NCBI GenBank assembly: GCA_905250025.1
Contig: CAJNOJ010000251.1
Span: 87,127 to 151,126 of the forward strand
Direction of reading: 5' to 3'
Length of the DNA: 64,000 nt
Origin: Adineta ricciae
Taxonomy: Eukaryota > Rotifera > Eurotatoria > Adinetida > Adinetidae
Below, piece by piece: positions 1 to 64,000 of the stretch. The notes under the pieces are model-generated. The model was given only the letters and a program-made list of their open reading frames with translations, did no database searches and was not told where the DNA came from. Positions within the stretch are counted from its first letter, which is position 1. Every line of letters starts with the position of its first letter. Both the position numbers and the translations under genes were made by a program.

Positions 1-501
1 ACACAATGTTTTCTTTGTAAAAAACACAAATTCACCTATTCTTGTCGAGGTTGTTCAAAGGAATTCTGTTTTGACGATTTAACGAAACATCGACAAGATT
101 TGACTGAAGAATTCAACACGATTATCAATAATTATGATCAATTTAGACAAAGTCTTCAGCAAACAAAAGAAAATCCACAAAATTCTTCTCTCTTCATTCA
201 AATTAATCAATGGGAAAAGAATTCGATCGACATTATTCGACAAACAGCTCAACAATGTCGACAAACGTTTCTCAAAGAAAATGAAGAATTTCTCGTCGAT
301 ATTGAAGAGAAATTCAATAAACTGATTAGAGAAATCAAAGAAATTCAAGAAGAAAATGAAATGAACGAAATGAATTTGAAAGATCTAAAAGAAAAATTAA
401 GAGAAATCACCAAGGAGTTCAACGATTCATCAGAAATCTCCATCGAAGAAGATTCACAAACATTTATCAAAAGAATCTCAGTGAAATCAACAAGAAAATG
501 A
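1..501 (+). pseudogene. 3'-truncated B-box/coiled-coil copy of the NHL gene
   Basis: The reading frame is open from base 1 (the 5' end is cut by the window) and stops at 499-501. It matches the first exon of the intact gene at 1090 nearly residue for residue: a Cys-rich zinc-binding start (CFLC...CRGC) followed by a long coiled coil ending in ISVKSTR. The intact copy has a GTAAGT donor directly after this motif. Here the matching bases read AAATGAGT, so there is no donor and the frame ends at once. No NHL repeats follow. It is therefore a copy that lost its second exon; it could still encode a short zinc-finger/coiled-coil protein of about 170 aa, so pseudogene is an inference. Confidence 0.7.
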
Positions 502-1089
502 GTTCGATTTATCTGAGACAATTTTTGTCCATAGAGGAAAATAAAAATCTATTGATAAAGCTAGAGTGAAAATATTGGTAAATATGTTAACTGATCTGAT
601 TTCGTTTGTGCAAAGAACTTTTTGATTATTTCAAGGANAAAATTCCAATTAACTTTGGAAATATTTGTCAAAGAAAATAATTTGTGAAGATTTTCTAAGA
701 AAATTTACGATGAATTCTTATTCAAAAGAGAAATTTTTTCTCAAAATAACTTTTTCATGTGTTTATGAAGAAAACTCCAATGTGAACAAGAAATTCTCTT
801 TCCTTTTCGTTTCGTATTGATTGTTGAGATCGAATAAATTGTTCGTATTTTGTGAAATGTAAAAGAAAAAGACGAAATACTTTTAGATCGATTTGGAACA
901 GATGTCACTATAAAAGACACACAGGTTTATTTTTCATCATATTTTCTCATTTATTCGTAAATCGTGATCGATTCGAAGGAAAAAAACGATGACTAATTCA
1001 TTGAAACATTTCCCACAAATGTCGACATTTTTCTTCACTTTGACTTCAAATTTATCTTTAGAAATTCACATTTCACTCTGATTGACAAA
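502..1089. other. Spacer between NHL-family copies
   Basis: AT-rich sequence with no supported gene. It holds a single undetermined base at 638. Unlike the other Ns in the window, I see no repeated sequence flanking it. The last part should carry the promoter and 5' UTR of the gene at 1090. Confidence 0.5.
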
Positions 1090-2591
1090 ATGACAACGAA
1101 TAAAACACAATGTTTTCTTTGTAAAAAATACAAATTCACCTATTCTTGTCGAGGTTGTTCAAATGAATTCTATTTTGACGATTTAAAGAAACATCGACAA
1201 GATTTGACTAAAGAATTCAACACGATTATCAACAATTTTGATCAATTTAGACAAAATCTTCAACAAACAAAAGAAAATCAACAAAATTCTTCTCTCTTCA
1301 TTGAAATTGATCAATGGGAAAAGAATTCGATCGAAATTATTCGACAAACAGCTCAACAATGTCGACAAACATTTCTCAAAGAAACTAATGGATTTCTCAT
1401 CGATATTGAAGAGAAATTCAATAAACTGATTAGAGAAATCAAAGAAATTCAAGAAGAAAATGAAGCGAACGAAATGAATCTGAAAGATCTAAAAGAAAAA
1501 TTAAGAGAAATCACCAAGGAATTCAACGATTCATCGGAAATCTTTCTTAAACAAGGTTCGCAAACATTCATCACAAGAATCTCAGTGAAATCAACAAGAA
1601 GTAAGTCGAAATCTATGTTTTTCTCATACACAACGTTGTTGAACAATGAATTCAAATACAACAGATCAAGTTAATTTTTGTCTTTGCAGAATCAAAGTTG
1701 AAGAAATGGAATCAAAATGGATCGACAATTTGTGGAGGAAATGGAAAAGGAGAAGAATTAAATCAACTTTCAGGTCCTCAAGGAATATTTATCGACAAAC
1801 ATCAAAATATTTTCATTGCGGATGTGTGGAATCATCGAATTGTTCGATGGAAAAGAAACGAAAATCGAGGAACAGTTGTGGCTGGTGGAAAAGGAAAAGG
1901 AAACAGTTGGAATCAATTGGATCAGCCAACAGATGTGATTTTTGATGAACAAAATAATTCAATCATCGTCGCGGATTATGGAAATCGAAGAGTAATGCGA
2001 TGGTTTTTTAACGAAAATCAACCGGAGATTCTCATTGACAATATTAGGTGTTTGCGATTAACAATGGATAAATTTGGATTTGTTTATGTTTCTGATCGTG
2101 AGAAAGATGAAGTGAGAAGATGGAAAATGGGAGAAAAGGGTGAAGGAACATTAGTTGCTGGTGGAAATGGAAGAGGAGATAAACTCAATCAGTTCAACCT
2201 TCCAAATTTTCTGTTTGTCGATGATGAACAATCTCTTTATGTTTCAGATTGGGGAAATGATCGTGTGATGAAATGGAGAAAAGATGCGCAGGAAGGAATT
2301 GTTGTTGCTGGTGGAAATGGATGTGGAAAGAATCTGAATCAATTGAATCGTCCTCGAGGAATCCTTGTCGATCAAGAGGGTCGAATTTATGTTGCAGATT
2401 GTTGGAATGATCGAATAATGCGATGGAGTGAAGGAGATGAAGAAGGCGAAATAATTGTTGGTGGAAATGGAAAAGGAAATGAACCAAATCAATTGTCTTA
2501 TCCTCTCGGTTTATTATTTGATGGTGAAGGAAATCTTCATGTTGGTGATTGGGGAAATCATCGAATTCAACTATTTGATTTAATTGTTTGA
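1090..2591 (+). CDS. B-box-like zinc finger/coiled-coil/NHL-repeat protein
   Basis: Two exons, 1090-1600 and 1690-2591, with an 89-bp intron (GTAAGT...TTTGCAG), giving 470 aa. Residues 1-35 form a short Cys/His zinc-binding motif (CFLC, CRGC); residues 40-165 are a charged coiled coil. The second exon encodes a six-bladed NHL beta-propeller: repeats of the pattern GxxLNQLxxPxGIxxDxxxxIxVADxxNxRxxRW recur at roughly 43-residue spacing. This is the TRIM-like layout without a clear RING. Such propellers bind protein or RNA; the ligand here cannot be read from sequence. It is the only intact copy of three in the first 4.2 kb. The start is the first ATG before the zinc motif. Confidence 0.9.
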
Positions 2592-3157
2592 GAAAAGATA
2601 AAGTTTTTCAAAATTTTTGAAGTTAAAAAACGTCGTGTGAAGAAAATCTTCGACAAAAATAAATTTCCGAAATAAAGAAAACATCTCGTTTAGCCTTTCT
2701 ACGCTAAAGAAAGGAACGCGTTCGACTTTTCGGCTGAATACTTTGTAGAACATATCTCTCCTCGAGAATGGGAACCGAAAAATGAAGAGAATTTGAAATT
2801 CTCTTCAGAAAAAAAGTAAAGTTTGAATGAAAATCTTTTTGCATCGAAAATAATACGCGCAGTCAAATCCTCATTGTGTAACTGAAAAACTTCTTGATTG
2901 ACTTATTAATCCGTTAGATCTTTTTTGATGAGAAGATTGTCTTTTCAATGATTAAAATCTTTGTCGTCAAAGAAAAATATTTTCCTCTATTGAATAAAAC
3001 ATTTGATGAAAACCAAAAATATCGAGAAGTATTTTATCACAAGTAGCGCTCGCCGTGCCGACTCACTTAACCCTCGGCTGTGGAGAACAGGTATTTTTTT
3101 GTGTCCGCAATGTGGCACAAATTGATCTAACAATTTTTTATACACGAAGAAACAATT
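2592..3157. other. Intergenic stretch downstream of the NHL gene
   Basis: No coding sequence is supported. It includes a poly(A)-like AATAAA near 2657 and a small 7-bp-stem hairpin near 2694-2715 that could mark the 3' end. The rest is AT-rich and featureless to my reading. Confidence 0.4.
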
Positions 3158-3527
3158 ATCGCTGTGAAGCTAGTACCATCGAGCTAGCACCACGAAACTA
3201 AGGATTATCTGAAAACGAATTCCCGTCGATAAAACCTATTCTGTTCGATGCGGAATTTAATGCTGAACCGCATGGTGCCATTTTTATTCACAGAAAAACG
3301 TTTGGCATGAAGCTGACTTTGATTCTTATTTTTTCCCCTATATAGACAAAGATAAAAGAAATATTCGCAAAATGTTTTTCCGAACTTTTTCCCGTGAATG
3401 AAAGTGGTACAATTCGATACAGAATCAAATTCTGCATCGAATAGAATAAGTTTTATTGACGGGAATCCGTTTTCAGAAAATCCTTAGTTTCGTGGTACTA
3501 GCTCGACGGTGCCAGCTTGACACCGAT
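3158..3527. mobile_element. Fold-back element, large imperfect palindrome
   Basis: Bases 3161-3264 reappear as reverse complement at 3421-3525 with about 85-90% identity by eye. The symmetry continues more weakly inward to about 3305 and 3383, so nearly the whole 370-bp block can fold into one hairpin. The outer ends read roughly TCGsTGTsAAGCTrG on each arm. There is no open reading frame inside. This is the structure of a non-autonomous fold-back or MITE-like transposon. I could not identify a convincing target-site duplication, so the superfamily is unknown. It lies between the intact NHL gene and its dead relative. Confidence 0.7.
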
Positions 3528-3555
3528 TTATTTATCTCGATTTTGTTTAAATCGA

Positions 3556-4146
3556 ACAAATGAATATCATTCTGGATGGTTGTAATCAGTTTAGAAAAGA
3601 AATTTATCGAAAACGACCGAATTGATTTTTAATGGATGAAATTGATCAATGTGAGAAGAGTTCAATCGAATATATTCAAGAAGAAAATTGAATTTAATTT
3701 GAAAAAGAGATTAAAAAACATAAATAAGGAATTGAATTTTTCGTTCGAAATTCGTTGTCGACAGGATGGTGCACAAATATTCATCATGAAAATCTCAATC
3801 GTATTATCCAAAAGTAAATGAAAAATAGACACGGATTATTTCAGTTAGGAAAAGCTTTTTTTCTGTTGTTTTAGGATTAACTTCAAAGAAATAGAAACAA
3901 AATGTGACAACTGTGAAAGGAAAACATCCATCAACAAACTCATTCACTTGATCATTGCTGATTATGGAAACAAACGAATGGTTCGATGGTGCAATGGAAA
4001 TTCTGATATGAAGAATATGTAGAAAGTGAAGTAACTGATCGTGGAAATGAATCGAATCAATTCTTTGATCGCCGTGACTTATCATCTGATACCAAAGGAA
4101 ATCTTTATGTTGTTGATGGTGAAAATAATCGATTCAAAGACTTGTA
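3556..4146 (+). pseudogene. Decayed third copy of the NHL-protein gene
   Basis: Fragments in several frames match the intact gene in order: a remnant of the coiled coil near 3556-3815 (DQCEKSSIEYIQ against DQWEKNSIEIIR; QIFIMKISIVLSKSK against QTFITRISVKSTRSK), then NHL blade pieces near 3950-4005 (IIADYGNKRMVRW) and 4040-4146 (GNLYVVDGENNRFKDL, then stop). Stops and frame changes interrupt every segment and the zinc-binding start is not found. A tiny splice-like junction near 3813 may survive. This is clearly non-functional. Confidence 0.8.
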
Positions 4147-4293
4147 AATTAAAAAAGATTTCTTTTCAGATGAAAATTCACTTGGAATAAAATGAGGAAA
4201 TCGAACATTGATAAATCTTTTCCATTATTCGATCTTTCTTATTCAATTTTTGCTGGACTAAATAACTTTATTTTGTGTCGTTAAAAGAAAACG

Positions 4294-4764
4294 TTAAATT
4301 TTCACTCCAACATTTTTTAACCAATCTTTGAATTCGTCAGTGACCTCTGGCATAGTCTCATTTTCTTGTGTTCCATCAATCGATTTATCCCATTGGGGTC
4401 GATCTTTACAAAACAAAACCATACCCGGTTTTGTCAATTGATCAAAGCATCCCAATCTAATAGCCATTAAACCAGCAAAATTCGGATTTTTCCCGAACAT
4501 CGGCGAACCACAATTCCCACAAAATGCACGTCGTACCGTTGTTCCACTTTTCGTATCTTTATCCAGATAAATCTTCGGTTCTCCTTGAATTGTCACATCT
4601 TTTTCCGGTAAATAAAGATTATACGACGCTAAACACCCTCCACTTTGTCGACAATTCTTACAATAGCACAAACCAATATGTTCACTCTTGTTCAAAATCA
4701 CTTCGGGAATTGAAACACTTATTTGTCCACATAAACATTTACCAGTTACGACTTTGTCGACCAT
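4294..4764 (-). CDS. GFA/CENP-V family zinc protein
   Basis: A single exon encodes 156 aa. The protein has the paired-cysteine signature of the glutathione-dependent formaldehyde-activating enzyme/CENP-V family (Mss4-like fold): CLCG near residue 10, CYCKNCR near residue 33 and CGNCGSP near residue 84, all expected to hold zinc. Length and full-domain coverage match stand-alone family members. In bacteria and fungi relatives handle S-hydroxymethyl-glutathione or act as small thiol-linked enzymes; the substrate here is unknown. No signal peptide is seen, so it is probably cytosolic. It lacks introns while most neighbours have them, which fits either a small gene or past acquisition. Confidence 0.88.
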   Translation of the reverse strand: MVDKVVTGKCLCGQISVSIPEVILNKSEHIGLCYCKNCRQSGGCLASYNLYLPEKDVTIQGEPKIYLDKDTKSGTTVRRAFCGNCGSPMFGKNPNFAGLMAIRLGCFDQLTKPGMVLFCKDRPQWDKSIDGTQENETMPEVTDEFKDWLKNVGVKI

Positions 4765-4814
4765 TCTTTATCTTTCTATTTCTTAAATAAATATCTTGAC
4801 ATATTTGCCCTCAT

Positions 4815-5554
4815 TTATTTATCCAATCTTTCTGATTGGTTGACGTCTCTGTGTCCACATGATTCATTCGATTGCTGAAAATACAAAAGATTAGAAACTG
4901 TCGGAACACTATACGAATCATCAAATACATTTTTTCCTTCTCCGATAATACTTAAGAGTATTTTAATTTCGATTTTAATAATTTCATCCGGTATGAGATT
5001 AGTAAAAAGAACTCTATCTAATTTTGTGTTAGTGTAGTTTGTTATATTAATGGAGATGAACGTGATTTGATTTAAATAATCATGCTGATAATGATACCGC
5101 AGCACATAACCATCAAATTCCAAAGCGAATGCGACATTCCCGCCACTCCAGCTGATGGAGGTAACGATTTGAGGGTTGTTGTAACCTTATTTGTCGTCGT
5201 CGCCGTCGTTATCGCCGTCGTCGTCGTCGTCGTCATCGTTGTTGTTGTTTTAATTGCCGTGGTTGTCGTCGTAATATCTATAAAAATTCAAAATAAACGA
5301 GAGATTCCTTTGTGAGATATGTATTTACCTTTTTTGTCTGCATATTTGAGAACCAAAATGAACATGACAATCAACATGGCTAAAATGACGAGAAAAACAA
5401 CTATTATGCTAATAATGTTCGTTGTGTTGGTTTGTTTCAATGGGAGCGAATCATTTGTTGGACCACCATCTTTACCATAATTCGGTGCTGTATTAGCAGC
5501 AGAGCTGGTTAATGGCACTGATTCTTCCTGTTTTTCAGAGTTGATTGTGTCCAT
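4815..5554 (-). CDS. Single-pass membrane protein with FN3 domain
   Basis: The first exon, 5554-5329, encodes a Ser/Thr/Asn-rich start and a strong hydrophobic segment at residues 47-69 (IISIIVVFLVILAMLIVMFI). The domain after it, read from 5185 to 4815, fits a fibronectin type III fold: DGYVLRYHYQ, a long insert, LIPDEIIKIEI and a GEG turn. Joining 5329 directly to 5185 keeps the frame (198 aa) but uses a weak acceptor after a trinucleotide tract. The stronger acceptor (TTTTTATAG at 5278) would instead translate the tract as poly-threonine and then shift out of the FN3 frame. No signal peptide is seen, so type II topology is inferred. The exact intron is uncertain. Confidence 0.6.
5190..5272. 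repeat. GTC/GTT trinucleotide tract
   Basis: An imperfect run of GTC, GTT and GCC triplets on the + strand, reading as ACG/ACA (threonine) on the gene strand. It lies between the transmembrane exon and the FN3 exon of the gene on the minus strand. It is either a coding threonine linker or part of the intron. Length variation here would alter the predicted protein only in the first case. Confidence 0.75.
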
Positions 5555-6628
5555 AAGGGATAAGAAATCAAATCAATATCTCGAACAGTAAGTTGTGCTT
5601 GAAAGTGATGACGGGATGATTTGATCGAGCACGGTTTCTTTTCTTTTCGAAAAAAAATGCGCAAGTATTGATGCGTAACGATTCGATATCGAAATATTTA
5701 CCTGCTGATTTTCTTTTGGCTTGAATGTCAACTAATAATACTAAGGAGAAAGCAATCCTTTTGTAGTCGAGGAAAGAGCCTCTTTTTCCGATAAAAATAA
5801 TCTTTGATCGCGTTAAACTTGATTCCACTATGTAATTGTGCTTTGTCAACAAGGTAAAACATACAGATCATGTATGTCTGTATCATTCAGAGATGGTTTC
5901 CTTTGCAATTTGATTTTACTTCATGTATCTGTATGTTCGCCTATGGGTGATAAGAACTGAAAGGAATGAGAATTACTCTTCGAGAGATGAACTTCTCATA
6001 TCTGTGATCTATGAGACGATAGAACAAATAGATTCAAGTAACGCGTAAACTCAATGGATGTTCTTCGTCTCTCTATTTTGCTTCTAACTGATGATGAAAT
6101 ATTATAAAGAAAGAAATCAATTGAGAATAGAATAGTTAGTTGTCGTTTTCTTTCGGATGTGATTTCTATCCGAATTGGATTGTCTTTATCAAAACAAAAA
6201 AGAATCCCTCTGATTTATTTATCATTTAGAATAATACAAATTACATTGTAAATCAACAAATATTTGTTCTTCTCTAAGGAAATTCGAGTTTGATTGAAAT
6301 TATTTCCATTTATTCAACCAAATTCATCAAGTTTATTTTGTAGTGAAAAAATTGTGGTCATCTCCACACTTCGTTTGTTGGTTACTAAAACAGAAATTTC
6401 CATTATCTGAAAAGGTAAAATACGTGTGTTCATGTGTAGGGTGAGAATAGTTTCCTTATGAAAAACACACGTGCCATGAAATAGTGCGTTTTATTCTTTA
6501 CCATCTGTACAGTATCTCTGACAATCAGACCAATCACTACTCTCCGATTTCATTCCAACAAACTTAACTACTTATACTAATCCATTATCCATACAATTCT
6601 GTCCTTTATAGCTCGCGATTTCTCTTCT
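5555..6628. other. Intergenic, no gene seen
   Basis: About 1.1 kb of AT-rich DNA upstream of the FN3 gene. Two short inverted repeats are visible, ACATACAGAT near 5870 with its complement near 5925, and ACGTGTGTT near 6421 with its complement near 6464. A minus-strand open frame at 5568-5852 lacks any recognisable domain and is not supported. Confidence 0.4.
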
Positions 6629-6870
6629 TTAGTGCGTTGTTTTCAAGAGAAGCTTAGAGTGATCGGATGGAAATGATTGTTGTCTGATTTTTACAGCATG
6701 TTCCAAAAACAAATAGACCTTCGAAAAGTTTTTCATCTTCCCATAAATCAGACCGATATTGTTGTAAGAATAACCCAAATCAGAATGATCTGGACGAAAT
6801 GTTCGCAGTTGATTCTGAAGAATTTTTTCTCGCGAGTTAAGGTTTCCATTGAACATAACAATTCATCCAA
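6629..6870 (-). pseudogene. Relic of a kinesin-light-chain-type TPR gene
   Basis: A 75-codon fragment contains one readable TPR unit of the type used in the ART-TPR protein at 41981-43987: DHSDLGYSYNNIGLIYGKM followed by AVKIRQQSFPSDHSK, close to the LATSYDNIGIVY and ANRQQSLPTNHP patterns there. Only about one and a half repeats remain, no start context is convincing and flanking frames are closed. A broken copy of an ART-TPR-type gene is the simplest reading. Confidence 0.65.
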
Positions 6871-8418
6871 TGGCAAAGCAAGTATCGCACACGATGGACT
6901 CTGCTCTGTCAGATAAACCATCGAAACATCTTTTCCTGCATTTCATTTACTCACAACTTTGAAATAATTATCAAGCAGAAGAACGAATCACGTTGATGAA
7001 TTTGAGTATATTTGTAAACTTGTAATAAGAGAGAATTTTCGTTGAAGAGAAAAATATGTTTGTTTTATAAGGAGAATAAGAAATTGAAGCACAACGTCAG
7101 AAGCTGTGGCGCGGGAACGAAGAAAAAGATATTTTCGAGACAAAAATTTGAAAGACACATGTCTCTTTTCTTATACACATCGATGATTCGCAAAACATAA
7201 TTTAAATAAGAAACTCATCCATGGTCTACAAAATTTTTTTACGTTCTTCGATAAACACTTCTTCATTGACACTCACGATTTTCCTAATGGTTATAGTATT
7301 TATTCTTCTTGTCTTGACATTTCAAAAGAAAACGATGTAGTACCATTAAGAAATAGGCATAAGGATAAGTTCAAACTAAATTACAAACTTTCAATTGGAA
7401 ACATTTGATTTCTCCACGCTGCAAGTGGAATAAAGAACGCGGATGGAAGTCTAATGTGATAAAAAAAACGCATAGAGTGAGATTATATTCTACGCTTTTA
7501 CTTGTATTAAAATGTAATCATCTCATCTTTTGCTTCAAGTATCAAATAGGAGTTGTCTGACTAAAATAAAGAAATATCTTCACTTTTCTTATTGTAATTT
7601 TTCTCGTACATGTGTTTTGATCGTTCAAGTTATCATTCGATGTCTCTACGAGTACAAAGATGATTTAACAAGAAATCTCTCTTAATCGCTTTGATTGAAA
7701 ATGAAAAAATTAATCGGAAAGATGTTTCTCATCAAATCCGAAATGATCCATATAAACGATAGAGAAAATCCGAATTTAGAAATTTTATGTATTATCTTTG
7801 AATTGTATGAAAATCTTTTCTTGGACTATTGAACAACTTTGTTAATTGTCTGTATATACTGTATGAAGTTCTTTTTTGCCGTATTTTGCATCTTTTATAT
7901 TTGATGATTGAAAAATTGTACAGTTTAGCTATTTCGATGCGAATTGAAACAAAAGAGTGGATGTTAATCACAGAATAATGTGAAATTATTTTCATTTATT
8001 CTATGAATTCTTTTTTAGAAATTGTTCTTATCATTTCGTTATTGATGATTAATCCAAATTTCAGTCATTCATTCTCGTGAAAATGTGTTTCTTTGTTTCG
8101 ATGGATGTTAGTGACAACCAAAAAACAGTCGAATCCTGCATTCAGTAACTAAGGTGGAACTTCAAACACAATAAAAACTATTTTCATTTGATAGACTATC
8201 AAATATTTGGTATATAAAACTCAATCTTCGAATACAATTAACTGTTTTGTGTATCCGCAGAGAAAAATACTTCTGTATGCACACTTGACAGAATTTCAAT
8301 AGACAAAGCCCTCGAGCACGTATAAGTTCGTCATAAATCTGAGTCAGATCCTTTCGAAGAAAAATCGGATCAGTATTTAATAGTATTTTTCCTTTTTTAT
8401 GGTTTTTATTCATTCGTA
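6871..8418. other. Intergenic, no gene seen
   Basis: Around 1.5 kb without a supportable gene on either strand. Short open frames at 7792-7995 and 8162-8461 have no domain, no splice support and low-complexity composition. The end of this stretch must hold the promoter of the TIR-ART gene that starts at 8419. Confidence 0.4.
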
Positions 8419-9864
8419 ATGTCGAGTTCCGATTCGAGACGTAAACATATAATGATTTCATATGCCTGGCGAGGAACCCAGGATCTTGCTTATGAAGTAG
8501 CTGATCAATTAAAAAATGAAAATATTCCAGTTTGGATGGACATTCAAGATGGAATCGGTGGGAACATAAATGATGGGTAATGGGGAAAAAGATGTCGAAT
8601 AAGAAAATAATTCGAGTTTTGTTTAGAATGGCACAAGCCGTTGAAAACAGTGCGGCGATTTGTTTTTTTATGACACCGGAATATCAAAAGTCGAAAAGTT
8701 GTCGAAAGGAATTAGAATACGCGGAAAAACTTGAAATTCCTTTGATTCCTTGTCGTTGCCGAGTAGATTTTAAACCTTCGGCATGGTTGGGTTTAATCAG
8801 TGCTGGATTAAAATGGTACGACTTTCGTGACTTATCCGATAAACCAGTGAATGCCACAATGAATCAATTGATTAACTATATCCAAACGAATATTTTTCAA
8901 ATCAATCCAACTGTTTTTCCTGGTAAAACAAAATTTCTTTGAAATTTCCCGAAACTTTCTTTTTCTTCAAATAGATCTCGAAGGTCGAACAATTCCTCGA
9001 ATCTTTCGTAACCGTCTACAATATCGTTCAAGTTCTCCTTTATCTTTGACCAATTCCGAAGCGAATGAACAAACGGGTCATCGATACACATCATTAAATG
9101 ATACTTACACAACTCAAGATATGGTTATGCCTTTGGAAGGTTATGAAAAAGAATCTCTTGTGTCTCTTGAACAATCGATTCAATCGATCATTCACTTATT
9201 CAACGACGATATTCATCGATATGTGTACATCGCTCGACAGAATACTCGTGTAAATCCAACTGATTTATCTCCGGATGAATCGGCAGCGGTTCATCTTTAT
9301 TCGATGCAATGGACACCGGTTAGTGATAGTTTATACATTCATCTCAATCGCGCCTTACGCACAGTCAATCGACAAGCTTTGGCTCCTTGGTTTCCATATC
9401 TCAAATTATTCTTAACAGCTTTGTATAAACTGCCGTCGTGTCATAAGACAATATGGCGAGGAGTTAAAGATGATCTCAGTGCACAATATAAGAAAGGTGA
9501 GAAAATCATTTGGTGGGGTGTAAGTTCTTGTGCAGGATCGGTTAGCGTTATCGAACAGTTCATCGGACAAAATGGAATACGAACGATATTCTCTATTGAA
9601 GCAACCAATGCGAAATTTATTCGTGATCATTCGTATTTTAAAGAAGAAGATGAAATTATTCTTCTGCCGGGAACTTATCTTCAAATTGTTGACAAAATGC
9701 AACCAGCACAAGATTTAACAATTATTCATTTGAAAGAAATTACACCACCATTACCATTAATCGCATCTCCGTTTGAAGTTGAACAGAAAAACGATATTGT
9801 TGTTGATGCAATAATTTCACTTTCTTCTACACAAGAATCGAACACTATAGAAGTACTTGCTTGA
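8419..9864 (+). CDS. TIR domain fused to mono-ADP-ribosyltransferase
   Basis: Exons 8419-8576, 8627-8922 and 8975-9864 (introns of 50 and 52 bp) give 447 aa. Residues 9-140 form a TIR domain: MISYAWRG opening strand, VWMDIQDGI in the BB-loop region and SKSCRKELEYA, whose Glu lies where SARM1-type TIR NADases keep the catalytic Glu. Residues about 200-410 are an R-S-E class arginine ADP-ribosyltransferase: Arg313 in TIWRGV, the WWGVSS serine block, and Glu376-Asp-Glu378 in KEEDEIILLPG. All key ART residues are present. Both halves would use NAD+. No signal peptide or membrane segment is seen, so a cytosolic sensor/effector is inferred. An AATAAA follows at 9882. The start is the first ATG, ten codons before the TIR core. 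Confidence 0.88.
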
Positions 9865-11448
9865 TAATATGTTTACATTTAAATAAAGAAATTCATTTTA
9901 AAACATGATTACCATATATTCTCATCATTGAAATCACTATTCGCTGTTATCTTGTCTTTGAAAACATCTGCGACAAGGTTTCTGTTTTACTTAAGGTTTA
10001 TATTCTATGACAAAAGTGTTATTAGAAATAAATGATCCAACTGAGGCAATGAAATATGGAAAATCGAAAGTAACTATCAATCCAATTATTTGTACGAAGA
10101 AGATTTCGATAAAAACTAAGAATATCATTCACAGTTGAATTATCATTTAAACAACAATAGAACAGTGATGAAATGATTCTGAAGATTTTTCTATTCGAGT
10201 TTGTCACGCGATAGATGATTACAGAAAAAGAAATGGACGAGTTGGTTTTCTATTGTGTAACATTAGAACTATCTTTGGAATTATAATGAGATTCGAAGGG
10301 AACAAATGGAGAAATACTGAAGAATTCTATCGAAATATTTCATAGAAGAAATATCACAAATTCAAAAAGCAAATTGTGCACTTTCAAATGCTTTCCACCT
10401 ATGTCTGTTCATTCTTTCACCTATAATCCGTCAGTTATTCTGCCTGAAGTTCATACGTTATCATTATTATTAGTAACGGAAGAGAGATTGAAATTATCGA
10501 ATATCTTGGAGACTTCGGTTTAGATAAATGTACTTGACGACTGAAATACTCATTAATATAAACTCTCTTCTACGAAGCCAATCGCAAAAGAACTCTACCA
10601 AACCATTATGCAATTGTAACAAAGACGTAAGGAAGATCAAAAGTTAAACAGATGATCCAAAATAGAAGTAAATGAATTTGACCTGCTGTTCGAAAAAAAA
10701 CTCGAATGAAAGATGAAAATGTGTCTCTCAACAGATATTCACAACATAATATGAAGTGTTCCGTACCAAATACCTTAATCAATGTAAGTCTGCAGAAAAC
10801 AAAGTGGAATGCTGAATGGAGATCGATAACCATTTCGATAGAAATCCAATGTCATTGACAGATCGATCATCATTTGAACAAAATTGTCAAACAAGGTGGA
10901 TTTTGAATAATTCTTCCACAAGTATTTTTCATGGGAAAGATGATAAAACAGGAAAAAATAACAAGGAATTGGAGTATTTCACTATGGTGAGTCAATACGT
11001 TGGTTCTCCACTGTGTAGACGAAGCAGATTCATCTTTGAGAGGTGTCGTTTTTATGTGATGCGTTTTGAGAAAATAGAAATGGTAAGAGATTTGAAGAAG
11101 TACGATTAGTCCAAGAAAAAGATGAAAAATGTACACATGACTACGAATAGGTAAACAAATGCAGCATAACTTTAAAGATATAATGAGATGGAAGAACATT
11201 ATTGACAAAATTATTGAACCGAGATTTTTTATTTTGTTTGGAAAACTGTGTCACATGTTATTGAAGAGAAACAAAGCAATCGATAATTTACTGAATGTGC
11301 TTATTTCTTTTAATTAAATTTCTCTCTCAGCAGAAAGGATCGATTACACAAATGTCAATATTATCATTCGTTCGCTCTTCGCTTTAATATAAAGCATTTA
11401 CTTTGTTAATATTTCTTTATTTTATTTCAGTTTTTCTCTCTCTGGATC
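9865..11448. other. Intergenic, no gene seen
   Basis: A 1.6-kb AT-rich stretch. Overlapping short frames at 10606-11208 on both strands carry no domain or conserved motif and are treated as chance. The polyadenylation signal of the TIR-ART gene is at 9882-9887. A pyrimidine tract ending in CAG just before 11431 may be a splice or trans-splice acceptor for the next gene. Confidence 0.4.
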
Positions 11449-11970
11449 ATGCCTTCTACGACGTTTTTATTCTTCTTTTTTCTCGGTAAAACTGAAAAAC
11501 CTGAAAGATGAAATTTTCATTTGACTTTCCTTAGGTGTTTTTCCTTCGATCAACACATTGGATTGCTATTCATGTAAAATTCGAGGAGAGCAACCAACCA
11601 GTTGTTACGATCCATTTAATCTCAATGGAACATCGATCACAACAGCATCTGCAACAACATCGAACGCAATTTGTGTTGTATGTCACACCCTCAATAGTAC
11701 AACCCGACTGAAAAATCTTGTTTTTATTTCTCGTAGAAAATCATTGGTAAACTGAACACGAATGAACGATTCGCGATCAGAAATGTCAGTCCCAATGGAT
11801 GTCCGAATGGTCTGAACAGTACCGATGTCGGTGGTAATACCACAAATATTCGAGTGACTGATCTGAAAATTAGCTGTTGCAATCGACATTTATGTAATCA
11901 TGGAGTTCGCCATGAAAAACTCTTTGGTTTGGCGTTTTCTGCTATAATTCTCATGTATATTGTTGAATAA
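11449..11970 (+). CDS. Ly6/uPAR-like three-finger GPI protein
   Basis: Exons 11449-11485, 11535-11677 and 11737-11970 encode 137 aa. A signal peptide (PSTTFLFFFFLGVFPSINT) is followed by the Ly6 opening LDCYSCK, spaced cysteines, and the diagnostic near-C-terminal CCNRHLCNH motif. The last 20 residues are hydrophobic (LFGLAFSAIILMYIVE), as expected for a GPI-anchor signal. The family makes extracellular three-finger domains that modulate receptors; the partner here is unknown. Intron phases (1 and 0) interrupt the domain in the way common for Ly6 genes, with one inside the signal peptide. It ends about 80 bp before the convergent CFAP45 gene. Confidence 0.85.
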
Positions 11971-12048
11971 AAGCGACAAAATTAGTTGAATTTATTTTGT
12001 GTAAATAAAAAAGAGAGATAAGGCAAAGAAACTCTTCTGATTGTTATT

Positions 12049-14228
12049 CTAATTAACAGTTGAAGTTTTCTCTTTATGCAAATTGGTTTCCGCATTGATT
12101 TTCCGTTCAATATCGGCGCAGTATTTCTCCGGTACTCCAGCCCGACTAGAACAAAACTTGTTTTTCTAGTTTGTCGATAAACGAAGTCTTTTTCTTACCG
12201 TAATTCTTCAAGTTTTTGATTTTTGATTTGATCGAGTCGTACTCGACGTAATCGTGCTTCTTCTTCTCGTCGAACAGCTTCTTCGAAGAATTCCGCGCGA
12301 TCAACAACCTTTTGTTTTTCATGTCGAACAATCTGCGAACGTAAATCATCGGCAAATCGTTGTCGTTTCGCATTGCGTTGTTCTTCTTCCATGCGTTCTC
12401 TTTCCGCTTGGGTCAATTGCGCTCTAAAACATTCGAATCATCTTTCGGATAACGAAATCGTCTTCGTCTTACTTGAGTACACGCTCGAATTCTGCTCTTT
12501 CCCGCGCAGCTTCGACCGCTAAATGTTGTTCCTTGTTTTTGATTTGCCATTCACGTGCTAATCGCATTTCTTCTTCGGTTTGAGCTTTCTTTAAGGCTTC
12601 GAATTTCTCCTTTTCACGCCATTCACGTTCACGACGTTCTTGTTCACGTTTGGCTCTTAAGGCATCTTTGTCCGCTTGTAAATCTCTCGCCCGTTCTTGT
12701 TTAGCACGTAGACGAGCGACTTCACGTTCTTTTTCAGCACGGCGACGTTCCGCTTCAGCTTCTTGTGCTGCTTCACGTGCTGCTTTAGCTTTTTGAAATT
12801 CCAAAACAGCTAAATCAGCTTGACGATCTTGTTGTTTACGTAAGGCACGTTGTTCATCGATGTCCCGATTGGCTTTCAATAATTCCGTCTAAATAAATCG
12901 AAGGAATCTCCGAGAAAATGATCATTTGTACGTACGGCTAGTTTCTTCTGAACACCTTTTCGTTTACAATATTCTTCCCAGTCTTTCTCTTGTAATTTCT
13001 GCATTGATTCAAGCATAGCTGCGTTTTCCTGTTCACGCATATCTTCGCGATAGACTTTCTCCTTTTCGTTCTCTTCGATTTGCTTCAACACCATACTCGC
13101 ACCTTCTTTGATTTGTTGGTGTCGTTTTTTCTCGATTTCTTCTTGGATTTTGATTGCGTTCAGTCGTTCGATTTCCATCATGATGTCCAATCGTTTATTT
13201 TCTTCTTCTAATTCTTTCTTGATCTGTTGTTTTTCCAAAAGTTGAGCATCGCGAATCGCGTGACATTTCGCGTTCAAAACCATCTAAACAACGCGCTTGA
13301 GAGGAGTTTCGAAAGACGAAAACTACGAACTTCATTTAAATGTTTCACTTCATCTTCTTGTTCTTGTCGAAGTTCATTGGCACGTTTAAGTAAATATTGT
13401 GCTTCTTCTTTAGCTTCCTGTTCGATATCGTCTAATGGTTCGTTCTTCTTTCGCTGTTGGTCATACGCTTGCATCACTCGTTTGCGACGTTCGAGTTCTT
13501 CCTGAAAAATTCAGCGGAAATGTCACTTTTTCGAAAAATAAAAGACAGAATCTACTTCGAGCCATTGTTGATTCTGTTTGTTTTCTTCAACGGCATATTC
13601 TCGTGTAACGCGAGGATTTGAGCGAGCAGCCTGAGTCAAACGTTGATAAGTATTACCATTGATGATTACAGACGTACAAGTTGGATCTTCCGGAACACTG
13701 AAATAACGATGAAAACTCAAAATCTTTCGTTTCAAAGCAGATTTACATGATGTCTCTAATTAGATCTTTGGTTATATGTCTAATGTATTCTTTTTTCAGT
13801 GGTCCAACTTGTCGTGTCGTACAGGATTGTGCTCGTCTGGCATGTTCTTCATCTAAAGGCCGAATTTCGTTAGGCTTTTCACCAAGGAAAGTTTACCTTG
13901 AGTGTATTGACGTTCCGCTCGCATTCTTGCAGCTGTTGCCACCCGATGTGGTGTACCAAAGAGTGTCTCGTCGACTTCCGATTGAGCATTGACTGTTCGA
14001 TATCGATAGTTATTTCCATTTCGTCTCACATTAGCAGATCCAACTCCATTTCCATTACGAGAACCACTCGATGCTGATGCGGGACNGTGGTGTACCAAAG
14101 AGTGTCTCGTCGACTTCCGATTGAGCATTGACTGTTCGATATCGATAGTTATTTCCATTTCGTCTCACATTAGCAGATCCAACTCCATTTCCATTACGAG
14201 AACCACTCGATGCTGATGCGGGACACAT
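12049..14228 (-). CDS. CFAP45: Cilia- and flagella-associated protein 45
   Basis: Eight exons: 14228-13897 (containing an assembly duplication), 13852-13747, 13697-13556, 13501-13331, 13283-12936, 12888-12473, 12423-12199 and 12145-12049. With the duplicate removed the protein is 565 aa. It is almost entirely charged coiled coil with family landmarks: NYRYRT and SEVDETLFG near the start, LNAKCHAIRDAQLLEK in the centre, LRAKREQE later and LEELRRAGVPEKYC near the end. CFAP45 is a microtubule inner protein of motile cilia doublets. As assembled, exon 1 carries 139 extra bases (138 plus N) that shift the frame; this is not biological. The ATG at 14228 begins MCPASASS. Confidence 0.95.
13948..14224. 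repeat. Exact 138-bp duplication around a single N
   Basis: Bases 13948-14085 are repeated without visible change at 14087-14224, separated only by the N at 14086. The unit lies inside CFAP45 exon 1 and breaks its frame. A lone N between identical copies is the mark of two overlapping contig ends joined without merging, so only one copy should exist in the genome. Confidence 0.9.
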
Positions 14229-14489
14229 TTTCTATGTATTAAGTAAAAAAAAGAAACAGACAATGTTTGATTCACAACGTCGCCATTACTCGCGTTCATT
14301 AACTATGGTGATAACCTCTATTGAAAAGTCGCTGAGATTATCATCGATTTCGCATCCTTAGAAAAATCGATGAGAAAAAAAGAAACTTTTTGGCGAAATT
14401 CAAGAAATTTTCCTGATAAGAAATGAGTCATCAGGTCGGATGTAGAGCACACTGTGTATCTTCACTTTGTTGTTTGAAGAGAACAAGTC
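14229..14489. promoter_or_regulatory. Shared divergent promoter, CFAP45 and CHMP4
   Basis: Only 261 bp separate the start codons of CFAP45 (minus) and CHMP4 (plus). No TATA box stands out. The region must contain both 5' UTRs and promoters. Confidence 0.6.
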
Positions 14490-15159
14490 ATGAGTATCTT
14501 CCAACGTTTGCTCGGCAGCTCAAAAAAAGGCAATGGAGAGAATATTTCAACGGATGAAGCAATCCAACGTTTGTCCAGTGTAGAAGATCTTCTCAACAAA
14601 AAGCAAATTCATCTCGAATCGCAGATTGACAGTGAAAAAGTCAATGCATTAAATTGCTCAAGACAAGGAAATAAACGCGGAGCGCTAATGGCTTTGAAAC
14701 GAAAGAAAAAACATGAGAATGCTTTGAAACAAATCGATGGAACTTTAATCACTTTAGAAATTCAACGTGAATCGTTGCAAAATGCCAAGAGTAACATCGA
14801 AGTGTTACGTGTGATGAGATCAGCAGCAGGTGCATTGCAAAAAACACATGACAATCTGAATGTCGATGATGTTCATGATCTTATGGACGACTTAGACGAA
14901 CAAAATACCCTTGGTAAGACGAAATTCATCTTTCTCTTTTCTTTTCAAAATTTGATTTTTAGCAAAAGAAATTGCCAATGCAATATCAGCACCTGGGTTA
15001 AGTGGGTTAGATCTATACGACGATGCTGATTTAGAACGCGAATTGGAAGAATTGGCTGGTTTGGATGAACAAGAAGACATCGGTACACTTCCCGAAGTTC
15101 CGGCTATTCCAATAAAAACAAAAGTCCCCGATCGAAAACTCGAAGATTTCGCGACGTAA
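14490..15159 (+). CDS. CHMP4: ESCRT-III subunit CHMP4/Snf7
   Basis: Exons 14490-14913 and 14963-15159 (49-bp intron) encode 206 aa. The basic N-terminal helices (STDEAIQRLSSVEDLLNKKQ, GNKRGALMALKRKKKHE) form the Snf7 core that polymerises on membranes. The acidic C-terminal half (DDVHDLMDDLDEQN, ISAPGLSGLDLYDDADLERE, LEELAGLDEQE) matches the autoinhibitory and MIM region of CHMP4 proteins. Length and order are typical. The protein drives membrane scission in multivesicular bodies, cytokinesis and repair. It shares a 261-bp divergent promoter with CFAP45. Confidence 0.95.
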
Positions 15160-15454
15160 TTTTTTGTGATAAATTTTTATCTTCTACAAATAAATCTTAT
15201 ATGTCAGACATGACATCCAATGTCAATAGATGTCGCTCATGAACACGCCTTATTTCACATTGGTTGTTTGGTATTGATCGATAAAATTATCCATTCGTGC
15301 TTCTTCTTTTCCCTTTACCAAATTGTATTATTTTCTTTTTTTTCATCGACTATCGATCTATGCACGCACATTTTGCTCCTCCACTTCAGGTCTGTATTTC
15401 CCAGTTGGAACTGTTTTAGTCAGGATTTGTTTTCAGGCAGCTGTTGCAGCTGTG

Positions 15455-16284
15455 ATGGCACTTTCGAATACATCGTCCGCTTCATCAACGTCTGAAAGCC
15501 ATGCATTGACACCGATTCATCAAACAGCAACGAAGAGCGAATGGATGGAAGCAATCGAACAACAACATTTAGAACGATCGGCATTAAACCGACTGATTAT
15601 CAATTATCTCATCACTGGTAAATCGAAGCTAATCGATTGATTGACATTGCTTTTTTTTTAATGTTCAGAGGGTTTCAAAGAAGCAGCGGAGAAGTTCGCT
15701 GAAGAAGCTGGAATGCCGTTGAACGATATTGATTTGACCTCAGTTGAAGAACGTTTGAAAATTCGGGAAGCAATTGAAAACGGCAAAATTCAAGAAGCAA
15801 TTGACTTTATTAACAAAAAATCGCCGGAATTGCTCGACCAAAACCGACAATTAGCATTTCATCTCAAGGTTATTTTTTATCTTTCAAGTACATCTTCACT
15901 TCTTTCGTCTTTCAGCAACAACATCTGATCGAATTGATTCGTTCGAATTTAATCGACGAAGCTTTAACCTACGCGCAGATTCATCTCGCTGAATTTGCCG
16001 AAGATGAACTGAAAATGCGACAAGAATTAGAAAAAACCATGGCTTTGCTGGTTTTCGATAAACCATTAGAATCTCCTTATGGTTATCTAATGCAACTATC
16101 ACATCGTCAACAAGTCGCCAATGAAATCAACAGTGCGCTGCTCATCGATCAAAACGAACAATCAGAATCGGATTTATCGATGTTAGTCCGGATGGTTACG
16201 TACATGCAGGACAAATTAGATAATAAATCTCTACGTTATCCAAAATTAATTGATATAGCAACGGGAAAACTGGACGATTGTTGA
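15455..16284 (+). CDS. GID8: GID8/Twa1, CTLH E3 complex subunit
   Basis: Exons 15455-15617, 15669-15868 and 15916-16284 encode 243 aa. After a Ser/Thr-rich start come a LisH motif (LNRLIINYLITEGFKEAAEKF), a CTLH domain (VEERLKIREAIENGKIQEAI...LLDQNRQLAFHLK) and a CRA region (ELIRSNLIDEALTYAQIHLAE, MALLVFDKPLESPYGYLM). This is the full architecture of GID8, a scaffold of the CTLH/GID ubiquitin ligase. Length is close to the usual 228 aa. The ATG at 15455 directly precedes the Ser-rich tail; a pyrimidine tract ending TTTTCAG at 15435 suggests a spliced 5' UTR. Confidence 0.95.
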
Positions 16285-16460
16285 TTACGAGGACCTTTTT
16301 TTATGTATATGATTGTTTCAAAGAAACATTGGAAAAGAGAGAGAGAGACAGAGGAAAATAAACATTGCGATGAGTCAAGTTTATCAAGATAAGTTTTTAT
16401 CTTGAAAGATTGTTTTCATCAAATAGACAAAGTCACACGTCTTAAAAAGTAAACGAGAAA

Positions 16461-16739
16461 ATGTCGTATCAAGGACAGGTTACTTATGGAACACAAGTTC
16501 TACAACCCATTCCGGTGATTGCCTATCAATCGACAGGAAATTGTCCCGCATGTGGTGTAAGTGAAGATGATAAACAAATGATTGAATATCCAAGGAAAAT
16601 CTCTTTTTAGATCGGTTCGTTACAGTCTGAAATGACTTGCTTAGGAGTGTTTTGTTGCATTATCTTTTTCCCACTTGGACTTATCTGCTTATTTTTATTA
16701 CAAGATCAACGCTGTTCACACTGTGGATATGCAATATAA
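16461..16739 (+). CDS. BRI3: BRI3-like small membrane protein
   Basis: Exons 16461-16556 and 16611-16739, joined in phase 0 across a 54-bp intron, encode 74 aa. The sequence has CPACG, then EMTCLGVFCCIIFFPLGLICLF as one hydrophobic segment, and ends RCSHCGYAI. The order CPxCxxG, hydrophobic stretch, CxxCG is that of brain protein I3 (BRI3), a small lysosomal/membrane protein. The N-terminal proline/tyrosine-rich region is shorter than in vertebrates. Confidence 0.85.
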
Positions 16740-17824
16740 TGAAAAACGATGACAGTTTTTTTTCGCCCCAGTGAAATTCATTTGATGAGAAGAGGGGTTT
16801 TATGAGTAAAAGAATAAACATTTGAGATATGAATATACTTAACCAATGTGGAGCTTTAACTAAGAAGATACGCACACAAAGCAATCTTTTCAATGATGAT
16901 GTTCTAGTCTTTCGAAAGTTCGATTTTCTTTTTCGACATTTAATCAAAATTCAACAAATTAGTGAGAAGACAATTGACTCTTCTCGAGAAAAACTTTCGA
17001 ATCTTTTCCTGCAGAGATGAACGAAAAACCTCATTGTACACCGGCTGAGATGGTCTTAAAAAGTTAAAGTCCATCTAAAATCATTTCTCACTCTTTAACA
17101 AAGAACTTCCTTCTTTCAAAATTCTCGTATACTATGGAAGAAGATCATCAAATGAACATATGTCGCATAGAGAAAGTGTATTGTTAAACACTACACACAA
17201 CATGAATTTGTCTTGATTAATCGTTTTCATCTACCAATAACCGCAAATATCTTCCAAGACTATGTTTCTTCTGTCATGTTTAACATAAATGGATGTTGAA
17301 AGTAAAAACTCATCAAGTGGAACACACGACTCGCTATTTTCGACATCATAATCACCGCGAAATGAAAATAATGAGAAAGATGATCGTTCAAACAAATATC
17401 ATCCTTTTCGGCTCACTTATTTGTATATTCTTTTTATCAGTTAGCGCCTGAACCCCTGTACCTGTCGAGTGTAACTTTAATAACCATCATCACCTGGTTA
17501 GTTCCCATCTCTGAAAATAACTTTTACAGCCAATCTTTCATTGTCGTCAAATATAAATTATCTTCATGAAATCTTAAAAATTCAAAGATGTGATTAAAAT
17601 ACACTAAGCTTATCGTCTATTTCGCATTTGATTTAATGCAATATCGAATGAAGCACGATAGATGAGTAATGCACTTTGTTCGTAAGGCAAAAGTTCGCAT
17701 TTCGTAGACGCCTTTCAATGTACTTGAGTTATTGAGATGAAGTCAATAAATTCTAATTATTTTTCTATTTTTTCATTGTATAAATCAGAGTGCAAGAGAA
17801 AGTACAGCAGTCTGGAAAGAAAAT
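16740..17824. other. Intergenic, no gene seen
   Basis: About 1.1 kb, AT-rich, with short unsupported frames only. A pyrimidine-rich block around 17760-17790 precedes the gene at 17825 and probably belongs to its promoter or 5' UTR. Confidence 0.4.
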
Positions 17825-20081
17825 ATGCTTCGATTGTTGATAGTTGTGCTTGTTTCTTCTGAATCTTTACATAGTTTACACTTCAATGGTGGAACTATTC
17901 GCTGGCAACCGATTTATCCAACAATCAATTCAAGTCTCGTACCTATTCAGATTATTCAAACATATTCGTGGACTTATCCAGTCATATCTTGTGCGACGAA
18001 TGTTCCGATATCCACACCTGGTCGAACAACAGCTAATTATAATTTAACATGTGTGACCGATTGTTCAACAGACGGTGGTTATTCAGCGAATCCAGTGGAT
18101 ATTTTAACGGATTGTCAATCGGTGAATTCTGCATTGGGGATGATGACGAGTCAACGAAGTGTGAATATTAGTTTAATGGCCGGTGCACATTTTTATTTGG
18201 CTTATGTTGGATCTGCGTGGGTAGCATTGAATGATCCAGCACAAAGTGGACTTGAGTGGTCAATCGTCTGTTCGATTGATCTTCGAATGCGACCGGATGG
18301 AATTATTAACACTCCGCCTGTTGCAAATGTTGTTTCACCACAATATGCAATTGTCAATCGGACAATTCAAATTACAATTCCGGTTTCCGACGCCAATGCT
18401 GGTGATGATGTGCGTTGTCGATGGTCGGTGTACACGCCTGGATATCGACGTCGACGAAATGTTGATCAAACAGGAATATCGGTAAATGAAAAACAGATCG
18501 TTCTCAAAAGAGAAAAACGTTGGAAAAATCCATGTAGTTCTTGTCAATATTCGTGTGGTCACAAATGTCTATGTAGTTGTTCCGGTTGTAATGGCACAAC
18601 TTGTTCGGGTTCAACATGCAATTCCGCATCAGGATGTTTGCCGGGAACGACCACTGTTGAAACTCCGGGGACATTAAAACCGACATCATCGTATCCAAAT
18701 CGACAACCTATCGATGAATGTGGAGGGATTTGCTATCCAGGTAGTCTACCGAATGGAACGACTTTATCAGGATGTACGATTACATTTACTGGTCCTGTTG
18801 CTGATACTTGGTATGGAGTTGCTGTTCAGGTTAGATCGATCAGGAAAGAAGTTTCTTTTCGTTATTTCCTTTGTTTTTAGGTTGAAGATTTCATCAATAC
18901 AACGAGTAATGTATCGATGAGTTCAGTTCCTGTTCAATTCTTAATCTATGTTATGGGACAGCCAATGTGCGGATCAGCAGCAGTTATCGTACCGTTAACT
19001 GGTTGTTTTGACGTTCTCGTCGGCGTTCCTATGAGTTTCAATATATCAGCAGTTAACTTATGCAATCCGAATATCTCGCAAATCGTTGATATTGCAGTTG
19101 TGAATAGCATTTCTGGAATGAATATGAGCAATTTAACTACTTCATTAACTAATGAATCGATTTCATACGTAACTTTCACATGGGAACCTCAAATCAGTCA
19201 AGTTGGTTCTCAACAACTCTGTGTGACGGCTATTACCCAGTAAAATCTATTCTATTTTCTTAAAAAAGAAGTCTCTTTTCCATATTATTCAGAGAACAAG
19301 TGACTTCATCGACATATTGTGTAACATTCAATGTTGTCTCATCCGGTCCACTTTGTATCACCACAACGACAAGCACTACAACGACATCGACATCCGTAAC
19401 AACATCTACGTCAACCACCACCACTACAGTGTAAATATAGATCTCGTTGAGGGAAAGATTCCTACTATAAAATCTTTTCTTTCTTTGTAGAACCACGACA
19501 GCATCTCCTAGTAAGAAATTCTTGGTCATTTTTTTATATGAAAACATGTTTTTATTCAGAAAACAATATTAATTGGCCGTTAATCGTCGGTTTAACGTTA
19601 TTGGCTTTATTACTCGCACTTTGTTGCAGTTGCTGTTGTATATATTGGCTATTACTGTAAGTATTCAAATTAAATTATAAAACTTATAATATATTTTCAT
19701 AAAAGAGCTCCCGGTGCCCGACGTCGTCGAAGAAAGAATCGAAAAGATCGCGATTTACCTGTAATTCTTCTAGATAAACATCAATTTCTCAATCGAATCA
19801 TCGAAATCGAAAGGATCGATAGTTTCAGTACTGATTTACTAAAAAAAAATTCTTCCATTGGAAATGTTTCTCCAACCGAATTGCAAATCACTACGAATTC
19901 TCCTTCAATACCAGAAGTTCACCAATCTCCACCGAACCCTTCAAGAAGATCGAACGTTCCCGTCCGTGCGAGCACAGTTCACGTCACTCAAATTCCTCGT
20001 TCCAGTTCCAATCATGAACAGCGACCGTCGAAAAGTAGTGAAAGGAACATTCTTGTAAAACGTCTCTCTCGTCATTCATAA
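17825..20081 (+). CDS. Large type I membrane protein, Thr-rich stalk
   Basis: Six exons: 17825-18829, 18881-19239, 19293-19430, 19491-19510, 19560-19656 and 19706-20081, giving 664 aa. The order is signal peptide (1-18), an extracellular region beginning HFNGGTIRW with many cysteines and N-glycosylation sites, a Cys cluster near residues 235-280, a Ser/Thr stalk (about 510-550), one transmembrane helix (WPLIVGLTLLALLLALCCSC), then a cytoplasmic tail starting with ARRRRRKNRKDR and rich in Ser/Pro. The GGTIxW opening resembles an uncharacterised metazoan surface-protein family; ligand and role are unknown. Exon 4 is only 20 nt. All splice phases agree. Confidence 0.8.
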
Positions 20082-20571
20082 AATTTCACCCTCAATGCAC
20101 CGCATCTTTCTCTACGGACAAAAAAGCCATCCGCTTCTTCTCCACTTGAAGTTGAAAAGCATTTAATGTAATATGAAGTCTCTTTTTTCTTTAGATTTTT
20201 AGTAAAGAAAAAATTGACAAATATATACGATTTCATTTATTTGTTTAAACAACGTAACTATTGCGTAGATCACTCAACCTTGATTGAGTGCAAAAGAGTC
20301 CGATATCCGATCTCATCGTCATACGCATCACAGGCTGATAGTTCAAGGTGAAATCAATAGAGAGGATTTCAATCAAATATCTTCTTCAATATCCACACAC
20401 GGAAATCGTACCAAAGAGAATCCCATTGGTGAACTGGAGTTGAACGAGTAGAAACAGGCAGACAGAGAGAGAGAGAGACATTAGTGTGGTTGCCATACTA
20501 TTTGTTGCAATGACAATTAATGTTGTCAACGGAACGAGCGATTTTTTTTGTGTGTCTAACAACTGAGTACC
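20082..20571. other. Intergenic before the transporter promoter
   Basis: No gene is supported. A GA-repeat (GAGAGAGAGAGA) lies near 20466. A minus-strand frame at 20386-20607 is hydrophobic but has no domain and overlaps the transporter promoter. Confidence 0.4.
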
Positions 20572-20578
20572 TATATAA
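20572..20578 (+). promoter_or_regulatory. TATA box of the transporter gene
   Basis: TATATAA, followed after roughly 30 bp by a probable transcription start and an untranslated first exon ending at the GTAAGA donor at 20655. The 254-bp intron 20655-20908 (acceptor TCTTTTAG) then lies wholly in the 5' UTR. Confidence 0.6.
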
Positions 20579-20920
20579 GAGAAGAAGAAGAAGAATAAGG
20601 GTCGCATAGTATATTTGCATTACACAAACAGAGAATCGAGTTCAAACGAACAAAGTAAGAATTGATGCAGTCTTTTTTTTCTTTTCTTTTTTTAATGAAC
20701 CAACACTTTCATCGTAATCTTCTATTGAATATTTCTCTTACGTCTTTTATTTCCGATCGGATTAATTAATTTTCTCTCCCTACAAAACACAATTTTCACG
20801 TAAGGAGACGGTTTGTGTCCATCGAACTTTTCTCTATTAGATAATCATCGATCTCTTAGTAACGAATACAAAACGAGACGAACTGACTTGTCTTGTTTCT
20901 TCTTTTAGTATTGAATCAAG

Positions 20921-21658
20921 ATGTCTACAGCAGATTCAAGTCGACTTGCCTACAATCGCTTTTTAGAATATGAAAATGTATTGAAAAGTCATGCGCATGG
21001 ACTCAGTCGTCCATACAACGCAACACCGATTGGTTTCTGTGCATTTTCATTAACATTATTTGTTTATTCATTCTATTTGGCTGGTGCAACGGTTCCAGTG
21101 ACATCATCTGCTAGTATTGCTATGGGTCTCGGTCTATTCTATGGCGGATTAGTCGAATTAATTGCCGGCGTTTTTGAACTGCGCATAGGAAACAACTTTT
21201 ATGCTTTAACTTTCCTTTCCTATGCTGGTTATTGGCTCGGACTTGCTTCACTTTATGTGAGCGGTTCATTTGGATTTACAACAGGATTTCTGACTGGAAG
21301 TGACAATACAGCACTTCACAATGCCATGGGTGTTTTTTATCTTGCTTGGACCATCTTTACGTTAGCGATGTTGATTTCATCGATTCGAACCAATGTTATT
21401 AACGTTGTCTTCTTCTTTTTCTTGATGTTAGTTTACATTTTACTTTGCGCTGGTTTCTTTCTGGATGATCAGTACAATTTACGACGTGCAGCAGGTGCCA
21501 TCGGCATTTTTACTGCCGTTGTTGGTTGGTACAAAGCATTCGCAAGTTTACTTATCAAAGGTGATAATTCTTATTTCGATTTACCTTTATTTGATATTTC
21601 ACGCCGATCAACTGAACCAGGTGGCCCTAAAGTTGTTGAAACTCGTGCTAATAAATGA
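20921..21658 (+). CDS. Gpr1/Fun34/YaaH-family acetate-type transporter
   Basis: The coding region is a single exon of 245 aa with six hydrophobic helices. YNATPIGFCAFSLTLFVYSF stands where the family signature NPxPLGL occurs. MGLGLFYGGLVELIAGVFELR in the third helix region matches the conserved FYGGLxQxLAGxxEF pattern, and GYWLGLA and GVFYLAWTIFT follow as in YaaH/SatP proteins. Members are proton-coupled acetate/succinate or ammonium-linked channels of bacteria, fungi and protists, and are uncommon in animals, so an acquired origin is a reasonable inference. The gene has a TATA box at 20572 and a 254-bp 5' UTR intron, so it is set up as a eukaryotic gene. Confidence 0.9.
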   Translation: MSTADSSRLAYNRFLEYENVLKSHAHGLSRPYNATPIGFCAFSLTLFVYSFYLAGATVPVTSSASIAMGLGLFYGGLVELIAGVFELRIGNNFYALTFLSYAGYWLGLASLYVSGSFGFTTGFLTGSDNTALHNAMGVFYLAWTIFTLAMLISSIRTNVINVVFFFFLMLVYILLCAGFFLDDQYNLRRAAGAIGIFTAVVGWYKAFASLLIKGDNSYFDLPLFDISRRSTEPGGPKVVETRANK

Positions 21659-22709
21659 AGAAGAGAAAGATGATGATGACCAAAGGAAAAGACATGATAA
21701 AGTGATCTGATTTTGTTGTGATTTTCGTTTTTTTTTCTGATTGTATTGTTTGACTCACTAATCTCAATCAAAATATTCAATAAACTAAACTCGCATGCGT
21801 GTACTGCATAAACCGGACACTTTTCCCTTCGTTACATCACGTACAATTATATAAATAGGAATGAAGTTTTCCAATATGCAAACATAATTACAATTCTTTT
21901 TCTCTGCGACGCCCGACTATAAAAGAAACGTACGTAAAGTGCAACACAATGTTTTTCTTTTGAACAGAATCCGTTGAATCGGCGACATTTCTCGAACTCA
22001 AGTAAACATAAACTCGGTTCCATCATTTAACGAATAAACGATGACATTCCATTGGTTGATCATTTCGTTTGTTGAAACTAATGATGAGATAAGACTTCAA
22101 GGCTTCAACGGCGAGAGGGAAAGTTCGAGTCATTTCTGCTTTTGCTTGATGAAATACTTTTATAAATATTTGATCAATGATTGTCAATGAAAGAAAAAAA
22201 ACGTACTCTGGCACAACAAATTGTGTGAGAAGAACGTGAAGGACATATGTTTACGTTACACACACACAATGAATCGAAGTTCAAAGAAAAAATAAGAATG
22301 TTCTTCTGATTTCCTTTGTAATGCAAATCTGACAAATCATGTCTTCCATTTTCGATCGTCAGAAACTTGATGAGTTAGTAAAAAGCGTACTTCGATATCA
22401 TCTTAATTTTCTGTTTAATCCGAATGAAAATATCCGGTAAGGTCATATTGCTATATGATCTATCTATTTCACCACGCATTAGTCAATAAAAGTAACACAT
22501 GTGTTAAATCTACAAAGGCTAAATTATTTCTCTATCTGACAAAGCATTCACAAGAGAGAAAAGTATGTAAAGTGCAATATTAATGTATTTTGTTCTCTAA
22601 TTGGTGTGATAGACAAAGGATGAAACGCATCAACTGGATATTTCATTACTAACGATGTTTTTTTTTTCTAAATGAATCCAACATCTGTTTCAAAAGATGA
22701 GAGTCTTTC
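21659..22709. other. Intergenic, no gene seen
   Basis: About 1 kb without a supported gene. It contains the 3' end signals of the transporter (AATAAA at 21779) and a CA-run near 22260. Confidence 0.4.
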
Positions 22710-22717
22710 TATATAAG
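22710..22717 (+). promoter_or_regulatory. TATA box of small peptide gene 1
   Basis: TATATAAG, 60 bp before the ATG at 22770, leaving a short 5' UTR. Confidence 0.55.
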
Positions 22718-22769
22718 ATCGTGTATCATCAGTTGTTTTTCATTCCATTCCACGTCAAGAAACGAAACA

Positions 22770-22916
22770 ATGCGTTTTACAACATATTTTCTCTTTGCTC
22801 TCGTTTGCCTTTTGGTCATGGGAACTCAATATGCCATTGCTGGTGATGACCAAGATGGAAATGGTCTTAGTGAAGATATTCGAAAAAAAGCATTTGCATA
22901 TCTTAACGATGACTAA
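22770..22916 (+). CDS. Small secreted acidic peptide 1
   Basis: A 48-codon frame that begins with a textbook signal peptide (MRFTTYFLFALVCLLVMGT, AIA cleavage site) and leaves a mature peptide of about 24 residues starting GDDQDGNGLSEDIRKK. DQDGNG resembles the first half of an EF-hand calcium loop. A TATA box sits 60 bp upstream and AATAAA follows near 23034, so it looks like a complete small gene. Function is unknown; a secreted peptide or hormone-like role is conjecture. Confidence 0.65.
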   Translation: MRFTTYFLFALVCLLVMGTQYAIAGDDQDGNGLSEDIRKKAFAYLNDD

Positions 22917-23474
22917 TGCTTAAACGAAAACATTACTTCAGCTTCGTTTTTTTTCTCAAACATCTAATGTCACAAGTTTTGAACGAATAGCAACATCATT
23001 TCTTCATTGTATTGACTTCAATCTTTGTTCATTAATAAACATCATGCAAGATTGAACTGAACTTTGCTTGTAATTTCTTTCCGAAGAAGGTTGAATTCAT
23101 ATCCAATCTTTACGAGAGACATGATCTCAACTGTCGAGAAATATAAATCAAGAATCGAAATACAAAGTTGTGAATAAAAAAGACGTCCGATTGGTTCATT
23201 GTCATCACATGTTAAACTCATCTTTGCTAGATAAATTTCAGTCAATCGAATGTCTCCATCCGATTATAGATGAAACGTCAATTGTATATTTCGTTCTACA
23301 TTATTTTCAAGTTTTCATTCACGAAATTTGACAAACAGCTAGAATTTCTTTTGTATTCAAATTCGCATTAGACAGATTATGTTTTCATGAATACATGATG
23401 ATATTTGATTTTGAAGAAAAAGAAAACAAAGCTTGATGGAGAATACAACATCTGTTTCACTATGCCATGCGTTC
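22917..23474. other. Spacer between the two small peptide genes
   Basis: No gene is seen. It contains the probable poly(A) signal of the first peptide gene near 23034 and the upstream region of the second. Confidence 0.4.
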
Positions 23475-23480
23475 TATAAA
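23475..23480 (+). promoter_or_regulatory. TATA box of small peptide gene 2
   Basis: TATAAA about 40 bp before the ATG at 23516, giving a very short 5' UTR. Confidence 0.5.
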
Positions 23481-23515
23481 ACATCGATGATTGCTTCAAA
23501 ACTCGATCCTGAAAA

Positions 23516-23734
23516 ATGAAGATGCGTTTGACGATTTTCTTCATTTATATTCTCGTTTGTTTTCTCATCGTTGGAATTCATTCTCAATTCGATGACCAAG
23601 CAGCGAAAATCATCTCTGCTGATCATCAAAACGGAATCATATCGGATGAAGAAGCTCTTCGATCGTTTAAACAGCAAATGGAAACATGGCTCGAACAATA
23701 TCCTGTCAATATTCAACCGGATCAGAAAAACTAA
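23516..23734 (+). CDS. Small secreted peptide 2
   Basis: A 72-codon frame. Residues 1-23 are a signal peptide (MRLTIFFIYILVCFLIVGIHS), leaving a mature chain of about 49 residues with no cysteine: QFDDQAAKI, then ADHQNGIISDEEALRSF and a Pro/Gln tail. It lies 600 bp downstream of the other small secreted peptide on the same strand and has the same short plan (signal, DDQ start, NG(L/I) acidic loop), so distant relationship is possible. Function is unknown. It ends 40 bp before the convergent phosphoesterase. Confidence 0.65.
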   Translation: MKMRLTIFFIYILVCFLIVGIHSQFDDQAAKIISADHQNGIISDEEALRSFKQQMETWLEQYPVNIQPDQKN

Positions 23735-23774
23735 CAAACATTTTCTTCCTTTTCACTTCTCCTCATGATTTTAT

Positions 23775-24683
23775 TTATATCTTATCGTTGACAATAACTG
23801 TTCCATCATCATATAAACAAATACACATATTCGGTCGATATCCGCAATTTTCTCCTTGATATCCTAATTGATTACTGACAACTCGTGTGGAATTGATCAA
23901 CATATCAGTTGATCGATGTGTATGACCATAGACCCATAAGCGAACGGGATCGAGACATTCGGCTTCTAAATCGTTGATATATGCATGTTCATGACCGATA
24001 TCGATATCTGCTTGTAAACAAGTATCACGACGAGAAGGGGCGTGATGAGTAATGATAATCACATGTTCGTGATTTTGTCGAGCTCGGTCGATTTCTTGTA
24101 ATAACCAGAAATGTTGTTGGGTGTGCCATTGGTTCGTATCATTCACTGTAAGTTTTCGTCGGAATCTGACGCGATTTTCTTCACACACTCGTTCGATTCG
24201 TCGATAATCTGCATGTGTTTTTTCTATATGACTAGCTGTTTCTTCTGGTATATGAGACCAAAGAATCGTACCAAGAATTCGAATTTTATTCGGAAGAAGA
24301 TAAGTATCACTTTGTAGAAAATGAATTCGAGAATCCAAATTATTCAATCGATAAAGTTGTTCAAGACGATCTTCATATTCTCCTTCGTAGAAACAATGAT
24401 TTCCAGCAACGTAGAAAATATGTTCGAATCGTTGACATTGAATGAGAAGATATTTTTCTAATGACGCTATATCCGGTCGACCAATATCACCAGCGAGTAT
24501 TAAATACGGTGCGACAACCGGAAAATCCGATAAATCACGATCGTTGTATTCCAAATGTAAATCGCTCATTAACATCGTTTGAAAGATCACTTTCGCGTTG
24601 GGCGATGGTGTTGGATTTCTCATATTAATCAATTCTGAAAAGTAATACATACAAGGAATGATACAATCCGTGGCGGATGTCAT
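23775..24683 (-). CDS. Calcineurin-like metallophosphoesterase
   Basis: A single-exon frame of 302 aa with the ordered metal-binding motifs of the family: MSDLHLEY (D-x-H), LAGDIGRPD (GD), VAGNHCFYEG (GNH), ITHHAPS (H) and VYGHTHRS (GHTH). The fold hydrolyses phosphomonoesters or diesters at a two-metal centre; the substrate is not predictable. Two starts are possible. The ATG at 24683 gives the longest frame. The ATG at 24623 (MRNPTPSPNAK) lies 11 bp after a TTTTCAG acceptor at 24635 and still keeps every motif, so it is a good alternative if the mRNA is trans-spliced. It follows the 7TM gene by 35 bp on the same strand. Confidence 0.9.
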   Translation of the reverse strand: MTSATDCIIPCMYYFSELINMRNPTPSPNAKVIFQTMLMSDLHLEYNDRDLSDFPVVAPYLILAGDIGRPDIASLEKYLLIQCQRFEHIFYVAGNHCFYEGEYEDRLEQLYRLNNLDSRIHFLQSDTYLLPNKIRILGTILWSHIPEETASHIEKTHADYRRIERVCEENRVRFRRKLTVNDTNQWHTQQHFWLLQEIDRARQNHEHVIIITHHAPSRRDTCLQADIDIGHEHAYINDLEAECLDPVRLWVYGHTHRSTDMLINSTRVVSNQLGYQGENCGYRPNMCICLYDDGTVIVNDKI

Positions 24684-24718
24684 TTATTTCGACATGTGAA
24701 TACATGAACAGTTAAGTT

Positions 24719-25699
24719 TTAGTATCGTCTTTGATAAAGTTTCGAAAATTCTTCTCGATATTTCGGTGATAAAAGTACAAAAATAAAGAATGTTGATACG
24801 AACGGTATAAGCGATAGTGTATAAGTGAAAAGATAGATTATGTTCTGTTTTGATTGAGAAATACAATGGAAATGTAGTGTAATGAGAAGATGAGGTAGGG
24901 TCAAAGTGACAAGAAGTAATGGACTAATGAGATTGTGTTTGTATGTACGAACAACATCGACAAACTTGGATAGAAATGTAGCAGTAGGTTTCAATGAACG
25001 TTTGTGTTCAATGAGAATGACAATCAGAATAAGCGGTGAGAAAAAGTTGACTAAAATCGGTAGAATCAGATGTAAAATGTTGATTAGTCGTTCGAAATTG
25101 ATCTGCGATTGCGTTTGAAAGTGATACGAACACTCGGTACGATTAAATTCAACACGTAATTGACGATGAATCGGTTTGTACAAGGCCAGAACGAAGTGAT
25201 AAATCATCAAAACCGGAATGAGTTTCTTCGCTGCACGTCGACTTTGTTGTTTATCAAATGACAAATGTTTATAAGCCACAACGATTCGTTCGACAGCCAA
25301 ACAGACTGTTAATGAATAAAACAAAGGAACAAGCGCAGAAATAGAATAATCGAAAACAAAACAATCAATCCATCGACTGGTTTTCTTTCGAATGATCATC
25401 AACAAACGAATCGTTACTATCACCAACGTCACTTGTCCAACTATCGAAATCCATAAACGATAGATTCCACTACCCATTTCACGCGCTGTTGCTTGCGCAA
25501 ACGTCGCGATTGACAAGAAATTACAAACTGTACCAAGAGCAAAAACAAATATGAGAACAATCAAAACTTCTACTGTCGAAAATGAAGTATAGAGAAAACT
25601 CTCCAGTGAAATACTATAATAAAACGTTGTTAATTGGCAAATTGAACCATAAAAACATGGTGGACAATGTTCTGTCGAATTCCAGCTATAGTCGATCAT
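24719..25699 (-). CDS. Rhodopsin-like 7TM receptor
   Basis: Seven hydrophobic helices are visible in about 326 aa, starting with VEVLIVLIFVFALGTVCNFLS (TM1, with the family Asn). ERIVVAY stands in the DRY position after TM3, and LSPKYREEF closes TM7. The N-terminal piece CPPCFYGSICQ looks like part of an EGF-like motif, a feature I associate with lineage-expanded rotifer receptors. The ligand is unknown. The open frame continues upstream to 25753 but from a GTG; the first ATG is at 25699. An upstream exon cannot be excluded. The stop lies 35 bp before the long-frame ATG of the phosphoesterase. Confidence 0.8.
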   Translation of the reverse strand: MIDYSWNSTEHCPPCFYGSICQLTTFYYSISLESFLYTSFSTVEVLIVLIFVFALGTVCNFLSIATFAQATAREMGSGIYRLWISIVGQVTLVIVTIRLLMIIRKKTSRWIDCFVFDYSISALVPLFYSLTVCLAVERIVVAYKHLSFDKQQSRRAAKKLIPVLMIYHFVLALYKPIHRQLRVEFNRTECSYHFQTQSQINFERLINILHLILPILVNFFSPLILIVILIEHKRSLKPTATFLSKFVDVVRTYKHNLISPLLLVTLTLPHLLITLHFHCISQSKQNIIYLFTYTLSLIPFVSTFFIFVLLSPKYREEFSKLYQRRY

Positions 25700-25858
25700 G
25701 TCGAGAGAAAGATAAAAGAGTTTTGAAGTCAAAGTCAATGTTCTGGAAAACACCTGTTCGATAAATATTCTAACTAATGGGAAAATAAATGAATATGATG
25801 TCGCACATCGACGTATCTTTATTATTGTCTTGAGTTGGCTTTCGAAAAAGAATGTTTA

Positions 25859-26728
25859 TTAACAATGAATACTTATTGATGAGATTTTCCCATCTAAAAT
25901 GTCTTGACTAATGGCAGAATGAACTTGTGGTAAATTTCTATTGAAATTCGATGGTACGCTCTTCTTCTCGTCTTCAACCGGTGGTTCAGCCTTTTGTTTC
26001 TGACGAGATCTGATTAATGGACTCACGGTCTTTGAAATCGTCGGTAGGTCAGTAGAAACTTTTGAGTCTTTTTTAATATTAACTGGAATTGGATTATTGT
26101 TAGAAGGGTAAAAATCTTCTTCTTCTTGTTGTTTCTTTTTTCTCCATAATCGACATAAAAACAGATCTCGAATCCATCGCCAACTAAATATGTCCTTATC
26201 TTTTAGTAGTGAACCAACGATGCAGCCTGTAACAACAATGATGGTTAAGACGCCGATAACTCCTGCAAGAGTAAAGACCACAATACGCAAGATGACATTC
26301 TGCCGACTGTCCGAAGAACATGAATCAAACAAGAAATAGTCATACGACAGATCGGCTGCTTGATTGGCTACGTCATATGTTGATGATTCGGAATAGAAAA
26401 TATTGATAATCGATGTATTTGGTTGATTGCTAAGCAGTTTACAATACTCTCTTGGACATAATTCTTCGCATCGACTCGAGAAGAGAACATTCGATGGTGA
26501 TTCATATGAGACAATATCATAACACTTCGATGTCTTCTTGATGATATAATTTTTTACTGAATAAGCAATTGATATATCAAAATCTGCTGGAATCAGTCGC
26601 AAACATTTCATTTGAGATATCGATCGGAATCCGAAGGGAATGTCGATACAATGTTCAGTAAGAAAACGATCGCAAGTATCCGCATATACAATCGTTAACA
26701 CGACGATGAGAAAGTACAACCACTTCAT
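25859..26728 (-). CDS. Orphan type I membrane protein
   Basis: A single exon of 289 aa. It has a signal peptide (MKWLYFLIVVLTIVYA), an ectodomain of about 140 residues with spaced cysteines (TCDRF, EHCID, KCYDI, RCEELCPREYC), one transmembrane helix (VVFTLAGVIGVLTIIVVTGCIVG) and a basic, Ser/Pro-rich cytoplasmic tail of about 110 residues (LCRLWRKKKQQEEE). The Cys spacing recalls WSC or PAN-type small domains but I cannot assign it. Function is unknown. It diverges from the Smr-domain gene, whose ATG is 417 bp away. Confidence 0.7.
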   Translation of the reverse strand: MKWLYFLIVVLTIVYADTCDRFLTEHCIDIPFGFRSISQMKCLRLIPADFDISIAYSVKNYIIKKTSKCYDIVSYESPSNVLFSSRCEELCPREYCKLLSNQPNTSIINIFYSESSTYDVANQAADLSYDYFLFDSCSSDSRQNVILRIVVFTLAGVIGVLTIIVVTGCIVGSLLKDKDIFSWRWIRDLFLCRLWRKKKQQEEEDFYPSNNNPIPVNIKKDSKVSTDLPTISKTVSPLIRSRQKQKAEPPVEDEKKSVPSNFNRNLPQVHSAISQDILDGKISSISIHC

Positions 26729-27145
26729 CTTCGAAAAAAAAACGACGAAATACGTTGGAAAATGTTTTTCACCTGTGATTTATTCGCGGTAGTGAATGCT
26801 TCACTGATTTCTGTCTTCGATAGTAAATCACGATCGACAAGGATTTCTTCCGAGAGATAATTAAATCATTCTCGATGATTATCGACGAAAAACAAGCACA
26901 AATTCGATGAAATTCTTTTATTTTCGAACGAAAGCAAAGCTCCATCTGTTCGATTTGAATATTCGTAACACTGAGTGGAATGTTTGTTGATTTCATCGGT
27001 ATTCCCTGCTTGTTATATTGTCTGTGATGGCGAATATACGGACGTGATGGAATACATTCTGACGTCAGATGATTGTTTGTTTTTCTCTCGATAGAACGAA
27101 AAAGAATAATTCATCGTCGATTTTGAAACAGATAAAAAGTCAACG

Positions 27146-27700
27146 ATGGGAAATTTATTTTCTCATACAAATCAAGATGAGCAGTCAGGAATCCCTCGTG
27201 AAGCTTTAGCATTACGAAATGAAGCTCGACAACTTCTGTCAGAAGCTCAATTGTCTTCGAAACAATCGCAAGATGAATACCAACATGGTTGTCGAGCACG
27301 TGCCAAAGAATTATCGATCAGAAAGAATGCTTTTTACGCACAAATGAATGATAAAAATGAACAAGCGGCAAGAATCATCTTCCAGCATTTCAATCGAACT
27401 CGTCCAAATAACGAAATCGATCTTCATGGTCTTTATGTGAATGAAGCATTGAATTATCTCGAGAATAAAATGAATAAAAGCCGATCGGAGAATGTTTTAC
27501 AACTGAAAGTGATCACAGGAATGGGAAATAATTCACCAAATCGGATTAGTAAAATCAAACCACAGGTCGAAGAATTCGTCCGGCGAAATTCTTTACAAGC
27601 AACGATCTATCCCGGACATCTTATTATCAATTTATTCACATCTGAAAACTCGACAACGAAGAATCCGTCATCCAATACAGATCAATGCATTATTTTATAA
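27146..27700 (+). CDS. DUF1771-Smr protein with lipidation signals at both ends
   Basis: A single exon of 184 aa. Residues 17-80 are the helical DUF1771 extension (REALALRNEARQLLSEAQ). Residues 90-165 are a Smr domain with the canonical DLHGLYVNEA motif and ITGMGNNS (TGxG), which place it among Smr nucleases or nucleic-acid-binding proteins. The start MGNLFSHT fits an N-myristoylation signal (Gly2, Ser6) and the end CIIL fits a CaaX box for geranylgeranylation at Cys181. Together these predict stable membrane attachment, which is unusual for a Smr protein. Confidence 0.85.
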   Translation: MGNLFSHTNQDEQSGIPREALALRNEARQLLSEAQLSSKQSQDEYQHGCRARAKELSIRKNAFYAQMNDKNEQAARIIFQHFNRTRPNNEIDLHGLYVNEALNYLENKMNKSRSENVLQLKVITGMGNNSPNRISKIKPQVEEFVRRNSLQATIYPGHLIINLFTSENSTTKNPSSNTDQCIIL

Positions 27701-28162
27701 ATAAACGGCTCTTTTTTGTTGCACATAAAAGTTAATATGTATCTATCGATCAATTCGTAGTGTGCAGATCTACAAGTCTGAGGGGACTATCGAAATGAAA
27801 CAATACTATACTTCAGAAGTATTGTTGGTAATTGAAAAGTTGTACGGTGAACTTTTAAAAGAATTATTCAAAAAGTTTTGCTTATAGGGAAAGATATTCA
27901 CATTTGTTTTTCCAAATACAATAATTCTGAAAATGTCCTTTAAGAATAGTATGTAAAACGTCTTACATATTTTCGTATTGTTCATTATAATGAATCAGTG
28001 AAAGTACTTGAATTCTAAATTTAATTATTATACAAAGCTTCTGTAATGGAATACTCTATTTGTTTTCATTTATTAGCATAAAATTAGAAGAACTATGTTG
28101 ATTGATTATACAAAACAGTGCATAATTTGCTTTACAAGGACATTAAGGGAGGAACGCATAGG
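27701..28162. other. Intergenic, no gene seen
   Basis: AT-rich spacer holding the 3' end of the Smr gene and the 5' region of the type II membrane protein gene. No further feature is supported. Confidence 0.4.
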
Positions 28163-29325
28163 ATGCAAACGAGTGTTTTACAACAATGCTGGATTAATCA
28201 ACAACAGCGATTGTCTCCAACGATTTCGTTGGATTGTACTCGACAATCCGATGTTAATTCAAGTGAATCATTATTTCGAACAAAGTCATCTTCTTCAACT
28301 GATACTATTAAAGAGTTCTGTGCGAAAGAAGACAACGAAGATCATTCATTGAAAAAGTTAGCCTGTCACATCATTGAAATCCATTCTATTTCCAACATTC
28401 ACATTGTAGACGATTGCTTGGCCATCTCAATGCAAAAAACTGCAAAGTTTTTCTAATCACTGCTATCATCGGAGCTATATTATCTGGCATTGCTCTCTCA
28501 ATTGTACTTACTTTTTACGTGGTAGACCGTTGTAAGTATCTTCATTGAAACAAATTGTATCAAGTCTTTCTTATTTGTTTCCTTGCAAGCATCTGGAACA
28601 ACAAGTCCGACATCAAGCAGTACCACTATCACCAGCACGAGTTCGACATCAACCAGCAGTAGTACCAGTAGTAGTTCGACATCGACCAGTACTAGTACTA
28701 CTAGCAGTTCGACGTCAAGTAATGTTATGTTTGCATACGCAGAACAGTCAGCTGATGTCTCGTGTTGTTTAGGTACAACATCAGCGACGACAACACTGAA
28801 AAGTACATCGAATTTCGATAGAGATGAAAAGAAATTATTCTTCGATTTCTAGTTTGTAATAATGGTGATACTGCAATCACTTTTGATGATCTGTCAGCAT
28901 CGGTAGCAGTACCCAATGGTTACAATAAATTTGATTGGACAAATGGAATGGTTCAAGCAGCAAACGCGAATACAAGTGGATATTATACAGGAATTGTCAG
29001 TAAGCCAAAATCCGTGATGAATCCAAATGCGAATCCGTTAACAATGGCAAGTGTTAATGGAAGTCTTTTTACATTGTATTCAATATCAATAGCAGCAGCG
29101 TGGTATGATAATCTAAATCTGACAGTGATTGGTTATAATTCGAATGCAATTATGGCGAGTGAGAATTTTATCATTCAAGTATTCGCTGTCTCTACTTTAA
29201 CATTCAATGGATTCTCTGGATTAGATACTGTCATATTTTCGACATCAGGTGGAACAAAGAATGTTAATGTCGGTGGTAGTGGAGGACATTTTTCCATGGA
29301 TAACATTTGTTTATCTTTTACATGA
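28163..29325 (+). CDS. Type II membrane protein, Ser/Thr stalk, C-terminal beta domain
   Basis: Exons 28163-28356, 28410-28531, 28590-28718, 28773-28802 and 28853-29325 give 315 aa. The order is cytoplasmic N-terminus, transmembrane helix (VFLITAIIGAILSGIALSIVL), Ser/Thr-rich stalk (SSTTITSTSSTST) and a C-terminal domain of about 150 residues beginning ICNNGDTAITFDDL and including YYTGIVSKP, AAAWYDNLNLTVIGY and GHFSMDNICLSF. That last domain is a jelly-roll-like module I recognise from rotifer surface proteins with poly-Thr stalks. The segment 28719-28772 may be an intron or coding, as both keep frame. The N-terminal ATG is the least certain part. Confidence 0.7.
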
Positions 29326-29671
29326 AGCTTTTTTCATTGATGAGTACTATAATTGAGGACATTTTTTTTCAACAATTTAACAACAAAAAAAAATCATTGT
29401 GACTGTAATCTTCAGCGGAGAGTATGACACATACAAGTAAAGGGAAAGTGAAAGACAAATACGATTTCATAACAAAAAGAAACAGATGCTGCATCAACAA
29501 TGAGTATTTATGCATCTCATCATATCATATTCTTCGTCACATTGATCGATTCTTTACATGTACTCACTTTCCGAATACAAAACTGGTAATCATAGTATAA
29601 GTCGACAATGTTTAGAGTTTATTTTTGACTTATTTGATTAATATATCGCTCATTTAAGACAGTTGAAAGTT
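29326..29671. other. Intergenic, no gene seen
   Basis: Convergent 3' regions of the type II protein and the minus-strand gene at 29672. No coding sequence is supported. Confidence 0.4.
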
Positions 29672-30382
29672 TTACCCATCACACTCGACGCTGCATTTTA
29701 TTTCTCCTAAATTCCTCTGTCTATCATCGATACATTGCTCTATTCGGTACATATATTTGTCAATTTGTTTGAGTTTCGTAACAGATTGATCAAATTGATC
29801 GACGAGATCCGCTTTGCCAAATAATTTTTTCGACCAAGATAAATAATTTAAACTTTTTTCACAATCTTCAATCGGTTCAAATGCTCTTTGGACATAATAA
29901 CTTGCAATATCTCTTGTAATTCGACTAAGTAAATCAAGTTCATGCTCGAATACAATAATTTTATCGAGAAAATCAATAACCCAATCAATTTGATAGGCTA
30001 AACAGCATGTAAACACGTAGATACCATGAATGTGTTGATTTTCGTATATTCTTGGTACGAGTTTACGACCAAGTGAACCCGTCGTGACGAGAAAGATTTT
30101 TGTATTTGATTGAGAGAAATTCTCAATGAAATTGACACAACTATCTATTCTTTTAAACATTCGCAGAGTCTTGTTTTGCTTATTAATATTCATTTCATCA
30201 CAAACAGACATTGCGATTAAGTTATTAATACCCAATTCTTCCCAAAGAGTCGGTGTGGCCTGTTGAGTTGAAGTAATTATACTGAAATACTCCTTGAGTT
30301 GACGATTATTTTCTGGATAAGCAATATAAGCATCGAGCCATACAACGATATGTTTAGATACGGATCCGTGAGATTCAGCAAC
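29672..30382 (-). CDS. Stand-alone ART-partner-type N-terminal domain
   Basis: About 235 codons follow a good acceptor (CTACTTTTTAG) at 30383. The protein matches the first 160 residues of the ART-TPR protein at 41981-43987: KHIVVWLDAYI against LLLIWLDSNI, SCVNFIENF against KCIEFIETI, and LVTTGSLGRKLVPRIYENQHIHGIYVFT against MIISGSLGQHALPRLQQQSQIDSIFIF. The domain ends at a stop with no ART or TPR following. The first coding exon is not identified: the open frame runs upstream to 30538 without an ATG and the nearest exon at 30782 is in the wrong phase. It may be a truncated relative or a real stand-alone domain protein. Confidence 0.55.
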   Translation of the reverse strand, partial: VAESHGSVSKHIVVWLDAYIAYPENNRQLKEYFSIITSTQQATPTLWEELGINNLIAMSVCDEMNINKQNKTLRMFKRIDSCVNFIENFSQSNTKIFLVTTGSLGRKLVPRIYENQHIHGIYVFTCCLAYQIDWVIDFLDKIIVFEHELDLLSRITRDIASYYVQRAFEPIEDCEKSLNYLSWSKKLFGKADLVDQFDQSVTKLKQIDKYMYRIEQCIDDRQRNLGEIKCSVECDG

Positions 30383-30538
30383 TAAAAAGTAGAAATGCAA
30401 CGATAGATCGATCAAAATTTTTATATGACGTATTAAAAAATAAATAAATATCATTTCGGAATAGACGGTTCTCAACTGTCTAATTAGGAAGAAGAGATTG
30501 TTAAAGACGCATCGCCTAGACAATGAGAGATCATCCAC

Positions 30539-30781
30539 TGTTCTGAAAAATCATTGATCACTTTGTCGTGTCAATCATATTTCTGATGTACTTCTGTGCG
30601 AAACAACTGATTATCAAAAATCTATTCTTATTGTCAGAAATGTTACGATATGAAAAGTTATTCGAATCAAAGCATCACGATAATCTCTACAAATTGTTCT
30701 CATTTTTTTAATCAAAACTCAGAATTAAAAAACATTCTAACGCTTCCAAAACCTTTCACTTAAACAAATCAGTTGTCTCAT
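30539..30781. other. Short spacer or intron
   Basis: No coding sequence is recognised. It could hold the missing first exon or a long intron of the minus-strand gene at 29672. Confidence 0.3.
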
Positions 30782-31237
30782 CTAGAAAATTACGCTCATG
30801 TCATTCGTGGTGAAAATATTTTGCAATTCTTGAATCCGCAATTGTATCCAATCCAACAATGCATAACTGTGACTGGTGCATAAGTATTCATAAAGCTTAC
30901 CTTCGTTCGTTACTTCGGATGATTCAAAACTCCTATGTAGGTGAGTCCGAGCCATCTCGTTGTTTGTAAGACGAATTCGTAGTTGGTATGAGTGAATATT
31001 TTTAAAACGAGGATTGGTTTGAATTTCACCGAGATAGAATTGGTCTAATATAATATATAATTCATAGCGTTGGTCAAATATTTCCAAGAAGTATTGATCT
31101 CTATCAAGATGAAAATTTGTACATATCCATTGATGTAGATCAGCGAGTAGCAAATTCGAAGGTTGATGTTTTAATCGACATCTTTTATGCATAAAATCAA
31201 TGAGAAACTCGGCGGAAGATACAGTTTCTCTGTCCAT
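30782..31237 (-). CDS. Stand-alone copy of the USP N-terminal domain
   Basis: A 151-aa frame from the ATG at 31237. It is related to the first 95 residues of the ubiquitin-specific protease that starts 270 bp away on the other strand: IDFMHKRCRLKHQPSNLLLADLHQWI and YFLEIFDQRYELYIILDQFYL against IEHVNDSGCVLRPNNLAKFD and YTIEIFNKKHNSYFELDDTYI, ending LRIRLT against LRITWK. No protease domain follows. A GTAATT right before the stop could be a donor, but no phase-compatible downstream exon was found. The fold looks like a small alpha/beta or ubiquitin-like module, an inference from strand pattern only. Confidence 0.5.
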   Translation of the reverse strand: MDRETVSSAEFLIDFMHKRCRLKHQPSNLLLADLHQWICTNFHLDRDQYFLEIFDQRYELYIILDQFYLGEIQTNPRFKNIHSYQLRIRLTNNEMARTHLHRSFESSEVTNEGKLYEYLCTSHSYALLDWIQLRIQELQNIFTTNDMSVIF

Positions 31238-31506
31238 GTTATTGATAGAATTCTTTCTTCGGAGTCTCGTAAAGATAAAAACAACTACCACGTTATTTTT
31301 GCGTCACATTTATTGTTGGAAAAAATTGTTTTTTTCTCTTTCGTTCTTTATGGATTCAAAATTTAGCGTTCTTTTCTTGTCGTTACTGCATTGGAAAAAA
31401 TTTATCTTTTTTTCTTCGGTAGGAAAAAAATTTCCTACTGAATGATTCATGCCTCTATTCGTGTTAAAACGTATGTGCGAATCTCCTCATACTCATCAAC
31501 TTTCCC
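31238..31506. promoter_or_regulatory. Divergent promoter of the paired N-terminal-domain genes
   Basis: 269 bp between two head-to-head genes whose N-termini are related. It is T-rich and contains an exact 8-bp-arm palindrome, GTAGGAAA...TTTCCTAC, at 31419-31438. Confidence 0.5.
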
Positions 31507-34500
31507 ATGTGTGACACAATCATTGAACATGTTAATGATTCAGGATGTGTTTTACGGCCCAATAATTTGGCCAAATTCGATTCAACAACAACAATCCGTG
31601 ACATCAACGATTACCTTCAACGAACTCCTGCTAATCTCATTTCGTATGATTATACAATCGAAATTTTCAATAAAAAACACAATTCATACTTTGAACTTGA
31701 TGATACATATATACAACAATATCAAGCATTTCGGCCGTACGATGACCAGTCGAACATACCTATTAAACTACGAATAACTTGGAAGACATTCGATGATTTA
31801 CTTGCACAAAATACGCCGAGTAAAATTATGCAGATAGAATAATCAAGATGCTTATTAAATTCTTGTTTCAGATGTCAATGATCAAAATAATCGACCACGT
31901 GTTGATCTAGAAAAAGATCTTGCCAAAACTGCAATGCTGGACGATCTTGATGAAGATTTGGAATCCTGTGAAGGTAAAGAATTATAATGAACTATTTCTC
32001 TTTTTTTTACAAATTTCTTTTCATTTCAGAATTACTTGCCATTCGAACTGGAATTATCAATAGCAGTAAAGCTTCGCTCTTCTACTTGTCATTACAATAT
32101 TCTGTTTGTTTCTAATAGCTATAACAAAAATCCACTTGCCTCATGGCCAGTCGACGACAACACCATCGACTTCACAATCTTCTATTTCGATCGGCCCTAT
32201 TGTCAATGGTATGCTTGCACTCGTACGTTTCGTTGAACTCTATTCTCTTTAGAAACTCGAATAACTACTGAACCAACTACACAGTCAGTTGGAAAAATTC
32301 ATAATCTCTTAGATGGTACTAATTCACCATCAACAGATTCTGCATTGCAGTCAATTCCATGTGGATTAGAGAATCTGGGAAATACATGTTATCTCAATGT
32401 TATTTTACAAATCTTTGCTCATACGCCACCACTGATGCGATGGATTTTGAATGATAAACATCATGAAACATGTGAGTATATATCTTTTCTGGCCAAAATT
32501 ACAATGATCAGTTTGCGTTATTTAGGTCTCAACTACGAAAATTGTTTCCTTTGTATATTTCAACAAACTTTGCACGCAATGGATAGGATATCTAAGCAAG
32601 ATCACAATCGTTTTTACCCGCCGACGTTGTTGCGAAGTCAATTAGAAAAGCTCTCGATTGAATTTGCTGAAAATACTCAACAGGATAGTAATGAGCTGCT
32701 CATCAAATTATTGGATCATACTGCTCAATCATCATCAATATTCTATGAAATCTTTAATTTTCAAACACGTTGTGTTGTTTGTTGTGGTGTTTGCCACAAT
32801 CTATCAGACCGAATCGAATCACAAACAATACTTCAATGTGCAATACCTCTAAGCAATACAAGCTCTCGTCTCATTGATTGTTTGAATGATTATTTTAAAA
32901 AAGAATTTTTAACCGGTGACAATGCATATGAATGTTCATCGTGTCAAAAGAAACAGAAGGCCACACGAGAAACAAAAGTGCATTCGTTACCACAAATTTT
33001 ACCCATTTCATTAAAACGTTTCGGAGCAAATGGTCATGCAAAGCTTCTTAACAACGTTCTTTATGATGAAGTTTTACATTTGGGCCAATGGTTAAGTGAA
33101 GATTGTCGAGCAAAGACCGTTGACAAAGAGAAAGTTTATTACCTTTATGGTCTTATCATTCATTGTGGCAATGATATGGAAAGTGGCCATTACATCTGTT
33201 ACATAAAAGATGAATCAACAAATAAATGGTATGAAGCAAATGATAAATCAATCAAACTGATCGAGAACGTGATCGATAAGACCGATTCGGTGTACATTTT
33301 GTGTTATATTCGGTCAGATCTTAGCAAATTTGATCTTCAAGGAAGTCGTACAATGAATAATGAATTGCCTACTGATAGCTCAGAATTAACTCGGTCGATT
33401 CCCCTTCCAAATGCATTACGAGAGAATATAAAGTTTGGTTTCGAAGAAAATATCCATGACGAACAAAGACGTTGCGGTACATGTGATATTTATCGAACAT
33501 CAGATTCGGAAAAGTGAGTTGGTTGAAACAGAAACTAACGGTGAATTCACAATCTTCATTTAGACCGCAAGCAAAATGTCGTTCCTGGATCAAAGGAGAA
33601 AAAAGTAAACCGGGAGAAGTGACTTATCCAAAGTTAAAGGTATAAAAATAATTGAATAAATCTCGTTTCTTGATACTGAAACTATATTTTTCGATAGGTA
33701 ACCGTTCTTGATGAATTTCAACATGGCAAATGGTCTGTGCAAGTAACAATTACTACTGAAAAGAATCAATCTGGTGTATTTTATTTACATCCCGAAAAGA
33801 AACTGTTCGATGGTGAAACAAACCAATCTGAAACAATGATCAATACAATTAAAATAGATTTAAAGTCTGATGAATTGAGTAAACAAATGCATGAGTAAGA
33901 GATTCATGAAAGATGTTTTCTGAACAGATGCTTCTGCGATACTCGCTTCTCAACTGTATTTACTCTTTATAGTTTCAATTCAAATCGAAACTATCACATA
34001 TCACTTTCATTCTCAGCTATTTAAAGAGGATTTGTTTGGGGAGAATACTACCTGTGATATCTTAACTTAGATAAATTCTCTTAAAATATAGCAAAAGACT
34101 TCTTGTCTTGAATTTAGACTATTGGTCTGCCCTGTCAACCAAGGAAATCTTGTCAAAGCTCGAAAACTTCCATTGACTCCATTTTATAATATTTTGAAGA
34201 AAGAATTTATTCCATTGAAAGAAGCTATTCCAGGGAAAAGTGCGAACGATCAACGCATCGATTTGAAGAAATTCCATTTGGTTTGTGTTCTTTGTTGGAA
34301 TAATCGTCCAGTAGAATATTGTCTTTCAAATTGTGCATCGCAATGTCAGTGAAATTTTATTTTCAACTACGAATTTATTAGTTTTTATATATTTTAGATG
34401 ATGATGGAGCGAAAAGAGCCTCGAAACGAAGTGGAACTCAATCGGGTGCGATAGCTCAGAAGAAATCCAAATTATCCAACTCCAAAACGACTGAAGAAAT

Positions 34501-34603
34501 TGAAATTTGTCCTGGAGAATTCCCTATTCCAAGGTAATCTAGAGCATAAAATTCGTCAATATTTCGAACGATTTCGTGTTTTAGTAATGACTCCAATGGA
34601 TAA
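31507..34603 (+). CDS. Ubiquitin-specific protease with Rel-homology-like C-terminus
   Basis: Eleven exons: 31507-31819, 31872-31973, 32030-32065, 32119-32208, 32253-32471, 32526-33513, 33564-33639, 33698-33894, 34118-34344, 34398-34533 and 34585-34603; 800 aa, all phases consistent. Residues 1-100 are a small domain shared with the divergent neighbour, followed by an acidic and Ser/Thr-rich linker. The USP domain spans about 220-505: GLENLGNTCYLN with Cys226, QQDSNELL, a CxxC...CxxC zinc finger (CVVCCGVC, CSSCQ), and SGHYICY with His475 and ND at 492-493. The triad is intact, so active deubiquitination is expected. Residues about 585-745 resemble a Rel-homology domain, followed by a basic stretch (AKRASKRSG, QKKSK) that could be a nuclear signal. 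Confidence 0.85.
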
Positions 34604-36258
34604 AAACTATAGACTACGAGCTTTTTAAATGACATTTCTGATTTTACTTTCAAGTGATGATTTGAAATGAAAAGTGTTACCAATTGGATTGTCTAATAAA
34701 AATACCGATAGTGTTTGTTTGAAACAAATAAACGATATTTTCCAAGTCTTTTTCTTTGATATCAATTACCATTTAGATTTTTCTACTTCAATTATGGTTT
34801 CAAAAAAACTTTCCTCCACTTACCTAAACTTCATCTTCGAACGATGATTTCACTTTTCCATACTTATCCAGTGATTTTAGGCATTGGTCACTGTCTCCTG
34901 ATTTGATCGAAATCATTATTAACAAGTATGGATACTCCAAACAACGACAAATTCCAAATACTTAACGACGTTTCTTTCTCTTTCTGTTGAAAATAACTAA
35001 ATGAAATTATTTCGAATTCATGGGAAAAAAAAACAAAGTTTGTAGTATCATATCCATATAAAATCGACGAGAAAAATTAGAATTTATAATTGAAATGCTT
35101 TACTACGATCCATAAGATATTCTAGTAGACAGATCTATTAAATTTGTTTTACACGTGATAATTGTTTTTTAATGAGAATCAATGAAATCGAACAAAAATA
35201 AATACATATTTATAATGATTCTATCAAAACAAAAATATTTCATTGATATTATAATTCGTTGAGGAACACGTTTCCCTTTTAATGTAATGTAACAAAAGTA
35301 CGTCATTGTGGTCATTTGTCGAACTCGTTACTCTATCGCTCGTCGGATTCCGTTTTCTCTTGTGAAGTTGTGTAAACATTCATTAATAGCAGCACTATGA
35401 TGTGTAGAGAAAACAGCATGAGTATTCAATTCTCTATTTATTTTCATGTGATATATGACTTCTCAATTATTAAGTCTAAGAAGATATTTTGTTGTCAGTT
35501 ATATAGCAATTGTTCCATATTTATTCTTTCCCAAATTGTTATCTCACTACTTAATACAAATGCTTTGTGGGTATACATCAGATATATAACAAACGAGACG
35601 AAATCGAGAAAACAATACAAAAGTTTTTCTTCATTCAGTCAGTAATCTCTTCAAGAATAATTTTTATGTCAAACAGATACAAACTCTTTTTTTTGTTTAG
35701 AGACAAAATAAGTAAACGAAGAAAAGAAGTTTGTAAAGTGTCTGAAAAGAGTAATTGTCACATTCCAGTTTAACAATGATACAAAGTAAATCGAGATGAT
35801 CACTATGATTTCAAGACTAGAAGTCGAGTTGTCTTAGGTGAACAAAAGATGTTTCAGTCATTCAGAGAATTTGACAAAGATTACTAACAATGTAAATGTA
35901 TTGTACTTTAACTGCTAATTGTTGTTTAACGAAACTGAATTCGTTATTTTAGTTTGTACAGAGAAGAATTGACTCTCTAAATGACGAAGAGAAACAATTT
36001 TATTGAACTATTGATTCAAGAGTAATCCGAATGAAAGTGTTTCATATAGAATTCTCAATAAATTTGTTCCGTCATCTATATGAACAAAAAAAGGCATAAA
36101 CTGTTTTGAATTATTTTTCTTTTCTTTGTCACATGTTTGTTCTTTTCTTTCAAAATGGCTGATGATTATTTTTCCTTCAACGTGTTTGCTTGTTTTTCCT
36201 CTTGAAACGATTTTCATCACCATAACCGCAGTAATTACCATCAACCACCATTCGCGAC
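34604..36258. other. Intergenic, no gene seen
   Basis: About 1.65 kb of AT-rich DNA. Several short frames (35397-35773, 36008-36289) show no domain, no splice-consistent partner and biased composition. No repeat or RNA gene was recognised by eye. Confidence 0.4.
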
Positions 36259-39245
36259 ATGTCCTTGCCACACAAAAAGCCATTATCACTTCACACTATA
36301 CCTGTTGAAACAGTTTATCGTATCTTAGACAATCTCTCTCAATTAGATATTCTTCTTTCAATGCAAAATGTTTGTAGCCGACTTGATGCGATTCTGAATG
36401 TCTATTATCGATATCAGGTAAATGTTTTTTCCTTTAAATCAAATTTGTTTATTGTTTTTGTAGAAATTTACCGAATTGAAAATCAATACGCGGAAGGAGA
36501 ATAAAGCAAAGCTCAATCATTTAGCAAAAGCGTTGAGAAATAATACCGTAAGAAGTTCATCTGAAATTGAAAAATATCATATTTTTATATAGACTATTAC
36601 AAAACTAACGTACAGTTTCAATAATATTAGTGAAACAGAAGGAAAACATCTCGCACTTGCCCTTGAAAAAAATACAGTAAAATTGATCTTGTTTTCTATA
36701 AAAATTAGATTCATAAATGATGAATATAGACTCTAACTACCCTCATTTTCATTACTACGAAGTTCGAGGTAAATGCGTTACGACAATTAACTTTCGGATT
36801 GCAGCGTAACAAAGTAACGTCAAATTCCATTTGTGTATTTATGATATATTTCTCATTATAGTCAATAACTACATTAGAATTTCGTTCCAACAGACTCTTT
36901 TCCAATGAAACATATCACCTCATTGAAGTTCTACAAAACAATACAGTAAGCACATAAGAAAACTTATTGAATCTATTCATTCGGTTCTGATAGGTACTAA
37001 CTAAACTGATTCTTGAGACATATCCACTCGAAAAGAACGATACACAATATTTAGCTCAAATACTTGAAAATAATAAGGTCAAATAAAATCACTTTTTCGA
37101 TATTAAAAAAACCCATGAATTTCTAGACTTTAACATCTCTTCATTTGGAATGTAATAATATCAACAGCGAAAAAATATTATATATCACTAAAATATTACA
37201 ATCAAATACAGTAGGAGAGAAAATTCGATATAAGAAATTGTCTTTATAATGCATTTTCTAAGGCAGCACTTACGGAACTTCTTCTCATTCGTAATCCCAT
37301 CGGTACTCAAGGAATTCAATACTTGACTAAAGCTTTACAAATCAATCGAGTAACTATTTTCAATTATTCGTTCGTCAACTGATCAGATTATTTAAATATA
37401 GACTCTCAAAACTCTTCACTTAACAGGCAGCAATATTGACGATCAAAGAGTTGAAAATCTCTCACATATCATACGTAAAAATACAGTCTGGATACTTTTT
37501 CCTCTTATTTCCAAAGCTGACCACATCATTTCACCTAGACATTGACAACTCTCTTCCTTGATATCAATATAATTACAGATATTGGTGTAAAATTCTTAAC
37601 AGAAGCTTTGTCAACCAATCAAGTAGGAACTATTCGAAAGAAATATCAATGAAGCTTTAGTTTTAGACATTAACAACTCTCAATCTTGGTCACAATAACA
37701 TTGATGATCATGGAATTCAACATTTGGCGGAATTATTATCCGAAAATAATGTAAAAGATTTTTATTCTTCATAAAATGCCATTCGCGAATTCTTGTAGAC
37801 ACTAACGACACTGGATATTAGTGGTAATTGCTTTGATATCTATGGAATTCAATATCTTTGTCGAGCATTGCAGACAAATAAGGTTTGATAAAGATTTCTT
37901 CGATGAATTAGATTATTTTTCTACAGACATTGAAAGTGATCGATCTAAGTGAAAATACAATTCATCTTCTAAGTTTAAAGCATTTGTATGAAGCAATGCA
38001 GAACAATACGGTAAATGATTAGTGAACAAAAATTGCATTCTATGATGATTTTTATAGGCACTGACAACTCTTCATATTCGTAGAAATCGTATTAATGGAA
38101 AATTAACAGAATATTTAGGTTTAACTCTGCAGATTAGCAAAGTTAGTGACGAATTCTATTCAAATAGATTGATTTCGATCTTTATAGACTTTGACAACAC
38201 TTGATCTTCAAATGAATCAAATTGATTGTGAAGGAGTACGGTTTCTTGCTGAACCATTGGAAACAAATTCAGTAAATATTAAATAATTCTTCTTCTTCTT
38301 CTCACAAAGGAAACCGATTGATCTCTTGAATTCTATTATATACATGAGACAAAATCTTTCATTTTCATAATATTTTATGACTGTTGGAAGATCTTTGTAT
38401 TACTCTTTTATATAGTAAAATTCTGGTAAACCGTTTATAATTCCAAGGGAAAGTTCTAAGAAAGACAAATCTTTATGAAGTTTTTCACTTCTGATTTGGA
38501 AGATCCGTGTTATGCATAGGATCAGGGTTTAAAGTGATTAACCCATTGTATCGGTTTCCTCGTTAGTTTCTTTTGAATCGTTTTGAACGCAGACACTTAC
38601 TACTCTTCGTCTCGGAAGAAATTCTATTGGAAATTCGGGAATTCAATATTTATCACGTGTATTAAAGAAAAATACAGTAAGTCAAAGTACTCTGTTCTTG
38701 CAAGTAATATCATTTTGCATTTATTTGTTCAAAATAGACACTGACTACACTTAATCTTGAGAGAAATTGTTTCACTCATGAAGGAATTCAGTATTTGGTT
38801 GATGGATTATTGAAAAATACAGTATGAAAATCGTCATTCTCTCGAAAATCAGAACTGATATAATTTGATTAAGACATTAACAATTATTGATCTTGAAGGA
38901 AATAAAATTGATGATCACGGTGCGGAACAATTAGCCGAAGTCTTACAAAAGAATACAGTATTTTCATAATAAAGTATTTCTCTCACACACAAGTTTTCAT
39001 TTATAGACATTAATCGAGGTGAATCTTCTAGCGAATAACATTGGTGATGAAGGAACAAATCATCTTGTTGCAGCAGTGCAATACAATCGAGTAAGACGAG
39101 AAAATTTGCATTTTCCAAATACTTCTTTTGTGTTCTGATATAGATGTTAAGAACAATTCATCTCACATCAAATGATATTCACAATGTAATACCAGTGGAT
39201 TTAGATGAATTTTTCAATGAGAGATTATATTCGAAGTTTTCATAA
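36259..39245 (+). CDS. F-box protein with about 18 exon-encoded leucine-rich repeats
   Basis: Twenty exons, all introns in phase 0. Exon 1 (36259-36417) encodes an F-box: IPVETVYRILDNLSQLDILLSMQNVCSRLDAIL. Exons 2-19 begin at 36464, 36593, 36730, 36862, 36994, 37127, 37263, 37402, 37539, 37667, 37799, 37927, 38058, 38188, 38593, 38738, 38874 and 39007. Each is 84 bp (one is 87) and encodes one 28-residue ribonuclease-inhibitor-type repeat, roughly TLTTLxLxxNxIxDxGIQxLAxALxxNT. Exon 20 (39144-39245) caps the protein, about 591 aa. F-box plus LRR suggests a substrate adaptor of an SCF ubiquitin ligase. Intron 15 (38272-38592, 321 bp) is much longer than the others. Confidence 0.88.
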
Positions 39246-40617
39246 TGAATTAGAAACAAGACAAAAATTTGTCGTTATCTATCGCGAGTTTTCCCTCGAC
39301 GAAATGATCACTTGCAAATGTGTTGTCACTATTGAATTGGAAGTTGTTACTGGAAACAAAATAGAACAAATCAATACTCGAATATCATGTTGTACATTTT
39401 TAATGTTCATCAGAGATAATCCGCATAAAAAAGAGCTTAAGTAGTTTCCTTTAGATAAAACGGATATGACGTATGTTTGAACAACTAATAGTCGATATTT
39501 GTAAATGAATACGCAAATCTGTTAATCAGAGAAAAATGTACAATTTGTGCTGAACTAATAGAGCGCAGTTATAGCCACTATGGGAATAGATATTTCTTCA
39601 GATAAATCATTTCATCTCAGTCAATTTTCGGGTGAAAAATCATGAAATTAGTAATGCGTTTTAAGAAAATGTCGAACACGATCTTATTTACTCATAAATT
39701 CTATGGCTTTCAAACTAATAATAAGTTTTAAAATCAGATTCTTTCGGTAATTATTGAAGAGAGAGAGAGAGAAACAATACAGTGAGAATACCTTATTCAA
39801 TATCAGTGCCTTCTTTTATTATCGACTATTGATAAGACCTTGGCATTAAATTACAATCGGTGCAGTTTAAAGAACTCCTCGCCGCATATTCATTCGTTTT
39901 CAAAAAGACACAATAAATACGAAACAACTTTCATATCATCTTCTCATCTGACAATGGAATTTCAAACTGAAAATCTACTATACACCACATCACGTGAATT
40001 ATCTTTTACTAACTTTGCCCTTTGCGATCACATGTTTATCTATCGGAACAAACATCAGATCAGGAACGTTCAACTGCTAAATGAATATTTTTCATCCGGT
40101 CTCATTGCCTGAAGAACACCTGATCATATTGATACAACATTATTCATCACGTGCCGCTGTTGTTATTTTTCTTTCGATACTGATGTGTGCCGCAGGAAGA
40201 AAAGAAAGGTTTTCTGTCATTGTCGTGAGATTCAATTTCCTTTTGATAAAATGAACATTAAAGTCGTCAAATAGATTTCGTCAAACAGATGGAAATAATT
40301 ATTCTAATACGTTAATGATATATGATGTTGTTGAAATATTACCTGGTTAACAAATGGAAAAGCTGTTTTTCTATTAAACATCTATACTAATTGTCGACAA
40401 ACTATTTCTTGATTCGATATTTCCAGTTGACGAGTTTCTTTTCATTGTGCTCATATCGGACGATGTAAATAATCAAAAATGCAAAGTTTCTCTTTTGTAA
40501 TTAAGGATATGTAACTACGGTATGTTGTCATTTCTTTTTTCCCTCTTTCACTGCAAACACGACTTCTAAAGTTTTCTGTTTCCATTTAGATCACAGGAAA
40601 AAAAACTTTGTAAAGCC
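39246..40617. other. Intergenic, no gene seen
   Basis: About 1.4 kb. Frames at 39205-39444 (out of frame with the last LRR exon) and 39840-40112 have no support. A GA-dinucleotide run lies near 39761. The final 60 bp hold the 5' UTR of the next gene. Confidence 0.4.
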
Positions 40618-41895
40618 ATGCCTGCTGTACACGGTACCTAACCTATTTGTACGTTTTCCTCGTCTTATGTCTCTTCTTATGTTTCAGCTGAAGGTGAACC
40701 AACACCAAATCTCGTTGAACGTCAAAAGCGACTAACTCAACAGATCTCCATCGTCGTTTCAACAATTTTATTCGCTGCTTTCGTTACATATCCGATGTAT
40801 ATTATACTTCAAGATGAATTAAAACCAATTACAATCGAAAAGCCTACCTTGCAGATGTACGAAACATTGTCCATTTCGTATATGAATACATTAACATGTA
40901 CCTGTAGTAAACCAGCAATTCCTTTCGGACAAGTTGTTCAACTAAAGTATGTTTTACATCAGGTGTGTAGTAGTGATTTTGTCAAATCTGATTGGATTTA
41001 TAATCTGGCTGTTTCAAATGGGACAAAATTCTGGGCGGATTTTCGCGTAACTGCTTCATCGGCGTTTCAAACGCTGGCGGATATTTGTCAATTAACATCG
41101 CGCACAATTGAAAATAATTTAATGGAATTTTATTCCCATTCATTTGTTAGCGTATATATTTCAAATTCCTTGGACTTTCAAACGCTAATGAATGCGTCTA
41201 TTTCACAGTTTGTCTTGTCAGTTATCAATCAATTTTCCACATCTTTCGCTATGATTCGAAGTACTATTCAAAATAATGCTTTGCTATCTGCTATACAAAC
41301 AAATTATCAACTAATGGCAAACAATGTTAGTCAAGTCGTACCGTCTACACGAATTTATGACAATTGTAGTTGTTCTACGACATCAATGTGTTCCCGTTCA
41401 TCGGCTATTTATTCTTATCCAAATCCGATAAAACTATTTAACGTATCGGGTTTTTACATCGGTTGTTATGTTCTCGATACATTACTTAATTCTAATTTAC
41501 AATGCTTGTTTGATCGAATGTGTCTATCTACTTTACAACGTTATTTAGATTCGCGGCCATCAACTCCGCCAACAGAGTTAAATGCATCTGCACCAAGTCG
41601 TTTCACTCAATATACACCTATTCATTTACTTGTAGACCAGTTGATGGTAGAGCAATGGAATCCTTCATTCGATTTCTATAGCTACTATTCTGCTTGTCAA
41701 CCGATACAATGTACTTACACTACATGGGTACGAAAGGATTCGATATATATGGCGACGATGTCAATTGGCTTAATTGGTGGTCTTATTGCGATTTTAAACT
41801 TCGGGGTTCCACGGGTTGTGAAATTCTTCGTATTTTTGGGTTTAAAATCTGAACCAGCAGTTGTGCGAACGCTGACTGTGATTTCAGGAAGATAG
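40618..41895 (+). CDS. Two-TM protein with Cys-rich extracellular loop
   Basis: Exons 40618-40633 (MPAVH plus one base) and 40688-41895, separated by a 54-bp intron, give 407 aa. A transmembrane helix follows the short N-terminus (ISIVVSTILFAAFVTYPMYIIL), then an ectodomain of roughly 310 residues with CTCSKPAIPFG, VCSSDFV, CSCSTTSMCS and YSACQPIQCTYT, then a second helix (ATMSIGLIGGLIAILNFGV). Short N-tail, two helices, a large Cys-rich loop and a CxPxxCxYT motif before TM2 recall the ENaC/ASIC/degenerin plan, but the family signature residues are not convincing. It may be a divergent rotifer-specific family. Function is unknown. Confidence 0.65.
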
Positions 41896-41980
41896 AATCT
41901 TAACACTGATATGCTTAAGAAAAAATAATGCTTGATACTCTTTTGCTTAAAATGCTTTGCTTCTTCAACAAATCTTTCAT

Positions 41981-43987
41981 CTATGAATAAACTTTATTTT
42001 TCAAACGCTCAGAATTTCTTTCATATATTTCACGAGTTGGATGATTCGAAGGCAATGCTTTTTTCGATATCTGCACCGCTTGTTCAAAGAACACCAGAGC
42101 TTTGACCTGATTATTCGTATTTTCGTAGACATAACCCATATTGTTATTTATTGCTGCGAGATCGGGATGATGCGGAGGGAGTGATTTTCTTTTAATTTCA
42201 AGTGCTTTCTCGTAAAACGAAAGTGCTTTTGAATAATCTTGCAATGCGTAGTACACATTGCCCATGTTGCCGTACGACGCACCTAAATCCGGATGATTTG
42301 ATGGAAGTATTCGTTGACGAATCGCAAGAGCTTTTTCAAAATGATCTAATGCTTTTGTGCTTTCGTTCATTGCACTATAGACGATGCCAATGTTGTCATA
42401 AGATGTGGCTAAATGTGGATGGTTAGTAGGAAGGGATTGTTGACGATTTGCAAGAGCTTTCTGATGATATGAAAGTGCTTTTGAATAATCACCTTGGTTT
42501 AAATACACCAAACCGATATTATTATCATATGCTGCCAAATCAGGATGATTGTCTGGAAGTGTTCTGCCATGTAGAACTCGCACTTTTTCGTAGAGTTGAA
42601 TTGCGTCTTCATATTTGCCTTGTTTGTCTTTGAGAAGTGCAAGTTGATGATAAATTCGTTTCTTTTCGTTGTCAGTCTTTGTTTGATCTAATAGTTTTCG
42701 AAAGATTTCTTCGGCTTTGTCGTATTGACCTAGTTTTTTCAGAACTAAACCCAATCGTTCCCACGGTTTCTCCAATGGGAAACTCTCCGCTCGAATGCGT
42801 CTCGTCAGATTCGTTAGATCTGGATCGTTATCGTGCGTAAGTGTCAAATGGACTTCCATCAGTTGATGATTTCCATCGATTTGTCTGATCTCATCGACAG
42901 TGAAGACATTAAGCATTGAAAACAGTACTTCGTTCTCATTCGGCATGTTACTCAGTTGAGAAATGGAAGCAAATGGTACTGTCGATTGTTTCGGATCAAT
43001 TTCCATCGTGAAGAGAATCCCTAGAAGATTTTTATTAGATAGACCCTGCCGAGCGAAGCCAAGAGATATTTCTCGCTTTGTACTTGTGGATAAGAAACTA
43101 TTAAATGACATCAATCCGCCCTTTGTGCGTCGAAGTCGTTCAAAATCATCGACCGATAACTTTTGCCCACGATAGACTGTAAACGTTTGAGCAACCTGCT
43201 GTTTTTTATGTACCTTCTCGATGTTCTGATGTAAATCTTTAATAAAGAAACCCAGTCGAGTCATAATATCTCCATCCAAAAATCGTATTCCGTCGTTCAG
43301 CATAGGATACAAGAAAGATTCGCAAGTATACCACCATATCGGTGTTTTTTGGTGATATTTCCGTTTGAATTTCTTGATATCGTTCATTACTTTTTCATTC
43401 TTATCGAAGATCTTGTAACAATAGTTGGCATAATCTTTGATATGTTTATCGTCATAGACAATACTCAGTAAAATTTCTTTTAGTATCTGTGTATACATAT
43501 AAGACGGTTCGAGTTGATCCGATCGTTCATCACATCCCAAGAAACTCATTGAGACAGCGTTGTGTTTCGCTTGTTGAACTTCTTGTTTGAGAATTTCACA
43601 GATGGAGTTGATCTCGATGAAAACTCCTTTGATCTGTGGCCATTCTCTCGCCCATTGTTCGTGAAACTGCTTGTTCCTGCAAAAGATGAAAATCGAATCG
43701 ATTTGAGATTGTTGCTGTAAACGAGGAAGCGCATGCTGTCCGAGTGAACCAGAAATAATCATGAAAACTCTCCGATCTTCGATTGTTTCGATGAATTCAA
43801 TGCATTTATCAGTATTTACATAAGTTTCTAGATGATTAACAACATTTCGGAGTTCGGCGAGAGTCATTTGACAGCCTTTGTCATGTTCATCGATGTTGCT
43901 GTCTAACCAAATGAGAAGAAGATCTTGAATGGTTCGTACTTCTCTCGAAGATTCACGTCTTGTTGGGATTATTTTATGAGTTGCCAT
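41981..43987 (-). CDS. Mono-ADP-ribosyltransferase with TPR repeats
   Basis: A single exon of 668 aa. Residues 20-160 form an N-terminal alpha/beta domain also found alone in the gene at 29672. Residues about 210-385 are an R-S-E type ART: Arg273 in FTVYRGQ, FLSTSTKRE for the STS motif, and Glu351-Asn-Glu353 in NENEVLF. All catalytic residues are kept. Residues about 410-660 carry six or so kinesin-light-chain-type TPRs of 42 residues (SYDNIGIVY...KALDHFEKALAIRQRILPSNHP). The expected reaction is NAD+-dependent ADP-ribosylation, of arginine by analogy. The TPRs probably select partners. No signal peptide is present, so an intracellular role is likely. It lies tail to tail with the two-TM gene, 85 bp apart. 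Confidence 0.92.
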   Translation of the reverse strand: MATHKIIPTRRESSREVRTIQDLLLIWLDSNIDEHDKGCQMTLAELRNVVNHLETYVNTDKCIEFIETIEDRRVFMIISGSLGQHALPRLQQQSQIDSIFIFCRNKQFHEQWAREWPQIKGVFIEINSICEILKQEVQQAKHNAVSMSFLGCDERSDQLEPSYMYTQILKEILLSIVYDDKHIKDYANYCYKIFDKNEKVMNDIKKFKRKYHQKTPIWWYTCESFLYPMLNDGIRFLDGDIMTRLGFFIKDLHQNIEKVHKKQQVAQTFTVYRGQKLSVDDFERLRRTKGGLMSFNSFLSTSTKREISLGFARQGLSNKNLLGILFTMEIDPKQSTVPFASISQLSNMPNENEVLFSMLNVFTVDEIRQIDGNHQLMEVHLTLTHDNDPDLTNLTRRIRAESFPLEKPWERLGLVLKKLGQYDKAEEIFRKLLDQTKTDNEKKRIYHQLALLKDKQGKYEDAIQLYEKVRVLHGRTLPDNHPDLAAYDNNIGLVYLNQGDYSKALSYHQKALANRQQSLPTNHPHLATSYDNIGIVYSAMNESTKALDHFEKALAIRQRILPSNHPDLGASYGNMGNVYYALQDYSKALSFYEKALEIKRKSLPPHHPDLAAINNNMGYVYENTNNQVKALVFFEQAVQISKKALPSNHPTREIYERNSERLKNKVYS

Positions 43988-44854
43988 ATTGGAAGATTCT
44001 GGAATTTGTTTTCGTTTGTGACCGCGGAATCGAGTACTTTTAACAAATCTACCTTCTTCTTAATACTTTTTCTTTTTTGCTGATTATCCAAATTCATGCA
44101 TTCAATGTAAACATTTTGTCAATAATATTTAATGAAAGACAAACACTGACACAAGTGAAAGGAATGACGAAACGAAAAGAAATTTGGAGAACTTTTTTCT
44201 TCTGTTCCGTTTTTCAACATACTCTCGACTGAAAATAATTTTGTATAAACAGTTCGTGTAATGACAAGCGAACACGAAAATTTCGTAACAATGTAAACAT
44301 ATAAAATCGCCGAAGACGAAATATTTATCATCCTTGCAGACGTATTATATAAGACAATGAATCTGAATGTTATTCGTGACCATTTTTGTAATTCGGTTGA
44401 CAGAGTCAAGTCTTCCTTGTTTTACTCATATTCAGACGACCATGTACGTCTTCTCTCAAGAACATAACTACATTGATTATCTTGTTATTCAGCATCGTAA
44501 CAACGAGATTTTTCAAACTCTTCTTCAATCATTTTAAATTCAAATTTTCGATAAATTGATTTTCTGTCACAATGTTATCAACAAGAATCTACGCAAAACT
44601 ATTTCTGCTTCCAGCAGATGTCGCTACACCCCACAATTGGGTTTCATCGATCGTTAAAATATTCGACAAGTTCTAGACTCATAAAAGTAACAAATCTGAA
44701 AAAAGAAAGATTTCATTTTCATTTTGTATTCTTATTTATACATCATAACCAATCGTAATTCATGGGAATGGGTCGTCAAAATTTACGAAAAATAATAGTG
44801 AGATAAAACCTTGCCTGTCGTAAAGGTTATCAAACCTTATATCATTCCTTCTCG
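43988..44854. other. Divergent intergenic region
   Basis: Upstream DNA of both the ART-TPR gene (minus) and the amidohydrolase (plus). AT-rich, with no supported coding sequence. The minus-strand frame at 44119-44409 has no domain. Confidence 0.4.
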
Positions 44855-46294
44855 ATGGCTTCTCGACTGATTATCGAAAACGCATCTGTTCTCACACTTG
44901 ATCAGAACAATAACTACCATACAAATGCGATAGTAATTATCGAAAATGGGCGATTTACTCAAATTCTTCCCGATGGAACTCATTTTGAGTCGACGAGCAA
45001 CGATCAGACAATCGATGCTACTGGGAAATTATTAATGCCCGCACTAGTCGACCTACATTTTCACACGGCTATTGCCAAAGTATGTTTCTGCGTATAAACG
45101 AATCTAAATGATTTACGATCATTCGTAGGGTTGGAATGATCATCTTCCACTTTGGGAATATCTTGATGAATGTTGGTATCCAGCGATTCGTGCTCTAGAT
45201 AAAGAAGCTGCATATTGGGCTGCTATGGCTTCGTATATGGAAGCGATTAAGAACGGAACAGGAACAGTGAATGATATGTACAGGCAATTGGACGGTCTAG
45301 CTGATGCTGCAGATGAAATCGGCATTCGAGCTGTACTTTCGAATGATGTCGCGCTCGGAGAATTCAATTTAGATACTCTTGAAGACAATGTGGCTGCTTT
45401 TCGGAAACATAATGGTAGGGCTAATGGAAGAATTCAAGTTTGGTTTGGCATTGAATGGCTTCCTCTCGCAGATCTCGAACTCTTAAAACAAACGAGAAAA
45501 TTGGCTAATGAATTAGGTAAAACAACGAAGATTTCAGTGTGAAACTTATTCAATATTATTTGCTAATAGGTACGGGTATTCATATTCATCTAAATGAATC
45601 AATAAGCGAAATAGATTCCACCATTCAACGATTCCATAAACGTCCGACAGAAGTCGCTCACGAAGCAGGAATTTTAGGACCAGATTGTGTAGCTGCTCAT
45701 TGTGTTCATCTCTCCGACAATGAAATCGATCTTCTCGCTAAATCAGGTACTCATATCTCCCACAACCCGGCTTCGAACGCTAAACTTGGCAACGGAATCG
45801 CTCGTCTACCCGAAATGATCCAAGCCGGTATCAATGTAGGTTTAGGACACGATGCCGCCGAATGTTCAAACTTCGTCGACATGTTTACCGTCATGAAATT
45901 TGCTTCGTTGATACACCGTGCTGCACGGCAAACAACTGATATTGGTAAACCAAACGATATTATTAGAATGGCGACAGTTAATGGACAAAAGGCACTTGGA
46001 CATGGTCATGAATTAGGTTCGATCGTCGAAGGTTTCAAAGCGGATTGTATTCTGATTGAAATGAAGAGTGCGGAATTTACTCCGTTGATTCAGGGAGATT
46101 TAAAGCATTTGACTAGCCATCTGGTGTTTTCCGCAAGTGGAAATTGCGTGGACACGACGATCATTGATGGTCGAATTGTCATGCAGAACAGAAAAATGCT
46201 CACTGTGAATGAAGAACAAGTTATTACCGAAGCGAATAAGTCTTTTGCTCGAATCAAAGACAAAATGAAGATTCTCGTTCGAGAGAAAAACTAA
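44855..46294 (+). CDS. Amidohydrolase, cytosine/MTA-SAH deaminase-like
   Basis: Exons 44855-45079, 45129-45516 and 45570-46294 (introns 49 and 53 bp) encode 445 aa. The protein shows the amidohydrolase order: N-terminal beta sandwich (LIIENASVLTLD...IDATGKLLMPALVDLHFHT with metal ligands His68 and His70), HIHLNES, AHCVHLSDNEIDLLAKSGTHISHNPASN and GLGHDAAECSN (metal Asp region), then a C-terminal sandwich (FKADCILIEMKSAEFTPL). This is the ATZ/TRZ-type deaminase/chlorohydrolase group that includes 5-methylthioadenosine/SAH deaminase and guanine deaminase relatives. The substrate is not decidable by eye. Such proteins are mainly bacterial and fungal; the typical short introns show full adaptation to this genome. 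Confidence 0.88.
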
Positions 46295-46532
46295 AACGTT
46301 TCTAATAAACAAACTTCACGTATTTAAACCCTATAGATACGATCTCTGTCATAGTGTCTTCGTAGGAGGAAAGCACGTTTTGAAAATTTGTCATATGATA
46401 ACTTATATTTTGTCATTCTCGAATGTGTCATGTTTGCTTTCTGATATCTCAAACAAGGTTGCCCATCCGACTTCACATATATAAAAACTGTTTGTAGCGT
46501 TGTAGACATCAAAACATCACGACCAAGACTGA

Positions 46533-47456
46533 ATGACTTCGACAAGCCATACGCCAATCTTAACGACAAACCCATCTCGAACATGTCGAATTTGTCTTGA
46601 CAGTGACCATCAAGAGGATTTGATCAGTCCATGTTTATGCACTGGTGGTTCAGCATATGTTCATCGAAAATGTTTAGACAACTGGCGTGCGATGGATAAG
46701 TTCGGTCGCGCATTTAACACTTGCGAAGTTTGCCAATTTGAATACGTCTATGAAGCAATTGTTGACGATCCAGCGGCAGATAAAAAAAGATTGTGGATCT
46801 TTCGTTTATTCGTTACACGCGATGTTTCACTCATTCTCATATTAGTTCAAGCAATTATCGTTGGATTGGCGTTTCTACTACAATATGCGGATAGAAATAG
46901 TTACACGATAAGAAATTATTATCCTCATTCAATGAGCTCATTCGGCGTTTATTATCTGACTAGTTTAATTTTATTCTTCGCATTATTAGGTCTATTTGGA
47001 TTGATCGGAGCTTGTTGTGGATTACTATCCGATAATGAAACTCGAACAGGCGGTTGTGCATGTTATTATTGTTATTGTGCTCCTGTCGATTGCAATGGTT
47101 GTGGAGGAAATCAGAACTGTAATGGAAATGGTAATGCTGGTGGAGCTATTGGAGTTGTTATCATCGTATTGGCTGTAATTGGTGTATTCGTAGGGGTTAT
47201 TATGAGTGTGATCATATTTCGAAAAATTATGAAACGTCATACAAATCGATTATGGTTAAGGCAGGAAACGAAAAAATATATTGTGAAAGACTTTCAAGGC
47301 AAAACACATGAATTAAGAAATTTGCCAGCACGGCGATCTGTTCCATCGAACATGCCTTTGCAAAATCAAGTTTATAATCAACAAACACAAACGAAACCTT
47401 CGGCACCTTCGGCACCATCTGCACCAGTAGCAACAATTTCAAAAACGATTGATTGA
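46533..47456 (+). CDS. RING-CH (MARCH-type) membrane E3 ligase
   Basis: A single exon of 307 aa. Residues 18-70 form a C4HC3 RING-variant: CRICLDS, CLCTGGSAYVHRKCLDNWR and CEVCQFEY. Hydrophobic helices follow (SLILILVQAIIVGLAFLLQY; VYYLTSLILFFALLGLFGLIG; GVVIIVLAVIGVFVGVIMSVII) with a Cys/Gly/Asn-rich loop between the second and third, and a tail rich in Pro/Ala/Gln. The domain order is that of MARCH ubiquitin ligases, which ubiquitinate membrane proteins. Most relatives have two transmembrane helices after the RING-CH, so the third is a deviation. The frame at 46324-46584 on the other strand is not supported. Confidence 0.9.
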   Translation: MTSTSHTPILTTNPSRTCRICLDSDHQEDLISPCLCTGGSAYVHRKCLDNWRAMDKFGRAFNTCEVCQFEYVYEAIVDDPAADKKRLWIFRLFVTRDVSLILILVQAIIVGLAFLLQYADRNSYTIRNYYPHSMSSFGVYYLTSLILFFALLGLFGLIGACCGLLSDNETRTGGCACYYCYCAPVDCNGCGGNQNCNGNGNAGGAIGVVIIVLAVIGVFVGVIMSVIIFRKIMKRHTNRLWLRQETKKYIVKDFQGKTHELRNLPARRSVPSNMPLQNQVYNQQTQTKPSAPSAPSAPVATISKTID

Positions 47457-47627
47457 TTGTGTTAGACTTAATACGGCCGAACAAATCACCTCAGAAACGT
47501 ATTTTCATAAGTTTTTTTTCCTTCTATGTAATTTTATGAGGATAAATTACGTCTGTTTCGTTCTAAACCTTTTCTTTTTCAATAAACAAAAATGTACTTT
47601 ACAGGATAAAAATAAAGAAAAAAGATT

Positions 47628-48737
47628 TCAACGATGTTTTTGAGCTTTTGGACCAGATCGATGTTTGAATTTGTCCACTTTTGGTCGTTTTGGTAAAGTA
47701 TTGAAGCGTCCAGATCGAGCTGATTGAGCTTCTTCTTCCCTATTCTGTTTTCTGTGCGATCGATTCAGCGGGGTTTCATTCTCAATCACAAAAAGTCCAT
47801 TAAGGTCGTGAAAACGTATCGCCCAATGGTGACTCAGTCCTATCCATTCAGTAATTGCATCGGGAAACCACTCATTGTCTGTATCTAGACGCCACCCTCG
47901 CCAGTTCAGAGGATATGTGTTTATCCGGCAACCTAAACGATCAGGAGGTGAATGAATAGCGTCATATTCATCCTTCGAAATATGAACAACTCTCCACGCG
48001 AATTCGCTTCGAAAACTCCCTGGAAGACTTTGATCATCATCGTTTACACCAACAAAGTAATCACTTCTTTTGATTTCACTAATCTCTTTTGCAGTTGGCA
48101 TTTCTTCTTTTTGTTTCTTCGTAAACGATGAGTAACAATAAACTTTCACGATTACCAATGTATGATAACGAAACTGAATATTGAATATCGTCGGATTCGA
48201 CAAAATGTCCATAATCAGTACATACATCTGATTTCTCGTCTTCTCATCATTCAAATCATATTCATTTTTACTGACGGCCATCACAAATTTAGCTGCTAAG
48301 TTTCGCGTTTCACCAACATTAGCGCGTACAAACTTCACATACTTTTCTCCCTCGTCGACATCAACCGGATGCGTTTGAACTAATTTACAATCTTTGAAAC
48401 GAGGAAGTGGAAGTGATTTGATACATAAATACTCATACAACTGGAGCAAACCGATAACACTTAACTTTTCCGAAGGTCTACTGAACAAAATAGATGGTTG
48501 TTGTTGAATGACTGATTGAAAAATAATCATAAACCATCGATAACGAATGTTGCTAACCAGGACATATTCATCATTCTGGTTTTTGCTTGAGATGAAATCT
48601 TGTGATCGTTCGACAAGGGCAACGAGGTAAGGAAAATGTTGTAATTGTTGTTGATCAAGTTGAACGACTTTATTGGTTTTACCAAATCGAAATGAATAAT
48701 ACATAGTTTCGTCGGTATTAGACGCGTCAGTCATCAA
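47628..48737 (-). CDS. BTB-like tandem family protein A
   Basis: A single exon of about 369 aa, with first ATGs at 48737 and one codon later. The first 200 residues are closely related to the neighbour at 49200-50192 (MYYSFRFGKTNKVV, LDQQQLQHFPYLVALVERSQDFIS, VKFVRANVGETRNLA). The pattern V-LD---L--FP-L--L----DF looks like a divergent BTB/POZ start, an inference. The C-terminus is basic (KRPKVDKFKHRSGPKAQKHR) and could be a nuclear signal. Function is unknown. Confidence 0.7.
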   Translation of the reverse strand: MMTDASNTDETMYYSFRFGKTNKVVQLDQQQLQHFPYLVALVERSQDFISSKNQNDEYVLVSNIRYRWFMIIFQSVIQQQPSILFSRPSEKLSVIGLLQLYEYLCIKSLPLPRFKDCKLVQTHPVDVDEGEKYVKFVRANVGETRNLAAKFVMAVSKNEYDLNDEKTRNQMYVLIMDILSNPTIFNIQFRYHTLVIVKVYCYSSFTKKQKEEMPTAKEISEIKRSDYFVGVNDDDQSLPGSFRSEFAWRVVHISKDEYDAIHSPPDRLGCRINTYPLNWRGWRLDTDNEWFPDAITEWIGLSHHWAIRFHDLNGLFVIENETPLNRSHRKQNREEEAQSARSGRFNTLPKRPKVDKFKHRSGPKAQKHR

Positions 48738-49199
48738 TTTAAAAAAAGCCTATACCGTATAATCTGGTCGGGAACAAAAGTAAAAAATCTCTGCATCACT
48801 TTCTTCCCACATTTTTTTAAACAACTGTCGGCTTTTTCCAATTCTGATGAATCATCATTGACGTCTGAAAAAGTTGAATGAGTCATGTTTACCCACTTTT
48901 TCGAATGAGATCAGTAAACACGATGACATCTCTCATGCTTTCAATATTACATTTAAACAATCAGCTGGTTACAGTTCAAAGATGTAGTTGAATATAGCGA
49001 TTCTGAGAGTTATATTTTCTCGATTAAAAGTAATTACAAAAAAAAAGAACAAACAGAATACCAACGAGCTTTTGAAACAGGCAGATGTTGGAACTTATTA
49101 ACTTTCGATTGTTTCGGCAAACTATTGATACTTCAAAATAAAATCTCTTCTACTTCTTCCTTATTTTGTTCGATATACAAAAAAACTTGTGCAGCATTT
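48738..49199. other. Spacer between tandem BTB-like genes
   Basis: About 460 bp with no supported gene. It contains the promoter of protein A and the 3' end of protein B. Confidence 0.4.
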
Positions 49200-50192
49200 C
49201 TAAAACATACACCTGGTACCCGTGTAGCAATTGAAACCGATATGATGTCGAAATGGATTTCGGCTGTTGAGAAAAGGATGATTCTCATAGAAAGTGCAGC
49301 ATGTTTCCGTCATGTCCCATTCATCATAATCTAAATCATACGGATATCCTGAGCAGACCATATCGTCGGATTGACTCCAATCGTCAAAGGAAAAATAAAA
49401 ATCACTATCAGGTGTTGCATGGATAGCATCATATTCTTCCTTTGATATTTCGACAAGTTTCCATGCAAATTTGTTTTGAAAATCGTCTGGAAGAGCTTCG
49501 TTGTTATTGACACAGAATTCCGTTGTTTTCATCTGCTTGATTCGCTTTACAGTTGGTATTTCTTTTTTCTGTTCCTCGGAAAACGATGCATAGCAATAAT
49601 TCATCACGATTTTCAATGTGTGAGAGCGAAACTTAATGTTGAACACCTTTGAATTTGAGAAGATACTCATAATGAGTGAAAATACTTCGTCTTTCGTTTC
49701 CAAATCATTTAGATCGTACTCATCTCTGCTGATAGCCATCATAAATTGGACTGCTAGGTTTCGTGTTTCACCAACATTAGCACGTACAAACTTCACATAT
49801 TTCTCGTTTTCATCAGCAGCAGTTGGGTGAGTTCGGACTAATTTATCGTCTTTGAATCGAGGAAGTGGAAGTGGTTTAATGCATAAATAATCATACAATT
49901 GAAGACTTCCTAATACATTGCAAGTCAAAGGAAGTTTAGAAAATAAAAGGGACGGTTGCTCTTGCGTGACCGAACAAATGATAGGGAGAAACCATCGATA
50001 ACGAATGTTGCTATCCAGAACATATTCATCATTCTGGTTTTTGTTTGAGATGAAATCTTGTGATCGTTCGACAAGAGCAACAAGGTAGGGAAAATGCTGT
50101 AATTGTTGTTGATCAAGGTGAACGACTTTATTGGTTTTACCAAATCGAAATGAATAATACATAGTTTGTTCGATATTAGACGCTTCAGCCAT
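49200..50192 (-). CDS. BTB-like tandem family protein B
   Basis: A single exon of 330 aa, paralogous to protein A over the first 240 residues at about 75% identity by eye. After FAWKLVEISKEEYDAIHATPD the two proteins diverge completely: here the tail is acidic/aromatic (DFYFSFDDWSQSDD, DLDYDEWDMTETCC) instead of basic. The shared part includes the BTB-like opening and a helical middle. A young tandem duplication with exchanged or rapidly changed tails is inferred. Function is unknown. Confidence 0.7.
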   Translation of the reverse strand: MAEASNIEQTMYYSFRFGKTNKVVHLDQQQLQHFPYLVALVERSQDFISNKNQNDEYVLDSNIRYRWFLPIICSVTQEQPSLLFSKLPLTCNVLGSLQLYDYLCIKPLPLPRFKDDKLVRTHPTAADENEKYVKFVRANVGETRNLAVQFMMAISRDEYDLNDLETKDEVFSLIMSIFSNSKVFNIKFRSHTLKIVMNYCYASFSEEQKKEIPTVKRIKQMKTTEFCVNNNEALPDDFQNKFAWKLVEISKEEYDAIHATPDSDFYFSFDDWSQSDDMVCSGYPYDLDYDEWDMTETCCTFYENHPFLNSRNPFRHHIGFNCYTGTRCMF

Positions 50193-50507
50193 GATAGTGA
50201 AAAATTTCTGAAAGTATGTTTATTGTGCTCTTTAGTCTTATCTGAGAAAGAAGAGAAGGAATCCTTCTTTTGGAATTTTTCTAACTGTATTGAATCATTC
50301 GAAAGTTGGGATTTTTCCTGCTGAAATCATTTCTCCTACGACTAGTCGAGATTGAGTCATATACTTGTTATGTCATCTCGATAGCCAAATTCGTCGCTGC
50401 AGCGACATCTTTTATATTTTGAATTGTGACGTATATCGACAAGAAAGAAGTATCATGTGATTAAGATTGAAATTAGTGTTTTGTCTGGAGTAACGTAAAG
50501 AGATGAA
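50193..50507. other. Spacer upstream of BTB-like B
   Basis: No gene is seen. It holds the promoter of protein B. Confidence 0.35.
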
Positions 50508-50759
50508 TCAAAATAGAGCATGTGTGTCTCGAACAATCAGAGAACTCGCTTGAATTAGATTTTCTCCGTGTTGGAGACGTATATCTACGAAGGAAATTCC
50601 GTAATCTGGCAATTTGATAAGAACTCTACTGAAATATTGTAGATGATACTGATCACGTGAAATTATTATATCGGTTTTAGAAAATTGAAAATAATACATC
50701 GTTTGATCTACATCACAGATTTCAGACATAACTGATTCTATTTCGCAAATAGCATTCAT
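50508..50759 (-). pseudogene. Relic of a third BTB-like copy
   Basis: An 83-codon frame whose start matches the BTB-like proteins in order: DVDQTMYYFQFSKTDIIISRDQYHLQYFSRVLIKLPDYGISF against NIEQTMYYSFRFGKTNKVVHLDQQQLQHFPYLVALVERSQDFIS. It then loses similarity and stops. The remaining 250 residues are missing, so this is a decayed or truncated third member of the tandem. Confidence 0.6.
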
Positions 50760-51307
50760 ATTTTCTGATTAAAATGGAAGTTCTTCTAAATTTGAACGAA
50801 CGAGATCGCTATATGATATTTCTTCGTAATAAAAACTTGTGTGCATGTGTTGTATTTTTGATTGCAAAGAAAAAGAAAAGAAAAGAAAAGCATAATAGAA
50901 AATACATAAGAAAGACATACACACACACACACATTGTATTTGTGTCTAAGGCATAGAAATAATTAAATAATAAAGATAAGAAGAAAATGAGAAAGAGAGA
51001 TTACATTCTGAAGTTGAAAAATGTATATAAATAATACGAATAAGAATAAATTGATTTTAAATGAGAAGAAGATTAAATATTTGAATTGAGAGACTTCTAT
51101 ACAAAACATCTTTCTTCTTCTTCATCATTTTTACTGTTTNTTCTTCTTCGTCATTTTTACTGTTTTGTTAGATTTGTCTCGAAATATTCGTAGCACCAAG
51201 TGACTAAAAAAGAGAGAGAAAGGCTCTATTGCACAACAACACGAGAAGAGAAAAAAAGCAGCACGCAGATTAATACAAAGAAAGAAAAAAAAACGAGTTT
51301 CTTCTCA
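50760..51307. other. Low-complexity intergenic DNA with an assembly scar
   Basis: Runs of AAAAG, ACACACAC (near 50922) and GAGAGA dominate. A lone N at 51140 lies exactly between two 25-bp direct copies (51115-51139 and 51141-51165) that differ at one base. No gene is supported. Confidence 0.6.
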
Positions 51308-54300
51308 TCATTTCGAAAGTTTACTAATAACACGAATTAATGCAGCATTTTCTTCTTTTAGACGTGTATTATCCGATTTCAATGAATCCATTTTCTACAA
51401 AGAAAACATTGAATTTATTGGAAAATAATTCCGTTCGAGTTTTACCTTTAAATCTTCTTCTAATTCCGAGATTTTTCGTTCATAAGCACGTTTTTCCTAA
51501 AAGAAATCTCCTCATTTCATTTTAACAATCGACAATTTCGCACGTACTCGTTTATCAAGTGAAGATTCGATATACTGCGATGTTTTCTAAAACAACAAAG
51601 TCAACTTCGATTTTCTATTAAAACTTTTCTTACAAATTTCTCAATAACTTGATCCCGTTCGACAATATCTCGTTCGTATCGTTCGATACATTGATTTAAC
51701 TCGTCGATTCTTCGTTTGGCTTCTTCATATAATTTCATCATGACTGTTGAATCATTATTTGAATTGATTCCATTCATTGGCAATGACGTGGAGATATTCA
51801 AAGACTTTTTCAATGGTTCTTGACTTTGTGAACGATTTGTTCGCAAATCTTTCGAAGTATTTTCGAATCGAGATATCGGAGTTGGACGTTGTTGATCATC
51901 TGAACCTTCGCTTGACGTTTTTGGAACAGAATCTTCTCGAATTTCAACTTCTTTTGTCTCCTACAACGAAAAGGCAACTTTCTTTTCGAAATTCATTCAA
52001 TAACTCACATCATTCCAAATAATCTTTCCCGTATTTTTTCTTTGATTATGTACACGATTAGTTCGTCGTCGAGGTTCGGCGATATTTAGCGAATCATTAG
52101 CAACAATAGTTGTAGTTTCATTTCGACGCGATATATCCAAAATAGTTTCCACATTATCCTAAAGAATGACAATCAAATTTTCATCAGTTAGATTTGCATT
52201 TCATTACTTCATTTCCTCCGCTCGTTTTTCGAGCTTTGTCTTTTTTCTCTTCGATGACTTTTTGTAAACGTTCAGTTTCGATTTCATTCGTCGACGGTGT
52301 TGATGGCGCGCCGATTTTGTTATTTATCGAAGAGATTTCATTCGTGCGATTTTTAATTTGCTGTTCAGCTGCTTTGATATCTTCGACCGTGACGCTTTGA
52401 GTTGATCGACGTTCGCGTCGTGCTTGAGCTGAACGATGTTTTCGTTGCGCTTCGGCTTCTTCTTCACGAGTGGCTGCTCGACGCTTTCCATTGGCAATCT
52501 CATCGTTTGATGTCACTGTTACATTGGCTGTCGGCGGAGGAAGAGAACTTGTTACACTAACAACTGTAGTTGGTGCAGTCGATGGAGATGATTCATTGAC
52601 ACCAGCAGCAGATCGACGACGTACATAAGGACCCGTATTATTCGATGTTTCACCACCTACTGTTCGATCAGTTGTACCCCATCTAAACAGAACAAGATTG
52701 ACTTCGAAGAAAAAGAACATGTGACAGAGAAGTAAAAGGTTGAAAGAGAGAAGAGTGCATGTGAATATGAGTTCGATTGGAAGGCAACAAGACATGCATC
52801 AACTATTTGTTAGTTTTAGTTCGATACAAAAGAGCAGAAAACGTGTTATGTTGGAACGTTTTTCATTGGTTAGAAGAACAAAATACCTTCTCGGTGATGC
52901 CTCTGGTGGCTGTGTCTGATTGACGCTAGAATAGTAATTATTAATATAAATTTCATGCAATTAATTAAGTTAGAAGAACACATCAAACAAGATAAATCAA
53001 TATGATGCATGTCTCATGGTCATTGCCTACCTTCGACTGATTTTTGCATCCAAGGATTGAGTAGGAGACGAGACAAGATTGTTCGAATTCTCCTAGAAGA
53101 AAACAATCGAATTTTCACATGAATTCTTCTTTCTATAGTGCAAACGAGTTTCCTATCGGTGTAAACAACATGTGTTTGTCTACCTGTTCAACAATCGATT
53201 GATGTTCGTATGTCTCGTAGATGAAATCGAATGAGACATAATCACTGGTTCGTATGTGTTATCGAACTGGAAAAAGATTAGTGTGTGTGCGTTTTTTTCA
53301 ACATGCAACGAAAGACGAGAGGAGAAGATGCGTTTTTTTCGGTCTCTTACACGATAAAATATGTCATTAGAATTTAAATTCCTTGTCGTTAAAGATTGTA
53401 ATGGATTTGTGAATGTTCTTTGTGGACTTGAAAGAGAATATTTTATCGTAGATCGAGTTAGTGAACCAGTCGGAGTTGAATTTATCAAAAAATTTGGTAT
53501 GAAAGACTAGAAAGGAAATCATTCGTCATGCACAAGCAATCGGCCAGCACAAAAAAACACGCATTGCACATCAATCGGATCCTATATTACCTCTTCTTGA
53601 TTTGTTCGGGAGTAACGGTTGCTTAAGTCATGTAAAGATCTTTGAAGATTATTCAGTTTTTCCTGCAATGAAATCATCTCCGTGTGGGTTTTTTTGACGT
53701 GAAAAAATCGAGAACGTACTTTGAGATTCGGTGCACCATTAGCAGAATTCTCATCTACCTGAGAAGGTTTATTCACTTTGTCTAAATTCTCATTGTGTAA
53801 TTCAGATCGTAGAATTGATTTTTGTTCATCGATTGGACGAGTTGGAAGAATTCGTTTGACTGTCTCAATTGATTCATTCTAAACATAAATCATCCATGAA
53901 AAACCTTGAGAACAAAGAAACATCAGTGTCATACCTTCATAGGAGGTTGTTTAGCTTTTAATTCTTTCAATAATTCTAATGTTTCACCATCACAAACATC
54001 CAATGGTGTTTGTCCCTGAACAGAAAAAAGATCATTGTTTGATCAGTAGACGAACACAACTCGTTTTTCTTTTACAGCGTAATTTTTCACATCTAGACTG
54101 GCATTTTTCTCTACCAGATATTTAATCACATCATGTTTATCCCAATGTGCAGCCGCATGTAAAGGTGTCCACCCATCATTATCTACTGACTTTAAATTCG
54201 CACCAGCACGTACCAACAGACTAGAAGAAAAAGCTTTTTTCATAACAAAATCAATAGAATCTTGCAGGAAATTTACTCAATAACATCTAAATATCCTTTC

Positions 54301-56198
54301 GCAGCGGCGACATGTAACGCTGTCGCACCAGTTCGCGAATGAACAATGACGTCGGCTGTTGATTTCAAACCATTTTTATTGTTATTTAACGAGTCTTGGG
54401 CATGTTTGATCATTAGTTGATGTTCATAGTTTCTCGATTGTTGATCATCAATCCCTTTTCTTCTCATATCTTCTTCCAAACAAGCAGCAATATCTTCACC
54501 TTCAGCGATATCAATCGGCAATTCACCTTCATTATTACAAACATCAACAATAGCACCACGAGATAACAAATATTTGACAATATCGAGATTTCCACATGAT
54601 GATGCTGCATGTAAAGGTGTCCATCCTTCATTATCTTGACAATTTATATCNAATATTTTATCGTAGATCGAGTTAGTGAACCAGTCGGAGTTGAATTTAT
54701 CAAAAAATTTGGTATGAAAGACTAGAAAGGAAATCATTCGTCATGCACAAGCAATCGGCCAGCACAAAAAAAAACAACACGCATTGCAAATCAATCGGAT
54801 CTTATATTACCTCTTCTTGATTTGTTCGGGAGTAACGGTTACTTAAATCATGTAAAGATCTTTGAAGATTATTCAGTTTTTCCTGCAATGAAATCGTCTC
54901 CGTGTGTGTTTTTGTTTGGCGTAAAAATACGAAGAACGTACTTTGAGATTCGGTGCACCATTAGCAGAATTCTCATCTACCTGAGAAGGTTTATTCACTT
55001 TATCTAAATTCTCATTGTGTAATTCAGATCGTAGAATTGATTTTTGCTCATCGATTGGACGAGTTGGAAGAATTCGTTTGACTGTCTCAATTGGTTCATT
55101 CTAAACATGAATCATCCATGAAAGGCCTTGAAAACAAAGAAAAATCAGTGTCATACCTTCATAGGAGGTTGTTTAGCTTTTAATTCTTTCAATAATTCTA
55201 ATGTTTCACCATCACAAACATCAAGTGGTGTTTGTCCCTGAACAAAAAAAAGATCATTGTTTGATCGGTAGACGAACACAACTCGGTTTTCTTTTACAGC
55301 GTAATTTTTCACATCTAGACTGGCATTTTTCTCTACAAGATATTTAATCACATCATGTTTATCCCAATGTGCAGCCGCATGTAAAGGTGTCCATCCATCA
55401 TTATCTACTGACTTTAAATTTGCACCAGCACGTACCAACAGACTAGAAGAAAAGCTTTTTTCATAACAAAATCAAAAGAATCTTGCGAAAAACTTACTCA
55501 ATAACATCTAAATATCCTTTCGCAGCGGCAACATGTAACGCTGTCGCACCTGTTCGTGAGTGAACAATGACGTCGGCTGTTGATTTCAAACCATTTTTAT
55601 TGTTATTCAATGAGTCTTGGGCATGTTTGATCATTAGTTGATGTTCATAATTTCTCGATTGTTGATCATCAATCCCTTTTCTTCTCATATCTTCTTCCAA
55701 ACAAGCAGCAATATCTTCACCTTCAGCGATATCAATCGGCAATTCACCTTCATTATTACAAACATCAACAATAGCACCACGAGATAACAAATATTTGACA
55801 ATATCGAGATTTCCACATGATGATGCTGCATGTAAAGGTGTCCATCCTTCATTATCTTGACAATTTATATCGGCATTTTTGTTGAGCAAATATTCGACCA
55901 TATGTAAATTATTATCAATACATGCTTGATGAAGTGCGGTTAACCCATCGACGTTCGATGTGTTGATATCGACACTTCGCTGTAAGAGTTTATCGATTTC
56001 TTCTCTATCTTCCGATGAACATGCGGCTAAGAAGATATAGGCTTGTTCGAATTTGACACGTTGAGAATGTTTGATAGTCGTCGATGCGCGATTGGTTTCC
56101 GACTCGTCCCATCGACGTAATTGTTCACGACGTTTAGCTATTGCACTCGACTGACGATTAACTTCGTCAGATATTGAAGGATTTATTCCAGTTAACAT
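51308..56198 (-). CDS. PPP1R12A: Myosin phosphatase targeting subunit (MYPT)
   Basis: Exons used: 56198-55498, 55442-55298, 55237-55157, 55100-54942, 54882-54811, 53506-53351, 53092-53031, 52925-52887, 52682-52208, 52158-52009, 51960-51634, 51586-51548, 51496-51446 and 51394-51308; 847 aa, in frame throughout. Residues 47-50 are the PP1-docking RVKF. Ankyrin repeats follow (DGLTALHQACIDNNLHMV, NEGWTPLHAASSCGNLDIV, TGATALHVAAAKGYLDV, DGWTPLHAAAHWDKHDV). ERRSTQSVT with Thr566 matches the inhibitory Rho-kinase site, and the C-terminal coiled coil ends ALIRVISKLSK, as in MYPT1. It targets PP1 to myosin. The span 53437-54650 is an unmerged allelic duplicate of 54652-55871 and is omitted apart from exon 6. 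Confidence 0.93.
53437..55871. repeat. 1.2-kb direct duplication around an N, probably two alleles
   Basis: Bases 53437-54650 (1214 bp) and 54652-55871 (1220 bp) align end to end, with scattered substitutions and small indels of a few percent. Only the N at 54651 lies between them. Each copy contains the same MYPT exons: the last part of exon 1, exons 2-5 and the start of exon 6. Exact termination at the N indicates overlapping contigs from two haplotypes that were not merged. Confidence 0.88.
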
Positions 56199-56510
56199 TC
56201 GATTTAGCTAGTTCATTCCGATAGAGATAACATAACATAATAAACAATATCCATCAGCCATATTTATCAACAAGGTCAATTAGAAAATAGAAGAAGAAAT
56301 CTTTTGTCGAAAATTTCATTTTAATGCATTCAAAAGAATTTTCTTGGATTTTTATCGGAAAAAAATCGCGAGAAAAATTTTGCTTGACTTTTCAGATAAA
56401 TGATGTCGCTAGTGGGCGATGAATCATCCGTACACTTACGAAAGAAACTTGCGCAAAGTTGATTCTTTGTATAAATACACGACGGGAACAGAAGCGTCGA
56501 GAAACAAATC
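56199..56510. promoter_or_regulatory. Divergent promoter, MYPT and CCDC124
   Basis: 312 bp between the start codons of two head-to-head housekeeping genes. No TATA-like element is obvious close to either start. Confidence 0.5.
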
Positions 56511-57381
56511 ATGCCGAAGAAATTTGGTACTAATACAAAAGCTGCTGAAGCTAACGCAAGAAAGGATGCGGTTAAACAAGCAAATGAACGTGAAAAACAG
56601 CAAAAATTAGAAGATGAACATTGGCGTGATGACGATAAACTTGTGCAAAAGAAACAACAAAGAAAGGTATTGTTGAAATTGTTCGTCCGGAATAAAGAAA
56701 TACGTTCGACTTCTATTTTGAAGGATGATCGAGATCAAAAAGATCAAGAAAAATTACAACGCAAATTGGAAAAGCAAACCTTATTGGAACAAGAAGAAGC
56801 GGCATTAAGTGCATCGAAATCGAAGAAAAACGCCGATTTAGCACCGAAAAAAGTCACTCAGGCACAGATACAACAGCGACAAGCCACCGCTGCTGCTGCT
56901 GCAGTTTCTGATGGTATTTAAACACTTCAATTTCAATTTTCAATTATCTTTTTTTTTCTTCAAGAGCCAAAACGAAACACCACGGATGATCTTCCACTTG
57001 AAGAAAACGTTAATCGATTACAAATCGATGGTCATTCCGCTCGTAATGTCGACGATGCTATTCACGTTCTAAAGTAAATCAATATTTGCTTTGCATTCGT
57101 CCCTAAACGACAGAATCTTTAGATCAACTCAAGCATCCGTCGACTCTCATCCGGAAAAACGTATGAAAGCTGCATATGAAACATTCGAAACCGAAAATCT
57201 GCCAAGATTAAAACAAGAACATCCAACATTACGTTTATCACAATTGAAACAATTGATGAAAAAAGAATGGATGAAATCACCGGACAATCCATTCAATAAA
57301 CCGACAAAAGCGTACAATGACATGGGAAATTTCAAACAAAACTTACCGGAAGAAAAAGATTCTGATGATGAGGATAATTAA
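56511..57381 (+). CDS. CCDC124: CCDC124/Lso2-type ribosome-associated protein
   Basis: Exons 56511-56666, 56724-56913, 56965-57073 and 57123-57381 encode 237 aa. MPKKFGTNTKAAEANARKDA and the lysine-rich helix to HWRDDDKLVQKKQQRK match the ribosome-binding start of CCDC124. The C-terminal region contains PLEENVNRL, DAIHVL, HPEKRMKAAYETFETENLPR, LRLSQLKQLMKKEWMKSPDNP, the most conserved part of the family. CCDC124 and yeast Lso2 occupy idle 80S ribosomes. The first intron is 57 bp, a multiple of three, so reading through it stays open; splicing restores family alignment. Confidence 0.95.
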
Positions 57382-58014
57382 AGTTTTAGGATAATCAACG
57401 CAATTGATTGTCTTTGTATATAGACAAAGATATCCAAACTGACTTTTGTGATGAAGGTCGCCTATTTTTCATGGATTAAAAAAACAAAACAAAGTTTAAT
57501 AAATACATCTGTTTAATATGAATAGGTTTTACTGTGATGATGGTTCGTGTTACTTCATCGGAAGGAATAAAATGGGAAGTGCTCGAAATATTTTTGTTTT
57601 GCTTTGCAAATCGTTGTAGGTGAATGTTCATCGACGGATGAAATCTTCTTGAAGAAAATTGCAACGCGAGATAATCGAAGTGTTTTGATTGGTAGTGGAG
57701 AACTCGGACAAAAGATCATGCCGAAAATAGTAAAAACAAGAGTCATCAGTTGAATCTATGTTTACTGTTTAAATAAGGAGTTTGGGAGGAAATTTCTCGT
57801 TTAGCTCAGATGTGTGTTCGATAAATTGAAAAACTTGATGAACTAATTGGATTTCGATCAAAAAAGAATGGTAAGATGCTACAATTGATGAAACATAGAA
57901 TATTCATATGAGTTTATGCTCGTTAAGTAATCTTGGAATTTTTTCGTTTTTCGAACATATAAAAAAGTAAAGATGATAAGTAGAAAGAAATGAGGTGAAC
58001 ATCATTCTTATATT
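57382..58014. other. Intergenic, no gene seen
   Basis: AT-rich DNA with short unsupported frames. It may include more decayed parts of the TPR relic that begins at 58015, but nothing upstream of it could be aligned by eye. Confidence 0.35.
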
Positions 58015-58410
58015 GCTTCGTGTTTAAATAACATGGGTAGTATCTATCCAGAGGGAAAAGATCCTGTTCAAGCATTGAAATATTATCAACAATCATTCGT
58101 GATTCGAAAAGAGAGGACATCGTATAGTTCTAATCGAAACTATTTTTATGAAATTCTAGGTGATAATCAGTAAACACTTTTACATCTTCTACAAGTATCA
58201 AATATTTACAAACAATATTCGACTACTAAAGTTCTGAAAACGATTTCTGTATTGGAATATATCACAATTGCTTATGAAAATAATGATGTGTTGAAAAATG
58301 CATTGTCTCATTATGAACAAGCTCTGTGACTTTATTGTTAAGTCCAAACTCCGACTAATCCAGAAAATATGTCGAGAATCGAAAACAGTATTTGACTAGA
58401 ATGCGTAGAA
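58015..58410 (+). pseudogene. Relic of a TPR gene
   Basis: Two decayed TPR units in one frame: CLNNMGSIYPEGKDPVQALKYYQQSFVIRKER, then after a stop NIYKQYSTTKVLK, EYITIAYENNDVLKNALSHYEQAL and another stop. The spacing and residues (NNMGxIY, ALxYYxQxxxIRK) follow the kinesin-light-chain-type repeats of the ART-TPR protein at 41981. Internal stops rule out a functional gene. Confidence 0.6.
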
Positions 58411-58812
58411 CTCCTTCAAATAACGATAGTTTTCTAAATTGATATTCACATGATTCAGATTGATTTAGTAAAAAGTCTTTGTTTTTGTATGCAAACGATT
58501 TCATATTCATTTCATCGACATTAATCTTCGTCAGTTGTTTTTGCGTTACCATTATCAGTCTCAAGACAGAATTTTCAAAGTTAACTTTTCAACTACGATT
58601 GCAGTTGCAACGTCGTTTATAATACCGAACACGCACGTGATTTGAAACGAGTTTGTTTTTCTTTGTAGAAAGTAATTCAGACGATTTTAAACGAAATACT
58701 TTCATCGTTCGCGAAGGACAAGCGTTTTCAATGATACTTATGAAATCAAAACTTTTTCCTCAATGGACATAACTCGCGAAACGATTTTTATTTAAAAAAA
58801 TAAAATTTTTCT
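58411..58812. other. Intergenic, no gene seen
   Basis: Spacer downstream of the TPR relic and of the convergent C3orf20-like gene. No coding sequence is supported. Confidence 0.35.
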
Positions 58813-61800
58813 TTAAATTGATTTCAAAACTGTTGTATTCGTTCGTCGTTGATCGGATCTAAAAAGCAAGTTTCAAAAAATTCTATTCTCATTGGCAAAT
58901 CGAACTTACAGAAATTTGAATTCATCTGGCAAAGCCATATGTTGTTGTTTCATTTGATTCAACTGATTCTGCAGATCGTGTACATTCGATCCGTAACCGT
59001 TGAAGATCGAATCACCAAAGATCAATCGACCATTTTGGTAAATGAGAACAAAACCTGGTTGTACATGATGACGACGCATAAGCAACGGGCCTTGAGAATG
59101 ACTTTGTCTTGTCGCTTGAGATAAATCATAAATAAGAAATCGATAATCATCGGTAACGGACGAGCGACATGAACACGATTGATTTCGAGAAGAATGAAGG
59201 TGATAGTGCAATGTTTGAAGAATTTCGTACAATTCATTCGTTCGATTATTTTCATGATAAGATTGATTTGTATTAACTATGCCAACAACAACTAATTGTC
59301 GGGGACTTAAGTGATTTGTTAAATTAATAAAGGAATCGAATTCTAAATCATGGATTTGTGGAACTTGTTCAGCTCGGCACGCACAGGTTTCGTATGAAAG
59401 TGGAATCAATGGATTTTCTTGAAGTAAACGTTGACGAATGACGTTCGGACAAGCAAATGGTAGATCAAGAGAAATCGTTGTGCCTGCACGAGATGAAAGA
59501 TTTCCATCCGATCTAAAAGAGATTTTCTCGATGACTCTTCAAAGATATATGAGCTTTACTTGATAGCAGGTAATGTTGTGACTGATGAGGAAAGATTTTT
59601 CCTGGCATTCAATTTTTGCTTGAAAAGTTTGCCACTTTCCGAATGAGGTAGAAATTCCATCATCGTACTTTCGATGATATCCGCTATAAGAGAACGAATA
59701 GTTCAAGAAATGTTTAACGATGAGAAAAAAGTTCTTACCGTCTGATTTTCGTGCTGAATGCGTTCGAACGAGCTGTTGCCGTTCGCTTCCTTGAGGAAAT
59801 TCATTATTTGCTGTATCACCTTTAGAAGAAACAGATGCGTTTCGTGGAGATTTGACGCTCCGTTTTGTTGTCGACCGTGTTGACTCTGTGATATCTTAAA
59901 TGAAAAGATTGATGTCACAAAAAACTGCTTGATTTTTCATGAAATTTACCCAATGCTGTTCGACATTCTTTCAACCAATTACTACAAATATTTTTGACAC
60001 GCTTTCGTAATGTTATTAAATCTTTCATCATTGGTAATTCCTTCATATTAATTTGCCCATCTGCTAATTTTTCTGTAAGTATTTGTGGTTTTTCCGAATT
60101 CAATGATAATTGACTCGAATGTGTTGAACTGGAAATAATCGTCGAGACTTTAGATTTCGATTGACGTCGTCGATCAGCAGAACTTTTCTTCGATAAATTC
60201 GTTGATGTATCAAGTGAAGTCGACATTTGTAACGAAGGAACGGCACCTAATTGAAACTTATATTCTTCTTTACTACAAGCGAATGCAAAGCGAATATTAA
60301 ATGGATTCAAGTATTCCAATTGCATCGATGAATTCAATTGTAATTGAACAGTATTTTCTACAACAGGAGGTACGGATGTATCCTCTTCGTTTCCTGTTGG
60401 TACTGGTGGATGTTCTGGTGTTGGATCACTGGAATTTGCACGAAGTTGTTTGTCGATGGAACCGATCTCACCATTACATAGATAACCACGTTCGTGATGA
60501 GGATCAGTTACGAAACGAGCGTAGAGAGCAGGTTGCATGATAAGAACACTGCCAGTCGAGGTGACGAGACCAAGAAATTGTTCTTCGGGAGAATCAGTAT
60601 CATCGAAAAAGAGTGTACAAGTTTGTGGAGGCTGAAGACGAAGAACAGCAAGTCGACCGGATGGATAACTAAATGGAAACTTTATTTAGATTCATGTCAG
60701 GAATAAGTTTAATATATGTAGAAGTGTCAAACTTCAAAGTTGAATTCAATTATATCGAATAATACACACAAGCTGTTCGAAAGAGATTCGGTTTACAAGA
60801 GATGTAAAACTTACTAGACTTGAATTGAACCATCGATTAATTCAATATAACATTTATGTTTTGCTTTAGGTATTTCAATGTCGATGTTATATCGTTCTGG
60901 AATTTGTTTTCGTAAAATCGAGAAGATAAATTTCATTTTTTGTTTTTCTAAAACAGAAAATATTTCGTTGATTGTAATTCATTTTTAAATATACTTACTG
61001 GCTAATTCGTTGAACGACAACAAATTAATTTTATTTCTCATATGATGGATATCTTCATAAAACCAAACTTTACACATTTTTGGATGATGGATATTCGTAT
61101 TTCCTGTTGTTCGATATCTATTCATCAGAAAATAAACGAATCATACGGTAAATGATTAATGTTTTGACGAACATTTTTTGTTTCATTTCTGCAAGCAATC
61201 GTTTGCATTTCAATTGAATCAATGCAATCATATCTTCATACAAATCCACCATTGGTTTTGCAACATCAAAACTCACCGCTAGGTAAAGTACGCTAAACTT
61301 TACGGATAGACTTTCAAGAAAAATTTCCAACCTTTTCGTTCACTGGTCGTTTGTTTAGATTCATCGGTTTCTGTTGATAATTTAAACTCGACATGAAGTC
61401 CGGCAATATTCTCTGCGCCACCATGATGTAATGATTTCGATAAACGATTATTGTCCGCATTCGGATTAAGAAATGAAACGCGAGACAAGGAATGATTTGG
61501 TCGCGTTCGACTACTTAACGATACCAATGCTGGTAATTGATCTTTTGATATCGAAGAAATACTAAGACGAGAAGCTTTACGAGATGGTGGATGAACTGGT
61601 TTAGTTATAACTGGTGGTGGATGTTTTTCAGCTTTCAATTGTTCGACACGTTTACGTTCAAGACGACGGTTCCAAGTATCTTCAGCAATTTTTGTTCGCC
61701 AAACCTGAACACTCGAAACGTCGATTATATGTTAAAGAACTAAAATCGAAATACTTTATAATTATCTTCGGCATTCTCTGCAAGATCATTCCAGTTTGAA

Positions 61801-62318
61801 TGTAAAGCCATAAGTAAAGAATCAGGTAGAACTATTTTTGGTAGAGCTGGTGGTGGTGGTGTTGGTGACGCAGCTTTTTCTTTTTCTTTCTCTTCATCAA
61901 TTAGTTCAGGAACAGCAGAAATATCGGTGACAACTTGTTCACCTTCAGGAACTGTAGCAGGTGGTCCCGAAGTTTGAAGAAGTTTCATTGACATTTTCAA
62001 TCTCTCTTCGAACCTTTGTAACAAAACATCTAAATCTCTGCATAAGACTTCGGGTACAATTGGAGCTTTCAATTTCTTTTGAATATTCTTCAACAAAGCA
62101 TCATTTGCTGGTTTTCCTTTATGTTTGTTTCCATGCGTTGGTGTCGGACTCACAAGACTCGAATCGAATTTCACGGGTTTGTCATCTTTCGCTGCTAATG
62201 CGAGTTTCACTTGTTGAAATGCTTCTGTTAGATCATCCGCATCACGTTTGTATCGATGAATACCACCAACATGAGATACACGAACATATTGGTCGTGAAA
62301 ATAAAGACCACGACTCAT
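58813..62318 (-). CDS. C3orf20/FAM194-domain-like protein
   Basis: Ten exons: 62318-61755, 61704-61304, 61188-61147, 61117-60999, 60947-60815, 60668-59950, 59894-59739, 59683-59560, 59512-58910 and 58858-58813; 968 aa with all phases consistent. The N-terminus has a helical region and Pro-rich linkers (SPTPPPPALPK). The centre contains a FAM194-type segment, CYIELIDGSIQVYYPSGRLAVL and GLVTSTGSVLIM. The C-terminal block includes LPFACPNVIRQRLL, CACRAEQVPQIHDLEFDSFI, DYRFLIYDLSQAT, GPLLMRRHHVQPGFVLIYQNGRLIFGD and IFNGYGS, matching vertebrate C3orf20. Its role is poorly known; expression in ciliated or testis tissue is reported for relatives. One intron (61146-61118) would be only 29 bp. A 5' UTR intron ends just before the ATG. 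Confidence 0.8.
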
Positions 62319-63038
62319 CTGATGTCTAAACAAACAAGAGAAGTCACATAAAACAGAAACATTGTTTTCCTTTCTTTCTTTTTGTCAATTCACAATCGGA
62401 CGACGACTAATGATAATCAAATATCATACCTCGTTGTATTTTTCTGTGAACATCGTAAACTAGTTTGATGTAAAACGTCGAAAAAAAGATCTATGTCACG
62501 CGAAGAGAAGAATGGCATGTTCGATGTTGTGTCAAATGACACATGAGAAGGATATAAGGTTTCATTCGTTTACAAACTTCCTCTCTTATTGTTAATCGGA
62601 TAGAAACAAAAACGGAAATATACAAATGTTTTCCATCGGAATACAAAGAAAAAGGGAGAAGAAAAACGACGTTTCTTTTTTGATTCTTAAGCGAATGTTG
62701 ATTTACATAGGTATTGTTAGAAAAATATGTGAAATAGAAAAAGAATTAATTACGATCGGTTGAAGTTTTTATTTGCTTTTGTTTTGAAGGTCTTCAAAAC
62801 GATGCGAAATATTGTGTTTGCTTTTTTATCCAATATGTTAACTTTTACTCGATCAATTTCGTTCTCTTTCTTCTTCTTCTTTTCGTTCGATACATCAGAA
62901 CTTTCGTTTCTATAGAGATATACCCATCGATTTCTCACAAATAACTCTAATGTTCGTATTGATTTCTTTCGGCATATTCGTTCGAGAACAAATAGATCAT
63001 TTTATTGAAAGATAAAATATGCCTGACATCTATGAAAA
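62319..63038. other. Intergenic with 5' UTR of the C3orf20-like gene
   Basis: On the minus strand a probable untranslated exon ends at a GTATGA donor near 62434, and the acceptor TTGTTTAG precedes the coding exon by about 8 bp. The remainder is AT-rich with no supported gene. Confidence 0.45.
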
Positions 63039-64000
63039 TTATTCGTTGTCGATTCGTTGTCGACAACTGTCTAACCATTCCATTAACAATTCTTTGTTTC
63101 GTGGTTCAAATCGACATTTGAACATCTTGGGCTCAGCAACAAGAGCAGTATGACATTGATTGGCGTCCATGGCATCAGTAGGTGCCATGTATTTTTCATC
63201 TTTCGGTGGTAAAATTCGAAATCCTGTAATTAATCGAACAAAAAAAGTAAATAATTCACGATTTGCTAAATGTGCTCCAGCACACATTCGACTTCCTGCT
63301 CCATAAGCGAAGTGCGATGTACCTTCTACATCGCCTAAATATCGTTCCGGATTGAATTTTTCAGGTTCTTCAAAATGCTCTTCATCATAATCACCAGCAA
63401 ATGCGTTCATGTAAAACAACGTTCCTTCTGGAATAACAATTCCATTATATTCAATATCCTGAATACTTCGTCGTGGGAGACACATTGGTATAACGGTGAA
63501 ATAACGAAGTATCTCTTTATAAAGTGCAGTTATGTATGGTATTCGTTCTTCAATTAAGCATTTTTCCCACACATCATTATCGGGATAAACTTCTTGAATT
63601 TCTTCGTAAGCACGTTGTTGAATTTGTTGACCATGTGGTGATGAAAGATAACCAATACCAAAGATAATGTTAGCAGGAATTGTATCTAGACCAGCACTAA
63701 CCATTGTTAAACAAATACTTTTAATTTCTGCTTCATTCAATTGAGTTGTTGGATCTTTAAGAATATTTCCGGTAATACAAGGCTTGTCTGTTTCATTAGC
63801 AATATGTTGTTTTAAACCATCGAGAAGAATATTTAAATAACGATCACGACGAAGACGATATTCATTTGCTCGATTGGATTTAGCTGGAAAGAGACGAAGA
63901 AGTGGAACATAGTCTTGCCAATTATCTGATGTAGAACGAAATCGTGATATTGCTGCTTCGACTTCACAAATCTCTTTTAAAAGTTCATCATATGATGAAG
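63039..64000 (-). CDS. Cytochrome P450, fungal CYP504-like, 5' end cut off
   Basis: The frame runs from the stop at 63039 to the window edge without introns, about 320 aa of the C-terminal two thirds. I-helix: VSAGLDTIPANI in the AGxDT position. K-helix: YKEILRY (ExxR). PERF-type motif: EPEKFNPERYL. Heme loop: FAYGAGSRMCAGAHLANREL with the Cys ligand. All P450 hallmarks are present. SNRANEYRLRRDRYL and ICLTMVSAGLDT are strongly reminiscent of fungal phenylacetate hydroxylases (CYP504) rather than animal P450s, so a transferred fungal gene is inferred. Substrate class and start are uncertain. Confidence 0.88.
   Translation of the reverse strand, partial: SSYDELLKEICEVEAAISRFRSTSDNWQDYVPLLRLFPAKSNRANEYRLRRDRYLNILLDGLKQHIANETDKPCITGNILKDPTTQLNEAEIKSICLTMVSAGLDTIPANIIFGIGYLSSPHGQQIQQRAYEEIQEVYPDNDVWEKCLIEERIPYITALYKEILRYFTVIPMCLPRRSIQDIEYNGIVIPEGTLFYMNAFAGDYDEEHFEEPEKFNPERYLGDVEGTSHFAYGAGSRMCAGAHLANRELFTFFVRLITGFRILPPKDEKYMAPTDAMDANQCHTALVAEPKMFKCRFEPRNKELLMEWLDSCRQRIDNE

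Follow-up and report, generated by a model that had tools for sequence, protein, structure and literature searches.

The window analysed here comprises 64,000 nucleotides of Adineta ricciae contig CAJNOJ010000251.1 (positions 87,127 to 151,126; GenBank assembly GCA_905250025.1). Positions 31507-34603 on its plus strand can be read as a single gene with 11 exons, GT-AG introns and 800 codons, according to an in-frame model in which splicing is predicted from the sequence. The frame remains open until the stop codon at 34601-34603, and the predicted 800-amino acid protein contains, in this order, an N-terminal domain, a complete USP domain and a C-terminal domain resembling the Rel homology domain (RHD). 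The joining of exons proposed in an earlier, sequence-only reading of this DNA, from 31507-31819 through to 34585-34603, was reproduced by the model. The following features were assigned:

31507-31819, plus strand: exon 1, with the start codon and the N-terminal domain (residues 1-104)
31872-31973, 32030-32065 and 32119-32208, plus strand: exons 2-4, linker, in-frame GT-AG splicing
32360-33307, plus strand: exons 5 and 6, USP (UCH) catalytic domain, residues 217-514 (PF00443)
32387-32389, plus strand: codon of the catalytic Cys226, motif GNTCYLN
32472-32525, plus strand: intron of 54 nt within the USP domain, between exons 5 and 6
33188-33190, plus strand: codon of the catalytic His475, motif SGHYICY
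33239-33244, plus strand: codons of Asn492-Asp493, motif WYEAND
33410-34344, plus strand: RHD-like domain, approximately residues 549-750, starting at the end of exon 6 and running through exons 7-9
33564-33639, plus strand: exon 7 (AKCRSWIKGEKSKPGEVTYPKLK), ending in phase 0, one codon past YPKL
33698-33894, plus strand: exon 8, middle of the RHD-like domain, ending in phase 2
34118-34344, plus strand: exon 9, final part of the RHD-like domain (IDLKKFHLVCVLCW)
34398-34603, plus strand: exons 10-11 (exon 11 at 34585-34603), basic tail and stop codon TAA
34412-34471, plus strand: basic tail (KRASKRSGTQSGAIAQKKSK), possible bipartite nuclear localisation signal, judged by eye
34695-34700, plus strand: AATAAA hexamer, approximately 90 nt past the stop codon

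PF00443 covers the USP domain over positions 1-254 of its 254 (E 7.2e-46), which bears out the completeness claimed in the sequence-only reading. The Cys, His and Asn/Asp boxes (GNTCYLN, SGHYICY and WYEAND) are all present, of which Cys226, His475 and the Asn/Asp residues are catalytic in this family, and two putative zinc-binding CxxC pairs (CGVC and CSSC) were identified. The best solved relative in a PDB sequence search is USP36 (E 5.3e-44). Like USP36-type proteases, the window protein has a complete catalytic domain with the catalytic residues, the zinc-finger CxxC pairs and a Cys-rich HETC...CFLC stretch; it differs from them in that its USP is flanked by an N-terminal domain on one side and an RHD-like domain on the other. 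At the sequence level, the window gene encodes a USP-type deubiquitinase that is complete and apparently active. The best-scoring USP paralogues that span the domain, on contigs C217 and C411, are 27-28% identical to the window USP. The genome yields 145 UCH matches, which are counted per exon and thus represent fewer genes, and several lie in long intron-free frames that may be retrocopies.

A divergently oriented neighbouring gene on the minus strand (29675-30550 and 30785-31303) is without a Pfam match. By eye, one stretch of it looks similar to the N-terminal domain encoded by the USP gene, but a profile gave only 6.7 bits and no claim of a shared domain is made.

The C-terminal domain and the RHD-like genes of the genome

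The Rel-like motifs quoted in the sequence-only reading are found at approximately residues 585-750 of the window protein. The RHD-like domain probably starts before these motifs, at about residue 549 within exon 6. The evidence for this added part is weak: the exon 6 end (segment A1) matches the genes on contigs C29, C56 and C10 introduced below at 5.9 bits (8 of 5000 shuffles as high). The similarity to Rel proteins, described as weak, is indeed weak when compared directly, becomes strong via relatives in the same genome, and is above chance. Profiles of four and of three canonical RHD sequences score the window C-terminus at 7.9 and 6.6 bits, respectively, with 1 of 1000 shuffles as high in each case; the shuffle controls used throughout test composition only, and HMMER values for single sequences derive from small databases. 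The four-sequence profile ranks the exon 7 ORF fourth among the 702 ORFs of the window (E 2.5), and none of the window exons comes first. For the window C-terminus, Pfam returned no match to PF00554, NCBIfam returned nothing and a PDB sequence search gave no match. Hits to Trm112p (E 0.023) and the ML domain (E 0.024) are below the Pfam cut-off and were taken as chance. In profile-profile comparison, the window domain grouped with its counterparts on C29, C56 and C10 reaches only 0.75-1.95% against canonical RHDs alone (hhalign probabilities, here and below, rest on few sequences), so the link runs through the genome's own RHD family. The workable comparison for the window domain is thus with the RHD genes of this genome and not with vertebrate ones. 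The marginal direct comparison and the silence of Pfam speak for a similarity that arose by chance, or by convergence between beta-sandwich domains, against which the intermediates and introns described below have to be weighed.

Searched with PF00554, the assembly (130 Mb, 1033 contigs) yielded two sub-cut-off matches. One of them (25.2 bits) lies in a plain RHD-like exon, and the gene containing this exon, used as query, uncovered the whole RHD-like family. At least 26 RHD-like loci were counted by eye in the genome, the window included; some of them are weak in the search and were counted since further exons of the same domain adjoin. Several loci are clustered, and the family is spread over contigs C23, C211, C201, C69, C83, C42, C554, C114, C502, C246, C29, C10 and C56 (loci L034-L065). 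Sixteen of the 19 displayed loci were used for intron analysis and profiles, omitting C211c (a near-copy of C201a), C502 (a near-copy of C114) and C554 (first exon not found). Five of these 16 members match PF00554 at E up to 1, the best with 9e-6 and 26.2 bits against a cut-off of 27; the remaining 11 are not matched at this threshold, and none of the 16 reaches the Pfam cut-off. C29, C10, C23e, C211d and C23a have no RHD match in Pfam. The downstream piece of C211b, one of eight proteins scanned, matches RHD_dimer over positions 1-102 of 103 (E 0.029); C211d and C23a, extended into the presumed dimerisation domain, gave no match to this model. An exon-by-exon search of the whole genome for RHD_dimer likewise found no match, a type of search that does not show absence.

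In profile-profile comparison with p65, p50 and Dorsal, the family reaches 95.3% alone and 96.3% with C23e included, and 94.6% when NFATc2 is added to the canonical set (0 of 200 column shuffles as high). The 16-gene profile found no match in the PDB by sequence, and a PDB search started from the RHD gene C23b ranks p65 (E 1.7) below two entries for FGF10 (E 0.36); the C23b search by itself does not identify the family as RHD. Judged by the profiles, the genome holds an expanded, divergent RHD family that is related to canonical RHDs.

Several RHD genes have a near-identical counterpart on another contig (C29/C56, C69/C83, C201/C211 and C114/C502), matching the expectation for the paired genomes of bdelloids; together with the short introns, such pairs point to a bdelloid genome. 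A partner of the USP-RHD gene, that is, a second copy, was not found in the genome searches. Two more RHD-like exons resemble that of C23e (L052:7614-7898 and L054:8507-8791; E 0.045 and 0.077) and stand outside the count of 26.

Used as a query, the window domain finds four weak places beyond itself, namely C29, C10, C23e and C56 (E 0.12 to 1.4). A search with E up to 0.1 had suggested an orphan C-terminus without paralogues, a view overturned by a shorter query with E up to 10 together with exon comparison. The genes on C29, C56 and C10 share with the window gene the N-terminal domain, the RHD-like domain and the introns inside this domain; they differ in lacking a USP, their N-terminal and RHD-like pieces being approximately 200-300 bases apart, and there is no USP match among those listed on these three contigs. 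Built from the three USP-less genes, a profile gives 61.1 bits for the C-terminus of the window protein, a score that 0 of 5000 shuffles reached. Taken separately, exon 8 (segment B) scores 29.5 bits and exon 9 (segment CD) 21.8 bits, each with 0 of 5000 shuffles as high, and their ORFs each rank first among the 702 of the window (E 2.5e-8 and 4.3e-7, respectively); for exon 7 (segment A2) on its own, 893 of 5000 shuffles score as high, and the match is not significant.

The wider family also recognises the window domain. The 16-gene profile scores the window C-terminus at 12.2 bits (0 of 5000 shuffles as high) and at 15.3 bits once C23e is added, and C23e alone scores 28.0 bits (0 of 5000). 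C23e belongs to the C23 cluster of RHD genes and is itself matched by the 16-gene profile at 37.3 bits. Against C29, C56 and C10 singly, the 16-gene profile gives 12.5, 7.8 and 2.9 bits (1, 8 and 122 of 5000 shuffles as high), and C10 alone is thus not recognised; with C23e and the window domain included in the profile, the scores are 26.3, 19.0 and 19.7 bits (0 of 5000 each). In profile-profile comparison, the group of C29, C56, C10 and the window reaches 93% against the RHD family with C23e (0 of 200 column shuffles as high). A tree groups these four with support of 100/99, and the window domain is 22-24% identical to the other three over aligned columns. The chain of homology via intermediates accordingly leads from the window to C29/C56/C10, to C23e, to the RHD family and finally to canonical RHDs.

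Intron positions and the probable origin of the fusion

Intron positions played no part in building the similarity scores. All 16 sampled RHD genes contain a phase-0 intron one codon past a YPTI-like motif and, further on, a phase-2 intron, with several of the 16 allowing other GT-AG choices too. The window gene has both introns, the phase-0 intron one codon past YPKL and the phase-2 intron, with a single solution each, and the pair falls into the same alignment columns as those of C23b and C29. The same pair is present in C29, C56 and C10; for C10, one of the two was located by eye in the sequence. An extra phase-2 intron, located earlier in the domain, occupies the same column in the window, C29 and C56 and lies within one codon of it in C10; at this place the 16 RHD genes have an unbroken exon. 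The last two domain segments are contained in one exon in the window, C29, C56 and C10 as well as in 7 of the 16 RHD genes.

The matched intron positions and phases stand against chance or convergence as the source of the C-terminal similarity, as do the significant links via intermediates, for which none of 5000 shuffles and none of 200 column shuffles scored as high. Chance similarity was rejected on the shuffles and introns, and this explanation as a whole, already disfavoured, is highly improbable. Homology of the window C-terminal domain to the Rel homology N-domain is instead supported by the profiles via intermediates, the introns and the 100/99 grouping. With the NF-kB/Rel and NFAT N-domain (PF00554; p65, p50, Dorsal, NFATc2), the window domain shares the order of conserved blocks and, through the genome's own RHD family, common descent. 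It differs in lacking the recognition loop and room for a dimerisation domain, in sharing a protein with a USP, and in having no direct match above any curated cut-off.

The N-terminal flank of the USP also resembles these genes. A profile of the C29, C56 and C10 N-termini matches the window N-terminus weakly, at 12.9 bits (none of 5000 shuffles reached this score, the best having 10.8), and ranks the exon 1 ORF first of the 702 window ORFs (E 0.0047). By eye, this N-terminal domain looks beta-grasp/PB1-like. Since the USP sits between the N-terminal and RHD-like parts of a single gene type, the simplest history is the insertion of a USP into the linker of such a gene, and the window gene is most simply read as an RHD-family gene with a USP inserted there. 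We consider it very likely that the predicted architecture, a USP between the N-terminal and RHD-like domains of an RHD-family gene type, is correct.

Two adjacent genes might nevertheless have been misjoined, a USP gene ending past exon 6 (TGA at 33515) and a small RHD-like gene downstream. Retention of intron 6 does give an in-frame stop after exon 6, and inside exon 6 there is weak RHD-like evidence, with 8 of 5000 shuffles scoring as high. However, exon 7 is an open frame without a Met for a separate start, the intron between exons 6 and 7 agrees in phase with the A1/A2 intron inside the domain of C29/C56/C10 and matches its position to within one codon, and exon 1 matches the N-terminus of these genes, so that parts of an RHD gene lie on both sides of the USP; misjoining is very unlikely.

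Among the other RHD loci in the lists, none lies within 50 kb of a listed USP, and the lists gave no second USP-RHD fusion, as on the five other contigs with entries of both kinds the nearest gap is 57,662 bases; the lists are lower bounds in both cases. The searches of open-licence literature brought up neither a USP-RHD fusion nor an expansion of Rel genes in rotifers, and the word "rotifer" is absent from the main text of PMC11432056 and PMC13042239.

DNA contact and possible function

The sequence-only reading had suggested that a deubiquitinase joined to a Rel-type fold would couple ubiquitin signalling directly to transcription, and had noted a degenerate recognition loop. The second point agrees with our analysis, in which a direct coupling to DNA finds no support. 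RxRYxxE is the DNA-contacting recognition loop of Rel proteins and is intact in p65, p50, Dorsal and 6 of the 16 sampled RHD genes; the window reads QRRCGTCD at this place, and the loop is also incomplete in C29, C56, C10 and C23e. Furthermore, Pfam finds no match to RHD_dimer (PF16179) in the window protein, and approximately 50 residues remain past the RHD-like domain compared with 103 positions in the RHD_dimer model. Sequence-specific DNA binding by the window copy is unlikely, given the lost recognition loop and too little sequence for a dimerisation domain.

These same features weigh against a DNA-tethered deubiquitinase, in which the RHD-like domain would bind DNA and, at target genes, the USP would act on histones or transcription factors that carry ubiquitin. 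In its favour, the C-terminal domain is homologous to a DNA-binding domain, VKARK of exon 9 aligns with VKKRD of p65, a basic linker stretch of canonical RHDs, the basic tail may be a nuclear localisation signal, and the closest solved USP, USP36, is a nuclear enzyme. We regard such tethering as unlikely. A comparably unlikely explanation is that selection acts on the deubiquitinase only and that the N-terminal and RHD-like flanks are drifting relics, as the lost recognition loop and the strong divergence from C29/C56/C10 (22-24% identity) might suggest; every domain exon is nevertheless open, with GT-AG splice sites and matched phases, and exons 8 and 9 retain clear similarity.

Taken as a whole, the locus is probably best explained as a divergent RHD-family gene that carries a complete USP, which may be recruited to Rel-type complexes. 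The N-terminal and RHD-like domains would bring the enzyme into complexes used by Rel-type proteins, its USP-less relatives among them; there the USP could strip ubiquitin from its partners, and this removal of ubiquitin might damp or edit NF-kB-like signalling. Recruitment of the deubiquitinase to such complexes is our preferred reading, held tentatively and considered likelier than the direct DNA route. It is also conceivable, if speculative, that the captured USP constitutes a single-protein editor of NF-kB-like signalling, whose N-terminal domain and non-DNA-reading RHD mimic gain entry to Rel complexes and allow their deubiquitination. CYLD, A20/TNFAIP3 and other deubiquitinases restrain NF-kB as separate proteins. 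The role proposed for the window protein, ubiquitin removal within NF-kB signalling, resembles that of CYLD and A20/TNFAIP3, with the difference that the window USP shares one protein with an RHD-like domain; we know of no NF-kB-restraining deubiquitinase that carries a Rel homology domain.

As two halves of a single pathway, Rel proteins and ubiquitin editing are, to our knowledge, found only on separate proteins. A natural USP-RHD fusion suggests joint action of both in this animal, and it opens the targeting of a deubiquitinase by an RHD-like module to direct testing. In addition, the analysis exposes a large, divergent Rel family that is mostly unnamed by Pfam, and the genome's own RHD genes, together with their introns, offer a route to the recognition of such divergent domains. 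If the window gene does encode a single-protein editor, it would have arisen in a lineage in which the RHD-like genes have expanded to 26 loci or more.
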